Positions 1 through 64,000 of a stretch of 64,000 nucleotides of DNA are shown piece by piece; the stretch's first letter is position 1; each line of letters opens with the position of its first letter. A model generated the notes under the pieces. That model had not been told where the DNA came from, made no database searches, and saw only the letters and a program-made list of their open reading frames with translations. Source of the stretch: Erysipelotrichales bacterium (GTDB lineage Bacteria; Bacillota_I; Bacilli_A; Erysipelotrichales; Erysipelotrichaceae). Made by a program: the position numbers and the translations under genes. The DNA is taken from NCBI GenBank assembly GCA_910576345.1, contig CAJTIT010000010.1, forward strand, positions 1 to 64,000. The letters are read 5' to 3'.

Positions 1-424
1 AAGCAGTAAATATAATTACTTTGCTTTGTGTTGTTTGGCATATGAAAAAGGTAGTGGATGTTCATTTTTTGACTTATCCTCTACCTTTTTGAAACCCTAT
101 GATAATTTAGAGCTCACTTTGATCTTCTCAAAACCCTACATTAATTTAGAGCGTTTTTTTACAAAACCCTACGATAATTTAGAGCCCCATAATAAAAGGC
201 TGAAATGCACTTTTTTTTGCTTGGTTGAATTTGAGTGGGCAAAAATGAGTAGGAGCTCAATTTTAATGATTTGGTAAACTATGATGTAATAATTATAAAG
301 GACAGCTGTTTGAAAATAATAGCGATGGTTTATCTTTTTTTAATTGACATATCGGATCATTTAAACGGATGTAGCAGATGCACAAATCAGAAACATCGTT
401 CTCTCTATTTTACATTTATAATTT
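1..424. other. Gene-free left edge of the window
   Basis: No convincing gene is seen here. An 83-codon open frame on the plus strand lacks a ribosome site and translates the short direct repeats described separately, so I treat it as chance. The stretch is AT-rich and lies beyond the 3' end of the minus-strand chloride channel gene. Confidence 0.5.
92..185. repeat. Three tandem-spaced 22-bp direct repeats
   Basis: Three near-identical copies of AAACCCTATGATAATTTAGAGC-like sequence begin at 92, 131 and 164. They differ at two or three positions in the centre and are separated by 17 and 11 bp. Short iterated sites of this kind occur at the ends of some insertion sequences, where a transposase binds several copies, and in regulatory arrays. 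No transposase gene is visible, but the window edge is only 91 bp away, so a truncated element is possible. The repeats are seen directly; the insertion-sequence reading is inference. Confidence 0.6.
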
Positions 425-1684
425 TTATTCCTGTTTTTTATCAATGAATTTTGGCGAGAATTTGGAATACATGATTTTTTGTTCATGATACAGACTGTCA
501 TAACCTGATAACATATATGCGATCGCATCTGCAAGTAAGAAATAGGCTATGCCTTGGAAACCAAACAATTCAAAACTCAAAAATAAAGATGTCAACGGGC
601 AGTTGGTTACACCACAAAAAACACTCATTAAGCCAATTCCGGCACAAAAAGAGGGTGAAAGAGAAAATATGGAACCAAACAGACATCCAAACGCTGCTCC
701 AACAAAAAAGCTTGGTACGATTTCTCCGCCTTTGAATCCACAGCCTAAAGTGACAGCGGTAAAGATCATTTTCAATAAAAATGCTTCCGCTATCACATGT
801 CCTTCCATACAGGTCTCAATCACATCCATGCCTGCGCCAAGATAACGATGACCAAATAGCGCTGCTGCGACAATCAAACAAACGCCGCCAAATATCATAC
901 GTATATATGGATTGGGAAACCACATGCGAAACAGATCTTCTGTTCGATGTAGCAATTTACAAAAACAACGCGCAATGATTGCGCAAAGAATGCCCAATAA
1001 GATGATTTTGCATGCACTTACAAATTCCAGCTGTGGTACTTGAGAAATGATAAAATGTTCACCTTGTATGCCTAAAAACTGCGCAAGACAAACCGCAATG
1101 ATACTGGCAATGGCGCAAGGAACCAATGCCGCATAATACATGATACCCACACTGATCACTTCCATGGGGAAAATGGCTGCAGTAATGCATGTGCCAAACA
1201 ATGCGGAAAAAGCCGCACTCATTCCACACATCGTAATGATATGGGAATCTTTTTCATCCAGTTTGAAACGGATGCCAATTTGATGAGCCAGCGATCCACC
1301 AATCTGTAAAGCCGCTCCTTCCCGTCCAGCACTTCCGCCAAACAAATGCGTCAGCGCTGTGGATATAAAAATCAAAGGTGTCATGCGAAGCGGAATTTGA
1401 TCACTGGTGCGAACGGCGCTGATGACCATATTGGTGCCTTTGCTTTTTCTTACACCGCTGAATCGATACAACGCCACAATCAAACATCCACCGAATGGTA
1501 AAAAATAAATGATCCACGGCGTAGACAATCGCACATCTTGGACAAAGCGCAGTGCATAAGAAAATGCGGCTGCGCAGCTTCCAACGATGATGCCAACCAT
1601 ACTTGCCAATATCAGCCATTTGATAAAAATGCGGGAATGGTTCCATTCTTCCAACATCCAATCTTTTTGTTTTTCAAAATTCAT
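425..1684 (-). CDS. ClC-family chloride channel or transporter
   Basis: Polytopic membrane protein of about 419 residues, a normal length for a bacterial ClC protein that moves chloride or a similar anion across the cytoplasmic membrane. The signature GGSAGREGAALQIG lies at about residues 116-129 and includes the gating glutamate of the GREG motif. A second filter-like motif, KGGEIVPSFFVGA, occurs in the C-terminal third. The usual first GSGIP motif is replaced by a SKGTNM-like sequence, so ion selectivity is uncertain. The open frame extends to 1783, but GAGAGG lies just upstream of the ATG at 1684, and the longer version would run into the divergent signal peptidase gene. No CBS domain follows the membrane part. 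Confidence 0.85.
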   Translation of the reverse strand: MNFEKQKDWMLEEWNHSRIFIKWLILASMVGIIVGSCAAAFSYALRFVQDVRLSTPWIIYFLPFGGCLIVALYRFSGVRKSKGTNMVISAVRTSDQIPLRMTPLIFISTALTHLFGGSAGREGAALQIGGSLAHQIGIRFKLDEKDSHIITMCGMSAAFSALFGTCITAAIFPMEVISVGIMYYAALVPCAIASIIAVCLAQFLGIQGEHFIISQVPQLEFVSACKIILLGILCAIIARCFCKLLHRTEDLFRMWFPNPYIRMIFGGVCLIVAAALFGHRYLGAGMDVIETCMEGHVIAEAFLLKMIFTAVTLGCGFKGGEIVPSFFVGAAFGCLFGSIFSLSPSFCAGIGLMSVFCGVTNCPLTSLFLSFELFGFQGIAYFLLADAIAYMLSGYDSLYHEQKIMYSKFSPKFIDKKQE

Positions 1685-1781
1685 ATGTGAAAACCTCTCT
1701 ATTCCTTGTTTAAAACTGACAAAATCAAACAGAAAATGCAAATCATGATGGTTATACTGATACAAAAGGCAGGTGATTTCC

Positions 1782-2270
1782 ATGCGCTGTAAACAAATCT
1801 TTTATGCGCTTTTTTACTATCTGTGTATGATCATAGGCGCTTATATCGCTGTTTTTATATTTACGCATGTTTTGTTCACGCCTGTTTATGTGAATGGAAA
1901 CAGTATGGAACCAAACATTGCAGAAGGCACGATTGGCTTTTCCAATATTGCAACACGTCATATATCCGGTATACAGCGTTTTGATATCATTGTGTTTACG
2001 CATAATGATGAATGGATGATCAAACGTGTCATTGCCCTTCCAAAGGAAACGATTGAAGTAAAAGACAACACGCTGTATATTGATGGCATGGAAATAGAAC
2101 AGCCATTTTTAACAGAAGATGTTTTGACATCCGATATCGCTTTGATACGCTTATCCGATCAAGAAATCTATGTATTGGGAGACAATCGAAACAATTCCAT
2201 GGATTCACGTATGTTTGGCGCCATTCATCTATCGGATGTGATCGGTAAGGATCTTTATGCCATGCGCTGA
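1782..2270 (+). CDS. lepB: Type I signal peptidase
   Basis: Membrane-bound serine protease of 162 residues that removes signal peptides from secreted proteins on the outer face of the membrane. One N-terminal transmembrane segment spans about residues 8-32. The catalytic serine lies in GNSMEP (Ser41), the catalytic lysine in IKRVIALP (Lys81), and the C-terminal box is GDNRNNSMDSR (about 133-143). The open frame allows a GTG at 1773, but that codon overlaps the ribosome site AGGTGA, so the ATG at 1782 is preferred. The gene diverges from the chloride channel, and its 3' end overlaps the convergent tag gene by 42 bp. A housekeeping role is likely; it could also serve the secreted toxin operon farther on. 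Confidence 0.9.
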   Translation: MRCKQIFYALFYYLCMIIGAYIAVFIFTHVLFTPVYVNGNSMEPNIAEGTIGFSNIATRHISGIQRFDIIVFTHNDEWMIKRVIALPKETIEVKDNTLYIDGMEIEQPFLTEDVLTSDIALIRLSDQEIYVLGDNRNNSMDSRMFGAIHLSDVIGKDLYAMR

Positions 2271-2834
2271 TTCTATGGACGCCTGATATTCTTTACACCA
2301 GACCATATGATCATTGATGACACCGATCGCTTGTAAAAACGAATAAATAATGGTTGTGCCTACAAAGGAAAAACCACGTTTCTTTAGATCCTTACTGATG
2401 CGATCGGACAATGCATCATGAGCAGGCATTTCACTTTGATCTTGCAAAGCGTGATTGATTTGTTTTCCATCTGTGAATGACCATAGATACGCAAAGAAAC
2501 TACCGTATTCTTTTTGTATTTGTTGTACGCATTTTGCATTTTGAATGGCGCTTTTGATTTTTAAACGATTGCGGATAATGCCTTTGTTTTGTAAAAGCGA
2601 TGCGTATTTGACTTCATCATACTGTGCAACCACATCAATATCAAATGCATCAAATGCTTGATAGAAAGCATCGCGTTTTTTTAAAATCGTTTCCCAAGAA
2701 AGACCTGCCTGCATGCCTTCCAATACGAGAAATTCAAATAGTTTTTGATCGTCTGTGACAACTTTTCCCCATTGTTCGTCATGATAGCGAACATTATATT
2801 CTCCAACTGCCCAAGGACATCGTTTTTCATTCAT
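2229..2834 (-). CDS. tag: DNA-3-methyladenine glycosylase I
   Basis: Base-excision repair enzyme of 201 residues that removes 3-methyladenine from alkylated DNA. The N-terminus RCPWAV holds the first zinc-ligand cysteine (Cys6), RYHDEQWG holds the histidine, EGMQAGLSWETIL is the conserved helical core, and DHMVWC near the C-terminus provides the H-x3-C pair of the zinc snap. The length is typical of the family. AGGAGG lies nine bases before the ATG. The 3' ends of tag and lepB overlap by 42 bp on opposite strands, so convergent transcripts would be antisense there. It is probably the last gene of the addB-addA-DUF5662-tag run. Confidence 0.92.
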   Translation of the reverse strand: MNEKRCPWAVGEYNVRYHDEQWGKVVTDDQKLFEFLVLEGMQAGLSWETILKKRDAFYQAFDAFDIDVVAQYDEVKYASLLQNKGIIRNRLKIKSAIQNAKCVQQIQKEYGSFFAYLWSFTDGKQINHALQDQSEMPAHDALSDRISKDLKKRGFSFVGTTIIYSFLQAIGVINDHMVWCKEYQASIESAHGIKILTDHIR

Positions 2835-2846
2835 TTTATGATCCTC

Positions 2847-3401
2847 CTATTCACTTTCTTTCATCACAAGCGCATAGCCTTCTTTAAAAACGGTCGTGCG
2901 GATCCAATCAAATGTTTCTTTTTGTGGATGCGTACTTAAATGCCGTAACATGCATTCCAATAAATCTTTGGTGCCTTGTTCCATCAAAACATTATCATAG
3001 TTTTTTAAGAAATATGCCAATGCGCTGTCGGATCGATAGCGTTGTTTTTCATAAACCATCGTGGCGGCTACACGATCGCAGAACATTTCCACCACATAGC
3101 GTACCGGCATACGAACCGGAATGCATCTGCCATGCGTGAGTTCTGTCCAATATTCCCAATGATGTCGATTCCTTCCTTTATGGTGGAGCCATGCGTTAGA
3201 GAAACCATACAATTCACGTTCATAACCGTTAGGACTGCGATCGCCTTGAAAATATTTCACGCCGGTAGAAAATTCAATCCATGAATATTTGGATAAATCA
3301 TGGCAAAGGCCTTGACGATATAACCCAAGCTGAAAACAAAATTTCATGACCAGCCATTTGTGATGATTGATTGTTGTCAGATGTCCGATAAAGTTATGCA
3401 T
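2847..3401 (-). CDS. DUF5662 family protein
   Basis: Soluble, histidine- and tryptophan-rich protein of about 184 residues resembling the DUF5662 family, whose function is unknown. Recognisable segments are HLTTINHHKWLVM near the start, CHDLSKYSWIEF around residue 35 and HHKGRNRHHWEYW around residue 75, which together suggest a metal-binding helical protein. AAGGA lies eight bases before the ATG at 3401, whereas the ATG at 3407 would be only two bases away. The start overlaps the addA stop by eight bases, implying translational coupling. An open frame running upstream to 3506 is inside addA and is not used. Confidence 0.65.
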   Translation of the reverse strand: MHNFIGHLTTINHHKWLVMKFCFQLGLYRQGLCHDLSKYSWIEFSTGVKYFQGDRSPNGYERELYGFSNAWLHHKGRNRHHWEYWTELTHGRCIPVRMPVRYVVEMFCDRVAATMVYEKQRYRSDSALAYFLKNYDNVLMEQGTKDLLECMLRHLSTHPQKETFDWIRTTVFKEGYALVMKESE

Positions 3402-6400
3402 TTTCATGTTCCTTCTTTCTGACAAAGATTTCCTTATGTAAATGAAACGAATACAGATAGGATTCGATTTTATGATAAGGATAGATCTGATGCATGGCAT
3501 CCTCATAGGCCATCAGCTGCTTATAATATAAGGAAAGGAATTGTGATTCTTTGGATAATGCGTCGCTTTTAAAATCAATGATGATGATCGTTGATTCGTT
3601 GATTGCCACATAATCCATATAGCCATGCACAATGTCTTGATCTTTCTGGATCATGAACGGAAGTTCATGATAAATTTGTGTAAAAGATCGTGTGGTTTGA
3701 AACAGTTGGTTTTGGTTCAGCTGTTCCAGCGCATGACGCTCATGGAAGTGCATGTTGGCATCCAGTTTTTCATAGTCTTCCATTTGCCAGAAACGATCGG
3801 GAAGTTTTTCTACCCATTGGTGTAACAAAGTTCCATATTCCATCCCATCGTTTTTTTGGAAAGTCAGTTTGGGAATTGCCGTTTTATACATGGAAGGGGA
3901 AGATTGTGCAAAACTTGGTGTTGCTTTGTCATAATAAGCAATTTTTATATGTTTTTGATCGATCGCTGGTTCTGTTTCTTTGTTCCACATATGTAGGATT
4001 TCTTTAACGACGAACAAAGGATTGGGTTCATGCGCCAGTTGGCTGTGTAGAAACCATGCACTGTATCCGCCACGCGCAAAGACCGTGGCGCCACTGAGTT
4101 TAGTTTCGTAATCCTTCATGGATCGAATCGTATCGACAATATGCATTTCCTGTTGGGCTCTTGTTGTTGCCACATAGAGAATGCGCATTTCTTCTTCCAG
4201 TTCTTCCATATCTTTTTTATGTTCCATCGCCATACGAAACAGTGTTTTACGAACACAACGTTGCTGATCCATATATTGCATCGCAATGCCTAGTTCGTCA
4301 TCGAAGATGCATAAATCATGGAATTCAATCGGCGTTTGTTTGGAATTGGACCAAAGGAACACAATCGGAAACTGAAGCCCTTTTGATTGGTGAATACTCA
4401 TGACACGCACCACATCATCCTCACTGCCGATTGGAATTGCTTCACCGCTATCCGCTGCGGTCAATGTTTCCAGTTCATGCAAAAATGCCAGCACACTTTG
4501 TCCTTTTTCTTTTTCAAAATTCAAGGCGTGCTCAAATAACAAATCTAAATTTGTGCGCTCTTGAACATGGATGCCTTCCTGATAATAGTTGTTCACATCA
4601 TAGAGTGTGCTTAACATATCACAAATGGATGTTGTTGCTTGTTGGATGCGAATGGTTTCAAATACGCTCCATGCCGGATGTTGGATGCGTTTCATATAGC
4701 TGTAATAATGATCGAAAGATGGATCCAGTTTCATTTTGCTTAATTCTTCTACGGATATTTGATACATGTAGGAAGTCATGACGGCCACAAAATGCAGGTC
4801 ATCATAAGGATCCATGCATGCGTATAGATGGGAGATGATGGTAGAAACCGCCGAAGATTGATAAAATCCGGTTTTGACGTCAATGAAATAAGGAATGTGA
4901 ACTTCATCGAAGGCTTGGCGAAGATCTTGTTTTTTCGCATTTGATCGTACCAGTACGACGAAATCTTTCCATTGACGGTTTTGAAGACGATGCATGGAGA
5001 TGATTTGAGACGCAATGTAGGAAGCCTTCCATTCGTCATTGGAAAGAATAAGGTCGCTTTCCTCTTTAAGTTCTTGTGTGTGCAACGCATGAAATTGAAC
5101 GATCGTATTGTCGACTTCCTGTTGGGGGATACCGATTTTTACATCATCTTCCTTGGTATAGGAACAGTGGAATTCAGAAAGATTCATCAGTTCTTTGAAT
5201 AAAGCATTGTTAAAATCCACAATTGTTTTTTTGGAGCGATAGTTATGGGATAAATACAGTACTTCATCTTTATCTGTCGCATACGTGATCATATCGCGCA
5301 TGAGTTTTGGTTTGGCATGTCGAAAACCATAGATGGATTGTTTGATGTCGCCGACACGAAAAACGTTGTTGTCGCGGCAGATGAGCTGTATCAATTCCTG
5401 TTGGACATCATTGGAATCTTGGAATTCATCCACCATGATTTCATCAAATAATTCTTGGTATTGTTTTGCGATTTCATGATCATTGGCTTTGAGTATGCGT
5501 AAGGAAAAATGTTCCATGTCATCAAAATCAATGCATTCTTGTTTGCGTTTTATGTCCGCAAATTCTTGAAGATAGTGTTTGCACATGTCAATGAGTTTTC
5601 GCAAGGGTTCTTTTAATTCTTTGATGTCATGAAGCAGTATTGATTCTTCATATAATCGCTCCAGCCATGTATCTTCCATGGTGATGATGGTTTTGCGCAT
5701 TGCGTCATAGGATGTGTCTGATTTATCCGGTGAAGTTGGAGGGACGATATGACAAAGTGCGATGAATCGTTGGCGAAATTCGTTATAGTTTTCTTCATGG
5801 ATGGCATCTTGTAGCGGTGGGATCGCATCGCATTTCTGTTGCATTGATTCCAGTTTTTTTGTCTTGTCTTGATAATGTATGTGGATATGGTTGAAAAGTG
5901 CATCACAGGCTTCCTGATAGAGTTTTGTCTGTATGGAAAGATCGTGAAAAAACAAAGTCTTGATTGGTTTTGGCACATCTTTGATTGATGTGTATTCTTG
6001 ATAATGATGCAGACAATCGCTGAGCCAGCTTTGCGGATCGCTTTTTGCATTTGCAAGGGAAGCGAGTGCGATAATGGCTTTGGAAAGTTGTGTATCGTTT
6101 TCCGCTCTAGGAGAAAACATCATGGTCAGTCTTACAAAGGCATGATCCATTGTCTGATATTGATGATCGAATGCTTTTTGCAAGGCGCGCTTTTTATAGG
6201 CGTTTGCCTGCGCATCATCAAGAATGTGAGTTACCATATTTGCGGATAGTCCAATGGTATAATAATGTTCTTGCAAAATAGACAGACAGAAGGAATGGAT
6301 GGTGGAAATATGTGCCGTTTGAAGGGCGGAAAGCTGGTTGACTATATATTGTTTTTCTGTTTCGTTTGTACTTTGTGAAAGTCGCTTGTCTAATTCAAAC

Positions 6401-6606
6401 GCCAATCGTTTTTTCATTTCGTTCGCAGCTGCTTCGGTGAAGGTCATTGCCAGAATATGATCTAAGGATATGCCTTCTTTTAAAACAAGATCGACAAGTC
6501 GGGCAATTAACACGGTTGTTTTTCCGGCGCCGGCGGATGCAGAAACCAAGATGTTTTTGTTTCTTGTTTCAATGGCTTTTTTTTGTTGGGGATTCCATGT
6601 CGGCAT
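3394..6606 (-). CDS. addA: ATP-dependent helicase/nuclease subunit A
   Basis: Large subunit (1070 residues) of the AddAB helicase-nuclease, which resects double-strand breaks for RecA-dependent repair and degrades foreign linear DNA. The Walker A motif ASAGAGKT is at residues 23-30, the UvrD-type motif DEFQDSN lies about a third of the way in, and a C-terminal RecB-like nuclease motif (GYMDYVAI followed by IIIIDFKSD) is at about 990-1020. It is somewhat shorter than the roughly 1230 residues of Bacillus AddA. AAGGAGAGG precedes the ATG, and only one base separates it from the addB stop, so the two genes form an operon. DUF5662 overlaps its 3' end. Confidence 0.93.
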   Translation of the reverse strand: MPTWNPQQKKAIETRNKNILVSASAGAGKTTVLIARLVDLVLKEGISLDHILAMTFTEAAANEMKKRLAFELDKRLSQSTNETEKQYIVNQLSALQTAHISTIHSFCLSILQEHYYTIGLSANMVTHILDDAQANAYKKRALQKAFDHQYQTMDHAFVRLTMMFSPRAENDTQLSKAIIALASLANAKSDPQSWLSDCLHHYQEYTSIKDVPKPIKTLFFHDLSIQTKLYQEACDALFNHIHIHYQDKTKKLESMQQKCDAIPPLQDAIHEENYNEFRQRFIALCHIVPPTSPDKSDTSYDAMRKTIITMEDTWLERLYEESILLHDIKELKEPLRKLIDMCKHYLQEFADIKRKQECIDFDDMEHFSLRILKANDHEIAKQYQELFDEIMVDEFQDSNDVQQELIQLICRDNNVFRVGDIKQSIYGFRHAKPKLMRDMITYATDKDEVLYLSHNYRSKKTIVDFNNALFKELMNLSEFHCSYTKEDDVKIGIPQQEVDNTIVQFHALHTQELKEESDLILSNDEWKASYIASQIISMHRLQNRQWKDFVVLVRSNAKKQDLRQAFDEVHIPYFIDVKTGFYQSSAVSTIISHLYACMDPYDDLHFVAVMTSYMYQISVEELSKMKLDPSFDHYYSYMKRIQHPAWSVFETIRIQQATTSICDMLSTLYDVNNYYQEGIHVQERTNLDLLFEHALNFEKEKGQSVLAFLHELETLTAADSGEAIPIGSEDDVVRVMSIHQSKGLQFPIVFLWSNSKQTPIEFHDLCIFDDELGIAMQYMDQQRCVRKTLFRMAMEHKKDMEELEEEMRILYVATTRAQQEMHIVDTIRSMKDYETKLSGATVFARGGYSAWFLHSQLAHEPNPLFVVKEILHMWNKETEPAIDQKHIKIAYYDKATPSFAQSSPSMYKTAIPKLTFQKNDGMEYGTLLHQWVEKLPDRFWQMEDYEKLDANMHFHERHALEQLNQNQLFQTTRSFTQIYHELPFMIQKDQDIVHGYMDYVAINESTIIIIDFKSDALSKESQFLSLYYKQLMAYEDAMHQIYPYHKIESYLYSFHLHKEIFVRKKEHENA

Positions 6607-6607
6607 C

Positions 6608-9235
6608 TTATTCCTCTCCTTCCTGTGTAATCAAAGGCTGCGGTTTGCGCCAGAAACCATGGAAACGACAAATCGATTGAAATTTACAGAAGGTACATGC
6701 ATCTTTGATTGGTTCACATGCGATATGTCCATTTAATATAGATTCTGTGATTGTGTTCATCATGGTTTGAAATTGTTCTTTGTATTCATCTAGATTATGA
6801 ATGGTTCTGATCACAATGTCGCCGTCTTTGTTTTTGCGCAAACCAAGAATGTGGGTGCCGTCATCATCCAGGATATCTGCGTCTTTATGAAAGGTCCAGC
6901 CGTTAAGACGATGGCGTGCTTTTTTTTGTGTTTGATAATCTTCACGGTTGTATTTTACATAAGTTATCGGCCTGCGTTTCATTTTGCCGGCAGCGACAGA
7001 TAGCGTATCGATCAAGAAGGAATAGTAATATACACCCAATACTTCTTTTTGAAACGTTTCTTTTGCATACAGCGCATACGCCAGTAATTGTAGCTGAAGT
7101 CCGGCCTGTACATCGCTTAGGGACAATGATTTTGGACTGCTTTTGTAGTCAATGATGCGTATGTATCCTTCACTTGCATCAATGCGGTCTATAAAACCAT
7201 GCATACAAAGCGTGATGTTTTGTTTGGTTGGAATGTCCCACCAAAATTCATGTTCACAGGCATAAGGAGCGATATGTGCATGAGCTTCCATTTCTTTCAT
7301 ATAATTGAGATTGTATTGTATTGTGTTCATTAAGCGTTGTTTTAAAAGTGGCAGTTGAAGCTGAAACGTTGGATAAATCTGTACCATATGATGAAGTTGT
7401 TCATCCATCAGCGCTTCGATTTCAGTTAACAAAACATGAGGATAGTCTTTGCCATGGCGATTGACAATGCTTTCCAGTATATAATGGGTAAGTGTGCCGA
7501 TTCTGCTTTGCGAAAATTCGTATTCGATGGGTTCTCTGATTTTTAATCCATAGGTTAGAAAATAGGAGAACGGACATTTCATATAACGCTCAAATGCGGA
7601 AATGGAGCCATAAAGCTTTTGATCCTTTATGAACAGTTTATGGCTGATGGCCGGATCCAGTTTATGTGTGGTTGACGTGATATGGTTGTATTCGATTGGT
7701 TCTTTCATCTGTGCCATTTGACCTGTGAATTGATCCATTTCCAGTGCGCTTTCATTTGTTTTTCCTTGATAAGATGCGATGGGATAAGATACGCGCAATT
7801 CATCGAATGTGGACAAACATGTTTCCAGTTGTGTTCGATGGATATGGTTTCGTACTTGTAGACTCGGGTAGGAAGGCAAATTTTGTATATAGCTTTCATT
7901 AAACAACCCGGTTTTGATGGGATAAGCCGGATAGTTGGATTGGGTTGCGCCAAATACCATGCATATGTTTCCGTTTATGTAGGGTTCTTTCATTGTCGTT
8001 ACCGATACACCATAGCTATGATTGCTTGTTTCTTGTTCCTTGATGTCTTTTAACAGTTCGATTAAAAATGGAATATCCCTTTGATCGTGGAAGTAAGGAA
8101 GGTATGTTTCTAATGTCTGATGAATGGATTTGAATATGGCGCTGTCTTGTTCACGGTGCGTGTCCATACGCACATATTCATCAATCAACAGACAAAGTTC
8201 TTTGGGGTCTTTGGTTGTTTGAAGTCTTTTTAGTTTTGGTTTACGCTGTTCTTTAAATGTTTGTGCATTGATTTCTAATTGGCGCAATCGATCAATGTCG
8301 AATTGTGTAATCAATTGGGAAGGCGTTGCGTTTTCTTTGATATGGGTGAATGAATCTTCGAAGGATTTCTGAAAAATTTGGAGATATTCCAAGAAGTCTT
8401 TTTGAAGATGCGAGGATTCTGTTTCGGCATGAATGAGGTCAATCAAGTTTGCGGTGGTGGGTTCTTGACAGTATTGAAAATATCGCTGATATTGTATGGA
8501 AATATTGGATGCTTTGGATTGTTTGCGATTGGTAAAGGGAATATGGTAGCGTGTGAATACTTGTTTGATCAAGGGAAGATAGGAATCATCACAAACGGCA
8601 ATGCGAATTTGATGCGCATCCATATGTTTTTGGATGATGTGTTGGGCAGCTGCTTCTACTTCTTTGCGCTTGTTTATGGAATATACATAGCTTGTATGTA
8701 CAGTTTTTTTAGGATATGCTAGTTTTTTTGCGCCTTGTTCATACAGTTTTTGTATTCTGAAATGATCTTCGTATGACCATAGGGTATCGAGTATGTAAAC
8801 TTGTTTGATGTTGGCAATGGTTTTGAATGCTTCGTTTTCTAAATCTTGGTTTGTTTGTATGGGGTATAGTTTTGAAATGATTTCTTTTAATTCTTTTTGT
8901 GTTTGGTTATGATTGGGCATATCTTCTGTTGTACAGCCGTAGAGTTTCATTTCTTGAATGAAGCGTTGGCATTGTTTGAGGAAATCCAAACTTTGATCAA
9001 TGGAAGCGAAAATATGCGTGGGAAAGTCTTTGAGTTGTTCGCGATAGGATAGAATCAGTTGTAAAGGATGGATGGTGTTTGTTTGGTGTTTTTCTAAAAA
9101 CGCTTGTAAAGAAAGGATTCGGATTCCGATGCATCCGTTTGTGTCTTGTAAAATCTGCCTGCGGATTTCTTGATGGAGATGGGATGGGGCGATGATGGTA
9201 CAAGGTCTTTTGATATTTGAAAAAATAGTCGGCAT
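6608..9235 (-). CDS. addB: ATP-dependent nuclease subunit B
   Basis: Partner subunit of AddA, about 875 residues, with a RecB-like nuclease domain (motif DRIDASEGYIRIIDYKSS at about 690-710). Cysteines in KCPFSYFLTY (about 553) and in ACTFCKFQSIC near the C-terminus form the iron-sulfur cluster that braces the nuclease domain in AddB proteins. The N-terminus begins MPTIFSNIKRPCTIIAP and shows no GxxGxGKT Walker A motif, unlike Bacillus AddB and more like the streptococcal RexB branch. The ATG at 9235 follows AAAGGA with good spacing. The open frame reaches 9325 but would then include the promoter. Confidence 0.9.
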   Translation of the reverse strand: MPTIFSNIKRPCTIIAPSHLHQEIRRQILQDTNGCIGIRILSLQAFLEKHQTNTIHPLQLILSYREQLKDFPTHIFASIDQSLDFLKQCQRFIQEMKLYGCTTEDMPNHNQTQKELKEIISKLYPIQTNQDLENEAFKTIANIKQVYILDTLWSYEDHFRIQKLYEQGAKKLAYPKKTVHTSYVYSINKRKEVEAAAQHIIQKHMDAHQIRIAVCDDSYLPLIKQVFTRYHIPFTNRKQSKASNISIQYQRYFQYCQEPTTANLIDLIHAETESSHLQKDFLEYLQIFQKSFEDSFTHIKENATPSQLITQFDIDRLRQLEINAQTFKEQRKPKLKRLQTTKDPKELCLLIDEYVRMDTHREQDSAIFKSIHQTLETYLPYFHDQRDIPFLIELLKDIKEQETSNHSYGVSVTTMKEPYINGNICMVFGATQSNYPAYPIKTGLFNESYIQNLPSYPSLQVRNHIHRTQLETCLSTFDELRVSYPIASYQGKTNESALEMDQFTGQMAQMKEPIEYNHITSTTHKLDPAISHKLFIKDQKLYGSISAFERYMKCPFSYFLTYGLKIREPIEYEFSQSRIGTLTHYILESIVNRHGKDYPHVLLTEIEALMDEQLHHMVQIYPTFQLQLPLLKQRLMNTIQYNLNYMKEMEAHAHIAPYACEHEFWWDIPTKQNITLCMHGFIDRIDASEGYIRIIDYKSSPKSLSLSDVQAGLQLQLLAYALYAKETFQKEVLGVYYYSFLIDTLSVAAGKMKRRPITYVKYNREDYQTQKKARHRLNGWTFHKDADILDDDGTHILGLRKNKDGDIVIRTIHNLDEYKEQFQTMMNTITESILNGHIACEPIKDACTFCKFQSICRFHGFWRKPQPLITQEGEE

Positions 9236-9271
9236 AGTGATGTTCCTTTCTTTGTTTCGCTGCTTGAATAT

Positions 9272-9300
9272 ATTATATCGTTTTTTAGAAAATGAAACAA
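9272..9300 (-). promoter_or_regulatory. Promoter of the addB-addA operon
   Basis: Read on the minus strand, TTGTTT (9295-9300) and a perfect TATAAT (9272-9277) are separated by 17 bp. This lies about 37 bp before the addB start and supports the shorter addB start codon. Confidence 0.7.
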
Positions 9301-9348
9301 TGGATGCTCTTCTTGTGAAATGCATTTGAATTGATAAAAAACATAAGG

Positions 9349-10233
9349 CTATATAAGAAATGAAATTGCCTTATGTTTCATTGTGACCGTAATATAGTCG
9401 CTGTGTCCGCCTTCTTCTCCATCAAGTGTCCATTTTGCTTTGGGATCATTTTCAATCATGATGGCTTTTGATGTGAAAAATTCCATGAATTTCTCATTGA
9501 TTTCTTGTTTTAAAAGGGCGGTGACGATGATTTGCAAATCTAATGGATTTTGTGGCATCCGGATGAGTAGGACTTCAAATTCTCCGTCGTCCAGTTGTGC
9601 ATTTTTGGTACTGACGGAATGAAATCCACCAACCGATTTCGCATTGGTGATGGCGCCAAAAACAAAATCGTCTTCGATGATGCGATCTTCTGTATAGATT
9701 TTCATATGGTAGGTCGTAATACTGGAGAGTTGTTTGAGCCCTTCTAGAAAATATGCCATTTTTCCTAACAGGTTTTTGGTTGCTTGCGGTGTTTGATAGG
9801 AGACTTCGGTAAATGCGCCAAATGCGGCTACATAGGTAAAATAGCGTTCGTTGAAGGAACAGATGTCGCAAGCGAATACGTTGTCTTTTGCGAAATTTTC
9901 TAGCGCTTTGGTCACATTGGAAGATATTTCCAGTGTGTTGGCAAAGTCATTCACTGTTCCGGTTGGGATATAGGCCAGCTTTGGACGATGGGCAAGATGC
10001 ATGAAACCGTTGATGACTTCATTCAGCGTCCCATCTCCTCCGGCGCAGATAATCAAATCGTATTGTTCGCCATAGGCTTGCATCAATTCTGTGGCGTGTT
10101 CCTTATGCGCAGTGGGAAAGCAGGTGACAAAATCGCCCATGGAAAAGAAACCTTGAATGATCGGGTAAATAGCACTTTTAACTTTTCCTTTTCCTGCATG
10201 AGGATTGAAAATAAACATACAGTTGCGATTCAT
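9349..10233 (-). CDS. Diacylglycerol kinase-family lipid kinase (DagK/YegS-like)
   Basis: Soluble lipid kinase of about 294 residues that phosphorylates diacylglycerol or a related lipid; in Gram-positives this recycles diacylglycerol released during lipoteichoic acid synthesis. FNPHAGKGK at residues 9-17 and GGDGTLNEV at 65-73 form the nucleotide-binding site, and TLDGEEGG near the C-terminus is the conserved metal-site region. The length matches DgkB/YegS proteins. The ATG at 10233 sits eight bases after AAGGA, while the ATG at 10239 is too close. It is transcribed separately from addB, with its own promoter. Confidence 0.85.
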   Translation of the reverse strand: MNRNCMFIFNPHAGKGKVKSAIYPIIQGFFSMGDFVTCFPTAHKEHATELMQAYGEQYDLIICAGGDGTLNEVINGFMHLAHRPKLAYIPTGTVNDFANTLEISSNVTKALENFAKDNVFACDICSFNERYFTYVAAFGAFTEVSYQTPQATKNLLGKMAYFLEGLKQLSSITTYHMKIYTEDRIIEDDFVFGAITNAKSVGGFHSVSTKNAQLDDGEFEVLLIRMPQNPLDLQIIVTALLKQEINEKFMEFFTSKAIMIENDPKAKWTLDGEEGGHSDYITVTMKHKAISFLI

Positions 10234-10262
10234 TTTCATCTTCCTTCCTATGATTAGTCTAT

Positions 10263-10291
10263 ATTATACACATTTTTTGTGTTGCGTACAA
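10263..10291 (-). promoter_or_regulatory. Promoter of the DagK-like gene
   Basis: TTGTAC (10286-10291) and TATAAT (10263-10268) on the minus strand are spaced by exactly 17 bp, about 30 bp before the start codon. Confidence 0.7.
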
Positions 10292-10750
10292 TGGCGTGAT
10301 GATGGGGAAAACGTATATATTTTTGCTTGTGAAAATGACATTTTGCATATATGGCGTTTTAGATCATAAAATAGCAATCTGCTTGAAGTTAACAATCATT
10401 ATGCGAAATATGGCGTAACATTGGAGGATATCGCTGTGGGGAATCATAGGATAAATTATCAAAGAAATATAATCGAAGGATGAATGAAGGATCAAAATGA
10501 AATCATTGTGCATAATCTAAATTTTTTTAAACTTTGGTAACAATATGAAAGATGGAAATAACACCAAGCCATGAAAACAATGACGGGTAATAAAGCAAGA
10601 CATCAACAATCTATTCAAACAACTTTGTTTTTTTATTTCATGGATGAAAAAACGGGGTTCAAGTTGCCTTATAAAATGAGAATAACAAGGAAGTGTTAGA
10701 AATAAGAATTCCGGCATTTCCTATTTTTACTGATTTATATGTTTGTGTTC
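10292..10750. other. Intergenic region without a supported gene
   Basis: About 460 bp between the DagK-like promoter and the terminator of the metG operon. A 66-codon minus-strand frame (10517-10717) has no ribosome site and no recognisable protein features. I see no RNA gene. Confidence 0.5.
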
Positions 10751-10772
10751 AAAAAAACCAGCTAGGCTGGTT
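10751..10772 (-). terminator. Terminator of the metG operon
   Basis: A 7-bp stem AACCAGC/GCTGGTT with a three-base loop (10756-10772) is followed on the minus strand by a run of seven T. It starts five bases after the stop of the small membrane protein gene. Confidence 0.8.
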
Positions 10773-10776
10773 GTGT

Positions 10777-10977
10777 TTAATCTTTATGATCTTCATGTAT
10801 ATCATGAAGTGTTTTCTTTAAAATACGATATCGCAAGGAACCAATGAGAATTAACAAGAGTCCTGTACTTCCCATAAGAATAGAATTACCATCAAGAAAA
10901 CCTTGTTCAAAGGCAAGGTATAGAAAGAATGCGCCAATCGCTGCGCTGAAAACAGATGAGAATTGTGCCTGTTTCAT
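10777..10977 (-). CDS. Small two-helix membrane protein, unknown function
   Basis: A 66-residue protein with two predicted transmembrane segments (about residues 8-24 and 32-48) and a charged C-terminal tail with several H, D and K residues. It starts immediately after the metG stop with no gap, so it is translated from the metG transcript and ends at a clear terminator. That position argues it is a real gene rather than chance. I do not recognise the family. Confidence 0.6.
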   Translation of the reverse strand: MKQAQFSSVFSAAIGAFFLYLAFEQGFLDGNSILMGSTGLLLILIGSLRYRILKKTLHDIHEDHKD

Positions 10978-12912
10978 TTAGCTTACGATTGTTCCGTTGG
11001 CCATGTCTTTTGTGATGGTGACAAGATCCAATTCTGTGTCATCACCGGCGCATAAGATCATTCCTTCACTTTCTACACCACGCAGATTGGCCGGTTTTAG
11101 ATTGGCAACAACAACCACTTTTCTGCCGACCAATTCCTTTGGCTGATAGTGTGTGGCAATCCCACTGACAATCTGTCGAATGTCGCCATCACCTAAATCG
11201 ATTTTTTCCACAAGCAGACGATCTGCCTTTGGATGCTTTTCACAAGATAAAATGGTACCGACTTTTAACTCCATTTGATGAAAGTCATCAAACGTGATTT
11301 CCGATTTTCCTTGTTTTTTTGACTTTTCTTGTTTTTGTTCTTCTTCCAGAGTTTTTTGGAATGCGTCTACATCAATGCGTGCAAACAAGATTTCTGGTTT
11401 TGAGGTAACTTGATGACCTGTTTCTAACATGCCAAATGTTTGTAAAGAATCAAAGGAACGCTGGTTTGTGTGTAGTTCATCCAGTATTTTCTTTGCGCTT
11501 TTAGGAAGGAAACTTTCCAAAAGTACAGTTGCAATACGAATGCTTTCCAAAAGATGATACAGTACTGTTGCCAAACGATCTTGTTTTGTTTCGTCTTTTC
11601 CAAGGACCCAAGGTTGTGTTTCATCAATGTATTTGTTACTGCGTCTTAGCAATGTAAAAATTTCATCGATTGCATCGCCAACTCTAAGCTCTTCCATTTT
11701 CTCTTCAACACGTTTTGGCGTTGCGAGTGCCAGTGCAATGAGTTCTTCATCAACGGCTTCCTTTTGGTTTGGATAAAAAACGGTTCCATTGAAATATTTG
11801 TTGACCATGGAGAGCGTGCGGCTTACCAAATTGCCCAGTATGTTGGCAAGATCAGAATTGATACGTTCAACGACAAGATCCCATGTGATAACGCCATCTT
11901 GTGCAAATGGCATTTCATGAAGTACATAATAACGGACAGCGTCAACACCAAAATGCTTGACAAGTTCATCCGCATAAATTGCATTGCCTTTTGATTTTGA
12001 CATTTTTCCATCGCCTACCAATAGCCATGGATGACCAAACACTTGTTTTGGCAGCGGCTCATTGAGCGCCATCAACATAATTGGCCAATAAATCGTATGG
12101 AAGCGAAGTATGTCTTTTCCAATAATGTGTACGTTCGCCGGCCAGTATTTTCGATATCGTTCTTCATGTTGACCGTCTGCGTCAAAACCAAGGGATGTGA
12201 TGTAGTTGCTTAATGCATCAATCCATACATAGATGACATGCTTGTCGTCAAAATCAACCGGAATGCCCCATGTGAATGATGTGCGCGATACACAAAGATC
12301 TTGTAACCCCGGTCTTAAAAAATTGTTCAGCATTTCATTTTTCCTGCTTTCAGGCTGAATAAATTCCGGATGGTCTTCGATATGTTTGATCAATCTGTCT
12401 GCGTATTTTTGCATTTTGAAAAAGTATGCTTCTTCTGTGGCTTTTTTTACTTCTCTGCCGCAGTCCGGACATTTTCCATCAATGAGCTGGCTTTCAGTCC
12501 AGAATGATTCACATGGCGTACAATACATTCCTTCATAGGTTCCTTTGTATATATCGCCTTGTTCATACAGTTTCTTGAAAATCTTTTGGACTTGCTTTTC
12601 ATGTTTTTCATCTGTGGTTCTAATGAAATAGTCATAGGATGTATTCATCAAATCGAAATTTTCTTTGACTGTTTTGGCTACACCATCGACATATGCTTTG
12701 GGTGTGATGCCAGATTCCTTTGCCTTTTCTTCAATTTTGATGCCATGTTCATCCGTACCGGTTTGGAAAAATACATCGTATCCTTGGGCGCGCTTGAATC
12801 GAGCGATCGCATCGCTTAAAACAATTTCATACGTATTGCCGATATGTGGTTTGCCGGATGTGTACGCAATGGCTGTTGTAATATAATATGGTTGTTTACA
12901 GTTTTTACACAT
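10978..12912 (-). CDS. metG: Methionyl-tRNA synthetase with C-terminal tRNA-binding domain
   Basis: Charges tRNA-Met with methionine (644 residues). The class I signatures are KPHIGNTYE at residues 21-29 (HIGH motif) and KMSKSKGN at about 300-307. A zinc knuckle CTPC/CPDC lies at about 130-147, and an EMAP/Trbp111-type tRNA-binding domain (FDDFHQMELKVGTIL, KADRLLVEKIDLG) fills about residues 540-644. The start at 12912 follows AAGGAGG with seven bases between. The open frame to 12972 would include the T-box terminator and is rejected. Expression is controlled by the upstream T-box leader. Confidence 0.96.
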   Translation of the reverse strand: MCKNCKQPYYITTAIAYTSGKPHIGNTYEIVLSDAIARFKRAQGYDVFFQTGTDEHGIKIEEKAKESGITPKAYVDGVAKTVKENFDLMNTSYDYFIRTTDEKHEKQVQKIFKKLYEQGDIYKGTYEGMYCTPCESFWTESQLIDGKCPDCGREVKKATEEAYFFKMQKYADRLIKHIEDHPEFIQPESRKNEMLNNFLRPGLQDLCVSRTSFTWGIPVDFDDKHVIYVWIDALSNYITSLGFDADGQHEERYRKYWPANVHIIGKDILRFHTIYWPIMLMALNEPLPKQVFGHPWLLVGDGKMSKSKGNAIYADELVKHFGVDAVRYYVLHEMPFAQDGVITWDLVVERINSDLANILGNLVSRTLSMVNKYFNGTVFYPNQKEAVDEELIALALATPKRVEEKMEELRVGDAIDEIFTLLRRSNKYIDETQPWVLGKDETKQDRLATVLYHLLESIRIATVLLESFLPKSAKKILDELHTNQRSFDSLQTFGMLETGHQVTSKPEILFARIDVDAFQKTLEEEQKQEKSKKQGKSEITFDDFHQMELKVGTILSCEKHPKADRLLVEKIDLGDGDIRQIVSGIATHYQPKELVGRKVVVVANLKPANLRGVESEGMILCAGDDTELDLVTITKDMANGTIVS

Positions 12913-12929
12913 ATATCTTCCTCCTTGAT

Positions 12930-13165
12930 AAAGAAAAACTTCCGCCAAAGGACGAAAGTTTCGTGGTACCACCTTTATTCACATGTTTTTCTCATGCCTT
13001 CATGCACATGGATAACGTGTTGTGCATCACGTCAATTCTTACTTTTTGTGTTCAAAATTGCGGTTCAAGGGCCATCTTCCTGTTCTTGCGTGTACCTGCT
13101 TTCACCATTGTCAGGCTCTCTTTGAACATGCGCCAACAGTACTTTTCCTATCGTTACCTTTCCAT
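12930..13165 (-). promoter_or_regulatory. T-box riboswitch leader of metG (Met specifier)
   Basis: On the minus strand the T-box core AAGGTGGTACCACG is at 12962-12975. Just downstream is an AACTTTCGTCC/GGCGGAAGTT terminator (12938-12960) ending in T residues. The 5' part has the usual stem I features: an AGAGAG-containing loop, GGTGAAAGCAGG, and the specifier context GAAGATGGCC with ATG at 13073-13075 (read in reverse). Uncharged tRNA-Met would pair with specifier and T-box and favour the antiterminator, turning on metG when methionine is short. Confidence 0.9.
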
Positions 13166-13168
13166 AAC

Positions 13169-13197
13169 ATTATATAGAAATATGCGTCTTCTTTCAA
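13169..13197 (-). promoter_or_regulatory. Promoter of the metG T-box transcript
   Basis: TTGAAA (13192-13197) and TATAAT (13169-13174) are separated by 17 bp on the minus strand, placing the transcription start at the beginning of the T-box leader. Confidence 0.8.
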
Positions 13198-13296
13198 GTG
13201 ATAAATTGGTTTTGTTTCCAAGAAGTTGCGTCACTTTTATGAAATAAATCAATTAATCAGTTGTAATGTTATTTCATATATAGGTAATTGATCCAA

Positions 13297-14148
13297 TCAT
13301 TCAGCATGATGAAGGAATTTTTGAAGATCATCCCATTGTGTTTTTGCGTCCTGATAGCCTTCTTCATATAACGCACGCAATTTATCAATGTTCTTTTCTA
13401 TACGTGAGATTGTGACAGGCTTTGAGGGACGTATAACAAAAACACTGCCATCTTTTTCCATTTGTTTTAATTCATCCAGTGTTTGATTATAGCGTATATG
13501 ACGATTGTCAAGTGCTTCCACAAACTTAGGATAGGCCTTATAGTTGTGGCGAATAATCGGCATTAAATTATTTTTGCCTTTGCGATAAGATCCACATTGT
13601 GTTAATACGACGATGTTTTTGTCATATCCACGTTTTTGCATGAATGTAATGGGAATTGAATCTCCAACACCACCATCCATAAGTTTGCGTCCATGTTTTT
13701 TAACTACTTTTGAAAGCAATGGCAAGGAACTGGAAGCCATGATGTAATCTATATCTGCTTTTGCGTCATTGATGACGTGATAATAAGGTTCTCCGCTTTC
13801 AATATCGGTCGATACCGCAATGTATTCAATATTCGCTCGATTATAAGCATCATAATCAAATGGATCCAATTCCTCCGGAATTTTGTGGAAGATAAAATCC
13901 ATACCGAACAGAGATCCTGTTTTTACTAAGGATTTCAAACTTAAATATTCATCGGTACTCAAGTATTTCGTATTTACGCGAAAATTTCTGCCACGCTGTT
14001 TTGCAATATAACTGGTTGCATGACAAGCGCCTGCTGAAACCCCAACAATGCCATCAGGATAAAAATCTTTGTCTATAAAAAAATCCAGAACACCGGCAGT
14101 ATAGACACCACGCATACCACCGCCTTCAAGTACCATGCCTAGTTTCAT
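13297..14148 (-). CDS. Patatin-like phospholipase (YjjU-like)
   Basis: Predicted lipid acyl hydrolase of 283 residues using a Ser-Asp dyad. LEGGGMRGVYTAG at 7-19 is the glycine-rich oxyanion loop, GVSAG at 36-40 holds the nucleophile Ser38, and MDGGVGDSIP at about 157-166 holds the catalytic aspartate. No signal peptide is seen, so it is cytoplasmic or peripheral. AAGGG lies eight bases before the ATG. The substrate is unknown; members often act on phospholipids. Monocistronic, with its own promoter. Confidence 0.87.
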   Translation of the reverse strand: MKLGMVLEGGGMRGVYTAGVLDFFIDKDFYPDGIVGVSAGACHATSYIAKQRGRNFRVNTKYLSTDEYLSLKSLVKTGSLFGMDFIFHKIPEELDPFDYDAYNRANIEYIAVSTDIESGEPYYHVINDAKADIDYIMASSSLPLLSKVVKKHGRKLMDGGVGDSIPITFMQKRGYDKNIVVLTQCGSYRKGKNNLMPIIRHNYKAYPKFVEALDNRHIRYNQTLDELKQMEKDGSVFVIRPSKPVTISRIEKNIDKLRALYEEGYQDAKTQWDDLQKFLHHAE

Positions 14149-14194
14149 TGATCATCCCTTCTTTCTTATGTTGTCTTCTATCATAAGTGTACCT

Positions 14195-14222
14195 ATTATA
14201 GCACTTTTCTAAACCTGCGCAA
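14195..14222 (-). promoter_or_regulatory. Promoter of the patatin-like gene
   Basis: On the minus strand TTGCGC (14217-14222) and an extended -10 TGCTATAAT (TATAAT at 14195-14200) are spaced by 16 bp, about 47 bp upstream of the start codon. Confidence 0.65.
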
Positions 14223-14384
14223 GCAGAAAACAGCAAATGATAATGCGTAAAAGAAACAAAAAGGTTATCAATCTTTGCCTCCATACCATTCGTTTCAGAA
14301 TATTAAACCAAAATGTGGATAGGAATAAAAGGACATCCGTTTTTTAATTATCGCTTGTTTATTCATTATTGTGAATAAACCAAC

Positions 14385-14562
14385 AAAAAACCCGATAGAA
14401 TGCATTCTATCAGGCTCCTTGTATTTCTTTATCTTGTTTTGAGGGTGTATAAAGAAATAGGTCATGAAGACATTATGATGCAGATGGTATCAGCAAGAAA
14501 GGTATAATGCTAGCTGCATCAAAGAAAGGTTTCACTAGATAATCATAATATGATTACCTAGT
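14385..14562 (-). ncRNA. Candidate structured small RNA 2
   Basis: On the minus strand this segment begins with an almost perfect palindrome (14534-14562, arms ACTAG-TAATCAT). It continues with a 7-bp pairing GATGCAG/CTGCATC (14477-14483 with 14514-14520) and an 11-bp stem (14422-14432 with 14449-14459). It ends in a GATAGAAT/ATTCTATC hairpin (14394-14411) followed by six T. TTGCAA (14588-14593) and TAAAAT (14566-14571) with 16 bp between them form a promoter just upstream. No open frame fills it. It ends about 240 bp before the patatin gene, which has its own promoter, so a free-standing RNA is more likely than a leader. Family not recognised. Confidence 0.5.
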
Positions 14563-14565
14563 AAT

Positions 14566-14593
14566 ATTTTACTAAATATTGGAAAATTTGCAA
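14566..14593 (-). promoter_or_regulatory. Promoter of candidate small RNA 2
   Basis: TTGCAA (14588-14593), 16 bp, TAAAAT (14566-14571) on the minus strand, ending just before the 5' palindrome of the RNA. Confidence 0.45.
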
Positions 14594-14679
14594 TGATTTT
14601 TTGATAATTTTTTATATATTTTTTATTTGATATATAAAATAATAAGTATTATGATTCATGAAAAGGATGTAGATGAAAT

Positions 14680-14916
14680 AAAAAAGCATAATGGAATATC
14701 ATCCATTATGCTTCTAGAATTTCTTTTTCTTCTTCTACCTTTAAGAAATTCTAGTCATTTGTAGATAAAGGTTATATGGTAAGTCAATATCTTTTTGAGA
14801 TAATAGAGAGGTCATCATTTACATGTGCACCATGGGGTAACGCACTCCCCATCTTTGTAAGTCCTGTCCCGGACTTACATTCTACTTTTAGATAGGTGCT
14901 TATGTCCTTATCTACA
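14680..14916 (-). ncRNA. Candidate structured small RNA 1 with closed multi-stem fold
   Basis: The predicted 5' end TGTAGATAAGG (14906-14916, reverse strand) pairs with CCTTTATCTACA (14760-14771), closing a domain of about 157 nt. Inside are GCACC/GGTGC (14895-14899 with 14827-14831), a 9-bp hairpin TGTAAGTCC/GGACTTACA (14856-14879) and ATGGGG/CCCCAT (14832-14852). A 12-bp inverted repeat (14714-14725 with 14743-14754) and a 10-bp hairpin (14686-14711) with poly-T follow as the terminator. A promoter ends exactly upstream. The closed-end shape recalls 6S-like or riboswitch-like RNAs, but I cannot match it to a known family. Confidence 0.6.
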
Positions 14917-14922
14917 TATAAT

Positions 14923-14950
14923 ATTCTACAGGAAAATAAATGAAATGCAA
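14923..14950 (-). promoter_or_regulatory. Promoter of candidate small RNA 1
   Basis: TTGCAT (14945-14950) and TAGAAT (14923-14928) with 16 bp between them on the minus strand. The expected start is the first base of the closing stem, which supports transcription of exactly this structure. Confidence 0.55.
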
Positions 14951-15185
14951 GCCCTTTTGCGAAATTTCTTAATTTTTTTTAATAAATTTGTTTTTGAATA
15001 ATAATTTAACTTGTCCGATTTTTCAATTTATGAAAGATTTAAACTAAAAAATTCTATAATTTATGATGATACAAATTATGAAAAACGATCTAAGATCCAT
15101 TATGAAACTGATAGCGCATTGAAATATTGTTTTTATGCATAAACTAAGGCGTATTTCATCGTTTTAAAAGATGCGAGAAACACAC

Positions 15186-15233
15186 AAAAACCGACTGAAA
15201 AAATACCAAAAACCGACCGTGATGTGCTATAAT
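15186..15233 (+). promoter_or_regulatory. Regulator promoter with two direct operator-like repeats
   Basis: AAAAACCGACTG (15186-15197) and AAAAACCGACCG (15208-15219) are direct repeats 22 bp apart, about two helical turns, so both face the same side of the DNA. An extended -10 TGCTATAAT (TATAAT at 15228-15233) follows, and the second repeat covers the -35 zone. The layout fits autoregulation of the downstream HTH protein. Similar sequences occur upstream of the peptide gene and the rhs operon. Confidence 0.6.
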
Positions 15234-15265
15234 AGCGATAGCAATGAAGAAAGTAGGGTATGTAT

Positions 15266-16561
15266 ATGCGGATGCCTGAGGAAAGACAAAAAATAGTGGG
15301 AAAATTAATCAAAGTTCATCGTAAAGAAAAACTGAGAATAACGAATTCAGCTAAATGGACACAGCGTGGTTTCAGCAAAGATGTCTGCTCTCCTACATCA
15401 CTTATAAAATTAGAAAAAGGCATGTTGCCAAGATTTTATGATGTTTTTGAAAAGATTGCCAAAAAGTTTGAATGGGGTGTAGCATATGATCCATTTGTTG
15501 AAAGAAAGATCGAACGTTATATCGTTCAGGTGAGGGGCGCTTGTGAATTAGGTGATGTGGAGATGATTCAGCAAGCGCTTAATATTTGTTTTGCGGCTTT
15601 GAAACCTGTGAAGGACTGCATATGGTACAATGATTGGTATACGATGTTGAAATTGGTTGAGAACTATTATATAAAAGAAATATTTGTTGAGATGGAGCAC
15701 CGCGATTATTATCATGAAATGATGGAATTACATGGTGGAATATGGGAAGAACTTATGAAGAACGTATTGTTTAATTCTGCGTTTATGGATGTCCAAAGTT
15801 CTGATTATCGAGATCTGTATCGATATTATGGCTTTGATCAAATGAAGGATACTTGTTATAACTATATTAACGGTATGTTGTTTAGTCTATCAAGAAATAA
15901 CAGTGAGATGTTTAAAAAACTATTTAAAGCTGCAGAAAGAAGATTTTTGAAAAAGAAAAACTTTATCCGATTGATGGATGTATATAATTTAGCATTGATC
16001 TTTGCCGGCTTTTTCGATAAAAATGATATTGATGATTTGGTAGGTAAATTAGTTAAACTTGCAAGCATGAAAAGTTTACCCAAGACGAAAGTAGCAGATT
16101 TATATTTTATTTTAGGAACGATTTATTATGATTTAAAAGAATATGAAAAAGCCTTGAAGATATTAGAGGGCTGCTACGAGTATGATGTAAATCGTTCTCA
16201 TTGTCCATATTTACTTGTAGGCAATATTAATCATTTGAGAGAGAAAGAAGCCAATATTCCGTTTTATAATGAAGAAGAATTGAAAAAGACTACAGTTGAT
16301 AATCAAAGAATTTATCGTTACTATGCCATGGATAAAGGAGATTTCACATGTTATGAAAAGCAGGAATATCTGATGAATGAAATATTACCGACGATAGGTC
16401 CGGAAGATGATTTAACATTGGATGTGTTGGCCAGTGAGTTGGATATGTTGGTTGTAAAAACTAAAAAAATTGAAGATGTGGCAGTCTTTAATGAAGTGCG
16501 AAACTCGTTACTGTACGGAATCGTCTATCAAACACCCCATGAAAAGACAGAGGATTTATGA
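15266..16561 (+). CDS. HTH regulator with helical repeats, RRNPP-like (PlcR/Rgg type)
   Basis: Predicted peptide-responsive transcription factor of 431 residues. Residues about 12-70 form a divergent Cro/C1-type helix-turn-helix (RGFSKDVCSPTSLIKLEKG). The rest is all-helical, charged sequence with TPR-like repeats (for example ADLYFILGTIYYDLKEYEKALKI, here split by eye into two helices), the architecture of RRNPP regulators that bind imported signal peptides. The ATG at 15266 lies seven bases after AGGG; an ATG at 15260 is too close to the site. A 44-residue secreted peptide gene follows 480 bp downstream on the same strand, as in plcR-papR loci. The closest subfamily cannot be decided by eye. 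Confidence 0.65.
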   Translation: MRMPEERQKIVGKLIKVHRKEKLRITNSAKWTQRGFSKDVCSPTSLIKLEKGMLPRFYDVFEKIAKKFEWGVAYDPFVERKIERYIVQVRGACELGDVEMIQQALNICFAALKPVKDCIWYNDWYTMLKLVENYYIKEIFVEMEHRDYYHEMMELHGGIWEELMKNVLFNSAFMDVQSSDYRDLYRYYGFDQMKDTCYNYINGMLFSLSRNNSEMFKKLFKAAERRFLKKKNFIRLMDVYNLALIFAGFFDKNDIDDLVGKLVKLASMKSLPKTKVADLYFILGTIYYDLKEYEKALKILEGCYEYDVNRSHCPYLLVGNINHLREKEANIPFYNEEELKKTTVDNQRIYRYYAMDKGDFTCYEKQEYLMNEILPTIGPEDDLTLDVLASELDMLVVKTKKIEDVAVFNEVRNSLLYGIVYQTPHEKTEDL

Positions 16562-16578
16562 TAAATCTTCTTTTTTTT
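16550..16578 (+). terminator. Terminator overlapping the regulator stop codon
   Basis: A 9-bp stem GAGGATTTA/TAAATCTTC has the stop codon TGA as its loop and is followed by eight T. It separates the regulator transcript from the peptide gene. Confidence 0.75.
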
Positions 16579-17044
16579 GACAAATTTATTGAATAAACGC
16601 TATTTTTAAACGTTAAAAATCATTTATATGTCACATGAAAACAGAACTGCATAATTTTGTAGTTTTTCCTTTTAAAAATATTGAAAAACAGGCGGTTTTT
16701 AGAATTTTTAAAAAATAAAGCTGCAAAGTTGTGCAAAAATAAGGCATTTTTAAAATATTTCTGAAATGAATATAATTGCTTGATTATATGAATAAAAATT
16801 ATAAAATTTGGATATTAAAATGCAAATTTTATCTAAAATAGGGTAGCGAGTCGGTGAAATGGGGTGTGAAACCCCATTTGAACTGGTACAAGATTGGCAA
16901 AAACACTGTTTTTTGCCACTTTTTCAGTTTCTGTTACAACTCACGGTTTTTCTATTGTATCAGGTAATAATTTTGTTTATGATTTAGACGTGGGAATTAG
17001 TAGCGCTACGATGTTCTCTTTTACAAATGAAGGAGGAAATCGAA
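16579..17044 (+). promoter_or_regulatory. Long leader and control region of the peptide gene
   Basis: No gene is seen in these 466 bp. A reverse-oriented AAAAACCGCCTG lies at 16689-16700 and a shorter AAAAACCG core (reverse) at 16944-16951, matching the regulator operator repeats. Two hairpins follow: AAATGGGGT/ACCCCATTT (16857-16879) and GGCAAAAA/TTTTTGCC (16896-16917), the latter followed by CACTTTTTC and so resembling an attenuator. A TATAAT near 16775 could start the transcript. An 80-codon frame from 16894 overlaps the peptide gene in another frame and is rejected. Confidence 0.45.
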
Positions 17045-17179
17045 ATGAAAAAATTATTGATCTCTGCTTTATGCGGTTTATTCTTATTCAGCGCATTTGC
17101 GGGTGCTGCAGCGAAACCAGCAAATGGTGCGGCTGATGATACGGCGATTTCTAGAAAACGTATCCCGGTTAGATGCTAA
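17045..17179 (+). CDS. Candidate 44-residue secreted signalling peptide precursor
   Basis: A short gene with a perfect AGGAGG (17031-17036) eight bases before the ATG. The product starts MKKLLISALCGLFLFSAF, a classical Sec signal peptide with a cleavage-like AGAAA around residues 19-23. It leaves a mature peptide of about 20 residues that is basic at its end (ISRKRIPVRC) and finishes with a cysteine. Its size, export signal and place after an RRNPP-like regulator fit a PapR-like pheromone precursor; the terminal cysteine could allow dimerisation or modification. Alternatives are a small bacteriocin or surface peptide. The gene is seen clearly; the signalling role is inferred from context. Confidence 0.65.
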   Translation: MKKLLISALCGLFLFSAFAGAAAKPANGAADDTAISRKRIPVRC

Positions 17180-17620
17180 TCGCATTTATTAAGTAAATCT
17201 ATCACATTCGGGGAAGCAATGGGTAGGGTAGAAAAGATGAAGAGGAAGTTATAAATCTTCTGTTTAGCGTTGATTTAAATCAGGTCCATAACAAAAGCGT
17301 TAACGACACTTGTGTCGAAATTGGTACTGATTTACGCATGCCGATATTATAAATCATAATATCCTATACCTAGTATGCGTTATATAAGAGTGTTATGGTT
17401 TCGTTTGAAGAAGAAAGCGTTCTGAGAAATGGATAATCCTAATTGTTACAGGTGAAGATGATTCCAACAACTTGTTTAAGTGATCGCTCAGTAAGAATTT
17501 ATATGCTTCATGAATGATTTGAAGTGAGTTTGGTAAGAGGAAGAGGCGGTTTGGTAAAAACTGCCTGCTGCCTTATCCCCTCTATAACATGCGTGATTAA
17601 CAAAGAAAAGGTAGATGAAT
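17180..17620 (+). other. Intergenic region between the peptide and Spo0A-like genes
   Basis: No gene longer than a few codons is supported. Near the 3' end, GGCGGTTT and AAAACTGCC (17546-17566) form an inverted repeat. The segment AAAAACTGCCTG (17556-17567) is one base from the AAAAACCGCCTG site before the peptide gene, so this may be another operator or a hairpin in the leader of the next gene. Confidence 0.4.
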
Positions 17621-18040
17621 ATGAAGAAGAGCGAAGACAGAGTTCTCGATAAAAAAACAAAGAATCGTATGTTGAGGTCTATGGATATTGATAAAAACGA
17701 TATTCCTAAAGTGGTGAATGAATATTTCAGTTATATCAATTTTGACAATCATCTGAAAGGAACGCAAGAATTGAAGACAATCATCGTTCACTGTTTTACA
17801 AACAATATCGTTACATTCAAACTAAATCAGATTTATCTGGAGATCAAGGATGAAGTACATAATAGTATAGTGAATATTGAAAAAAATATTCGTATGGCAT
17901 TGTGTACGTTTGCCCTTAATTCACTGGATGACGTTATGGAATTATACAAAGATATGATTTCAGCAGATGAAAGCAAAGTAACAGCGAAAAAGTTTATCTT
18001 GCAGACCTTGAAGATTCTAAGAGAATTGGTAGAAGATTAA
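17621..18040 (+). CDS. Stand-alone Spo0A C-terminal-like DNA-binding protein
   Basis: A 139-residue protein that looks like the effector (DNA-binding) domain of Spo0A without a receiver domain. Matches by eye include NHLKGTQELKTII against the Spo0A HIKGYLYLREAI region, a following LNQIYLEIKDEV stretch, and NIEKNIRMAL against the recognition-helix sequence RVERAIRHAI. The C-terminal helices (TAKKFILQTL) also align in position. AAAGG lies nine bases before the ATG at 17621; the ATG at 17615 is too close. The lack of a phosphoacceptor domain implies control by level or partner rather than phosphorylation. It sits between the peptide gene and the toxin operon, so it may regulate either. Confidence 0.6.
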   Translation: MKKSEDRVLDKKTKNRMLRSMDIDKNDIPKVVNEYFSYINFDNHLKGTQELKTIIVHCFTNNIVTFKLNQIYLEIKDEVHNSIVNIEKNIRMALCTFALNSLDDVMELYKDMISADESKVTAKKFILQTLKILRELVED

Positions 18041-18062
18041 AATGAATAAGATTGCTTCATAG

Positions 18063-18089
18063 CCTCTCGTAAAAGAGAGGTTTTCTTTT
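18063..18089 (+). terminator. Terminator after the Spo0A-like gene
   Basis: A CCTCTC/GAGAGG stem with a six-base loop is followed by TTTTCTTTT. It isolates the regulatory genes from the rhs operon. Confidence 0.8.
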
Positions 18090-18532
18090 CGTTTCTTTTT
18101 TAAATACATTAATCAAGTGTAGAAAAATAACTACTCAACGATAATTTTCTATGATAGAATACATACAAAGAGGTGATATCTATGTTGGACACCACATAGT
18201 ATTTTGAAACATATTCTTGTGATTTTTACGATTGTATCCATAAAAAAACATTCCCTTGTCTCGCGGTCGATATTTGTTTTTTCCTCAGTCGGATTTTTTT
18301 GTTGGAAAATCTTGTACATTTCAAAAACCGACTTACAAAACAGGTGGTTTGTGATTTAATAAGTGCGTAATATTCTGCCAAATGAAGATCAGGACTTTAC
18401 CTGTCATAACGCTGAAAACCAATTCAGACAGGACGCATTCATTCTTACAGCGGGCAAAATATCGTAATCCGTGTTCTGATTTCACTGTTCAAACAACTAC
18501 ACTTCAAATCATTTCATATTACAGGAGAAGGT
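18090..18532 (+). promoter_or_regulatory. Upstream region of the rhs toxin operon with operator-like sites
   Basis: This 440-bp stretch has no sizeable gene. A five-codon frame at 18182 (ATG to TAG) has a good AGAGGTGAT ribosome site and could be a leader peptide. AAAATCCGACTG is present in reverse at 18286-18297 and AAAAACCGACTT in forward orientation at 18323-18334. Together they form an inverted pair of the motif that occurs as a direct repeat before the regulator gene. Several T-rich runs follow. The exact promoter of the operon is not obvious. Confidence 0.45.
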
Positions 18533-20542
18533 ATGAAATATTTTAATAAGGTAATGTTTGGTTTGTTGGCAATTTGTTTGGGGTTGCCAACGTATAACAC
18601 ATTGGTTTCTGCAAAAGAAGAAACACAAAAGACGATATCCAATACCGATACGATTTATTATCAGCTACAAAACGATATCGTTGAAAACAACATGAGGGTG
18701 ACCATGCCTTTTGACGACAGTCTGAGTGACTATCATGTGACATGGCGCATTCTGGAAGAATTCAACACGGACAACAGTCCGATCTATTTCCAAAACGAAG
18801 ATACGAAGAAGGTGTCTTCGATCACAACGGAATTCAATACGGTGAATTTGTATTTTCAGGCTCCGGGGACATCCACGGTAGAAGTCAGTGCGTGTCGAAA
18901 CGACGATCCCGGAACATGCATGCCGAAAAAAGTGTTTTATGTGAATGTGGCGAATCCGCAGTTGTCCTTTGCGCAGGACATGAGTGAACTTCGCTATTTA
19001 CAAGAGGAAGATACGTTATCACTCAAGTTGAACGAACAGGACGGTATCGTATGGGAAGAAGCATACGATATCACGTGGCGCGTGGAAGACGACACCAAGA
19101 TCAAACTGTATGATCCGCTAAACGATCGTTATACCAATACATTGCGTCATGCATCCGCACAAGCCAATATCCAAAGCATCGCAAAAGGAAACAGCGAAGT
19201 GCGGGTGGACATCGTGCATAAAGAAAACGCAAACATCAAAGCGAGTGCGATACTGGACGTTTATGTAAAAGACCTATTGGTAAATACCGAAATATTTGTC
19301 AACAACGATGACATTAAAATAGAACAAGGGTGCTTATTGCCGTATTATACGGATAAAAATGACAGTGAGAGTGTCAAAAATACTGCGACCAATCAAGGAT
19401 TGGCAGCTGGCTTTATCGATGCGAGAGGACAGGTGAATTTTGATACATACCGTCATTTGATCAAGTTCAAAATCAATGACGAAAGCGTTTTGCGTTACAC
19501 ACCATATGTAAAATACAATGGCAGAAACATACCATTGGATCAAGCGAATGCGGAAGCGAAAAAAGGCAGGATCTATTATGCGTTTGAGGGCTTGAAGCCA
19601 GGTTCCACTACCATCGTATTCAGCTATGGCGAAAAAACCGTCAGTGTCAAAGTCAGAGTCAGCGAAAAACTGAACAATGAGATCGCATTGGATCCGGTAG
19701 GGGAAGTCAAAAGCGATTCGATCGATTTCTTTGTATCCGAAGATGCATTAGATAGTGTCACAAGCGATGATAAGCCAAGCGTTGTGCTGAATCTAACGAA
19801 AAGCGCTATCGACTCTTTGATCATTTCCAGCAAACAGCCAAAAGTGACCGTGAACATACGTATACCGGCGGCGGTACGTAAAAAAGCGGATATGGAACAG
19901 ATCTTGATATCCAAGAATACGATGGAAGCGGCACGAAATTATAAAAAGGAGATCGTGTTCCGCATTACGAATGAAAGCGATAAGTTATTATATTCATGGA
20001 GCTTTGAAGGAGCGAAGATCCGTGAAGTCGGATATGATCTGAATCTGGCCATAGAAAAACGCAGTATCAAGGAAGTATATAAAATCGATATTTTGGCACA
20101 GGATGCGAATGCGACAGTGGTGAACTTCAAACACGAAGGAGACTTACCGACAAGTGCTAAAGTGAAACTGTATGTGGGTGACATCTATCAGCCAAAAGAC
20201 GTATTGTACTTCTATTATTACGATCAAGCAAATAATCAGCTGCTTGACGAAGCGAAAGAAAACAATGGGTATGTAGTAGATAAAGAAGGGTATGTACAAT
20301 TGGAGATCACTCATTGTAGTGACTATGTACTGACGACAAAAGCATTAAAAGAAGAAGAACTGGAAAAAGGTAAAGTAAATGAGTTTCTTGATCAGTCGAT
20401 TAATCCTGCCCAAAGCGATTCACTGTTGGGATTCACCGGGGCGAATACCGGCGTCATACCAAGTCTGATCTTGTTTCTTGTATTGATGATGCTGGCAGAG
20501 CTGGGATATGTCTTTGCGAAGAAGCATTATTTCGGAAAATGA
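18533..20542 (+). CDS. Secreted surface protein with C-terminal membrane anchor, first gene of the rhs operon
   Basis: A 669-residue extracellular protein. A signal peptide covers about residues 1-26. The body is beta-rich and resembles repeated Ig-like or Big-type domains, with stretches such as VTWRILEE and ITWRVEDD recurring about 150 residues apart. The C-terminus has LLGFTG, then a hydrophobic segment (about 640-660) and the basic tail KKHYFGK. That order resembles a sortase signal, but LGFTG is not canonical LPxTG, so simple membrane anchoring is equally likely. Its stop overlaps the next start (ATGA). Linkage to the rhs gene suggests a role in presenting or releasing the toxin. No exact family is recognised. 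Confidence 0.6.
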   Translation: MKYFNKVMFGLLAICLGLPTYNTLVSAKEETQKTISNTDTIYYQLQNDIVENNMRVTMPFDDSLSDYHVTWRILEEFNTDNSPIYFQNEDTKKVSSITTEFNTVNLYFQAPGTSTVEVSACRNDDPGTCMPKKVFYVNVANPQLSFAQDMSELRYLQEEDTLSLKLNEQDGIVWEEAYDITWRVEDDTKIKLYDPLNDRYTNTLRHASAQANIQSIAKGNSEVRVDIVHKENANIKASAILDVYVKDLLVNTEIFVNNDDIKIEQGCLLPYYTDKNDSESVKNTATNQGLAAGFIDARGQVNFDTYRHLIKFKINDESVLRYTPYVKYNGRNIPLDQANAEAKKGRIYYAFEGLKPGSTTIVFSYGEKTVSVKVRVSEKLNNEIALDPVGEVKSDSIDFFVSEDALDSVTSDDKPSVVLNLTKSAIDSLIISSKQPKVTVNIRIPAAVRKKADMEQILISKNTMEAARNYKKEIVFRITNESDKLLYSWSFEGAKIREVGYDLNLAIEKRSIKEVYKIDILAQDANATVVNFKHEGDLPTSAKVKLYVGDIYQPKDVLYFYYYDQANNQLLDEAKENNGYVVDKEGYVQLEITHCSDYVLTTKALKEEELEKGKVNEFLDQSINPAQSDSLLGFTGANTGVIPSLILFLVLMMLAELGYVFAKKHYFGK

Positions 20543-21177
20543 AAGAAAGATGGAAACAGATCAAGAAACTCGCATTTCTGATATTTTTCACATTACAATG
20601 CTGTCTGCTTGTGATCTTGGTCGTTGATTATTATCGACTGGATGAAACAGGCACAAAAGATCCAAACGATCCGGATGTGCCAAATGTGTTCGACGATACA
20701 TGGGAAGAAGAGAGCGCGACAAAAGATGAAGAAGAAACGAAACAACAAGCAAACGCAATCAAAAAAAACAGTACAAAGAATAATCGAAGACCGCTTCATT
20801 CTTTGTATCTGACAACGAATTATCAAGAGATCCCGTCTGATCCGATACAAGATACGCTCAAGCACAATTATCTTTATGAACATCCAAGAGATAACATCGC
20901 TTATATCCAACGATTGATCTTACAAGCGGACGTATGTGAAAGCGCATGGTATGAACAAGTGCGTTCGATGTGTGAAATTTTGGATCGCCAAAACGACGTA
21001 TGGCAAAATCACGGCGACGAGCAGGTGCGAACCCTTGCCTATCGTCAAACCAATCTAAGTCTGGCTTTGAAGGAAATGGCACAACATACCGATGAAGACA
21101 GTATTGATCTGGTCAAACGATGCTTTGAAGATTATGAAACGTACTACTTCGATAAGTTCGGGGGGTACATGGAATGA
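20539..21177 (+). CDS. Membrane-anchored protein of unknown function, second gene of the rhs operon
   Basis: A 212-residue protein with a single N-terminal transmembrane helix (about residues 11-30) after a short basic leader. An acidic, disordered linker rich in D, E and T follows (about 35-70), then a helical extracytoplasmic domain. The orientation suggests most of it lies outside the membrane. The start overlaps the previous stop by four bases, and its own stop overlaps the rhs start by four bases, so the three proteins are translationally coupled and probably made in fixed ratio. No recognised domain; an accessory or chaperone role for the Rhs protein is inference. Confidence 0.55.
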   Translation: MKERWKQIKKLAFLIFFTLQCCLLVILVVDYYRLDETGTKDPNDPDVPNVFDDTWEEESATKDEEETKQQANAIKKNSTKNNRRPLHSLYLTTNYQEIPSDPIQDTLKHNYLYEHPRDNIAYIQRLILQADVCESAWYEQVRSMCEILDRQNDVWQNHGDEQVRTLAYRQTNLSLALKEMAQHTDEDSIDLVKRCFEDYETYYFDKFGGYME

Positions 21178-24100
21178 AAAAGTTGTTGTTAAAGATATTG
21201 TGCGCATGTATCTTGTTCAATCAATTTGAACCGCTGACCGATTGTTTGGCGCATGAATGGGATCGAGTGACCATCGCAGAAGAGGAAGGCGAAGGTCTTT
21301 CGGAAGAAAAACAAACAAAGGAAGAAACAAAAGACGAAGAAGAAACACAAGGCGAACAGGAAACGATCGCCAAAGAACCGGAGATCATACATGAGGCACA
21401 AACGTACAGTGCCGATATGGAGGAAGTATCGAAAAGAACCGAGTACTCCAAAACGTATCGATTGGGAAACGGGCTTCATGTCAGTGAGCAGTATTTTGAA
21501 CCGATCCATAAGAAAGAAAACGGGAAATGGATCGAAATTGACAATACGTTAGAGAAAAGCAAATCACGAAGCGCAGGTCCTTCATATCAAAACAAAGACG
21601 GCGCCTATGATTTTGCCTATGAAAACGAAACTGTTTCGCTGGAAAATGAGAACGGTGCGCACTTGGAAATACGCTATCCGGATATGGATTTGTCCCATCT
21701 CAAGACCAAAGAGAATGCGATGTATTTTAGCGATGTCTATGAAGATGTGGATATGCAGATCGATGTACGAAACAACCAAGTCATACAAAATCTGATTTTC
21801 AATGAAGTAAAAGAAGACAGCGATTATGCATTTGAGATCGTCAGCGATGAAAAAATCGAACTGAAAGATGAAAACATAAACATCGGTGACGATTTCACAT
21901 TGATCCGTCCGATGATTCGTGATGCGGACGGCAAAGAAAGCACGAAAATAAAATATCGCTTGGAAGAGGGCGAGGATGCGACCATCGTCCATGTGGAATT
22001 TGCGGAAGATGTAAGTACGTTCGCATTGCCGTATCGATCCATGACACCGGATGTGGTCACGCATGATGGTGAAACAGATATCATCGGTAGTTATATCCGA
22101 TCCCAATCGTATCCGTGGGAAAACAGTTATTATTATCATCTGTTTGTCGGAAACGATATCAACCAATATTCCGGGGTACCGGGCGGCGTCGGTTTGACGA
22201 GAACCTTCATCAATGTGGCCATACCCAATATCGGCAACGATCAAAAAGTCATCAGTGCGGATCTGAAACTATACAAAAAATACATTTATGACAATGAATG
22301 TACGAGCGTCCATGTGTCTACGACAAATCATCTCAGTGATATACGAAGTGTGACATGGAACAACCAGCCGTCTAGTCTGACCCGAATTTCCACGAACAGT
22401 TTTACGATCGGCGAAGGATACAAAGATTTCGATATCACGAAATATGTGCAAGATTATATCAAAAACGGCACAAAGAAAACATTGGTACTTACATCTGCGG
22501 ATGAATCGGTCGCAACTAGCGGCAATGTGTTCTACAATGCCATAGAAACACCACCAACGCAACGTCCCAAACTGGTGATCACCCATCAAGACGATGCGGA
22601 TGTCCGATTGGATTTGGACATCAATACGAAAGATCGGGAATTTCGCGTTTATACAAGAGATCCGGACGGCTTTCAGGCCATCAGTTTTGACGGTATCGCA
22701 AAACCGAACAGCGTTGCGCATTTCAAGCTTCATGAACAACAAGCGAACGGCAGTTATGTGTTCTTGAAAGATTACACGGCCAATGTCGATCCGCATTTCG
22801 TCGATCAAATATTCGTCAAGCAACCAATACCAGGTGCCCAGACGTATACGAAAGTCGATGCGAACTATACGACGAATTATATATATGCAAGTGACTTTCC
22901 GCATTTGGATCGCATGTTCAAATTTCAATTCCAAGTCGTAAAGGGAAATGAAAAATCAACGGTCAACGATACCGACAGTTTTATCATTTATGAAGTAAAA
23001 AACGGCGATACTTTGCGTTCAATTTCTGCATATTACGGTGTAAAGACAGCGACGATTATTGCGGATAACCGTTTGAAAGGCACCACGGTCAAAGAAGGCG
23101 ATAAGTTATTGATCCGCTTTTTGACAGACAATACGAAAGTATCTCCGGATGCCTATCGACCGCCGGTAAAGGTCAGCAGTTATACGGCAAAATATGTCCC
23201 TATGGGCTATTGCGTCGGATGTCATGTATTGGACCCAATCAATGCGGCCAGTGGTAACTATCATCATTCCAGCAAGGACTTCACATTAAAAGATTATGAT
23301 GAATTGTACTTGGAGCGAACACTCAATTCGACGGCGGAAAAAGCCAGTTCGATGTTTGGCAATGGATGGAGTACGAATCTGGAACAGTATTTGTCACATA
23401 CGAAGGATGGCAGTGTACTGTATTTTCGTGGAGATGGACGCATAACGAAGATCACGAATGGAAAAGCGGATCCAAAAGAGAAGATCACATATAAAAAAGT
23501 AGGAAACAATACAGAGATCTATGACAAAGATACACAATTGACCTATGTGTTCGATGCTTATGATACACTCGCACAGATCAGAACCAGAAACAATCATTCC
23601 ACCAATATTCATTACGATGATTGGGGCATGATCACCCATATCGATCTGGGAACCAAAAAGATCACGTTCTCTTACAATGTATATCATATGGTCAATCAGA
23701 TCACCTTGCCCGATGGCTCAAACGTACAATATGAGTATGACGGCAATCGGAGACTGACAGCCTTCATCGATCGATCGGGCAATCGTGAAACCTATGCATA
23801 TGATGGAGATGGGCAAATCGTTGAAGTCGTTGACAAAGCAGGGAATCGATTGGGACGCAACGAATATGACAGTCAAGGACGCGTCATCAAGCAGCGTGAT
23901 GCGAGTGGACAGATCTCTACGATGAGCTATTCCGGCAATCGGGTACAGGTCAATTATCCGGATTCTTCGCAAATGACGTATGAACAAAATAACTACGACA
24001 TTACCAAGATCACGGATGAAAACGGACACAGCCGCTCCTTTACTTATGATAGCCATTCCAACATCATATCGGAAACCAATGAAAACAATGAAACGATCCG

Positions 24101-27100
24101 CTATACCTATGATGCCAATGATAATCTGACCAAAAAATCAAATCCAGATGGAACCTATGAACAATATCGCTATAACAGTGTGGGAGATGTCACATACAAA
24201 CGAAATACAGATGGTGTGGAAGAACATTATGCATATGATGCCAACGGAAACATCATCGAACATCGTGAAACGAACAAAACGACAGAGATCTATACGTATG
24301 ATACGAAAGGAAGACTGATCCGCAAGCAAGGCGATCAGAACATATCCTATACGTATCAAGGCAACGATCCTTATCCGAGTAAAGAAATACGCAGCGATGG
24401 ATTGACGAAGACCTATACGTATGATGCGATGGGAAATCTGACAAGGGAAGAGGACAATCAGGGAAGATTCGTATCCTATACCTATAACAAGCAGAATCTC
24501 GTCACAAAACGCACAGATAACTTGGGAAGTGAAACAAACAAATACGATGCGAACGGAAACGTCATTGAATATACGGATAAAAATGGTGTCAAAACGATCA
24601 CGACCTATGATGCCTTACAAAGAGTCAAATCGATCAATAAGAATGGCTTGACGAAGTCTTATACGTATGATGTGAAAGGCAATGTGAAAAGTGAAACGGA
24701 TGAACAAGGCATTGTCACAAGCTATACCTACGATAAAAAGGGCAACCAATTGACGAAGACGATCAATGGCAGTACGACAAAGTATCATTATGATGCCAGA
24801 AATCGTTTGATCAAGACAGAATATCCGACCGGCACGAATGAAACGAAAACATATAAATTTGACAATGTAATCGAAGAAAAAAACGTGCATGGATTGAAAA
24901 CGACGTATACCTATGACAATAAGAACCGTTTGACGAAGACGACGTATCCAAATGGTGAAACAGAAACGAATACATATTCCGGAACGCTGTTGTCAAGTAA
25001 AAAAGACGTGGATGGTATCGTAACCCATTATACGTATGATGTGAAAGGTAACGTCATCAAAGAAGAAATCGTCAAAGGCAGTGAGAAAATCACTACGCTG
25101 ATGTCCTATGATGCCAGAAATCGTGTGAATACGCAGACCAAAGAAGGCGTCAAAACGACCTATACGTATGATGTCTATGATAACCAATTAAGCGAAAATG
25201 TGAACGGTCGCATCACAAGGAAAACCTATGATGTGATGGGGCGCATGACATCGGAAACGGATGCGCAAGGATATAAGACATCGTATGCCTATGACAAGAT
25301 GGGCAATCAAATCAAGACCACTTTGCCTAATGGCGGCGTCAAAGTCAAACAGTATGATGCGATGAATCAGTTGATATCGGAAACCGATGAACTGAATCAT
25401 AAGACTACATACAAATACAATGCCAAAGGACAAATGGTGGAGAGTAAGAATGCGGATCAAGTCGTAACGAAATACAGCTATGATAAGTGGGGCAACGTAT
25501 CGGAAGTATTCATCAATGATACATTGATGAAAAAAGAAACATATGATGCCCATAACCGCAAGATCAAAGAAGAGACACCGATAGAAGTTAAAACCTATAC
25601 CTATGATCGATATGATCAAATCATCAAAGAAACGAATGTGACGAGTGGCCTTGTCATTGAAACGACCTATGATGATTATGGGAATGTTTTAAGGACACAA
25701 GACAATGGGGATCAGCACACGGAAAACACGTATGATGCCAAACAGCGTCTGATTCAAACGGTGGACAGTTACGGTCGGACATCAACGACCGATTATGACA
25801 TCTTTGGAAGAGTCAAGAAACAAGTAGATGGAACAGGACAAACGATCGAGTATACCTACGATAAGTTTGACAATGTGTTGACACAAAAAGACACGCATGG
25901 AAATATACAAAGTTATGTCTATGACATCTATCAAAACAAGGTAGAAGAAACAAGTGATCTGATCCATAAGACATACAAGTATGATACATTGAATCGATTG
26001 ATTGAAACACATGATGAGAAGACCAATACCTCATCAAAGACGACCTATGATTCCATGGGTAATGCGATCATTGAACAAGATGAACTTGGTAATAAAACAG
26101 AATACAAATACGATAAGAAAAATCAAGTCATAGAAACCAAAGATGCCTTGGGACATATCGAAAAACAAGAATATGATCTACAAGGCAATGTGATCAAGAC
26201 GATTCATGCGGATGGAAGTTATAGCGCATCAAGATACAATGCCTATAATTTGATCAGTGAAGAAGTGGATGAGCGAGGATTTACCACAACGTATACGTAT
26301 AACGACAAACTCCAACTCATCAAACAAGCAGACAAACTGGGCGGCATCACAACGATCACCTATGATAAAAAAGGCAATCCAACACAAGTCAAATTGGATG
26401 ATGGATCCATCTATCGAAAAGAATACGATCTATATGGAAGAGTCATCAAAGAAATCGATCCAAAAGGCAATGCGAAAGAAACAAAATACGATGCCTTAGG
26501 CAATGTGATCGAAGAAGTACATCCATATAAAACGATCGTCAATGTGTATGATGAAAAAGGAAATCTGAAACAAGTCAAAGAAAACAATCGATTGGTCACA
26601 AACAATACATATGACAAATACAATCAATTGATCTTAACGAATGACGCATTGAATCAACCTACCTATCATACTTATGACCAATATGGAAGAAAAATCGAAA
26701 CATTTGATAAAGGTATTGAAACAGTCTTCACATATGATGATCGAAATAACTTGATCAAGGAAATCCAAAATGATGAAAAGATCATCACATACCAATACGA
26801 TATCTTAGGAAGAGAAGTCGAACAGAAGATCAATGATGTCATTATATCCAAGACAAGTTATGACAAAATCGGAAATCAAACAGAAACATATGATTTAGGA
26901 ATTAAAAAACGTTATCAATATGATTCCAGAAACCGATTGATCAAAGAGCTTTCACAGACAAGCGAAAACAAATTTGTCGTAACCAAAGAAATGAAATACG
27001 ATAAGAGCGGAAATGTGAAAGAAGAAATCAACGGAGAAGGCGATCGTATTCAATACACGTATGACGCCAATAACAATGTCACAAGTAAGACAGATGGAAA

Positions 27101-29696
27101 CGGCAATACGGAAAAGTATGCCTATGACAAATTGAATCAGTTAGTCACTGTAGAAACAGCGAATGATCGGATCATCCATTATCAATACGATGAGAATGGA
27201 AACAAAAGCGCAGAGTTCTTCAACGAACAGGAAACGAGATATCGCTATGATAAAGCGGATCGCTTGATTGAAGAAAGCGATGCGACAGGCAGTGAAACGA
27301 CAACGTATGATGCATTTGACAATGTGATCACATTCAAACAAAAGAACGGAACGATCATCGAACAAGAATATGATGCATTGAATCGTATGACAAGAATGAA
27401 CGATCGAGTGTTCACCTATGACAAACAAGATCACATCATCGAAGTAAAGAATGCGATTGGATCACTGTCCATGATGTATGATGATTTTGGCAATCTGATC
27501 GAAACGACGGATCCCAATGATTCAACGGTACAGTATACATATGATATCCAAGGCAATAAGACAAGTATCACATATCCAAATGGAGAAGTCGTATCTTATA
27601 CCTATAATGATCGCAATCAATTGATGCAGGTAAGTAAGAATGAACGCGTTCTTGCGATGTATCAATATGATATCCGAGGAAACGTATCCAAACTCACCCA
27701 AGACAACATTGAAACAAGTTATACCTATGACAATGCGAATCGTGTTACACGCTATTTGACGAAACAAGATGGTAAAGTCTTACATGATCGAACCTATACA
27801 TTTGATCATAACGACAACATCATCAAAGAAGTCGTAAACGGTAAAGCAAACCTTTATACGTACAATGAAAACGATGAACTGTCAAGCAGTGAGAAATATA
27901 TCGACGGAAAACTGATTAAAACAACGTATCAATTTGACATATACGGAAACAGAGTAGAGTCATCTAGTGATGGAGCCTATAAGAAGTCTTCATACAATGA
28001 TAAGAATCAGTTAACCAAGATCGAAACGAATGAAGGAAACAACTATTTCCACTATGACAAAAATGGAAACATCACAGCGATCTATTATGATGACGGATAC
28101 AAGGAATCCTTCAAATACGATGAATACAATCAATTGACAACGATCAAGAACAATCTGGATAAGACGATCACATATGAATATGACGGTATGGGAGAGCGTA
28201 TATCCCAGCATGAGCAAGACGATACGATCTATCAATTGAAGTCATATTATGAGGTAAGCGAAGAACTCAACCTGCAGGATTATCGAGATGGCTTGGAAGA
28301 GTCAGATATGGAGGAAGCCTTTGCGGCATTAAAAGCGCAGGCAAAAGCAAGACAAGACAATCGAGGATGTACAGTCAAGGAAACGAAGTATCGAACCCAT
28401 ACTTATCAAAAAGAAGATATCGATAAGACGTTTGTATTGGATCGATCAGTAGAATATAGTCAAATCTTACAGGAAGGCGAAGAACAAAGCATTTATGGAT
28501 TGGCAAGACTTGAAAGTGAAGACACAAAATACATCACTGGAGTTAATGACACGATCAATCTAAGCATCACAGAGAATGAAGTAACAGAGTATACCTATGA
28601 TGATTATGGCAACAGTGAAGATATCGAAGAAGGCTTTGGATACAATGGGGAACATAAAGATAACAGTGGATTGATCTACCTAAGAGCGAGATATTATAAT
28701 CCAAGGATCGGAAGGTTCTTACAGATCGACTCTTATAAAGGAGAAGACAATGCAATAGCGACAAAGAATCGCTATACGTATGTGGCAAACAATCCATATA
28801 AGTATGATGATCCTAGTGGTAATGCATACCAAAGCAATGGTAAGAATAAAAACACTTCTTCTAAAAAGCAAGGTACGATTAATGGAGTTCTGGCAATGGT
28901 ACAGGTTGGGGGAAATGTAGCTCAACAAGGGATTGAAAAACTTAAAGCAGAACAGGAAAGAAAGAAAAAAGAGAAAGAAGAACAGGAAGAATATAGAGCA
29001 AGAGCTTGGATAGAAATGTATAGTAATCAGGTTAACAGGGATGGATATGAATACAGCGAAAAAGACTTCAAAAATTCATTAATATTAAGTTCGATATTTG
29101 GATACATTGGTTACAATGATGAAATAATGGGAGCTGTATTAGATGCATTAGGCTTGTTAAAGTCATTTAAGGATTTAAGAATTACTAATAATCGTACCGA
29201 TATTAAGATATATGCATGCGATATACCAAAAGATGCAAAGGGAACACACATGCTTAATAGACCTATGGACGGCGGTAGATCTATAGAGTATCAAAATGGG
29301 ACTATAAAGAAAGCACCATCTATAAAAGATGAAAAAGCGTGGCAATTAAGATATCTTTTAAAATTATCAAAAGAACAAATGGAATTTGCATATGATTTAG
29401 CAAGGATATTGATTACAATGGGACTGTTAGTTTTATCAGCAGGAGTAGGAGCCTTGCCATTTGGAACAATACCTATAGGTGCCGGGTATACATTTAATTT
29501 GACAAATTTTGCATTTATGTGCATTAATGCTTTGGTGGCAGGACATAATGATTCACGGGATATTGATTCTGAAATAGCATATGCATTAAGCTATCATTTT
29601 GTAGATGGATACAATTCATCTATGTGGTTTACGGCATATTTCAATAAAGACAATCAGTTAATAGCGAAATCAAAACCAAATGTTTTTACAAACTAA
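21174..29696 (+). CDS. Giant secreted YD-repeat (Rhs/WapA-like) polymorphic toxin
   Basis: A 2840-residue contact-dependent toxin candidate. In order: signal peptide (1-27); acidic linker (35-70); WapA-type N-terminal region with a DNRLRE-like domain (about 325-470); LysM motif YEVKNGDTLRSI (about 604-650); DUF6531-like segment (LDPINAASGNYHHS, about 686-760); several dozen YD repeats (about 770-2350) expected to form the Rhs cocoon; Rhs core GLIYLRARYYNPRIGRFLQ to DPSG (about 2488-2551). A 289-residue variable tip (2552-2840) follows. The tip holds a KKKEKEEQEE-rich linker and two hydrophobic segments (about 2744-2791), so it may attack membranes. It starts by ATGA coupling, and a lipoprotein immunity gene follows after 15 bp. 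It is the only intact rhs gene in the window. Confidence 0.9.
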   Translation: MKKLLLKILCACILFNQFEPLTDCLAHEWDRVTIAEEEGEGLSEEKQTKEETKDEEETQGEQETIAKEPEIIHEAQTYSADMEEVSKRTEYSKTYRLGNGLHVSEQYFEPIHKKENGKWIEIDNTLEKSKSRSAGPSYQNKDGAYDFAYENETVSLENENGAHLEIRYPDMDLSHLKTKENAMYFSDVYEDVDMQIDVRNNQVIQNLIFNEVKEDSDYAFEIVSDEKIELKDENINIGDDFTLIRPMIRDADGKESTKIKYRLEEGEDATIVHVEFAEDVSTFALPYRSMTPDVVTHDGETDIIGSYIRSQSYPWENSYYYHLFVGNDINQYSGVPGGVGLTRTFINVAIPNIGNDQKVISADLKLYKKYIYDNECTSVHVSTTNHLSDIRSVTWNNQPSSLTRISTNSFTIGEGYKDFDITKYVQDYIKNGTKKTLVLTSADESVATSGNVFYNAIETPPTQRPKLVITHQDDADVRLDLDINTKDREFRVYTRDPDGFQAISFDGIAKPNSVAHFKLHEQQANGSYVFLKDYTANVDPHFVDQIFVKQPIPGAQTYTKVDANYTTNYIYASDFPHLDRMFKFQFQVVKGNEKSTVNDTDSFIIYEVKNGDTLRSISAYYGVKTATIIADNRLKGTTVKEGDKLLIRFLTDNTKVSPDAYRPPVKVSSYTAKYVPMGYCVGCHVLDPINAASGNYHHSSKDFTLKDYDELYLERTLNSTAEKASSMFGNGWSTNLEQYLSHTKDGSVLYFRGDGRITKITNGKADPKEKITYKKVGNNTEIYDKDTQLTYVFDAYDTLAQIRTRNNHSTNIHYDDWGMITHIDLGTKKITFSYNVYHMVNQITLPDGSNVQYEYDGNRRLTAFIDRSGNRETYAYDGDGQIVEVVDKAGNRLGRNEYDSQGRVIKQRDASGQISTMSYSGNRVQVNYPDSSQMTYEQNNYDITKITDENGHSRSFTYDSHSNIISETNENNETIRYTYDANDNLTKKSNPDGTYEQYRYNSVGDVTYKRNTDGVEEHYAYDANGNIIEHRETNKTTEIYTYDTKGRLIRKQGDQNISYTYQGNDPYPSKEIRSDGLTKTYTYDAMGNLTREEDNQGRFVSYTYNKQNLVTKRTDNLGSETNKYDANGNVIEYTDKNGVKTITTYDALQRVKSINKNGLTKSYTYDVKGNVKSETDEQGIVTSYTYDKKGNQLTKTINGSTTKYHYDARNRLIKTEYPTGTNETKTYKFDNVIEEKNVHGLKTTYTYDNKNRLTKTTYPNGETETNTYSGTLLSSKKDVDGIVTHYTYDVKGNVIKEEIVKGSEKITTLMSYDARNRVNTQTKEGVKTTYTYDVYDNQLSENVNGRITRKTYDVMGRMTSETDAQGYKTSYAYDKMGNQIKTTLPNGGVKVKQYDAMNQLISETDELNHKTTYKYNAKGQMVESKNADQVVTKYSYDKWGNVSEVFINDTLMKKETYDAHNRKIKEETPIEVKTYTYDRYDQIIKETNVTSGLVIETTYDDYGNVLRTQDNGDQHTENTYDAKQRLIQTVDSYGRTSTTDYDIFGRVKKQVDGTGQTIEYTYDKFDNVLTQKDTHGNIQSYVYDIYQNKVEETSDLIHKTYKYDTLNRLIETHDEKTNTSSKTTYDSMGNAIIEQDELGNKTEYKYDKKNQVIETKDALGHIEKQEYDLQGNVIKTIHADGSYSASRYNAYNLISEEVDERGFTTTYTYNDKLQLIKQADKLGGITTITYDKKGNPTQVKLDDGSIYRKEYDLYGRVIKEIDPKGNAKETKYDALGNVIEEVHPYKTIVNVYDEKGNLKQVKENNRLVTNNTYDKYNQLILTNDALNQPTYHTYDQYGRKIETFDKGIETVFTYDDRNNLIKEIQNDEKIITYQYDILGREVEQKINDVIISKTSYDKIGNQTETYDLGIKKRYQYDSRNRLIKELSQTSENKFVVTKEMKYDKSGNVKEEINGEGDRIQYTYDANNNVTSKTDGNGNTEKYAYDKLNQLVTVETANDRIIHYQYDENGNKSAEFFNEQETRYRYDKADRLIEESDATGSETTTYDAFDNVITFKQKNGTIIEQEYDALNRMTRMNDRVFTYDKQDHIIEVKNAIGSLSMMYDDFGNLIETTDPNDSTVQYTYDIQGNKTSITYPNGEVVSYTYNDRNQLMQVSKNERVLAMYQYDIRGNVSKLTQDNIETSYTYDNANRVTRYLTKQDGKVLHDRTYTFDHNDNIIKEVVNGKANLYTYNENDELSSSEKYIDGKLIKTTYQFDIYGNRVESSSDGAYKKSSYNDKNQLTKIETNEGNNYFHYDKNGNITAIYYDDGYKESFKYDEYNQLTTIKNNLDKTITYEYDGMGERISQHEQDDTIYQLKSYYEVSEELNLQDYRDGLEESDMEEAFAALKAQAKARQDNRGCTVKETKYRTHTYQKEDIDKTFVLDRSVEYSQILQEGEEQSIYGLARLESEDTKYITGVNDTINLSITENEVTEYTYDDYGNSEDIEEGFGYNGEHKDNSGLIYLRARYYNPRIGRFLQIDSYKGEDNAIATKNRYTYVANNPYKYDDPSGNAYQSNGKNKNTSSKKQGTINGVLAMVQVGGNVAQQGIEKLKAEQERKKKEKEEQEEYRARAWIEMYSNQVNRDGYEYSEKDFKNSLILSSIFGYIGYNDEIMGAVLDALGLLKSFKDLRITNNRTDIKIYACDIPKDAKGTHMLNRPMDGGRSIEYQNGTIKKAPSIKDEKAWQLRYLLKLSKEQMEFAYDLARILITMGLLVLSAGVGALPFGTIPIGAGYTFNLTNFAFMCINALVAGHNDSRDIDSEIAYALSYHFVDGYNSSMWFTAYFNKDNQLIAKSKPNVFTN

Positions 29697-29711
29697 GGAA
29701 GTGAAGAAAAA

Positions 29712-30518
29712 ATGAAGAAGATTTTATTAGGAGCGTTATTGCTTATAATCAGTTTATGCGGATGTAAAAATAAGATAGAAGAAGTAACATATTATGAAGA
29801 AGATATTGATACATATGGTGCAGAGTATAGTATCAATGGATTAAAAGTAAATGATGATTATAAAGAGATAGATATCAAAGATGGATTTCAAGATTATACA
29901 AAGATGTTAGAAAATTTCTATAATTCTGAAGGATTTGTAGTTGCTTTAAGAGATTTTGACATTGAACAAGAAGAAGTAGATAAGCAGTTGGATTATATTT
30001 TTAAAATAAATAAATTCAAGACTGGTAAAATGGAAGTATATGTAGAAATGAAAGGCGACAATCAAAGCATTCAAAAAGTATATATTAAAAATGGAAAATA
30101 TTATATTCAACGAGATTCAGATGAATATGAATTAAATTGGAGCCTAAACCATCTTTTAATTGATGAATATTTCACTTTTTTGAATGTTAAGGAAACTTTT
30201 ATAAAGAAAGCATTCAAGGTAGTTAAGGATGATTCCATCATTTATAGATTTGATATTAAAATACCAGAAAATGAATCTAGTGAATTTTTTGGTACTGGAT
30301 CAAAGAATGCCGATAACCAAAATCTTGAAGATGTTATTCTAATATTGAATACGAGAAATTCAAATATCTTAGATGCAACATTGATATATAGGTACGTATA
30401 TAGTGAATCTGAAGCATTTATAAAGAGTGAGCTTAAATTTGATGATTTTGGTAATCAAACAATAGATTTTCCAGAAGATATGGAATCATGGCCAATTGTT
30501 AATAAAGATTCTGAATAA
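29712..30518 (+). CDS. Lipoprotein, likely immunity protein for the main Rhs tip
   Basis: A 268-residue lipoprotein precursor starting MKKILLGALLLIISLCGC. The lipobox cysteine is residue 18, so the mature protein is tethered outside the membrane. It begins 15 bp after the rhs stop with AAGGAAG upstream. A homologous pair (toxin tip plus lipoprotein, both ending WPIVNKDSE) recurs at 41527-43051, which strongly links this gene to this tip type. Extracytoplasmic immunity fits a toxin acting at the membrane or cell wall. No named immunity family is recognised. Confidence 0.7.
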   Translation: MKKILLGALLLIISLCGCKNKIEEVTYYEEDIDTYGAEYSINGLKVNDDYKEIDIKDGFQDYTKMLENFYNSEGFVVALRDFDIEQEEVDKQLDYIFKINKFKTGKMEVYVEMKGDNQSIQKVYIKNGKYYIQRDSDEYELNWSLNHLLIDEYFTFLNVKETFIKKAFKVVKDDSIIYRFDIKIPENESSEFFGTGSKNADNQNLEDVILILNTRNSNILDATLIYRYVYSESEAFIKSELKFDDFGNQTIDFPEDMESWPIVNKDSE

Positions 30519-30524
30519 CAAATA

Positions 30525-30690
30525 CTAGCAATCCCTACTTAAAAGAATTATAATGAAGTAGGGATTTTCCTTATTGTTCGGTCTTTGAAAACTTCATAAA
30601 GAGTTTTGTATTTCTAAGAATTGTATTAGAAAGATTGTTTCTTTGATAAAAATTTCTCATTTACCATAATCTAAAGCAAAGTCTATCGTT
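30525..30690 (+). repeat. Inter-cassette repeat, copy 1
   Basis: First of eight diverged copies. Order within the unit: CTAGCA; a strong terminator hairpin (arms AATCCCTACTT 30530-30540 and AAGTAGGGATT 30556-30566) with T-run; GGTCTTTGAAAACT; ATTAGAAAGATTGTTTCTT; and CATAA close to the junction with the next cassette. It ends the transcript of the intact rhs-immunity operon and starts orphan cassette 1. Confidence 0.85.
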
Positions 30691-30720
30691 TCAGAAAATA
30701 ACGAGACTAACCTGTAACTA

Positions 30721-31555
30721 ATGTAATCAAAAAACAACCGAAGGTAGAAATACCAAAGAAATTATACCGGTATTTGGAGATGCATTCGATGTCCTAAACG
30801 GGATCATCTATATCTTGCGAGGAAAGTATGTGGATGGGTTAATATCATTAGCATCGGCCGCATTATCCGTAGCAGCAGATGCGATATTGAAACCATTAAG
30901 ATATGCCAAAAATGGAATAAAAGAAATCTTTGAAACAATTGTAAAGAAACTACCGGATTTACCATCAGCGGCAAGCAAAATATTAAAAGGATTAGCAAAC
31001 ACGGTAGATGGGTTATGGTTGGTAGGACGGAAGTTAAAAGATTCAATCATCAAAGGAATCAATGCCGTTATTGAATTCATAGCAAAGCATACAAGAGAAG
31101 CATATCAATCCGTTAGAAACAAACTAAAAAAAGAAGTAACAGAAGCCGCAACAGAAACCGCAGCAAAAGGCGTAAAAGAAGCAACCGAGGATGTAATTGA
31201 AGATGCGGTAAGCGATGCAGCTATAAAGGGAGCTAGTGGATTTAAATTAGAAACACCTAAATATAATACTAGTAAATTACAGCATGAATTTAAGCATGCT
31301 AGTGATTTTGGAATCAATGGAAGCTGGAATAAGGCTAATGGAGAAGCGTTTAAAAATGCATTAATAGATCACGTTAACAACGCAGATATTATTGTAAAAT
31401 CTACATATCGTACTAAAGAAGATGTTATTGTATATATCAATAAAACTACTGGACTTGGTACTTATTTTGATTTATCAGGGAATTTTGTATGCGGATGGAA
31501 GTTAAGCCCTAATCAATTACAATTTCATTTAACAAATGGTATTCCACTAAAGTAA
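30721..31555 (+). pseudogene. Orphan cassette 1: pretoxin plus colicin D-like tip
   Basis: Promoterless rhs 3' fragment. A frameshifting deletion at about 30757 joins the VEIP region to a pretoxin domain (GDAFDVLNGIIYILRG onward) that is open to the stop. The toxin tip after KGASG (about residues 145-246 of the frame from 30815) contains LQHEFKHASDFG, a central NKTTGLGTYF and CGWKLSPNQ. This order of conserved residues I associate with the colicin D nuclease family, which cuts tRNA-Arg anticodon loops. With no start signal or secretion domains it should be silent unless recombined onto the intact rhs gene. Confidence 0.6.
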
Positions 31556-31572
31556 AAAATAGGAGGGATTAT

Positions 31573-32151
31573 ATGAGTAGTTATGTTAGTATAGGTTTTG
31601 TGTTTGAAAAGCATCAGAGCATCAATTCGCTTTTATCCAAATTTTTTGATTTTTTAATAACCAAAGGAGAATTTAAAAAGATTGCTTATAGTGAAGATGA
31701 AAATGGAGATAAATGGAATGAAGAAATAATTAATGATTATTCTGCCTATTCAGTTGCGTCATTAATGGTTGATAATTATTTTGGAAGAACAAATATAACC
31801 GCTGCGATATTCAATGATGAACAAATTAACTTTGATGTAAGCGTACATAAATTTCCACAAGGTGATTTTGGTTTTTTAATTGAAATAACTCTTGATCAAT
31901 TATCAAAACATTTAGAAAAAGAGGAATTAGAAATAAGTACATATAGGATTATAAATTTTTGTAAAACGGTATTTAGCACTATAGAATATCGTTATGCATA
32001 TTGCGATCATGAAGTTCCTATTGAATATACATGGGATGAATTTAAACAATTTGATAAATGTATGTATTCTATATCTGTGATTCCTCATAATGATGCAATC
32101 GATATCAAATTAGCACCTTGGGAAATTTATGGTTTTATAAATCGCTATTGA
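31573..32151 (+). CDS. Immunity protein of cassette 1 (Imm64-like?)
   Basis: A 192-residue soluble acidic protein, no signal peptide, consistent with neutralising a nuclease in the cytoplasm. It starts with MSSYVSIGFVFEK and has GDFGFLIEI in the middle, which resembles my memory of the Imm64 family; that assignment is tentative. AGGAGGG precedes the ATG, and the gene lies 17 bp after the toxin tip. It ends about 120 bp before inter-cassette repeat 2. Confidence 0.55.
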   Translation: MSSYVSIGFVFEKHQSINSLLSKFFDFLITKGEFKKIAYSEDENGDKWNEEIINDYSAYSVASLMVDNYFGRTNITAAIFNDEQINFDVSVHKFPQGDFGFLIEITLDQLSKHLEKEELEISTYRIINFCKTVFSTIEYRYAYCDHEVPIEYTWDEFKQFDKCMYSISVIPHNDAIDIKLAPWEIYGFINRY

Positions 32152-32274
32152 GGTAGTTGATTAATAGTCTTATTCTTATATGAAATATAAGTAAGGATAA
32201 GGGTTGGATTGGGATAGTTGTTTCATCTATTTTCTTTAAATGAGTAATTGTAAAATAAGTAAAATGATTCACCT

Positions 32275-32432
32275 CTAGCAATCCCTACTTAAAAGAATTA
32301 TAATTAAGTAGGGATTTTCCTATTATTCGGTCTTTGAAAACTTCATAAAGATTTTTGTATTTTTAAAAAAATTTGTATTGGAAAGATTGGCTTTTAATAA
32401 AGATGTGCTAATTACCATAACAAAAATAAAAG
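32275..32432 (+). repeat. Inter-cassette repeat, copy 2
   Basis: Same order of blocks as copy 1; hairpin arms AATCCCTACTTAA and TTAAGTAGGGATT are slightly longer here. The right edge reads ATTACCATAACA and joins directly to the last residues of an Rhs core (YVANNPYK). Confidence 0.85.
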
Positions 32433-33479
32433 TCCATATGTGGCAAACAATCCATATAAGTCTGATGATCCAAGTGGTAATGCATATAAAGGTATTACGA
32501 CAAATAGTCCATACGCAAACATTGGCGTAAAAAAATCCATGGCTGATAATAAGAAAAACATAAAGTTTAATTTCAGTTTCATGGATACGTTCAATAATGT
32601 AGCGAAAGCCGTAGCAAATGTGATCAAAAACCCACCGAAGGGAGAAATACCAAAGAAATTATACTGGTATTTGGAGATGCGTTTGATCTTATAAATGGGA
32701 TCATCTATATCTTGCGAGGAAAGTATGTGGATGGGTTAATATCATTCGCATCGGCCGCATTATCCGTAGCAGCAGATACGATATTGAAACCATTAAGATA
32801 CGCCAAAAATGGAGTAAAAGAAATCTTTGAAACAATAGTTAAGGAACTACCAGAACTGCCATCAGCAGCAGGGAAATTATTAAAAGGATTAGCAAAAACG
32901 GTAGATGGATTATGGTTGGTAGGACGGAAGCTGAAAGATTCAATCATCAAAGGAATCAATACCGTCATAGATTTCATAGTAAGACATGCGACAGAAGCAT
33001 ATCAATCCGTCAGAAACAAACTAAAAAAAGAAGTAACAGAAGCCGCAACGGAAGCTGCGACAAAAGGAGTAAAAGAAGTAACCGAAGATGCGGTAGAAAA
33101 CGCAGTCATAAAGGGTGCTAGCGGAGCAATACTAGATAAAAAATTAATGGAAGAATTAGCAGAAAGTGGTTTTAAATATAATGCTGATGAAGTACTATAC
33201 ATAACAAAAAATTATGAAGGAAAACTAATGTGGCTAGAAACAGGAAATAATAAATCAGGAATGCAACATATTATGGTAAGGCATAAAACTGACTTTGCTA
33301 ACAAGGGGGTAACTGATATACAAGGTTATTTAGATAAAGCACTGAAATCTAAACCAATAGAAAAAGGTATGAATGAGAGTGGACCTTATGCAAAATATTT
33401 ACTTGATGGAGATAGATATACAGTCGCATATGGATCAAATGGCTATATCGTATCATTTTACCCTGATAAAATGAAATAA
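32433..33479 (+). pseudogene. Orphan cassette 2: core end, pretoxin and BECR-like nuclease tip
   Basis: It begins in the terminal Rhs core (VANNPYKSDDPSG). It then carries the same pretoxin N-part as cassette 3 (NSPYANIGVKKSM) and the same frameshifting deletion as cassette 1 near 32665. The remaining pretoxin and tip are open from about 32712 to 33479. The tip after KGASGA contains GMQHIMVRHKTDF, YLDKAL and YTVAYGSNGYIVSFYPD, a pattern I associate with the barnase/EndoU/colicin E5-D/RelE (BECR) class of RNase toxins. No promoter or start. Confidence 0.55.
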
Positions 33480-33731
33480 GTTTTGGTTATATTAAGAATA
33501 AAATCTTATAAGCAAAAGCTAATTTATATACCATAAGAATCGAAATTAAATGAATCGTAATAAAATGCTAAGTTTAAAGCAAAGATTATCTGAATGTTAC
33601 GATTTCACATATATGTGATTGTGCTTTAAATAAAGTTTATTCACAAAAAAGGAATACTAAATATAATTGTTATCAATTACGATCAAAAATTGATAGAAAG
33701 GAAAAGTGTATAACAATATTGGTACACTAAG

Positions 33732-34088
33732 ATGATTATGAAAAAATATGTATTAAAATTTTGGTATGAATTTGGAGGGGTATGTATTTGGGGAGAAAAT
33801 AAGGCAGCAAAAAATAAATATGGTTATGCTATTGGTCCTGAAGATTTACCTCTGTCGAAAGAATTAGTAGATAAAATAAATCACATGCAATACGAGTTTG
33901 CTACAATTATAGATTGGGATGATCCAAAAAAACCAACAGAATGGACACAAGAACATCTTGACGACTTTTTGAGAAGATCGGACGAGATTTATGAAGAACT
34001 GAAAATAGAACTAGGTCCAGAATATGATGTAATAAATGAAGCTGATTATATTGCGGAAATTGTAAAGGAGGAAAATAATTTAGATTAG
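33732..34088 (+). CDS. Probable immunity protein of cassette 2
   Basis: A 118-residue soluble acidic protein starting MIMKKYVLKFWYEFGG, with GVCIWGENKAAKNKYGY, DLPLS, a WDDP motif and ELGPEYDV near the end. This looks like a widespread family of small hypothetical proteins found beside toxins. The gap to the toxin is unusually long (252 bp) and no good ribosome site precedes the ATG. A second methionine lies two codons later. Role inferred from position in the cassette. Confidence 0.5.
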   Translation: MIMKKYVLKFWYEFGGVCIWGENKAAKNKYGYAIGPEDLPLSKELVDKINHMQYEFATIIDWDDPKKPTEWTQEHLDDFLRRSDEIYEELKIELGPEYDVINEADYIAEIVKEENNLD

Positions 34089-34117
34089 TCAAGATAAGAA
34101 AAGTATCGTTTGATTTA

Positions 34118-34276
34118 CTAGCAATCTCTACTTAAAAAAATTATAATTAAGTAGGGATTTTCCCTATTGTTCAGTCTTTGAAAATTTAATATAGATTTTT
34201 TGTACTCTTAAAAATTGTATTAGAAAGATTGTTTCTTAACATACATTTCCACATTACCTTAACATAAAGAAAAGCC
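34118..34276 (+). repeat. Inter-cassette repeat, copy 3
   Basis: A diverged copy in which the left hairpin arm reads AATCTCTACTT, so one pair of the terminator stem is a mismatch. The right edge TAACATAAAGAAAAGCC resembles copies 5 and 6. Confidence 0.8.
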
Positions 34277-35387
34277 AAGTAAAAATGCGCCTTCAGAAAC
34301 AAATAGTCCATACGCAAACATTGGCGTAAAAAAAGCCATGTCGGACAATAAGAAAAACGTACAATTGAATTTCAGTTTCATGGATACGTTCAATAATGTA
34401 GCGAAAGCAGTGGCAAATGTAATCAAAAATCCACCAAAGGTAGAAATACCAAAAAATTCGACAGTAAAGACAACGCCGAAGAATGTCAATGAGATGACTC
34501 CAGATGAAATGATGGACGAAATGAGAGCATGTACGTCCGATATGTTGGATGATTTTCAAACGATATTGGATTGGATAGGATTTATACCAACAATTGGAGA
34601 TGCATTTGATCTTATAAACGGGATCATCTATATCTTGCGAGGAAAGTATGTGGATGGGTTAATATCATTAGCATCGGCCGCATTATCCGTAGCAGCAGAT
34701 GCGATATTGAAACCATTAAGATACGCCAAAAATGGAATAAAAGAAATCTTTGAAACAATTGTAAAGAAACTACCGGATTTACCATCAGCGGCAAGCAAAA
34801 TATTAAAAGGATTAGCAAAAACGGTAGATGGGTTATGGTTGGTAGGACGGAAGATAAAAGATTCAATCATCAAAGGAATCAATGCCGTTATTGAATTCAT
34901 AGCAAAGCATACAAGAGAAGCATATCAATCGATCAGAAGCAAACTTATAAAAGAAGTAAAAGAAACAGCAACTGAAGCTGCGACGAAAGGCGTAAAAGAA
35001 GCAACCGAGGATGTAATTGAAGATAGTGTTCAAACCTCAGTGAAAAACGGGGTTAGCGATACAGCGATAAAGGGTGCTGGTGGACCTAAGAAGCCGGTAG
35101 ATATAAACAATCCTGTTTTAGATAATGTAAGAACAGGCAGTGCACTTAAAAGTGATGCACAACATGCATTTAATGATATCATTGATAATTATGCAGGGGA
35201 TGCTACAAAATTCACATTAAAAGGTGGAGATGGGGTTTATCGTCCGCTTTATCAATTAGAAGGTTCTTTAAATGGAAAAAAGGGAATTTTTGAATGGATT
35301 ATCGATCCTGATCCAGCAAAAGGAGTGACACATAGACGCTTTATTGAAAATGTGGGTATAACAGGTAAACCAAATGCTAGACCATAG
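34277..35387 (+). pseudogene. Orphan cassette 3: complete pretoxin plus YobL-like RNase tip
   Basis: The only orphan with an undamaged type-B pretoxin, open from about 34280 and counted as 349 residues from 34338. NSPYANIGVKKAMS leads into a DMLDDFQTILDW segment, FIPTIGDAFDLINGI and the long amphipathic part LKPLRYAKNGIKEIFETIV. The tip after KGAGGPKKP has HAFNDIIDNYAGDA, YQLEGSLNGKKGIFEWI and GVTHRRFI. That pattern matches the C-terminal RNase domain I recall from Bacillus YobL/YxiD-type LXG toxins. It still lacks the Rhs body, signal peptide and promoter, so it is a donor cassette rather than a working gene. Confidence 0.65.
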
Positions 35388-35398
35388 GAGGCTGAAAA

Positions 35399-35899
35399 AT
35401 GTATAATCTAGATATTTTTGATGTATGCCAAATACAACCTACATGGAATGATATATATTTTGGATTAAAAAACAAGTTTTTAGAATTAGAAAGTGTAAGA
35501 GAGTACGCTGTTAGGTGTTTAGAGTCGAGCAATGAATATTCTGAGGAGATAACTGAATTAGCATTGATTAATGACGATATTTTAAATGTAATGGAAATTA
35601 TAGAGAAAATTATAGGCAAAGAGCACAATACACAAAATGAGCTAACATCAATAAAATGGCAATATTGTATAATCAAAAGTTTATTGAATGAGAGATTGAA
35701 TTTTGAGGAATTATCTGGTAAATTAGATGTAATTTATGCTGATTTTCATTATCCTGAAGATATGGAAGAATTCATTTCTTATATGCCAATCAAAGATAAT
35801 TATAATCCTACTGAGCATACTAAAGAAGAAAATGAAAAAAGGATACTTAGAAAAGTGTATGATTTTCTTGAAAAGAAAATGAATGAATTGAATGACTAA
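35399..35899 (+). CDS. Immunity protein of cassette 3 (DUF2247-like)
   Basis: A 166-residue soluble acidic helical protein. The N-terminus CQIQPTWNDIYFGLKNKF and the spacing of later motifs resemble DUF2247, a family found next to YobL/YxiD-type toxins in Bacillus, which agrees with the tip assigned to this cassette. AGGAGG lies seven bases before the ATG and only 11 bp separates it from the toxin stop. Assignment by eye. Confidence 0.6.
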   Translation: MYNLDIFDVCQIQPTWNDIYFGLKNKFLELESVREYAVRCLESSNEYSEEITELALINDDILNVMEIIEKIIGKEHNTQNELTSIKWQYCIIKSLLNERLNFEELSGKLDVIYADFHYPEDMEEFISYMPIKDNYNPTEHTKEENEKRILRKVYDFLEKKMNELND

Positions 35900-35929
35900 A
35901 TTGTAAAAAGCAATATTTGTAAGGAGTAA

Positions 35930-36200
35930 AGCAGAATGTACTGTTAATAATAAAGAACCTTTAAAATATATAATCTAGTGTGGCGAAGATCTAAAGAACC
36001 GGTCTAATGAAAGAAAGAAGTAACTTTACAAAAACTTAAAGAAATGTTAGCAGTTATTGAAAGAAGATAGTTGCCACTAAATGAGGAAAGATATTAAAAT
36101 TCAAATGCTAATGCATTTACAGTATGGGGATGGGATATGCAAATTCTATAGAATTATTCATATTACTAACCAATTAAATAATGATTATGAAGAGTTGTAA
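35930..36200 (+). pseudogene. Degenerate coding remnant after cassette 3
   Basis: Between the immunity gene and the next repeat is a stretch with a good ribosome site (AAGGAG at 35920) and protein-like pieces broken by many stops in every frame (for example LKEMLAVIERR and NAFTVWGWDMQI). It may be the decayed second immunity gene or a lost cassette end. The family cannot be recognised. Confidence 0.3.
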
Positions 36201-36241
36201 TAGTTATAAGTTTGTATAGATGTTTTAGTATACATTTTTTT

Positions 36242-36390
36242 CTACCAATCCCTACTTAAAAGATTTATAATTAAGTAGGGATTTTCCCTATCGTTAGGTC
36301 TTTGAAAACTACATAAAGATTTTGTTTTATAAAAATTGCATTGGAAAGATTGTTTCTTAATGAAAATGTCTAAATTACCATAACAAAAAA
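36242..36390 (+). repeat. Inter-cassette repeat, copy 4
   Basis: Begins CTACCAATCCC and keeps the terminator hairpin and the ATTGTTTCTTAATG block. The right edge TTACCATAACA joins the longest orphan rhs fragment. Confidence 0.85.
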
Positions 36391-39300
36391 GATTGTTTAA
36401 ACAAGACGAATTGGGTAATCAAACACACTACAAATACGATAAGAAAAATCAAGTCATAGAAACCAAAGATGCCCTGGGACGTATCGAAAAACAAGAATAT
36501 GATTACCAAGGATTTACCACAACGTATACGTATAACGACAAACTCCAACTCATCAAACAAACAGACAAGCTTGGTGGCGTCACAACGATCACCTATGATA
36601 AAAAAGGAAAACCAGCACAAGTCAAATTAGATGATGGATCCATCTATCAAAAAGAATACGATCTGTATGGAAGAGTCGTCAAGGAAATCGATCCAAAAGG
36701 CAATGCGAAAGAAATGAGATATGATGCCTTAGGGAATGTGATCGAAGAAGTACATCCATATAAAACGATCATCAATGTGTATGATGATAAAGGAAACCTG
36801 AAACAAGTCAAAGAAAACAATCGATTGGTCACAAACAATACATATGACAAATACAATCAATTGATCTTAACGAATGACGCATTGAATCAGCCTACTTATC
36901 ATACCTATGATCAATATGGAAGAAAGATGGAAACATTCGATAAAGGAATCGAAACGACATATGCATATGATAATCGAAACAATTTGATTCAAGAGATCCA
37001 AAACGGAGAAAAGATCATCACATATCGATACGATATCTTAGGAAGAGAAGTCGAACAGAAGATCAATGATGTCATTATATCCAAGACAAGTTATGACAAA
37101 ATCGGAAATCAAACAGAAACATATGATTTAGGAATTAAAAAACGTTATCAATATGATTCCAGAAACCGATTGATCAAAGATCTTTCACAGACAAGCGAAA
37201 ACAAATTTGTCGTAACCAAAGAAATGAAATACGATAAGAGCGGAAATGTGAAAGAAGAAATCAACGGAGAAGACGATCGTATTCAATACACGTATGACGC
37301 CAATAACAATGTCACAAGTAAGACAGATGGAAATGGCAATACAGAAAAGTATGCATACGACAAACTAAATCAGTTGGTGACCGTAGAAACGGCAAATGAT
37401 CGTATCATTCATTATCAATACGATGAAAACGGAAACAAAAGCGCAGAGTTCTTCAACGATCAGGAAACGAGATATCGCTATGATAAAGCGGATCGCTTGA
37501 TTGAAGAAAGCGATGCGACAGGTAGTGAAACGACAACGTATGATGCATTTGACAATGTGATCACATTCAAACAAAAGAACGGAACGATCATTGAACAAGA
37601 ATACGATGCATTGAATCGTATGACAAGAATGAACGATCGAGTGTTCACCTATGATAAACAAGATCACATCATCGAAGTAAAGAATGCGATTGGATCACTG
37701 TCCATGACGTATGATGCATTCGGCAATCTGATCGAAACAACGGATCCCAATGATTCAACGGTACAGTATACATATGATATCCAAGGCAATAAGACAAGTA
37801 TCACATATCCAAACGGAGAAGTCGTATCTTATACCTATAATGAACGCAATCAATTGATGCAGGTAAGTAAGAATGAACGAGTCCTTGCGATGTATCAATA
37901 TGATATTCGAGGAAACGTAGCGAAACTTACCCAAGACAACATTGAAACAAGTTATACCTATGACAATGCGGAACGAGTGACAAGGTATCTGACGAAACAG
38001 GATGGAAAGATCATCCATGATCGAACCTATACATTTGATCATAATGACTACATCATCAAAGAAGTCGTCAATGGAAAAGCAAACATCTATACGTACAATG
38101 AAAATGATGAGCTATCAAGCAGTGAGAAATATATCGACGGAAAACTGATTAAAACAACGTATCAATTTGACATATACGGAAACAGAGTAGAGTCATCAAG
38201 TGATGGAACCTATAAGAAGTCAAGCTATAATGAAAAGAATCAATTAACCAAGATAGAAACAGAAAAAGGAAACAACTATTTCCACTATGATAAGAATGGA
38301 AATATCACAGCGATCTATTATGATGATGGATACAAGGAATCCTTCAAATATGATGACTATAATCAATTGATAACGATCAAGAACAATTTGGATAAAACGA
38401 TATCGTATGCGTATGATGGAATGGGAGAGCGTATATCCCAGCATGAGCAAGACGATACGATCTATCAATTGAAGTCATATTATGAGGTAAGCGAAGAACT
38501 CAACCTGCAGGATTATCGAGATGGCTTGGAAGAGTCAGATATGGAGGAGGCCTTTGCGGCATTAAAAGCGCAGGCAAAAGCAAGACAAGACAATCGAGGA
38601 TGTACAGTCACAGAAACAAAGTATCGCACCCATACCTATCAAAAAGAAGATATCGACAAGATCTATGTATTGGATCGATCAGTAGAATATAGTCAAATCT
38701 TACAGGAAGGCGAAGAACAAATCATTTATGGATTGGCAAGACTGGAAAGTGAAGACACAAAATACATAACTGGAGTCAATGACACGATCAATCTAAGCAT
38801 CACAGAGAATGAAGTAACAGAGTATACCTATGATGATTATGGCAACAGCGAAGATATAGAAGAAGGCTTTGGATACAACGGAGAGCATAAAGATCGAAGT
38901 GGACTGATTTATCTAAGAGCGAGATATTACAATCCAAGGATCGGAAGGTTCTTACAGATCGACTCTTATAAGGGAGAAGACAATGCATTAGCGACGAAGA
39001 ACCGCTATACGTATGTGGCAAACAATCCTTATAAGTATGATGATCCTAGTGGACATAAACTTAAAGATTTTTTACAAGTCGGAAAAAATTTTGTAAAACC
39101 ATCCATATCACAGTATGCATTGGATTTAGCAAATACTGCAAGAAATACGATATTGGATAAACGGATACAAGAAGTTAAGAATACAAAAGTTACAAATTAA
39201 CAAGAGGCAGCAGAAAAAGCAGCTAAACTACTGAATTTATCACTGAAGCGTTCGATAACAGTTTTTAAACCAAAACCGTGCCCACGTAAATTGGAATGGT

Positions 39301-39572
39301 GGGAAGAAGCATTTATCGGTTTAGGAAATGGAATACAGGATTTCGGCAATGGGGTTAAAAAAGGGGTAGAAACAGTAGTTAGGCCTGATGGCAGAATTGA
39401 ATATGTAGCACGTGGATATATTAGTGATAAAGAAGGTGCATTTCATATCACAACAAAAGGTAATAGAATTATTCATAGATCATTTTTTGAAGTTAAGGAA
39501 TGGAATAAATTTATAAAAAACAAAGATTTACCTTCTTTTGATCAATTACCCCATTTAAAAAAAGGAGAATAA
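36391..39572 (+). pseudogene. Orphan cassette 4: 2.6-kb rhs copy with in-frame stop before its toxin tip
   Basis: About 890 residues are near-identical to residues 1640 to 2550 of the intact Rhs protein, beginning at DELGNQTHYKYDKKN. It lacks roughly 30 residues of one YD repeat (the intact copy reads GNVIKTIHADGSY there). After the core and DPSG it changes to a different pretoxin (GHKLKDFLQVGKNFVK). A TAA at 39198-39200 interrupts the frame where cassette 6 has CCA, and the same frame then continues to 39572 with PRKLEWWEEAF and a short tip (RPDGRIEYVARGYI). Tip family unknown. No promoter or secretion signal. The long identity makes it an efficient recombination partner. Confidence 0.75.
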
Positions 39573-39574
39573 AG

Positions 39575-40216
39575 ATGGGAAAATATTATTATGAAGTATC
39601 AGGTGAGTATGATCTTGATTTACTAATGAAAAAGGATGATAAGATCGTTCATAACGGTAGCGCATTGGGAATTGTATCTTATTGGAACAATAGGGTTGAG
39701 ACTAATTTGAATTATGGAAAGAAATATCGTTTTCTAAGTGAATTTAAAGTAATGGATGATTTGATTATTTTAGTACCGATGAAAGATTATCTTTATAGTT
39801 CAGATTATCAATATATGCCTCTTGTGTTTGAGCCAGAAGAATTCCAGCAGCTTATTCAAAATAGTTATATAGATGACGACATTGTTCATTATATACCACA
39901 AATAAATAAGGAAGATATTTTTAATCTTTTTTTGGTACGCTTTCGATTAGAGTGTGACATGATGGAAATGCTCAGTTTCAAAAATATTATTGATAGTATA
40001 GTTGCAAGTTCTGAAGGAACTGATAAAGTAATTACTTTGTTACAGAGCTTTTTATACAGCAAAAAGCTTCATTTAAGAAAATTAGATCATAACATAACTA
40101 CAATTGCATTATATATTGATATTTCAGACAAGATTTATGAATGGAATACAGTATACAAAGTAGATGAAACGTATTATCTGGAAATCGCTGATAAATATGC
40201 GATAGAAATCTGCTAA
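39575..40216 (+). CDS. Probable immunity protein of cassette 4
   Basis: A 213-residue soluble acidic protein starting MGKYYYEVSGEYDLDLL, with no signal peptide or membrane segment. AAGGAG is seven bases before the ATG and the gene starts two bases after the toxin stop, tight coupling typical of toxin-immunity pairs. No family is recognised. Confidence 0.55.
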   Translation: MGKYYYEVSGEYDLDLLMKKDDKIVHNGSALGIVSYWNNRVETNLNYGKKYRFLSEFKVMDDLIILVPMKDYLYSSDYQYMPLVFEPEEFQQLIQNSYIDDDIVHYIPQINKEDIFNLFLVRFRLECDMMEMLSFKNIIDSIVASSEGTDKVITLLQSFLYSKKLHLRKLDHNITTIALYIDISDKIYEWNTVYKVDETYYLEIADKYAIEIC

Positions 40217-40284
40217 AAAGAATTTGAAAATTATTAGTTTAAATTATCCTTTTTTTGATGTCACTATCTTAGTATACTATTTTG

Positions 40285-40436
40285 CTAGCAATCCCTACTT
40301 AAAAGAATTATAATTAAGTAGGGATTTTCCTTACTGATCGGTCTTTGAAAACTTAATAAAGATTTTGTATTCTGAAAATTGTATTAGAAAGATTGTTTCT
40401 TAATAAAAATGCTTATCATCATAACATAAAGAAAAG
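40285..40436 (+). repeat. Inter-cassette repeat, copy 5
   Basis: The full set of blocks is present: CTAGCAATCCC, the TTAAGTAGGGATT arm, GGTCTTTGAAAACT, and GTATTAGAAAGATTG. The right edge CATAACATAAAGAAAAGC is followed by TTCAGAAAATAA, a tail also found after copy 1. Confidence 0.85.
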
Positions 40437-42207
40437 CAATTCACTTCAGAAAATAATGACAACATCGTCAAAGAAACCGTAAATGGTAAAGCAAACCTTT
40501 ATACGTACAATGAAAACGATGAACTGTCAAGCAGTGAGAAATATATCTGTGGACTATTGATCAAAACGACGTATCAGTTTGACATATATGGAAACAGAGT
40601 AGAAGCAACCAGTGATGGAACTTATAAGAAATCTTCATATAATGATAAGAATCAATTAACAACGATCAAGAACAATCTGGATAAGACGATCACATATGAA
40701 TATGACGGTATGGGAGAGCGTATATCCCAACATGAAGAAGACGATGAGATCTATCAACTGAAGTCATATTATGAGGTAAGCGAAGAACTCAACCTGCAGG
40801 ATTATCGAGACGGCTTGGAAGAATCCAATATGGATGAAGCATTTGCGGCATTAAAAGCCAGGCAAAAGCAAGACAAGACAATCGAGGATGTACAGTCAAG
40901 GAAACGAAGTATCGGACCCATACCTATCAAAAGGAAGATATCGATAAGTTCTATGTATTGGATCGATCAGTAGAATATAGTCAAATCTTACAGGAAGGCG
41001 AAGAACAAAGCGTATATGGCTTAACCAGACTGGAAAGTGAAGATACAAAATATATAACCGGAGTCAATGACACGATCAATCTAAGCATCACAGAGAATGA
41101 AGTAACAGAGTATACCTATGATGATTATGGCAACAGTGAAGATATAGAAGAAGGTTTTGGATACAATGGAGAGCATAAAGATCGAAGTGGATTGATCTAT
41201 CTAAGAGCGAGATATTACAATCCAAGAATCGGAAGGTTCTTACAGATTGACTCTTATAAGGGAGAAGACAATGCATTAGCGACGAAGAACCGCTATACGT
41301 ATGTGGCAATCCATATAAGTATGATGATCCAAGTGGTAATGCATACCAAAGCAATGGTAAATAAAAACACTTCTTCTAAAAAGCTAGGCACAATTGCTGG
41401 AGTTTTGGCAATGGTACAGGTTGGAGCTAATGTGGCTAAACAAGGAATTGCGGCATTGACAGCAGAACAGGAAAGAAAAAAGAGGAGAAAGAGAGGAAAA
41501 AGGAAAGAACCAAAGCGTTTAATTATATGAACGATACATCTGTCACAAAAGGTCCAGTAGTTTACAACGGTGTAGAAGCAACAGGATCCATCATAATAGG
41601 CGGGGTATTCTTTTTCGCTGGATTGAGCGGAAGGGTTGGAGGATATGCAATGAACGGAGTATCATTGATAAGTATACTCAAGGATTGGCCAGCATCGCCT
41701 AAAACGCAACCTGAGATTGTAGTATATCCTTGTCCCAAAAAAAGTGATGCTAGGGGAAGCACTTATAATCCAAACCCAATGGCAGGAGGAAGAACTTTTG
41801 AATATCTAAATGGAACGATAAAAAAAGCACCGCCTGTGACAGATAAAGATAATTGGTATTTAAGATATTTATTAAAATTATCAAGAGAACAACTGGAATA
41901 CGCCAATGATCTAGCAAAGATATTAATTGCACTATCAGCATTAGTATTATCATTACCATTAGGGTGTGCACCGGGAGCAATCAATCTGGCGGCTGATGTG
42001 GCCATGACATATGCGGAATTTGCGTTCGAATGTATCAGTGAAGTAGCAGTAGGAATAAATAGTTCACGTCAGATAGATTCGGAAATAGATTATGCATTAT
42101 GTTATCATTTCGTAGATGGATATAATTCATCCATGTGGTTTGATGCTTATTTTAATAAGGAAGGAAAATTAGTCGCAAAATCAAAACCAATTGTGTTTAC
42201 AAACTAA
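40437..42207 (+). pseudogene. Orphan cassette 5: frameshifted rhs fragment with second hydrophobic tip
   Basis: An rhs 3' fragment related to residues about 2210-2550 of the intact protein, with at least four small indels. A base is lost in GCGCAGG at about 40858, four bases in the VANNPYK region at about 41309, two near 41359, and one in an A-run near 41475. The tip is open from 41527 to 42207 (226 residues). It is a homologue of the intact gene's tip: shared motifs include GTIKKAP, YHFVDGYNSSMWF and KSKP-VFTN. The segment before GTIKKAP differs completely, suggesting exchange inside the tip. The hydrophobic helices are retained. Confidence 0.75.
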
Positions 42208-42238
42208 AAAATATGCGAATGAAAGGAAAAAAAGAAAT

Positions 42239-43051
42239 ATGAAAAAAGCATTATTAGGAATGATTTTAATAATAATTCTATGTGGATGTCAAAGTAAAAT
42301 AGAAGCCGTAACCTATTTAGACAAAGATATAGATACATTTGGTAGTGAAAAAAGTATAAATGATCTGAAAGTAAATGATGATTATAAAGAAATTGATATT
42401 GAAGAAGGATATCAAGAATATACAGATATCATTACTCAATTTAAAAAAGCAGAAGGATTTTATGCAGATATGTATGATATCTATTTTAATGAAGATAACC
42501 TTTATAAAATTGATCATAGCATTTATTCTATTAATGATTATGGTTTAGATAAAATGGAGGCAAATGTTAGTATAACAAATTTGACTGAAAATAATACACT
42601 TAATGCATATATAAAAAATGGAGAGTATTATCTTATACAAAATAATGAGAAAATGCACTTGAAATGGTCTTTTAATCATCTTTTGATATATGAGAGTTTT
42701 GCATTTTTAAATATAAAAACTAATTATATTAAGAAATTATACAAAATGAACAAGGATGACTCTATCTTCTATCGTTTTGAAATTGATGTTCCAGATGGTG
42801 ATTCTGAAGATTTCTTTGGTAAAGGTTCAGGGAGAGAAGGGGATGATAATTTAAAAAATATAGTAATCATTATGAAAACTAATTTAAAACACGAGATATT
42901 AAGTTCAAATGTTTATTATTATTATAAGTATAATGATGGTGATCAGTCTTTGGTTATACAAGAAACTAAGTTTGAAAACTTTAAAAAGCAATTGATTAAT
43001 TATCCTGAGGATATGGAAACATGGCCAATTGTTAATAAAGATTCTGAATAA
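42239..43051 (+). CDS. Lipoprotein immunity protein of cassette 5
   Basis: A 270-residue lipoprotein whose signal MKKALLGMILIIILCGC ends at lipobox Cys17. It is homologous along its length to the lipoprotein at 29712 (shared DIDTFG, NDLKVNDDYKEIDI and WPIVNKDSE at the end). The long frame begins at 42191 inside the toxin gene, but GGAAAA and the signal peptide place the real start at 42239. It should be outside the cell membrane, matching a membrane-acting tip. The two paralogues probably differ in specificity as their tips do. Confidence 0.65.
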   Translation: MKKALLGMILIIILCGCQSKIEAVTYLDKDIDTFGSEKSINDLKVNDDYKEIDIEEGYQEYTDIITQFKKAEGFYADMYDIYFNEDNLYKIDHSIYSINDYGLDKMEANVSITNLTENNTLNAYIKNGEYYLIQNNEKMHLKWSFNHLLIYESFAFLNIKTNYIKKLYKMNKDDSIFYRFEIDVPDGDSEDFFGKGSGREGDDNLKNIVIIMKTNLKHEILSSNVYYYYKYNDGDQSLVIQETKFENFKKQLINYPEDMETWPIVNKDSE

Positions 43052-43057
43052 TACCCT

Positions 43058-43214
43058 CTAGCAACCCCTACTGAAAAGGAATATAATTAAGTAGGGATTT
43101 TCCCCATTGTTTGGTCTTTGAAAATCTAATAAAGTATGTACTGTAAACTTAAAAAATGTATTGGACTGAAGTTTTTTAATAAAAGTGTTCAAATCATCAT
43201 AACGTGAAGAAAAG
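43058..43214 (+). repeat. Inter-cassette repeat, copy 6
   Basis: The most diverged hairpin so far (left arm AACCCCTACT, loop AAAAGGAATATAAT). It keeps TTTGGTCTTTGAAAATCT and the right edge CATAACGTGAAGAAAAG. It starts only seven bases after the immunity stop. Confidence 0.8.
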
Positions 43215-44910
43215 ATCACATTTGACAAAGCAGGCAAAAGCAAGACAACCGAGGATGTACGGTAACAGAAACAAAGTATCGCACCCATACCTATCAAAAA
43301 GAAGATGTCGATAAGAACTATGTATTGGATCGATCAGTAGAATACTCTCAGATCTTACAAGAAGGTAACGAACAAAGCGTATATGGCTTAACCAGACTGG
43401 AAAGTGAAGATACAAAATACATCACCGGAGTCAATGACACGATCAATCTAAGCATCAAAGACAATGAAGTAACAGAGTATACCTATGATGATTATGGCAA
43501 CAGTGAAGATATCGAAGAAGGCTTTGGATACAACGGAGAGCATAAAGATCGAAGTGGATTGATCTATCTAAGAGCGAGATATTACAATCCAAGGATCGGA
43601 AGGTTCTTACAGATCGACTCTTATAAGGGAGAAGACAATGCATTAGCGACAAAGAATCGCTATACGTATTTGGCAAACAATCCATATAAGTATGAAGATC
43701 CAAGTGGGCATAAACTTAAAGATTTTTTACAAGTCGGAAAAAATTTTGTAAAACCATCCATACCACAGTATGTATTGGATTTAGCAAATACTGCAAGAAA
43801 TACGATATTGGATAAACAGATAGAGAAAGCCAAGAATACCAAGGCAACAAACCCAATAGAGGCAGTACGAAAAGCAGGGAAGCTAGCTAAATTAAGTCTA
43901 CAAAAAGCAACGCCTGGCTTTATACCCCAGCCATGCCAAAAAAGAGTTGGTGGGAGACAGGCTGTGATTTTGTAAAAGGTGTAGCAGACGGAATTGGAGA
44001 CTTGACAACTGGAGTAGCAAAGCGAGTAGGTGGATTTTTTGAAGAAACTTATGATCATATTGTAGGTGGAATAATATCTTCGGGACAATTTGTATATAAT
44101 CTTGTGACAGATTTCGATGGAACTATATCTGGTATATGGAATACGTTAACAAGTGAAAAAATTTTCACTCAAGGAACTTTTGGAATTTGTATAGGTGCAA
44201 TTACATTTGTGCTGGCATCACCTTTTTCTGTGCCGGTGGCGGGCATATCCTTAGGAGCCGCATATTTAGGCTTTGTAGGTGGCGGAGAATTGTATGATTA
44301 TGAAATAACCCATGATCATAATTTTCAATCATTTATAGAATCACGAGGAGCAAGTAGCAGCGAAGAATATCAAGGAAGGCTATTCGCTAAATTTGGTTTT
44401 GCGGCCTTGGAAGGTTATATAACAGGAAAGTATTTCGATCATAAACTAAATTCCAATAAGGGTGGTACAAACAATAAGGTACCTGATAACGATATTCCAA
44501 AGAATGAAACTCCTAAACTATCGATAAGAGAACGAGTACGTAATAAATATGCTCATTTAATAAAAGACCCTTTGGATGAAGAAATACTAATAAGATATGA
44601 ATCTAAACCATCACAGTCTTTAACAATAGATGATGTTGTTTCCAAGGCAGTTGAGAATACGACATCTACTAATAAAAATAGTGGTTTTAAAAATTTTGAA
44701 GCAAAAGGAAATTATGATACAGCAATTACAGATTTTAAAAGTTTAATTGTAGATAATACACTTGAAGTGAAAAATACACAATATGGTAAAGGACTTATGG
44801 GATATACAAAAGATGGTGTTAAAGTATTTGTAAGAGGTGGAAGTAATTCTGGTGGTGCAACCTTGCAAATTTTTGTAACAAAACGAGGTTGGAAAGTGAG
44901 GTATAAATAA
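43215..44910 (+). pseudogene. Orphan cassette 6: rhs core, type-C pretoxin and RNase-like tip
   Basis: The rhs homology starts near FDKAGKSKTTEDVR, is open from 43325 through the core, and continues into the same pretoxin as cassette 4 (GHKLKDFLQVGKNF). A single lost C in CAGCCATGCC (about 43935) shifts the frame. The downstream part, open from 43933 to 44910 (325 residues), has PKKSWWETGCDF, a glycine-rich hydrophobic region (about 75-120) and a C-terminal tip ending GYTKDGVKVFVRGGSN, LQIFV and KVRYK. That end resembles small BECR-type RNase toxins, but this is tentative. Confidence 0.6.
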
Positions 44911-45308
44911 TGGAAAGATGGATTGAAGAACTGAAAGGTCAAATTCCTAAAGGAAATTATAATATATCTTATTGTAGTGGTGAAGAAGGATACACTGTAA
45001 AATTAATAGATCAATCAAATCAAATAGATGTTGAGATTGATTTTGGTATCGTTTATGCGCTACAAGTATTAGATAAAGAGTCTTTTGTAAAAAGCCTTGA
45101 TAAGAAAGTTTGTAACGAATTTATGAAAGATAATTTTAGCAATGTTATTTATAAGGTTGAGAATGGATGTTTCTATAAACAAATTAATGAAAACAGTAGC
45201 GAATTGTTAGATTTTATTGGTTTGACGCATTATGTTGTAATAGGACTAAAATCCGTCATTGAGTCATTAACTTATGAAATAGGGCATATTACAACTTTAG
45301 AAAGATAA
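44910..45308 (+). CDS. Immunity protein 6a
   Basis: A 132-residue soluble acidic protein. The start overlaps the toxin stop by one base (TAATG), with GAGG eight bases upstream, so it is coupled to the tip. It begins MERWIEELKGQIPKGNYNI and is related to the next gene (shared QIPKG, a short beta-rich middle and a closing helix), so it probably arose by duplication. No named family is recognised. Confidence 0.55.
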   Translation: MERWIEELKGQIPKGNYNISYCSGEEGYTVKLIDQSNQIDVEIDFGIVYALQVLDKESFVKSLDKKVCNEFMKDNFSNVIYKVENGCFYKQINENSSELLDFIGLTHYVVIGLKSVIESLTYEIGHITTLER

Positions 45309-45328
45309 TTTCAGAGGTTCAAGAAGTA

Positions 45329-45730
45329 ATGGAAGTGTTAAAGAAAGTATTTCAAAATCAAATACCAAAAGGAGATTTCTATATTAAGCTATATAATTCT
45401 GAGGATGAGTCTTTAACAGTGCAGTTATATGACTTTAATTATTTTGTTTTTGTTACATTTAAAAGATATAAAGCTATTCGTATGATAGAAGAAGGTATGC
45501 TTTTAATGAATTACATATATTCAGCACCTGAGTTTGAAAAATATAAGCAAGACGATTTTGTTAATACAATTTATGAAATCATAGGCGGAACATATGTAAA
45601 ATATCTTGATGAAATTAATAACAATAACTTGAGAACGAATGAAATGCACGCATATATTTTTGTAACAATGAACTATGTGACTGAAATAGTTACGGATACA
45701 ATACCTCATTTTGAAGTAATAAATCGTTAA
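45329..45730 (+). CDS. Immunity protein 6b, paralogue of 6a
   Basis: A 133-residue paralogue of the preceding gene, 20 bp downstream. It shares the QIPKGDFYI start and a similar spacing of aromatic residues, but most positions differ. It may protect against a related tip carried by other strains, or be the remnant of a lost cassette whose toxin was deleted. It ends only three bases before repeat 7. Confidence 0.5.
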   Translation: MEVLKKVFQNQIPKGDFYIKLYNSEDESLTVQLYDFNYFVFVTFKRYKAIRMIEEGMLLMNYIYSAPEFEKYKQDDFVNTIYEIIGGTYVKYLDEINNNNLRTNEMHAYIFVTMNYVTEIVTDTIPHFEVINR

Positions 45731-45733
45731 ATA

Positions 45734-45895
45734 CTAGCAATCCCTACTTAAAAGAATTATAATGAAGTAGGGATTTTCCCTATTGTTCGGTCTTTGAAAA
45801 TCTATAAAATTTGTACTGTAAACTTAAAAAATGTATTGAAAAGATTGTTTCACAATAAAGATGTCCCAATTATCATAACAAAAAGTAAAGTCTAT
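45734..45895 (+). repeat. Inter-cassette repeat, copy 7
   Basis: Nearly the same hairpin as copy 1 (AATCCCTACTTAAAAGAATT and AAGTAGGGATT). It includes TTTGTACTGTAAACTTAAAA as in copy 6, and the right edge is TATCATAACAAAAAG. Confidence 0.85.
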
Positions 45896-47421
45896 TATTC
45901 ATAAATAAATATATACATCGAAGGAAAACTGATCAAAACAACGTATCGATTTGACATCTATGGAAACAGAGTAGAGTCATCTAGTGATGGAGCCTATAAG
46001 AAGTCAAGCTATAATGAAAAGAATCAGTTAACCAAGATTGAAACGAATGAAGGAAACAATTATTTCCACTATGACAAAAATGGAAACATCACAGCGATCT
46101 ATTATGATGACGGATACAAGGAATCCTTCAAATACGATGAATACAATCAATTAACAACGATCAAGAACAATCTGGATAAGACGATCACATATGAATATGA
46201 CGGTATGGGAGAGCGTATATCCCAACATGAAGAAGACGATGAGATCTATCAACTGAAGTCATATTATGAGGTAAGCGAAGAACTCAACCTGCAAGATTAT
46301 CGAGACGGCTTGGAAGAATCAAATATGGATGAAGCGTTTGCGGCATTAAAAGCGCAGGCAAAAGCAAGACAAGACAATCGAGGATGTACTGTCAAGGAAA
46401 CGAAGTATCGAACCCATACTTATCAAAAAGAAGATATCGACAAGATCTATGTATTGGATCGATCAGTAGAATATAGTCAAATCTTACAGGAAGGCGAAGA
46501 ACAAAGCATTTATGGATTGGCAAGACTGGAAAGTGAAGACACAAAATACATCACCAGAGTCAATGACACCATCAATCTAAGCATCAAAGACAACGAAGTA
46601 ACAGAGTATGCCTATGATGATTATGGCAACAGTGAAGATATAGAAGAAGGCTTTGGATACAACGGAGAACATAAAGATCGAAGTGGATTGATCTATCTAA
46701 GAGCGGGATCATCTATATCTTGCGAGGAAAGTATGTGGATGGGTTAATATCATTAGCATCGGCCGCATTATCCGTAGCAGCAGATACGATATTGAAACCA
46801 TTAAGATATGCCAAAAATGGAGTAAAAGAAATCTTTGAAACAATTGTAAAAAAACTACCGGATCTGCCATCAGCGGCAAGCAAAATATTAAAAGGATTAG
46901 CAAACACGGTAGATGGGTTATGGTTGGTAGGACGGAAGATAAAAGATTCAATCATCAAAGGAATCAATGCCGTTATTGAATTCATAGCAAAGCATACAAG
47001 AGAAGCATATCAATCGATCAGAAGCAAACTTATAAAAGAAGTAAAAGAAACAGCAACAGAAACCGCAACAAAAGGCGTAAAAGAAGCAACCGAAGATGCA
47101 ATTGAAGATGGGGTAAACGATGCAGCAATAAAGGGTGCCGGTGAGACAGGAAAAGCATTAAATGCTGAAGAATTGAGAAAAATAGGTTTACCTGGGAATA
47201 ACTCTGGTATTAGACATGTAAAGGGTACAGAAATTGATGCCAGAAATCTTTTTGATAATCAAGTGATTGAATCGACTGTTAGAGAAGTTCAGCCAGGAGT
47301 ATTTGTTGGCCAAGGTACAGATGGATTTATATATACATTTAGAGCTAAATCAAAACCTGGTCCTCCTACTATAGATGTTAATGGGGTACAAGGGCTAAGA
47401 AAAATAAAGTTTTTACAGTAG
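45896..47421 (+). pseudogene. Orphan cassette 7: rhs fragment fused out of frame to a pretoxin, unknown tip
   Basis: The rhs homology runs from EGKLIKTTYRFDIYGN to GLIYLRAG at about 46705. There the Rhs core stops abruptly and joins the middle of the type-B pretoxin (GIIYILRGKYVDG), deleting the rest of the core. Both partners carry a similar GGATCATCTAT-like sequence at the junction, which points to recombination at microhomology. The pretoxin and tip are open from about 46720 to 47421. The tip after KGAGETG has NNSGIRHVKGTEID and GQGTDGFIYTFRAKSKPG; perhaps another BECR-like RNase, not certain. Confidence 0.6.
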
Positions 47422-47429
47422 GTGATGTT

Positions 47430-47966
47430 ATGGATATTGCAAAAATGGAAGAAATTTGTTCAGCAACGTGTTTTAAATTTATAAATAATGAAATAGTATA
47501 TCCAAGTAATAAAAAGAATATGAGTTATATGATTATTTATCCAACCGATGGTTATTATCTAAAAAAAGAGCAATATATACCAATATTTGAAACTATTAGA
47601 AAATATCAAAATAATTGCTATTTTTTATCCACTATTGAATTTGAAGATAGTTTTACAAGAACAGATAATGCAATCGATTTGGGATATATTCATAAAACCT
47701 ATTATGATTTTAATTATGACGATTATAACTCACTAGAAATATTATTTGAAAATGCTTTTTATGATTTTGATAAAAGGTGGGGAATAAGTATCTTTCAAGA
47801 TTTTTTTGCTCTCATATATGGAGAGAATAAAATTATAAAGGAGATAAGATTGAATTATTCAAATGTAAATGATTTAAGACGGTTTGAAAAGTTTATAAAT
47901 TCAGCATTAATCACGAATAGACAATTTAAAAATATTTTGTCAATATTATTGTCTAATTCAAAGTAG
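47430..47966 (+). CDS. Probable immunity protein of cassette 7
   Basis: A 178-residue soluble protein rich in aromatic and acidic residues, starting MDIAKMEEICSATCFKF. AGGTG is five bases before the ATG and the gene begins eight bases after the toxin stop. There is no membrane segment or signal. The family is not recognised; the immunity role is inferred from position. Confidence 0.55.
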   Translation: MDIAKMEEICSATCFKFINNEIVYPSNKKNMSYMIIYPTDGYYLKKEQYIPIFETIRKYQNNCYFLSTIEFEDSFTRTDNAIDLGYIHKTYYDFNYDDYNSLEILFENAFYDFDKRWGISIFQDFFALIYGENKIIKEIRLNYSNVNDLRRFEKFINSALITNRQFKNILSILLSNSK

Positions 47967-48026
47967 TTTTTGTATTATGATTAAATGAAGAAATTCAATT
48001 TTTTTATGAAAAGGATCATTTGTACT

Positions 48027-48160
48027 CTACCAAACCCTACTGAATGAAGTAGGGATTTTCCTATTGGTCTTTGAAGAGTTAATGAAGATTTATACTGTTC
48101 CTTTAAAAATGTATTAGAAAGATTGTTTCTTAACAAAAATATCAACATTGTCATAACATA
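48027..48160 (+). repeat. Inter-cassette repeat, copy 8 (end of array)
   Basis: A shortened hairpin (AAACCCTACT/AGTAGGGATTTT, loop GAATGA), TTGGTCTTTGAA, TGTATTAGAAAGATTG and the right edge TCATAACATACC. No rhs homology follows, so this copy closes the array. Confidence 0.8.
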
Positions 48161-48562
48161 CCGATTCAGAAGCCAATGCTATCATGTCGAGAAGATTTTG
48201 GAGAATGCTTTTTTAATCGCAAATAAGACAATCTCACTTATTTACAGTGTGAAATCTCTTGTATTTTAATAAATTGCACAAAGATTTAATATATCTTCTC
48301 TTGCGTCCCTATTGAATTTATGAGAATACATTCATTATGGATATTCTTACAACCAATTATGTTAAGGAAAAACAAAAAATGCCCTTTAAAGAATGAGTAT
48401 TTTTAAATTTCTTAACATAATTTTTTTAACAAAACATGACGTTTACAAATGAAAAAGAGTTTACAGACAAATCTTTACCTTTTTTAATTATACGACAAAA
48501 CAAAATATAGGTCTGTGTTATAAAGAATAAATGAGTAGAGAAGTAAAGTAAAAATTAAAATG
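48161..48562. other. Gene-free region at the right end of the array
   Basis: AT-rich, no coding frame. An 11-bp inverted repeat ATTATGTTAAG/CTTAACATAAT (48356-48366 with 48411-48421) has a 44-bp loop and is followed by seven T on the plus strand. It could be a terminator, a small-RNA end or the scar of a mobile element. Confidence 0.4.
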
Positions 48563-49615
48563 TCATTCATAACTTGTTTCATTGCCTAAAAATATATGAT
48601 TGCGATGATAAGTCAAAAACATTCTTCTGACATTGGTTGTCAGTTCAACCGGAAGTTGATATAATAAGTCGAAGACATAGGGTTGTAAACGGGGGTGTTG
48701 GGATAGCTGTTCACTGACCAGCAGCTTACCTTCATCACTAAAGGAAATATAACCTTGGTCGAATAAAAAATCATGATTGCGGCATAATAGAATTCCATTT
48801 TGATAATCAACAGCTTCATAAAGATGCGCACAATCACGAAATGGTTTTATGTGTGAAGCGATTAACATATGCGCAATATCAATACCACAGATCGCACAGC
48901 GATGCGCATATTCATGATACAAGGTGTCTTTAAAAAAAGCTTGTAGATGTCTTGTGACGCTTCGATCAATAGGAATGCCGCGACATGGAAGCAGTTCCAA
49001 TATGCGAGAAAGGCACTCATAAGGAACGATATCTTTGTCTTGGTTTTTAAACTTTAAACACTTCTCATCATCCATCATAAAGGCAATAAATCTAGCCAAC
49101 AAGGCAGAAGTCAATAAGGGTGCATCTTTGTTTTGGGTGGATACATCGCAAAAGAAATCATGAATGCTTTGTCTATTTTCTTTGCGTAATCTTACTTCAC
49201 CGTGATGGGAAGAAACCAGCGCAGTTTGTGTGAAAATAGTAAAACTGATTTGATCAAAATACTTTCGGATAGATTGATCAGCGACTGAAGTTTCACTTAA
49301 CTGCCGCAAAATATTTTGATATCCGGGAATGGTATACAGGCATGCAAAAAAAGCAAGGGATTCTAAAATACTGTTGTTAGGTGCTTTGGCAAAAATCGTC
49401 GCATTGGGTGTAACATCAATTCCTTGTGGTGTTTGCTTGAGCCAGTTGTATGCAAGCATATAATCGATACATTTGGATATGTCATCTTGATGAAAGATGA
49501 TGTCTGCGGCTGTAAGACGATCACACAGTAAAGGATACAATTCTTGTTTTTTGATGATATTGCTTTCTTCATCATCAAGGATGACTAAGATATGCTTAAA
49601 AAGTGTTTTGTGCAT
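48563..49615 (-). CDS. HNH endonuclease-domain protein
   Basis: A 350-residue protein with a C-terminal HNH nuclease: CAICG, then ASHIKPFRDC, then NGILLCRNHDFLFDQGYISF near residues 235-300, the order seen in McrA-like and restriction-associated HNH enzymes. The N-terminal two thirds look like a helical or winged-helix region of unknown role. GAGG lies six bases before the ATG at 49615; the ATG at 49627 overlaps the ribosome site. It could restrict modified or phage DNA. It borders the toxin array, a common place for defence genes, but no partner methylase is nearby. Confidence 0.75.
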   Translation of the reverse strand: MHKTLFKHILVILDDEESNIIKKQELYPLLCDRLTAADIIFHQDDISKCIDYMLAYNWLKQTPQGIDVTPNATIFAKAPNNSILESLAFFACLYTIPGYQNILRQLSETSVADQSIRKYFDQISFTIFTQTALVSSHHGEVRLRKENRQSIHDFFCDVSTQNKDAPLLTSALLARFIAFMMDDEKCLKFKNQDKDIVPYECLSRILELLPCRGIPIDRSVTRHLQAFFKDTLYHEYAHRCAICGIDIAHMLIASHIKPFRDCAHLYEAVDYQNGILLCRNHDFLFDQGYISFSDEGKLLVSEQLSQHPRLQPYVFDLLYQLPVELTTNVRRMFLTYHRNHIFLGNETSYE

Positions 49616-49774
49616 AAAAAACCTCATTTCTAAAGAGTATTATGTACCGGTGATCGAAGAAAATATGACGGAAATAGATAAAAAACAAAAAAAATTTGAA
49701 TTATGACACCGTTTGCGTGTATTCGACAAAACAAAACAATTAGAATGTAGACATTCATAAGGAGGACGATTAGA

Positions 49775-50464
49775 ATGAAAGGACCTGGAATTAAAGATTA
49801 CTTGCAAGTTTTAAAAGAAAAGAAAGCTGAAGCCGTAAAGCAGGGGCTTGGATGGATAGAAATTAATTCTAAACAACTTCATGCGGAAGTTTCCCCAAAT
49901 CATGCGACAATGCCGACTTGCTGCCAAGCAATGTACAAATTAATGCTGGAAGGAGATACAATCATTCAGCGCCCGAAAGGTTCTACCGGATACGGAAGTC
50001 ATTTAACGGTTCATTTTGAATTGCACGATATGGAAAACAGAGCCCAAATGTATCCCGGGAAAAAACGTGGAAGACCTGCCAAAAGTGAAGAAGAAAAACT
50101 AGCCGCAAGACGTGCAAAAATGAAAAGAAATACAGAAGATTTAACCAATTTGATCAAAGGTTGGCTGCGTGAACATGACTGGCATTATGAAGAAAACAAA
50201 GGCTACATAGAAGCAGTAAATGGCAATAAGAAATGGATCATCAATGTGCAGGGCATTAAGCGAGGAAGGAAACAAACACTACCGGTAAAACTCAGTGAGG
50301 TAATCAAACATATGGATGATACGAATGCACGTTATAGTATGGCGTTCAATGATTCTTTGACTTATCGAAGACAGTGGAATGAGATCCCGGAATCTGTGAA
50401 AAAACGTTTGAATATGAGTGTGATTCTTGCGGATAAAAAAGGCAACATAACAGAAATTGAATGA
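49775..50464 (+). CDS. Putative DNA-binding protein with AT-hook
   Basis: A 229-residue basic protein. Residues about 30-82 look like a winged helix (INSKQLHAEVS, then a wing ending HLTVHFEL). A canonical AT-hook KKRGRPAKSE follows at about 96-105 with a basic KLAARRAKMKR helix. The C-terminal half (IEAVNGNKKWIINVQG, KLSEVIKHMDD) forms a separate domain I cannot name. AAGGAGGA precedes the ATG. It is divergent from the HNH gene with a 160-bp gap. A role in binding AT-rich DNA is likely; silencing of foreign genes such as the toxin array is a possibility only. Confidence 0.5.
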   Translation: MKGPGIKDYLQVLKEKKAEAVKQGLGWIEINSKQLHAEVSPNHATMPTCCQAMYKLMLEGDTIIQRPKGSTGYGSHLTVHFELHDMENRAQMYPGKKRGRPAKSEEEKLAARRAKMKRNTEDLTNLIKGWLREHDWHYEENKGYIEAVNGNKKWIINVQGIKRGRKQTLPVKLSEVIKHMDDTNARYSMAFNDSLTYRRQWNEIPESVKKRLNMSVILADKKGNITEIE

Positions 50465-50610
50465 TAGTATAAATGACGGCATCCATTTGCCGTCTTTTAT
50501 TTGTGGCTTATGCAAAGAATTAGGCTGTATATGTAAGTTTCTATGCGCATGCCCACTTGTCTTATACATCTTTTGAATAGTATAAATAAGAAAAGATGGG
50601 TGGCGATCTT

Positions 50611-51231
50611 ATGCTGGATATGCTGGTGCTTGTATTGGCAACGTGCTGTGACAGTTTTTTTATGAGTGTTGCTTATGGAGTGAAGAAAATACGCATACCT
50701 GCGACTGCGATGATTGTAATCGCTTTTTGCGGCACAATGGTGCTGGGCGTATCTCTCACACTTGCCGGATGGGTTTCTCATGTTGTTTCTGATGAATTTG
50801 GTAAATGGATCAGTTTTGCGATTTTGCTTGTGCTGGCTTTGACCAGCTTGTTTCAAGGACAAGTGAAACATTATGTGAAGAAACATAAGAATCGACCTTT
50901 GATCATCCGCTTTCAAGGCATTTCTTTTGTCGTAGATATATTTTTGGATGAGACAGAGGCTGATCAAGATCATTCAAAAGAATTGAGTGTGAAAGAGGCA
51001 TTTTATCTTGGCGTTGCTTTGTCATTGGATTCATTTGGCAGTGGGTTGGCATACGGGATCGGTTTTACGGATGTGTTCGTGTTGTTATGCATTTCATTTG
51101 CGGCAGGGGTTTTGGCAATTTGGTCAGGAAGCGCCATTGGAAAACGTGTGGTTCATCATTTTCAGGGCGATATTTCATGGATCAGCGGTTGTTTATTGCT
51201 GGTACTGGCATTTTTGCGATTAAAATCGTGA
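50611..51231 (+). CDS. YtaF/MntP-like membrane protein
   Basis: A 206-residue polytopic membrane protein with about six transmembrane segments arranged as two repeats. Each repeat has a conserved CDSF or LDSFG motif (ATCCDSFFMSVAYG near the start, SLDSFGSGLAYGIG after residue 130), as in the sporulation protein YtaF and manganese exporter MntP. GGTGG lies seven bases before the ATG at 50611, better than the ATG at 50596. Substrate unknown; transport of a divalent metal is plausible. Confidence 0.75.
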   Translation: MLDMLVLVLATCCDSFFMSVAYGVKKIRIPATAMIVIAFCGTMVLGVSLTLAGWVSHVVSDEFGKWISFAILLVLALTSLFQGQVKHYVKKHKNRPLIIRFQGISFVVDIFLDETEADQDHSKELSVKEAFYLGVALSLDSFGSGLAYGIGFTDVFVLLCISFAAGVLAIWSGSAIGKRVVHHFQGDISWISGCLLLVLAFLRLKS

Positions 51232-51320
51232 ATCGGGTAAGGAATAAAGCATCAATCTTTCTGTCATTGGCCCCTGAAAGATAGAAGGTTGTCGCTATTT
51301 ATACAAACAGGGGTGAATGT

Positions 51321-51443
51321 ATGAAACAACAATCTTGTGTGTTCAATTTTATAAAATATAACGATACTTGGGATTCAAACATGATGGTTCTTTTGTTATT
51401 TGATCACAATTTTTATTTTGAACAAAGCATACATTTTACTTAA
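51321..51443 (+). CDS. Possible 40-residue small protein
   Basis: A short frame with GGGGTG five bases before the ATG, product MKQQSCVFNFIKYND onward with a hydrophobic middle (MMVLLLF). It fills part of the 367-bp gap between the YtaF-like gene and the next. There is no homologue I recognise and chance is a real alternative. The rest of this gap holds nothing else I can support. Confidence 0.25.
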   Translation: MKQQSCVFNFIKYNDTWDSNMMVLLLFDHNFYFEQSIHFT

Positions 51444-51598
51444 ATTAATATAAAGAATTATTTATGCAAATGCAACAATTTTTGTTTGATGAAGAGTGCA
51501 TCTGTTATTCGTTACAGAGTATATTTATTTTTCCGTACGATTGTGGTTGTGTTATAATTATTTAAATTTTACAGTGTAAAAAGAAAGAGGAAAGTAAA

Positions 51599-51919
51599 AT
51601 GCGTACATGGAAAAAGAAAAAAGATCAGATACAAAAAGGCACAAACGAAATCGAAAACAAGGAATTGAAAGAGCAGATTGGAGATATGGCGTTAAGTTTA
51701 TTACAGGAAGGCATTGATTATGAAGAGTTGGCATACACAAAAATTGAATTCGGTTATTTATTTGATTTTGAAAAACATGGTATTGAATCATTGTTTAAAG
51801 TGATAACGGATAAGCGTACAATCTATATGGCTGTGCAGGGTATAAAGATGTTAAGACTGGAATTTAGTGAGGAATTGTTCCAAGATACGATACATACTTT
51901 TTTAAAACTGCATAATTAA
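51599..51919 (+). CDS. Hypothetical protein, 106 residues
   Basis: A small soluble protein with a very basic N-terminus (MRTWKKKKDQIQKG) followed by an alpha-helical, acidic body (IGDMALSLLQEGIDYEELA). GAGGAAAG precedes the ATG, and an extended -10 TGTTATAAT (TATAAT at 51553-51558) lies 41 bp upstream, supporting a real monocistronic gene. No family is recognised. Confidence 0.6.
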   Translation: MRTWKKKKDQIQKGTNEIENKELKEQIGDMALSLLQEGIDYEELAYTKIEFGYLFDFEKHGIESLFKVITDKRTIYMAVQGIKMLRLEFSEELFQDTIHTFLKLHN

Positions 51920-52093
51920 ATAAATGTAGTCTGCATTTTTTTGAAACATTGGGAAATCATAAACCTGATGGAAGAAATCATAGGTGGATGCAATTGCATT
52001 TGACGAACAAGAAAAGCCAAATTCTTTAAATAACAAACACATTTTTTCCTGTAAAAGATACATAGGGAATTGCTTTTCAGTTGTATGGTTTCG

Positions 52094-52102
52094 TGCTATA
52101 AT
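52094..52102 (+). promoter_or_regulatory. Extended -10 promoter of gpmI
   Basis: TGCTATAAT (TATAAT 52097-52102), an extended -10 element 30 bp before the gpmI start; no good -35 is evident, as usual for extended -10 promoters. Confidence 0.6.
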
Positions 52103-52131
52103 AACACCGGTAATAGGAGGAATTAAATCAT

Positions 52132-53712
52132 ATGAATAAAAGACCTGTGGTATTCGTAGTCATGGATGGTGTCGGTATCAGCGACAGTGAATTTGGAAAC
52201 GCCGTTAAAAAGGCATATACGCCGACACTTGATCATTTGTGGGAAACTTGTCCGCATACCCAAATCAAGGCACACGGACTCGCTGTCGGACTTCCCAGCG
52301 ATGGCGATATGGGCAACAGTGAAGTTGGTCATAATGCGCTTGGATGTGGACAGATTTATAGTCAAGGCGCAAAACTTGTGAATGAATCCATTGAATCCGG
52401 TGATATTTTCACATCATCTACATGGAAGGAATTGGTGGCAAACTGCAAGGAAAACGGTGTCATGCATTTCTTGGGATTGTTATCGGATGGAAATGTCCAT
52501 TCTCATATTCGCCATTTGAAAGCTCTTATCAAACAAGCAAAAGCAGAAGGTGTAAAAGAAGTGCGTATTCATGCATTGTTGGATGGAAGAGATGTACCGG
52601 AAACAAGCGCATTGACCTATGTAGATGATATTGAATCATTCATGATAGAATTGAACGATGATCATTTCCATGCATGTATTGCCAGCGGCGGCGGTCGTAT
52701 GTGTATTACGATGGATCGCTATGAAGCAAACTGGGCAATGGTGGAAAAAGGATGGCATACACATGTATTGGGTGAAGGACGAAGCTTTGCGAGTGCGAAG
52801 GAAGCGATTGAAACCTATCGTGCAGAGACGGGTGTCGTCGATCAAGATCTTCCGCCGTTTGTGATTGCGAAAGATGGTAAGCCGGTTGGACAAATTCAAG
52901 ATGGAGATTCTGTGATTTTGTTTAACTTCAGAGGAGATCGTGCACAGGAAATTTCACTGGCATTTGATGGGGATGATACGTTTGATAAATTCAATCGTGT
53001 ACGTAAACCCAATGTGATGTATGCAGGTATGTTACAATATGATGCAGATCTTAACATTCCTCATCATTTCTTGGCATTCCCTCCAAAAATCAAATACACG
53101 TTGTCTGAAGAACTTGTCAATCATGGCATCCGCCAATATGCGATTTCAGAAACACAAAAATATGGACATGTGACGTATTTCTGGAATGGCAATCGTTCAG
53201 AAAAATTTAATGAACAGTTGGAAGATTTTGTGGAGATCAAATCGGATGTCGTTCCGTTTGAACAGCGTCCTTGGATGAAATCAGCGGAAATAACGGATGT
53301 GTTATGCGCTGCCATTACATCAGGCAATTATGACTTCCTGCGTACGAATTATCCAAATGGTGACATGGTAGGTCATACCGGAAATTTTGAGGCGACGGTG
53401 ATTGGTGTGGAAGCTGTAGATTTGCAACTGGAGCGTGTCATCAAAGCTGTGGATTCTGTCAATGGAATTCTCATTGTGACAGCGGATCATGGCAATGCGG
53501 ATGAAATGTATGAGAAAGCAAAAAAAGAAGGTGCACCGATAAAGGCGAAAACATCACATACTTTGAATAAAGTTCCGTTTATTATTTACGGTGCAGATGT
53601 TGAATTGAAACAAGACGATGATTTGGGATTGTCAAATGTGGCATCTACCATTGCGGATTTATTGGAAATCGAGCCAAATGAAAATTGGAATGGCAGTATT
53701 ATTAAAAAATAA
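52132..53712 (+). CDS. gpmI: 2,3-bisphosphoglycerate-independent phosphoglycerate mutase
   Basis: Glycolytic enzyme of 526 residues interconverting 3- and 2-phosphoglycerate with two manganese ions. VMDGVG holds the metal aspartate (Asp12), and DMGNSEVGHNALG holds the phosphoserine (Ser63). LDGRDVPETSAL, FNFRGDRAQE and TADHGNADEM are the other metal and substrate motifs. Slightly longer than the typical 510. AGGAGG precedes the ATG. It is single here; the usual neighbours gapA, pgk, tpiA and eno are absent. Confidence 0.96.
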   Translation: MNKRPVVFVVMDGVGISDSEFGNAVKKAYTPTLDHLWETCPHTQIKAHGLAVGLPSDGDMGNSEVGHNALGCGQIYSQGAKLVNESIESGDIFTSSTWKELVANCKENGVMHFLGLLSDGNVHSHIRHLKALIKQAKAEGVKEVRIHALLDGRDVPETSALTYVDDIESFMIELNDDHFHACIASGGGRMCITMDRYEANWAMVEKGWHTHVLGEGRSFASAKEAIETYRAETGVVDQDLPPFVIAKDGKPVGQIQDGDSVILFNFRGDRAQEISLAFDGDDTFDKFNRVRKPNVMYAGMLQYDADLNIPHHFLAFPPKIKYTLSEELVNHGIRQYAISETQKYGHVTYFWNGNRSEKFNEQLEDFVEIKSDVVPFEQRPWMKSAEITDVLCAAITSGNYDFLRTNYPNGDMVGHTGNFEATVIGVEAVDLQLERVIKAVDSVNGILIVTADHGNADEMYEKAKKEGAPIKAKTSHTLNKVPFIIYGADVELKQDDDLGLSNVASTIADLLEIEPNENWNGSIIKK

Positions 53713-53723
53713 ATGAATATAAA

Positions 53724-53757
53724 AGAAATTTACAGTTGTATTGTAGATTTCTTTTTT
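53724..53757 (+). terminator. Terminator of gpmI
   Basis: An 11-bp stem AGAAATTTACA/TGTAGATTTCT with one mismatch, loop of seven, then six T. Confidence 0.8.
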
Positions 53758-54257
53758 ATATTCTTTGAATACGAGTTGATGTACAAAGCGTCTAAGTGAA
53801 AAAGAGCATTCTAAAAATACAAAACATAATTTTAGTATTATGATATGATACATTGGGGATGTTTTATGGCAATACAATGTTTTCGGCAGAGAAGTGTTAA
53901 AAAAGACCCGGTAGATTTCTTCATAAAGGCAAACGGAACGTTTCATGTTCCCTAACCGGAATTGGCCGGTTATAAATTGAGTGTTGTTTATGAGTGTTAC
54001 TTATTTCCATAATCCAAACGAGGAAAACGTAAATGTAAGCAACCGATATGAATGTAATGGCGCAATATTTATGATGTAAGCTGTTGGCTATGCTTTTTTT
54101 GTTTATCGTTTTTGTATAAAAACGCTTACATTGGGCATTCTTTGTTTAGAAGATAAAATTTCCATGGAAAATAAAAAAAAATATGTTACAATATACCATG
54201 TGCCATTTTTATAGGATCATAGTATATAGTGGCATTTTAGAAAGAAGGAGTTGTAAT
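53758..54257. other. Intergenic region with several small inverted repeats
   Basis: No coding frame is supported. Hairpins GGAAC/GTTCC (53936-53952) and AACCGG/CCGGTT (53956-53973) lie next to each other, and a T8 run occurs near 54095. This might be a small structured RNA, but pairing is weak elsewhere and no clear promoter is seen. Near the right end, TGTTACAAT (54184-54192) is a likely extended -10 for the acetyltransferase gene. Confidence 0.35.
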
Positions 54258-54698
54258 ATGAGTGATCTGACAATTCGTCGTATCGCCACACAAGACTTTG
54301 AAGATGTGCATGAACTAAATACATCTTTAGGCTATGTGTACGATAAAGAAAAGGTCTATAAGAAGATCATCAGCTTATTGGAAACAGGAAGCGATATATT
54401 ATTGGTCGCGGAAAAAGACGGGCATGTAATTGGATATGCACATGGCGCTCCATATGAAACCCTGTATGCGGATACGCTATGCAATACCATTTGCTTTTGC
54501 GTCAAAGAAGGAATTGATGACGAAGAAGAAATCAGCAATGCATTGTATCTGGCTTTTGAAGAACGAGCTAAACGTTTTGGTTATAAAGGAATGCGCCTAT
54601 CGCTTGATCAAGAAAGAGAAAAAGCGCATCGTCTATTTCTAAAACATGGTTTTGAAACAAAACGTTCTTTACAACACTATATTAAATATTTTGACTAA
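54258..54698 (+). CDS. GNAT-family N-acetyltransferase
   Basis: A 146-residue acetyl-CoA-dependent acetyltransferase. The start MSDLTIRRIATQDFEDVHEL is typical, VAEKDGHVIGYAHG forms the central beta strands, and KRFGYKGMRLSLDQEREKAHRLFLKHGFE is, in two pieces, the C-terminal acetyl-CoA and alpha-4 region. AAGGAG lies seven bases before the ATG at 54258, and an upstream ATG at 54183 overlaps the promoter. The substrate is unknown. Confidence 0.8.
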   Translation: MSDLTIRRIATQDFEDVHELNTSLGYVYDKEKVYKKIISLLETGSDILLVAEKDGHVIGYAHGAPYETLYADTLCNTICFCVKEGIDDEEEISNALYLAFEERAKRFGYKGMRLSLDQEREKAHRLFLKHGFETKRSLQHYIKYFD

Positions 54699-54702
54699 AG
54701 AA

Positions 54703-54740
54703 AAATCCATCTATCATGTTTTCGATATATGGATTTTTTT
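54703..54740. terminator. Bidirectional terminator between convergent genes
   Basis: Stem ATCCATCTATC/GATATATGGAT (54705-54735) with one mismatch, preceded by five A and followed by seven T, so it can end the acetyltransferase transcript on plus and the RDD-PHP transcript on minus. Confidence 0.8.
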
Positions 54741-54764
54741 GGTTTTTGTCATGAATGTTTTATT

Positions 54765-56294
54765 TTAACCGGTTTGGTGTGCTTCCAAGAAATCATATAT
54801 GACGATTTCTGCTTCTTTTGGACAGTTGGTATCACCAATTTCAATTTCAGGACGTCGTTTGCCATGGAAATCACTGCCGGCTGTCACAAATAGCTTATGG
54901 TCTTTTGCCTGCTTCAATAATGCGGTCATTTCACGAAGATCGTAATAAGGCGTAAAGACTTCGATCCCATCAATACCGGTTTTCAAAATGCTTTCCAACC
55001 ATTCACTGCCCAGCATCATTGTTTCTCTTGCCCAAGAGAGAACGGCGACTCCACCGGTAAGATGGATAATGTCTACAATGTCTTCCAGTTTTGGATGGCG
55101 CACTTCGATATTGCATGGCGCACCGTCAATGAATAGATCTTGTACCATCGCTTCTACCGGATGCTCTTTCAATCGATAAGGTTTTAACAATGGATGATCT
55201 TGTAATTCTTTTTTATCGAGCACGTATTTGGCGATCATACGGCCGCTGATTTTTTGAAATCTGTTCTTTTCTAAAAATTCGTTGACATTCAGACAAATGC
55301 CAGAGAAATTTTCAAATGCTTTTACACGTTCCAAGGATGCCTTTTTTTCGCGTTTCAGACTTTCGTTTTCCAAGTGTGCAAATATATCGCTGGACGCATT
55401 GATAAAGTATCCAAGCACACGCAGATGTGCGCCATTGAAACGGCAATCCAGTTCTACCCCCGGAACATATTGAATGTGATATAAGTCCGACATGCGTTTT
55501 GCGATGAGATTCGCTTTTACACTGTTGTGATCACAGATGGAAATGGTCTTTAACCCTTTTTTTTGTGCCATCTGGAACAATTCTTCCACATTGTATTGTC
55601 CGTCATCACTGAAATTGGAATGTATGTGAAGATCAACGGTAGTGGATGGCTTTTTAATTTCCTCTTCCATTGGTATCTGTTGTGGAGATGGAGCAGACAT
55701 TGGAAGTTCTTTTCTGCCTGTTTGACGTATTACGACAATTCTGGTCCCTAAAAACATATCAACGATGGATATATGTTTGGGATGTACCAACAGAAAAAGA
55801 AAATTCAAGATCCAATACGCAAATACACCGATAATATTGAAATACAGAAACAGAAGGAAAGTAGGAAGCGATATCCCTAGAATTTCTCGCAGAATCAAAG
55901 CAAAACTGCTTGTTTCTTTATGATCCTTTCCGACAACTTTTAAATCGTAGAAATATTTACCTAAGGTTTGTCCACCTGATTTTGCGCTTAAAATGGGATT
56001 AAAGGTAAACATACTGACTCCTACCAATGCGAATGTGAGTAGCTCCAGCGGTTTCAATAGGGCAACTGGTACAAGACCCATTAGTATCATTAACAATAAC
56101 AGTTCCCATAGGGCGATCGGCAGTAACATAATACATGTGTCTAAGGCAAATGCAAAGATTCGTTCCAATAAAAATGCATTGGTTATATTGTATGCATGTT
56201 TATAGCCTTCCGTCTGATATTGTTTGGAACGTTTTTTTAAATAAACCGTCGCCAGTTGTTTTTTATTTAAATGTCGGGGGGTTAATTTTTCCAA
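54765..56294 (-). CDS. RDD-domain / PHP-domain fusion protein
   Basis: A two-part protein of about 509 residues. The first 190 residues form an RDD-type membrane domain (RIFAFALDTCIMLLP, SGGQTLGKYFYDLKVVG) with four or five helices. After a proline-rich linker comes a PHP phosphoesterase: VDLHIHSNFSDDG, ICDHNSV, GVELDC, and GSDFHGKRR supply metal-binding His and Asp residues. The PHP part resembles RNase AM or 5'-nucleotide phosphatases and would act in the cytoplasm at the membrane. A perfect TATAAT (56328-56333, minus) lies so close that ATG 56327 cannot be the start. A TTG at 56294 with GAGGTG six bases upstream is preferred; ATG 56315 is the alternative. Confidence 0.8.
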   Translation of the reverse strand: MEKLTPRHLNKKQLATVYLKKRSKQYQTEGYKHAYNITNAFLLERIFAFALDTCIMLLPIALWELLLLMILMGLVPVALLKPLELLTFALVGVSMFTFNPILSAKSGGQTLGKYFYDLKVVGKDHKETSSFALILREILGISLPTFLLFLYFNIIGVFAYWILNFLFLLVHPKHISIVDMFLGTRIVVIRQTGRKELPMSAPSPQQIPMEEEIKKPSTTVDLHIHSNFSDDGQYNVEELFQMAQKKGLKTISICDHNSVKANLIAKRMSDLYHIQYVPGVELDCRFNGAHLRVLGYFINASSDIFAHLENESLKREKKASLERVKAFENFSGICLNVNEFLEKNRFQKISGRMIAKYVLDKKELQDHPLLKPYRLKEHPVEAMVQDLFIDGAPCNIEVRHPKLEDIVDIIHLTGGVAVLSWARETMMLGSEWLESILKTGIDGIEVFTPYYDLREMTALLKQAKDHKLFVTAGSDFHGKRRPEIEIGDTNCPKEAEIVIYDFLEAHQTG

Positions 56295-56327
56295 TTCATT
56301 CACCTCGTTTGTCATATATCTATCCAT

Positions 56328-56333
56328 ATTATA
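56328..56333 (-). promoter_or_regulatory. -10 element upstream of the RDD-PHP gene
   Basis: A perfect TATAAT on the minus strand overlapping the first possible ATG; the -35 is weak. It decides in favour of a downstream start codon. Confidence 0.5.
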
Positions 56334-56481
56334 CTACAAACCATCTCATTGTGTATGAATTTCATGAAGATTTCTTTTGATTTTCTTTTGCTGCTTTTAT
56401 AAAATACCGTTTGTAAATAAATGCAATGTTGACAAATGTTAGATAAATAACTAAAATTTCTATAAAAGAAGGGAACATTCT

Positions 56482-57018
56482 ATGAAATTATATGTGACAA
56501 GACATGGACAGACGGATTGGAATTTACTACAGAAAATACAGGGAAAGGCCGATATTGCATTGAATGATACAGGAAGAAAACAAGCAAGAATCACAAGGGA
56601 TCAGTTACAGGATGTGCCTTTCGATATATTATTTGTTTCACCGTTAAAACGTGCGTATGAAACGGCAGTGATCATCAATGAGTCGCATCATGTTCCGATT
56701 GTAAAGGATGAGCGAATTATTGAGCGTGATTTTGGAATACTGGAAGGCTCACGGCTCAAAGATTTGGATTTTTCTAATTTTTGGTGCGTGGAAGAAGAAC
56801 ATCGTTTCCCGAATTGTGAAAAGACATCGCTGTTTTATAAGCGCATTTATGATTTTATTGATGAATTGAAAAGTGCAGATGCATACGAGCATGTTTTGGT
56901 GGTTGCGCATGGCGGTGTTTCATTGCCGTTTTATACGTATTTTCATGGCGTACCTTGTGTGAAAGATATGCGCCCGTTTATGTTGAATAACTGTGAAGTC
57001 ACCTGTTATGATTTGTAA
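56482..57018 (+). CDS. Histidine phosphatase (phosphoglycerate mutase-like)
   Basis: A 178-residue enzyme of the branch I histidine phosphatase family. VTRHGQTDWNL at 5-15 contains the phosphoacceptor His8 and Arg7, SPLKRAYETA the second arginine, and VVAHGGVSLPF the second catalytic histidine. It is too short and divergent for a true cofactor-dependent glycolytic mutase; a sugar-phosphate or nucleotide-related phosphatase is more likely. AGAAGGGAA precedes the ATG. darA follows 72 bp downstream, possibly under a separate promoter. Confidence 0.85.
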   Translation: MKLYVTRHGQTDWNLLQKIQGKADIALNDTGRKQARITRDQLQDVPFDILFVSPLKRAYETAVIINESHHVPIVKDERIIERDFGILEGSRLKDLDFSNFWCVEEEHRFPNCEKTSLFYKRIYDFIDELKSADAYEHVLVVAHGGVSLPFYTYFHGVPCVKDMRPFMLNNCEVTCYDL

Positions 57019-57090
57019 TATCTTTATTGCGATAGAAAGGTAATCATGGTAGAATAGGAGTAACAAAACGTTGGAAGGATGTGTTTGATT

Positions 57091-57414
57091 ATGAAATTGA
57101 TTTTAGCGATTATGTCGAATGATGACAGTCCGTCTGTGTCCAGTGCATTGACAAAAGAAAATTTTCAAGTGACTCGTTTGGCAACGACAGGCGGATTCTT
57201 GCGTGCCGGCAATACAACATTGATTGTTGGAACGGATGATGATAAAGTGGACAAGGCAATCGATGTAATCGGAGAATATAGTCGTCGCCGTACTGAAGTT
57301 GTACCAAGCACAGCGTCTTATGATATTGGACGGTATGCGTCATTTCCGGTAGAGGTACAGGTTGGCGGAGCTACGATCTTTGTGGTAGATGTTGAAAAGT
57401 TTGTAAAATTATAA
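57091..57414 (+). CDS. darA: Cyclic di-AMP receptor, PII-like
   Basis: A 107-residue trimeric PII-like protein (DarA/PstA, formerly DUF970) that binds cyclic di-AMP. MKLILAIMSNDDS begins the first strand, FQVTRLATTGGFLRAGNTTL holds the ligand-binding TTGGFLR segment, and VQVGGATIFVVDVE is the last strand pair. The ATG at 57091 matches the family start; the frame also has an ATG at 57079, but it touches the ribosome site. It indicates that this organism uses cyclic di-AMP signalling. Its downstream target is unknown in general. Confidence 0.92.
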   Translation: MKLILAIMSNDDSPSVSSALTKENFQVTRLATTGGFLRAGNTTLIVGTDDDKVDKAIDVIGEYSRRRTEVVPSTASYDIGRYASFPVEVQVGGATIFVVDVEKFVKL

Positions 57415-57422
57415 GAGCATAG

Positions 57423-57453
57423 AAAGATATCTTTTCAGCGGATATCTTTTTTT
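57423..57453 (+). terminator. Terminator of darA
   Basis: A 9-bp stem AAAGATATC/GATATCTTT, loop of nine, then a T-run. Confidence 0.8.
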
Positions 57454-57511
57454 ATTTCCTAGGAAATGAACGATGGTAAGCAATCTTTGTCTTATCAATC
57501 GTTCGCGGAAT

Positions 57512-57542
57512 GAAAAAATGACAATGACGATGCATTGTCATT
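57512..57542 (-). terminator. Terminator of the PH-like gene
   Basis: A perfect 10-bp stem AATGACAATG/CATTGTCATT (57517-57542) with a six-base loop, followed on the minus strand by six T; 30 bp after the gene's stop. Confidence 0.8.
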
Positions 57543-57571
57543 GTCAAAGACGTTAAAATCCATAATATGTA

Positions 57572-57940
57572 TCAATAAGAAGCTCTTTTGGATTCTATAA
57601 ATTCCTTCCAGTGATTTCGATGGAATAAGGCAAGTATATGATGGTTGTAGGCATTGGTGTTTGAATCCAAGGCTGTAACACGCAAGCCAAGTGGAAAAGG
57701 ACCGATAAGGCATGTATGGATAGATTGCACATTGTAATATTCGATCGGTACGATATAGCCCATAAATCTTCCGCAGAAAATAAGTTTGTTGTTGGTGAAT
57801 ACAATGTGACCGCGTATTTGTCTGCTTCTTTTGTGATAATCTCCTGCGATCACATCGATAATGTGTTCTCCCATTGTGAGTAAACCAGCTTTTACTAATT
57901 TCTTTTCCCATTTTTCAAGCTTTTTTTCATTTGCATTCAT
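57572..57940 (-). CDS. Small PH-domain-like protein
   Basis: A 122-residue soluble protein with a helical, lysine-rich start (KKLEKWEKKLVKAG) and a beta-rich remainder. GHIVFTNNKLIFCGRF and the following PIEYYNVQSI have the strand pattern and FTNNKLIF signature of bacterial PH-like domains, which often bind membranes or partner proteins. AAGGAG precedes the ATG with good spacing. It is a single gene convergent with darA. Function unknown. Confidence 0.65.
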   Translation of the reverse strand: MNANEKKLEKWEKKLVKAGLLTMGEHIIDVIAGDYHKRSRQIRGHIVFTNNKLIFCGRFMGYIVPIEYYNVQSIHTCLIGPFPLGLRVTALDSNTNAYNHHILALFHRNHWKEFIESKRASY

Positions 57941-58451
57941 AAATTCTATCTCCTTAATATCTGTGTTAAAATTATAGGATAAAGGAAATGGTAATGCAAG
58001 AATGAAAATAATGCTGGTAAAAAATAAATGAAAAATGGTTGATAATAAAAAGATCGTGATAAGAACGATGGAGCGGGAGAAAAATAAAATTTATTGTGAA
58101 ACAAATATATGGCATGCTATAACTCATCTTTTACACTTTTGAATTAAAAAGACTCCTAAACAATCTCAATCGTATTGAAAGTAGTACACTTACAAAAAGA
58201 TATGGTCCTGCCTTTATGAACACGTGTATCATGATTCTCAATAGAGCATAGGATGATGGATTTCTCATTTTTAAGGCTTTTTATTTTGTTTTCATGAATG
58301 AAATAAAGTGGCAATGAAACCAAAATGGAAGAAGCAAAACACGGTGTACTAGTCACATTATTTTTTTTGTTGGTTTGCGAATGGTGATAAAGAACATCAT
58401 AAAAACAACCGATTTCTTCCATAATAGATTTATAAAAGTATCGTTTTTTTG
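57941..58451. other. Intergenic region before the thymidine kinase gene
   Basis: No supported gene. A 149-codon minus-strand frame (58156-58605) has no ribosome site, overlaps the thymidine kinase promoter and start, and is rich in rare or aromatic codons, so it is rejected. I see no RNA structure. Confidence 0.5.
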
Positions 58452-58476
58452 TATAATGGTAAAAGAGGTGATTGCC

Positions 58477-59031
58477 ATGTGCCAGCGTTATCGAGACGGA
58501 TGGATCGAAGTGATTACAGGATGTATGTTTGCTGGTAAAACAGAAGAATTGATTCGCAGAGTAAAAAAACTGCAATATGCGAAAAAACGAGTACAAGTAT
58601 TTCAACCCATCATGGATACGCGGTACAGTACGATTGAAATCGTATCACATGCAGGGAATACGATCAAAAGCGAGCGAGCCAGCAATGCAGAAGCGCTGAT
58701 GCGGTTGATAAAAACGGACAGCGATGTGGTTGCGATCGATGAGGTGCAATTTTTTGATAAGGGCATCGTCGAAGCGTGCAATCAACTGGCGGATCAAGGA
58801 AAGTGCGTCATTGCGGCAGGATTGGATCTGGATTTTCGTGCCAAGCCATTTGGTGTGATGCCACAATTAATGGCTTGTGCAGAATTTGTGGACAAACTGA
58901 GCGCTGTTTGTGTGATATGCGGCGCGCCTGCGACACGTTCCTATCGCTTATCTGATAAAACCAAGGATGTCATTCTATTGGGAGCCAAAGAAACATATGA
59001 GGCAAGATGTCGACATTGTTATAAGCGATAA
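58477..59031 (+). CDS. tdk: Thymidine kinase
   Basis: Salvage enzyme of 184 residues phosphorylating thymidine to dTMP. The P-loop GCMFAGKTEEL is at 15-25, the DEVQFF Walker B-like motif at about 90, the lasso region holds AGLDLDFRAKPFG, and the C-terminal zinc site is CVICGAP...CRHC. AGAGGTG lies six bases before the ATG at 58477. TATAAT at 58452-58457 lies within the longer open frame from 58375, ruling out that longer start. Confidence 0.95.
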   Translation: MCQRYRDGWIEVITGCMFAGKTEELIRRVKKLQYAKKRVQVFQPIMDTRYSTIEIVSHAGNTIKSERASNAEALMRLIKTDSDVVAIDEVQFFDKGIVEACNQLADQGKCVIAAGLDLDFRAKPFGVMPQLMACAEFVDKLSAVCVICGAPATRSYRLSDKTKDVILLGAKETYEARCRHCYKR

Positions 59032-59102
59032 AGGTTTATCAATAAACAAAATTCTTGTATAATAATGAAAGATGAAGGATTGTAATGAGAAGAGGGATCG
59101 AT

Positions 59103-59951
59103 ATGCGTGAATACGATGAACAGACTTTGCATAAAGTACAACAATATGAATTAGAAATATTAAAAGATTTTATCGATTTATGTAATCGTCATCACATTCG
59201 TTATTTTGGTATTGCAGGAACTGGGATTGGAGCAATTCGTCATAAAGGCTTCATTCCTTGGGATGATGACATTGATGTGGCAATGCTTCGAGAAGATTAT
59301 GAAAAATTTCAAAATGTTGCTATTCAGGAATATGGAGATAAATATAAATTGCTGAATGCGGAAACACGTGAAAATTATCCGCTTATGACAGCGCAGTGGG
59401 CAAAAATCGGTACAGAGTTTCGTACAATGCCTTTTAAACGTGTAAATTGTGATTTTGGCATTTATTTGGATATTTTTCCGCTTGACTTTGTAAGTGATGA
59501 TGAAAAAGCGCGTTTGAAGCAAGGAAGAACTGCTTGGTTTTGGAGTAAACTTATGATTTTAAGGATTCTTCCTTTTCCGGAATTGGCTTTTACCGGAATA
59601 AAAAGACAACTATTTCATGCTGTTTTTTGGATTGTGCACTGGACGTTAAGAGTTTTACATATATCTCCTTCATGGTTATATCAAAAAGCATATAAAGCAA
59701 CAACACGTTATAATCATCTTCATACAAAGCGAGTCGCATTTTTATGTGAAACATCTCCATTTTCCAATGAATTTGACTATGATGATATCTTTCCATTACA
59801 GACTTTGAATTTTGAAGGACTCGAAATGGCTTTTCCAAGACATTTAGATAAAATTTTAACAAAGTATTATGGAAATTATATGGAACTGCCGCCTGTGGAT
59901 AAAAGGAAAAATCATTACCCATATACGTTAGATTTTGGAGATGGAAAATGA
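59103..59951 (+). CDS. LicD-family phosphotransferase
   Basis: A 282-residue cytoplasmic enzyme of the LicD family, which transfers phosphocholine or another phospho-substituent to teichoic acid or polysaccharide. RYFGIAGTGIGAIRHKG and FIPWDDDIDVAM (about 33-61) form the nucleotidyltransferase-like active site with its DDD metal residues. GAGGG lies six bases before the ATG at 59103; ATG 59085 with AAGGA is a possible alternative. Its stop overlaps the flippase start (ATGA), so it starts a surface-polysaccharide operon. Confidence 0.85.
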   Translation: MREYDEQTLHKVQQYELEILKDFIDLCNRHHIRYFGIAGTGIGAIRHKGFIPWDDDIDVAMLREDYEKFQNVAIQEYGDKYKLLNAETRENYPLMTAQWAKIGTEFRTMPFKRVNCDFGIYLDIFPLDFVSDDEKARLKQGRTAWFWSKLMILRILPFPELAFTGIKRQLFHAVFWIVHWTLRVLHISPSWLYQKAYKATTRYNHLHTKRVAFLCETSPFSNEFDYDDIFPLQTLNFEGLEMAFPRHLDKILTKYYGNYMELPPVDKRKNHYPYTLDFGDGK

Positions 59952-61213
59952 TACAGAAAATTAGAAATGTTATTATTGGAAATGAAAATAGCTCAATGGG
60001 GAAAAATGTAATATGGAATATGCTGGGATCATTGATATATGCATTGTCTACGATTGTATTAACAATTGTAACGACACGAATTGTCGGAGAGAATTATGGC
60101 GGCGACTTTGCGATTGCTTTGGGTACCGGACAGATAATGGCTGCGATTGGCTATTATGAAGTGCGGACCATCCAAGTTACGGATCTTCATCAAAAATATC
60201 AATTTCACGACTATGTAATCCATCGCATGTTCACAATTGCTCTTATGATGCTTGTTAGCATTGGGTTTGTAATGATGAAAGCCTATGCATTTGAAAAGTG
60301 TTTGCTTATCTTAGTGTTGTGTTTATGGAAGATGCTAGATACGGTCGCAGATGTTTTTGAGGGCTTGTTTCAGCAGCAAGAACGACTTGATTTATCAGGA
60401 AAATCAATGTTTGCTAGAACATTGTTCTCTACACTTGCTTATATAATCTGTTTAACGTTAACAAAGCAAATGCTTCTGTCTGCGTTTTTCGCGATTGCTG
60501 TATCAATATTTTGTATCTGGATATTTGACTTTCTGCTTACACCTGTCTTTGCTTGTCAAAAGTGGATCTTTTCGAAGGAAAAAATTATTAAACTTTTTAA
60601 AGAGAGTTTTCCTTTATTCGCAGGGACATTCATGTTTTCTTATATATCTAACTCTGCCAGATATGCTATAGATGCGCAGATGAACGCGAGCGATGTTGCT
60701 TATTTCACAGCGATTTTTCTTCCTGTATCTACAATAAATTTGGTCTCTGGTTTTATATTTAAACCATTATTAACAACGTTTGCGGCGAAATGGGAATCAG
60801 ATTCGCCTAAGCAATTTGCACATTTGATGGGAAAATTTGTATCCATAATTGTATGCATTACCTTTTTAATAGTCTTAGGTGGTTATATTCTTGGTGTTGA
60901 GATATTATCATTTTTGTATGGATTAAAACTTGATGCTTATCGATTCGATTTGATTCTGTTGTTAATTGGCGGTGGATTCAGCGCATTTTCAACAATTGAA
61001 TATTATTGTCTGGCAGTGATGAGAGTACAAAAATTTGTATTCATTGGTTATTTATTTGTCTTTGTATTATCGTTAATATTTCCGAATTTATTTGTAATCG
61101 AAATGGGACTTCGCGGTGCTGCATTTTGTTATTTAATGCTCATGTTATTGATTGTTGCAGCATTTTCCATCGGTATTTATCTTGGCTTTCGCAGAAAGGA
61201 GGCTGTGCTATGA
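59948..61213 (+). CDS. Polysaccharide flippase (Wzx/MATE-like)
   Basis: A 421-residue membrane protein with about twelve transmembrane helices. The start SMGKNVIWNMLGSLIYALSTIV in two parts, and TRIVGENYGGDFAIALG around residue 40, are typical of polysaccharide or lipid-linked oligosaccharide flippases of the MOP superfamily. It likely exports the lipid-linked repeat unit of a capsule or teichoic-acid-like polymer. Overlaps by four bases with genes on both sides. Confidence 0.82.
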   Translation: MIQKIRNVIIGNENSSMGKNVIWNMLGSLIYALSTIVLTIVTTRIVGENYGGDFAIALGTGQIMAAIGYYEVRTIQVTDLHQKYQFHDYVIHRMFTIALMMLVSIGFVMMKAYAFEKCLLILVLCLWKMLDTVADVFEGLFQQQERLDLSGKSMFARTLFSTLAYIICLTLTKQMLLSAFFAIAVSIFCIWIFDFLLTPVFACQKWIFSKEKIIKLFKESFPLFAGTFMFSYISNSARYAIDAQMNASDVAYFTAIFLPVSTINLVSGFIFKPLLTTFAAKWESDSPKQFAHLMGKFVSIIVCITFLIVLGGYILGVEILSFLYGLKLDAYRFDLILLLIGGGFSAFSTIEYYCLAVMRVQKFVFIGYLFVFVLSLIFPNLFVIEMGLRGAAFCYLMLMLLIVAAFSIGIYLGFRRKEAVL

Positions 61214-63108
61214 TTTATGATATTGCTATGTGTTTATTTTATGTTGCAGTCATGATTTTTGTAATGCATGCGTTTGGAAATCGATTAATCAAAAGCACAT
61301 GTTTTGCGAAAAATTTCATTTATGGATACGTGCTTTATATTGTTTTATGCTCTTTAATCGGAATTTGTACGCAGTTCTTCTCTTTGCCTTGGAAACTGTA
61401 TGAATGGTCAATGTCGATAATCTTTATCCTTGTAACCGTTTTCTCATTTTATAAGAGAGAATGGAAATTTAGTCTTGACGCTCTGAAGAAGCATTATAAA
61501 GAATATGGATTATATTATGGTATGGCTGCTATATTGGTTTGTCTTGGATTAATCTATATTTATTATCAATGGCTGAACAATCATATCGATGATGCATGGT
61601 ATTTAGGTAAAGTAAAAATGGTGCCAGAAGTGGATAATATGAGTACATTGTATTATCCTACAGGCTTTACATATCCAGCCGATTATGTTCGAATGGTCAA
61701 TACTTTTGAAATTGAATTGGCTTTCTTTTCACACATTATGCATATATCGCCAAGTGTTTTTGTAAAAGTGGGTCAAAGCTTTTTGATGTATTTTATAATT
61801 TTGAATGTTTTTCATTTATTATATCAGAAGCTTCTGTATAAGAATCTTTCAATAGATCAATATTTTATATCCGTAATAATGCTGGCGATGCTGATTTTTG
61901 GTTGGTATCATGAATTACTGGCGGGCAAGGAGGTATTGTATCTTCATGATAGCTGGCAATTCAATACTGCGATATGGTATGGCAGTTCCACTGTAAGGAC
62001 AATGAGTCTTGTTTTATTATTATATCCTTTTATGGATAATGTGCAATTTTCTTTGAAAAAAGGAGTCTATTATGTGTTGACATGCGTTTTTTTAATGACA
62101 CGTGCTTCACAGGCTATACCAGCGATTTATTTGGCTACAGCTGCATACATCTGTTATCAAATGCTCATTCAAGCCCAAAAGAGGAAGCAAATCTATGGGT
62201 TTATTGTTGTGATTTTGATTGCGATGGCAGTGATTCCAATGAGTGAAACTTGTGTCATTATGCAAGATGTCATTTGGATGGTGTTAAAAAATAATGTAAC
62301 ATCAATTTTATTAATGCTTACAGTTTTGATGATTGCCTTATCTTTTCAACTGAAAAATAATACAATCCAGCGTTGGAACATATGGTTAATCATTATGGCG
62401 ATTCTAATGTTTATGCCTAGAATAAACACGTTGTTTTTGCGCTTTTGTATTTATGATTTTGTTGTAGCAAGAACGACAACGCTGTATTTCTTTACGTTGG
62501 TTGGTACTGGATTTTGTTATATGGGTTATTTTTTGTATCAGTTACTTGGAAACGGAAAAAAACTATACCTTTTATATGGCTGCATGTCTTTGTATTTGAT
62601 TTGTGTGCCCGTTTTATATATTCAGCAGATTTATGGAGTAAAACATGCAGTGTCAGTGTTGCTTCAAAATCCAAAACTGATACCGCAAAGTACGTTGGAT
62701 TTAAGTAAGGAACTGGAAACATATCAACAGGAAATAAAGGAAGATTTGTATATACTTGCCCCAGCTGTAGTTTCTTTAGATGGAACTGTCCACTCATTTG
62801 CCGCAATGCTGCGCTATGAAGCACCGCATATTTATGTGGTGGGTGCAGTCCCTCGATACTCTGGCATGTTGGAAAACAATAAATTTTATGGCTATACGCA
62901 GCGTGAACAGGACGTATTTGAGTACTTTAATAATGGTACAGATATGGATGTTGAAAAAATGAACGCTTTATTTCAGTCTTATCCAATCAATTGTCTTATT
63001 GTAACCAACTTGCAGGCAAAACAAATGGCGATGAGAAAGCTTGGATTTCAAGAGGTATTTGATTTTGATTTGAAACAAGGAAATACATATTATGTTTTAA
63101 AGAAATAA
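61210..63108 (+). CDS. Large polytopic membrane protein, GT-C-like (DUF6077-like?)
   Basis: A 632-residue protein with about twelve transmembrane helices and a C-terminal extracytoplasmic domain of about 120 residues. The loop after the fourth or fifth helix has HIDDAWYLGKVK, an acidic motif typical of GT-C glycosyltransferases and of DUF6077 proteins in Firmicute polysaccharide clusters. AAGGAGG lies seven bases before the ATG at 61210, which overlaps the flippase stop; the open frame from 61006 is wrong. It may transfer a sugar or polymerise the exported unit. Confidence 0.65.
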   Translation: MIYDIAMCLFYVAVMIFVMHAFGNRLIKSTCFAKNFIYGYVLYIVLCSLIGICTQFFSLPWKLYEWSMSIIFILVTVFSFYKREWKFSLDALKKHYKEYGLYYGMAAILVCLGLIYIYYQWLNNHIDDAWYLGKVKMVPEVDNMSTLYYPTGFTYPADYVRMVNTFEIELAFFSHIMHISPSVFVKVGQSFLMYFIILNVFHLLYQKLLYKNLSIDQYFISVIMLAMLIFGWYHELLAGKEVLYLHDSWQFNTAIWYGSSTVRTMSLVLLLYPFMDNVQFSLKKGVYYVLTCVFLMTRASQAIPAIYLATAAYICYQMLIQAQKRKQIYGFIVVILIAMAVIPMSETCVIMQDVIWMVLKNNVTSILLMLTVLMIALSFQLKNNTIQRWNIWLIIMAILMFMPRINTLFLRFCIYDFVVARTTTLYFFTLVGTGFCYMGYFLYQLLGNGKKLYLLYGCMSLYLICVPVLYIQQIYGVKHAVSVLLQNPKLIPQSTLDLSKELETYQQEIKEDLYILAPAVVSLDGTVHSFAAMLRYEAPHIYVVGAVPRYSGMLENNKFYGYTQREQDVFEYFNNGTDMDVEKMNALFQSYPINCLIVTNLQAKQMAMRKLGFQEVFDFDLKQGNTYYVLKK

Positions 63109-63654
63109 AGTCATGCGCTTGTATACAGATAATTTAATGAATATGATACGAGTTTTTATCTTTATTTTTTTGGAAGTTTAGAGCTTAATAACTTTGTTCG
63201 ATTAAAAAAGACGACGATGAAAGCTTAATTGAATACAATATAATTTATAACGAATGATTAGGTATGTATGGACAATATATAAATGAAACAATTGCTTTTA
63301 AAATTAAATTAGAAAATATTCTAAATGATTTCTTTCAGCTGCACTATTTAATTTTAAATTAGGTGTTTAGACTATGATAGGAATTGTTATAATTTTGAAC
63401 AAAGAATCACAACTTCATCAATTCTTGTTTCTTGAATTGTAGTACCAATGAAAATGGCGGAAATTTTTAATAAAGATAATGGTAAAAATATTGCAGATGT
63501 TATTGATTATAAACAAAAGTAATAAGCATCATAATATATTCTACTTTAATGTTTTATCCGTTATGGATAATATTCAAGAATATGTAAAAGAAAAAAACAT
63601 GGCTTTTTCTTTAGAACTATATTATACTTATTGTGTATGCAAGGAGAGGTAATC
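63109..63654 (+). other. Gap with possible decayed coding sequence
   Basis: About 545 bp with no intact gene. Short protein-like runs (for example DDESLIEYNIIYNE and AEIFNKDNGKNIADVIDY) are broken by stops, which suggests a decayed gene, but no family is recognisable. At the right end TATTAT near 63620 and AAGGAGAGG (63641-63649) serve the next gene. Confidence 0.35.
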
Positions 63655-64000
63655 GTGGAAAAAGAATTGTCATTTGCTATTTGTGCTTACAAAACAAGCA
63701 AATATTTAGAAGAATTGGTGCTTTGTTTAACACAACAGAGTGAGCCTGTTGAAATATATATATCGACTTCAACTCCCAATGAACATATAAAAGCAATTGC
63801 AGAAAAATATGCGTTGCCTCTTTATATAAATGATACTGGAAAGAAAGGAAGTCCAGCTGATTGGAATTTTGCGTATGCGCAAGCTAAAACGCCTTATGTT
63901 GTTCTCGCACATCAAGATGATCGATATGAAAAAGAGTACGCAGAAATGATCCTGCAGGCTTTCCATCAAGCAAAACATCCCATAATCGCATTCAGTAATT
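63655..64000 (+). CDS. Family 2 glycosyltransferase, cut by the window end
   Basis: The first 115 residues of a GT-A fold glycosyltransferase that begins at a GTG with AAGGAGAGG five bases upstream. ELSFAICAYKTSKYLEELV is the first strand and helix, VEIYISTSTPNE the second, GSPADWNFAYAQAKTPYVVL the region leading to the metal motif, and HQDDRYEKEYAE contains the DXD-like aspartates. The gene continues beyond the window. It belongs with the LicD and flippase genes in surface polysaccharide synthesis. Confidence 0.85.
   Translation, partial: MEKELSFAICAYKTSKYLEELVLCLTQQSEPVEIYISTSTPNEHIKAIAEKYALPLYINDTGKKGSPADWNFAYAQAKTPYVVLAHQDDRYEKEYAEMILQAFHQAKHPIIAFSN

Follow-up and report, generated by a model that had tools for sequence, protein, structure and literature searches.

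A conserved 44-residue propeptide gene and its neighbouring TPR-type regulator as a candidate new RRNPP subfamily in Erysipelotrichaceae

Does a 44-codon open reading frame on a contig of an Erysipelotrichales bacterium encode a real secreted peptide, and, if so, what would the peptide be for? The preliminary description of this locus, made from a 64,000-nt stretch of DNA (hereafter the window), had considered it an overlooked gene for a secreted peptide ending in cysteine, either a new class of signal peptide or a small antimicrobial peptide. Here, the frame is followed through related genomes together with its neighbours, its promoter region and the regulator gene upstream.

A conserved gene for a short secreted peptide

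The forward-strand ORF at 17045–17179 runs from an ATG through 44 codons to a TAA and yields the product MKKLLISALCGLFLFSAFAGAAAKPANGAADDTAISRKRIPVRC. The preliminary description had credited it with a perfect ribosome site and a Sec signal peptide, and both readings held up: AAGGAGG lies 8 nt ahead of the ATG (Table 1), and a Sec-type leader is predicted by a hydropathy rule and by its conservation in the homologues. Among all ORFs of 30–70 aa on both strands of the window, it was the sole case combining a Shine-Dalgarno sequence with a signal-peptide-like N-terminus, versus 0.025 expected per 64 kb in first-order Markov copies of the window, under a screening rule that was drawn up after this ORF had been seen.

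Table 1. Features of the locus, numbered along the window except where a locus handle is given
Feature	Position	Strand	Basis
Two direct repeats CAAAAACCGAC, 22 bp apart, 5′ of the regulator gene; candidate operator	15185–15217	+	Genome count
Receptor-regulator gene, 433 aa; probable N-terminal HTH (about residues 10–75) and TPR superhelix (about 78–420)	15260–16561	+	Pfam, structure model, Foldseek, VIA
Inverted-repeat element upstream of the −35, with terminator-like hairpin at 16895–16918	16845–16943	+	Folding
Peptide-gene promoter: −35 TTGTAT, 17-nt spacer, −10 TATGAT	16955–16983	+	Sequence; position kept in congeners
Palindrome GTAGCGCTAC, candidate operator	17000–17009		Almost every lineage has a palindrome at this position, perfect or nearly so, though its sequence differs
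Shine-Dalgarno AAGGAGG	17030–17036	+	Sequence; 8 nt 5′ of the ATG
Propeptide gene, 44 aa and stop	17045–17179	+	ORF, homologues, codon comparison, SD/signal-peptide screen
Predicted Sec-type signal peptide, about residues 1–23; KK n-region, hydrophobic core, A-x-A near 21–23	17045–17113	+	Sequence, leader conserved in alignments; exact cut inferred
Predicted mature C-terminal signal, about RKRIPVRC (residues 37–44), after A-I-S	17153–17176	+	Place of the variable 8-mer behind the common motif; inferred
Third copy of CAAAAACCGAC, 5′ of the 18533 gene	18322–18332	+	Genome count
Distant regulators beside small secreted peptides	L097:3545; L103:3450; L102:3380; L099, 2561	L099 reverse	

A search of 60 relatives recovered homologues in five of the six same-genus genomes (G002–G006), all of them short ORFs starting at the same MKK, and the sixth genome is only 66% complete. 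When a profile was run against 273 family genomes, the peptide was extended to three further genera, represented by G141 (E 3.8e-13), G066 and G238, the last with tandem copies of the gene, two in number; the remaining matches were mostly signal peptides of larger proteins. The homologues are 38–45 aa long, and by the hydropathy rule all keep the KK n-region, the uncharged hydrophobic core and the A-x-A. Codon differences are concentrated at third positions, and dN/dS is 0.16–0.30 for the three closest species, the tandem copies of G238 giving 0.09; therefore, the gene is under purifying selection as a protein. Because the homologues keep the start, the third-position bias and the low dN/dS, the reading frame is conserved in relatives, as the preliminary description had expected of a real gene, and on this sequence evidence the ORF is a genuine one. 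No paralogue of either the peptide or the regulator was found elsewhere in the same genome.

The two halves of the peptide differ in conservation. The leaders are nearly constant across the homologues (KKLVISALCGLCL), and in eight sequences spanning three genera C10-G11-L12-L14 never varies; the tails are less conserved. The tails carry the motif A-[IV]-S, which in the congeners G002, G004 and G005 takes the form A-V-(A)GI, followed by about eight variable residues (RKRIPVRC, RVCIATTS, RSTAAITC, RSTVGITC, RSTVGITS in G005, RYACRTRIF, PSRIHIKV, HSRIHIKV, SGFGFVIW). In Phr/PapR-like propeptides, the pheromone is described as the C-terminus (PMC9765709, PMC11343458), and the constant leader, motif and variable C-terminal 8-mer seen in the alignments would be the anatomy expected of such a propeptide. 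The tail of the window peptide is basic and polar, unlike PapR or SHP as had been remarked, whereas other species have very short tails of neutral or hydrophobic character. The terminal cysteine, to which the preliminary description gave weight, is indeed present in the window species, G002, G004 and G006, but the other homologues end in Ser, Phe, Val or Trp; by these sequences it is a lineage-specific trait and the emphasis on it is unsupported. A cysteine in an RRNPP pheromone does have a precedent in PapRa7, CSIPYEY (PMC3519770).

The regulator and its pairing with the peptide

The immediate neighbours of the peptide gene are the regulator and a protein with a Spo0A_C domain. By itself, the window regulator matches Pfam TPR_8 at 4.6e-4, below the curated cut-off, while TPR_1 and TPR_2 match all eight members of the regulator family, whose homologues measure 409–444 aa; Pfam thus sees a generic TPR only, and the NCBIfam models do not recognise the protein. 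An AlphaFold2 model built from five natural homologues was of moderate confidence (pLDDT 72.6, pTM 0.50), and Foldseek placed phage Rap and NprR at the top, with a best E of only 0.012. Aligned by VIA over residues 78–420, the model reached Z scores of 16.1 with RapI, 15.9 with RapH and 15.1 with NprR, but the fold alone is supportive and not conclusive, because unrelated TPR proteins reach Z 12–15 against the same model. Sequence identity to NprR is 8–14% in the alignments, a PDB sequence search with the receptor profile gave generic TPR proteins in the 60 matches listed, and a second model, of the G005 regulator, was of lower confidence (pLDDT 64). The N-terminal 75 residues are XRE-like by sequence and poorly modelled (pLDDT 47–75), with a weak HTH_31 match in one family member and a weak PHROG repressor match at residues 19–83; an HTH in this part is probable. 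No match of the regulator to plasmids was found, and a phage origin was rejected, the PHROGs matches being weak only.

The preliminary description had suggested searching for homologues next to RRNPP-like regulators, and they were found there. In all six loci that a contig spans, from four genera (the window, G002, G005, G141, G066 and G238), regulator and then peptide gene are adjacent on the same strand. The gap between them is 483 bp in the window, about 544 bp in G002 and about 541 bp in G005, and 164, 161 and about 142 bp in G141, G238 and G066. In G238, two regulators are followed by two peptide genes, and the G066 regulator is read in two overlapping frames. In G003, G004 and G006, the contigs end between or near the two genes. 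Wherever a contig reaches far enough upstream, no peptide locus without a regulator was found, G004 being ambiguous. The G004 regulator is seen only as a fragment at the end of another contig; a group II intron-type reverse transcriptase lies directly upstream of the G004 peptide gene (L003:35-1258, G004:C3). Speaking against such a pair, G027 and G212 each have a regulator remotely related to that of the window, and no recognisable member of the 44-aa-peptide family was seen there.

Promoter architecture and neighbouring genes

The peptide promoter is followed, roughly 15 nt downstream of its −10, by the palindrome GTAGCGCTAC. Its counterparts among the relatives are TGATGGCGCCATCA (G004 and G006) and TGATGGGCCCATCA (G002, with one mismatch in G005), and in the other genera GTATGCATAC (G141) and ATATGCATAT (G066 and G238), that of G003 being imperfect. 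Summed over eight loci, of which the close relatives are not independent, the palindrome score was 52, whereas 500 Markov sets averaged 41 and never exceeded 48. The window palindrome is a single copy in its genome. A role as regulon-wide operator was rejected, there being no second copy in the genome and none in the neighbourhoods scanned; it therefore supports only autoregulation.

A second candidate operator is CAAAAACCGAC, of which the 2.83-Mb genome has three copies, all in the same orientation and within 3.2 kb of this locus. They connect the promoter of the regulator with the stretch ahead of the 18533 gene; these repeats were not seen ahead of the regulators in relatives. The inverted-repeat element upstream of the −35 folds with a z of −2.8 in the window and in G005, and not in G004 or in G003 copy 2. 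It occupies a regulator–peptide gap about 350 bp longer than in the other genera, and comparison of this intergenic region with Rfam, taken as far as E 1, gave no match. A block upstream of the −35 was considered as an activator box, but the idea is weakened because the block overlaps the terminator-like inverted repeat, and a search of the window with this block gave no excess over shuffles. A second peptide-promoter block in G003, some 350 bp past the peptide gene there, is not followed by a peptide ORF (L020:620-740, G003:C56).

Adjoining the peptide gene on its other side, 17615–18040 (+) encodes a 141-aa protein consisting of a Spo0A C-terminal DNA-binding domain only (PF08769, 5.8e-8), without a receiver domain; nothing matched it in the other six genomes searched from the genus. 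Apart from it, a 285-aa Spo0A-like frame lies at G000:C13. A 0A-box-like TGTCGAA ahead of the Spo0A_C gene was discarded, being in the window no commoner than chance. Further downstream, 18533–29696 (+) encodes proteins of 669 aa and 212 aa with N-terminal hydrophobic segments and then a 2840-aa YD-repeat (Rhs-like) protein, and these genes are a possible target of the regulator.

An RRNPP-type pair and its alternatives

RRNPP systems have been defined by a propeptide of 10–100 aa with a Sec signal peptide and a receptor of 250–500 aa with TPRs, encoded by direct neighbours, the mature peptide being re-imported to bind the receptor (PMC10075063). The present locus agrees in propeptide size, predicted Sec signal peptide, receptor size (433 aa), TPRs and gene adjacency. 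The gap departs from the reference pairs, which range from −50 to 191 bp, and from the default limit of 400 bp in the detector (PMC10075063), since the 483 bp of the window exceeds both, whereas the other genera show 142–164 bp. As in the known RRNPP(A) pairs (Rap-Phr, NprR-NprX, PlcR-PapR, AimR-AimP, QssR, AloR), a small Sec-type propeptide accompanies an adjacent gene for a TPR receptor with a probable N-terminal HTH, the mature sequence is expected at the C-terminus, and tandem propeptide copies occur in one genome (G238). Unlike them, the receptor is missed by the NCBIfam models, the peptide family is new, the gap in the window genus is 483–544 bp, the palindrome stands immediately below the peptide promoter, and the host belongs to the Erysipelotrichaceae.

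Among the individual systems, NprR-NprX, which serves sporulation or necrotrophism, resembles the pair in its long TPR domain and probably in its HTH, NprR being among the top fold matches, although the receptors share little sequence and the peptide is unrelated to NprX. The N-terminus of Rap proteins is a three-helix bundle acting on Spo0F or ComA, with no HTH; that of the present regulator is HTH-like by sequence and poorly resolved in the model. The SHP/Rgg and ComS/ComR pheromones derive from very short hydrophobic propeptides that have no Sec signal and are exported by PptAB, unlike a 44-aa peptide whose leader is of the Sec type and whose tail is basic and polar. PlcRa-PapRa of the B. 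cereus group likewise combines a Sec-type propeptide, a cysteine-containing signal and a TPR regulator; however, the TPRs of PlcRa number five, and PapRa, 93 aa in length, carries its signal internally (PMC3519770), while the present regulator has a longer TPR domain and the signal of its peptide is predicted at the very C-terminus.

In at least four genera, the gene for the secreted precursor stands next to one for a receptor-regulator of the TPR type, so that the precursor most likely supplies the signal of an RRNPP-type pair, and we consider it very probable that the locus is a propeptide–receptor quorum-sensing pair with the 44-aa product as its signal. The strongest competitor in kind would move the signal into the leader: a hydrophobic pheromone would be cut by proteolysis from the conserved signal peptide (LLISALCGLFL region), the tail being a mere spacer. 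Lipoprotein signal peptides are the source of enterococcal sex pheromones, and no part of the present peptide is more conserved than its leader, whose invariant positions are unusual for a plain signal peptide. Yet nearly the same leader accompanies receptors of only about 30% identity, which would leave little room for specificity, the C-G is missing from the G066 leader, and the tails are themselves constrained, with the A-[IV]-S-like motif and the length of about eight residues recurring; we regard this origin of the signal as improbable.

The antimicrobial peptide entertained in the preliminary description would be a secreted product acting on other bacteria under control of the neighbouring regulator, and not a signal. 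A basic, cysteine-ended tail in the window species would suit it, as would one match to a bacteriocin model (NF053514, E 0.071, far below the cut-off), but the neutral or hydrophobic tails elsewhere, which vary while the leader is kept, and the obligate pairing with a TPR receptor speak against it, and no immunity, modification or dedicated export genes were found in the few kb of flanks inspected (window, G002, G005, G141 and G238), so that this proposal falls away as very improbable. Hardly more can be said for a secreted peptide with some other role, for example at the envelope or by acting on some protease of the membrane, controlled by a TPR regulator that answers to another ligand: a membrane activity of the hydrophobic, conserved leader is conceivable, but the variability of the tail, the divergence of the receptor and the tandem duplication of both partners in G238 fit cognate recognition better, and the chance of it is likewise very small.

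Returning to the RRNPP-type pair, the gene, its conservation, its pairing, the RRNPP-like fold and the common promoter architecture are direct observations, from which we infer the following route for secretion, processing, receptor binding and regulatory output. After export through Sec, the 44-aa propeptide would lose about its first 23 residues to signal peptidase, and a second protease would release the C-terminal peptide behind A-I-S, about RKRIPVRC. The accumulating peptide could then be re-imported by an oligopeptide permease, three SBP_bac_5 oligopeptide-binding proteins (Opp-type) being encoded in the genome, and, as fold and linkage suggest, would bind the TPR groove of the neighbouring HTH-TPR protein. 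Binding would alter the attachment of the regulator to DNA at the peptide promoter, where the palindrome near the transcript start could serve autoregulation, and the regulator may perhaps also act at the CAAAAACCGAC sites ahead of its own gene and of the 18533 gene. Within the same frame, a variant that we rate as rather unlikely is that the cysteine-containing leader (LCGLCL) is itself functional, for instance when cut by a dedicated intramembrane protease, or that the C-terminal cysteine serves disulfide-linked or redox-sensitive pheromones in species like that of the window.

The claim of a new signal-peptide class thus survives in a narrower form, as the pair is a candidate new subfamily in Erysipelotrichaceae of the known RRNPP kind, and not a new kind. 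The RRNPP papers examined, the large survey among them, do not name Erysipelotrichaceae in their main texts, and a full-text search found no published description of an RRNPP-type or pheromone–TPR pair from this family, although an unnamed candidate subfamily in the survey supplement could overlap. That survey covered complete genomes only and applied a gap limit of 400 bp (PMC10075063), and long-gap pairs in metagenome-assembled genomes can escape current detectors. The Erysipelotrichaceae are common mammalian gut bacteria, and receptor, peptide and promoter are now in hand for probing density-dependent behaviour in gut communities.

Additionally, more distant HTH-TPR regulators of the same bacterial family (G213, G215, G030) are followed by other, unrelated small secreted peptides, which are rich in Cys and acidic residues, e.g. 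...GCSVEHPELCIEPAGCTAPDCMFG. These are probably further peptide–receptor pairs, and their occurrence suggests that such pairs are widespread in the family.
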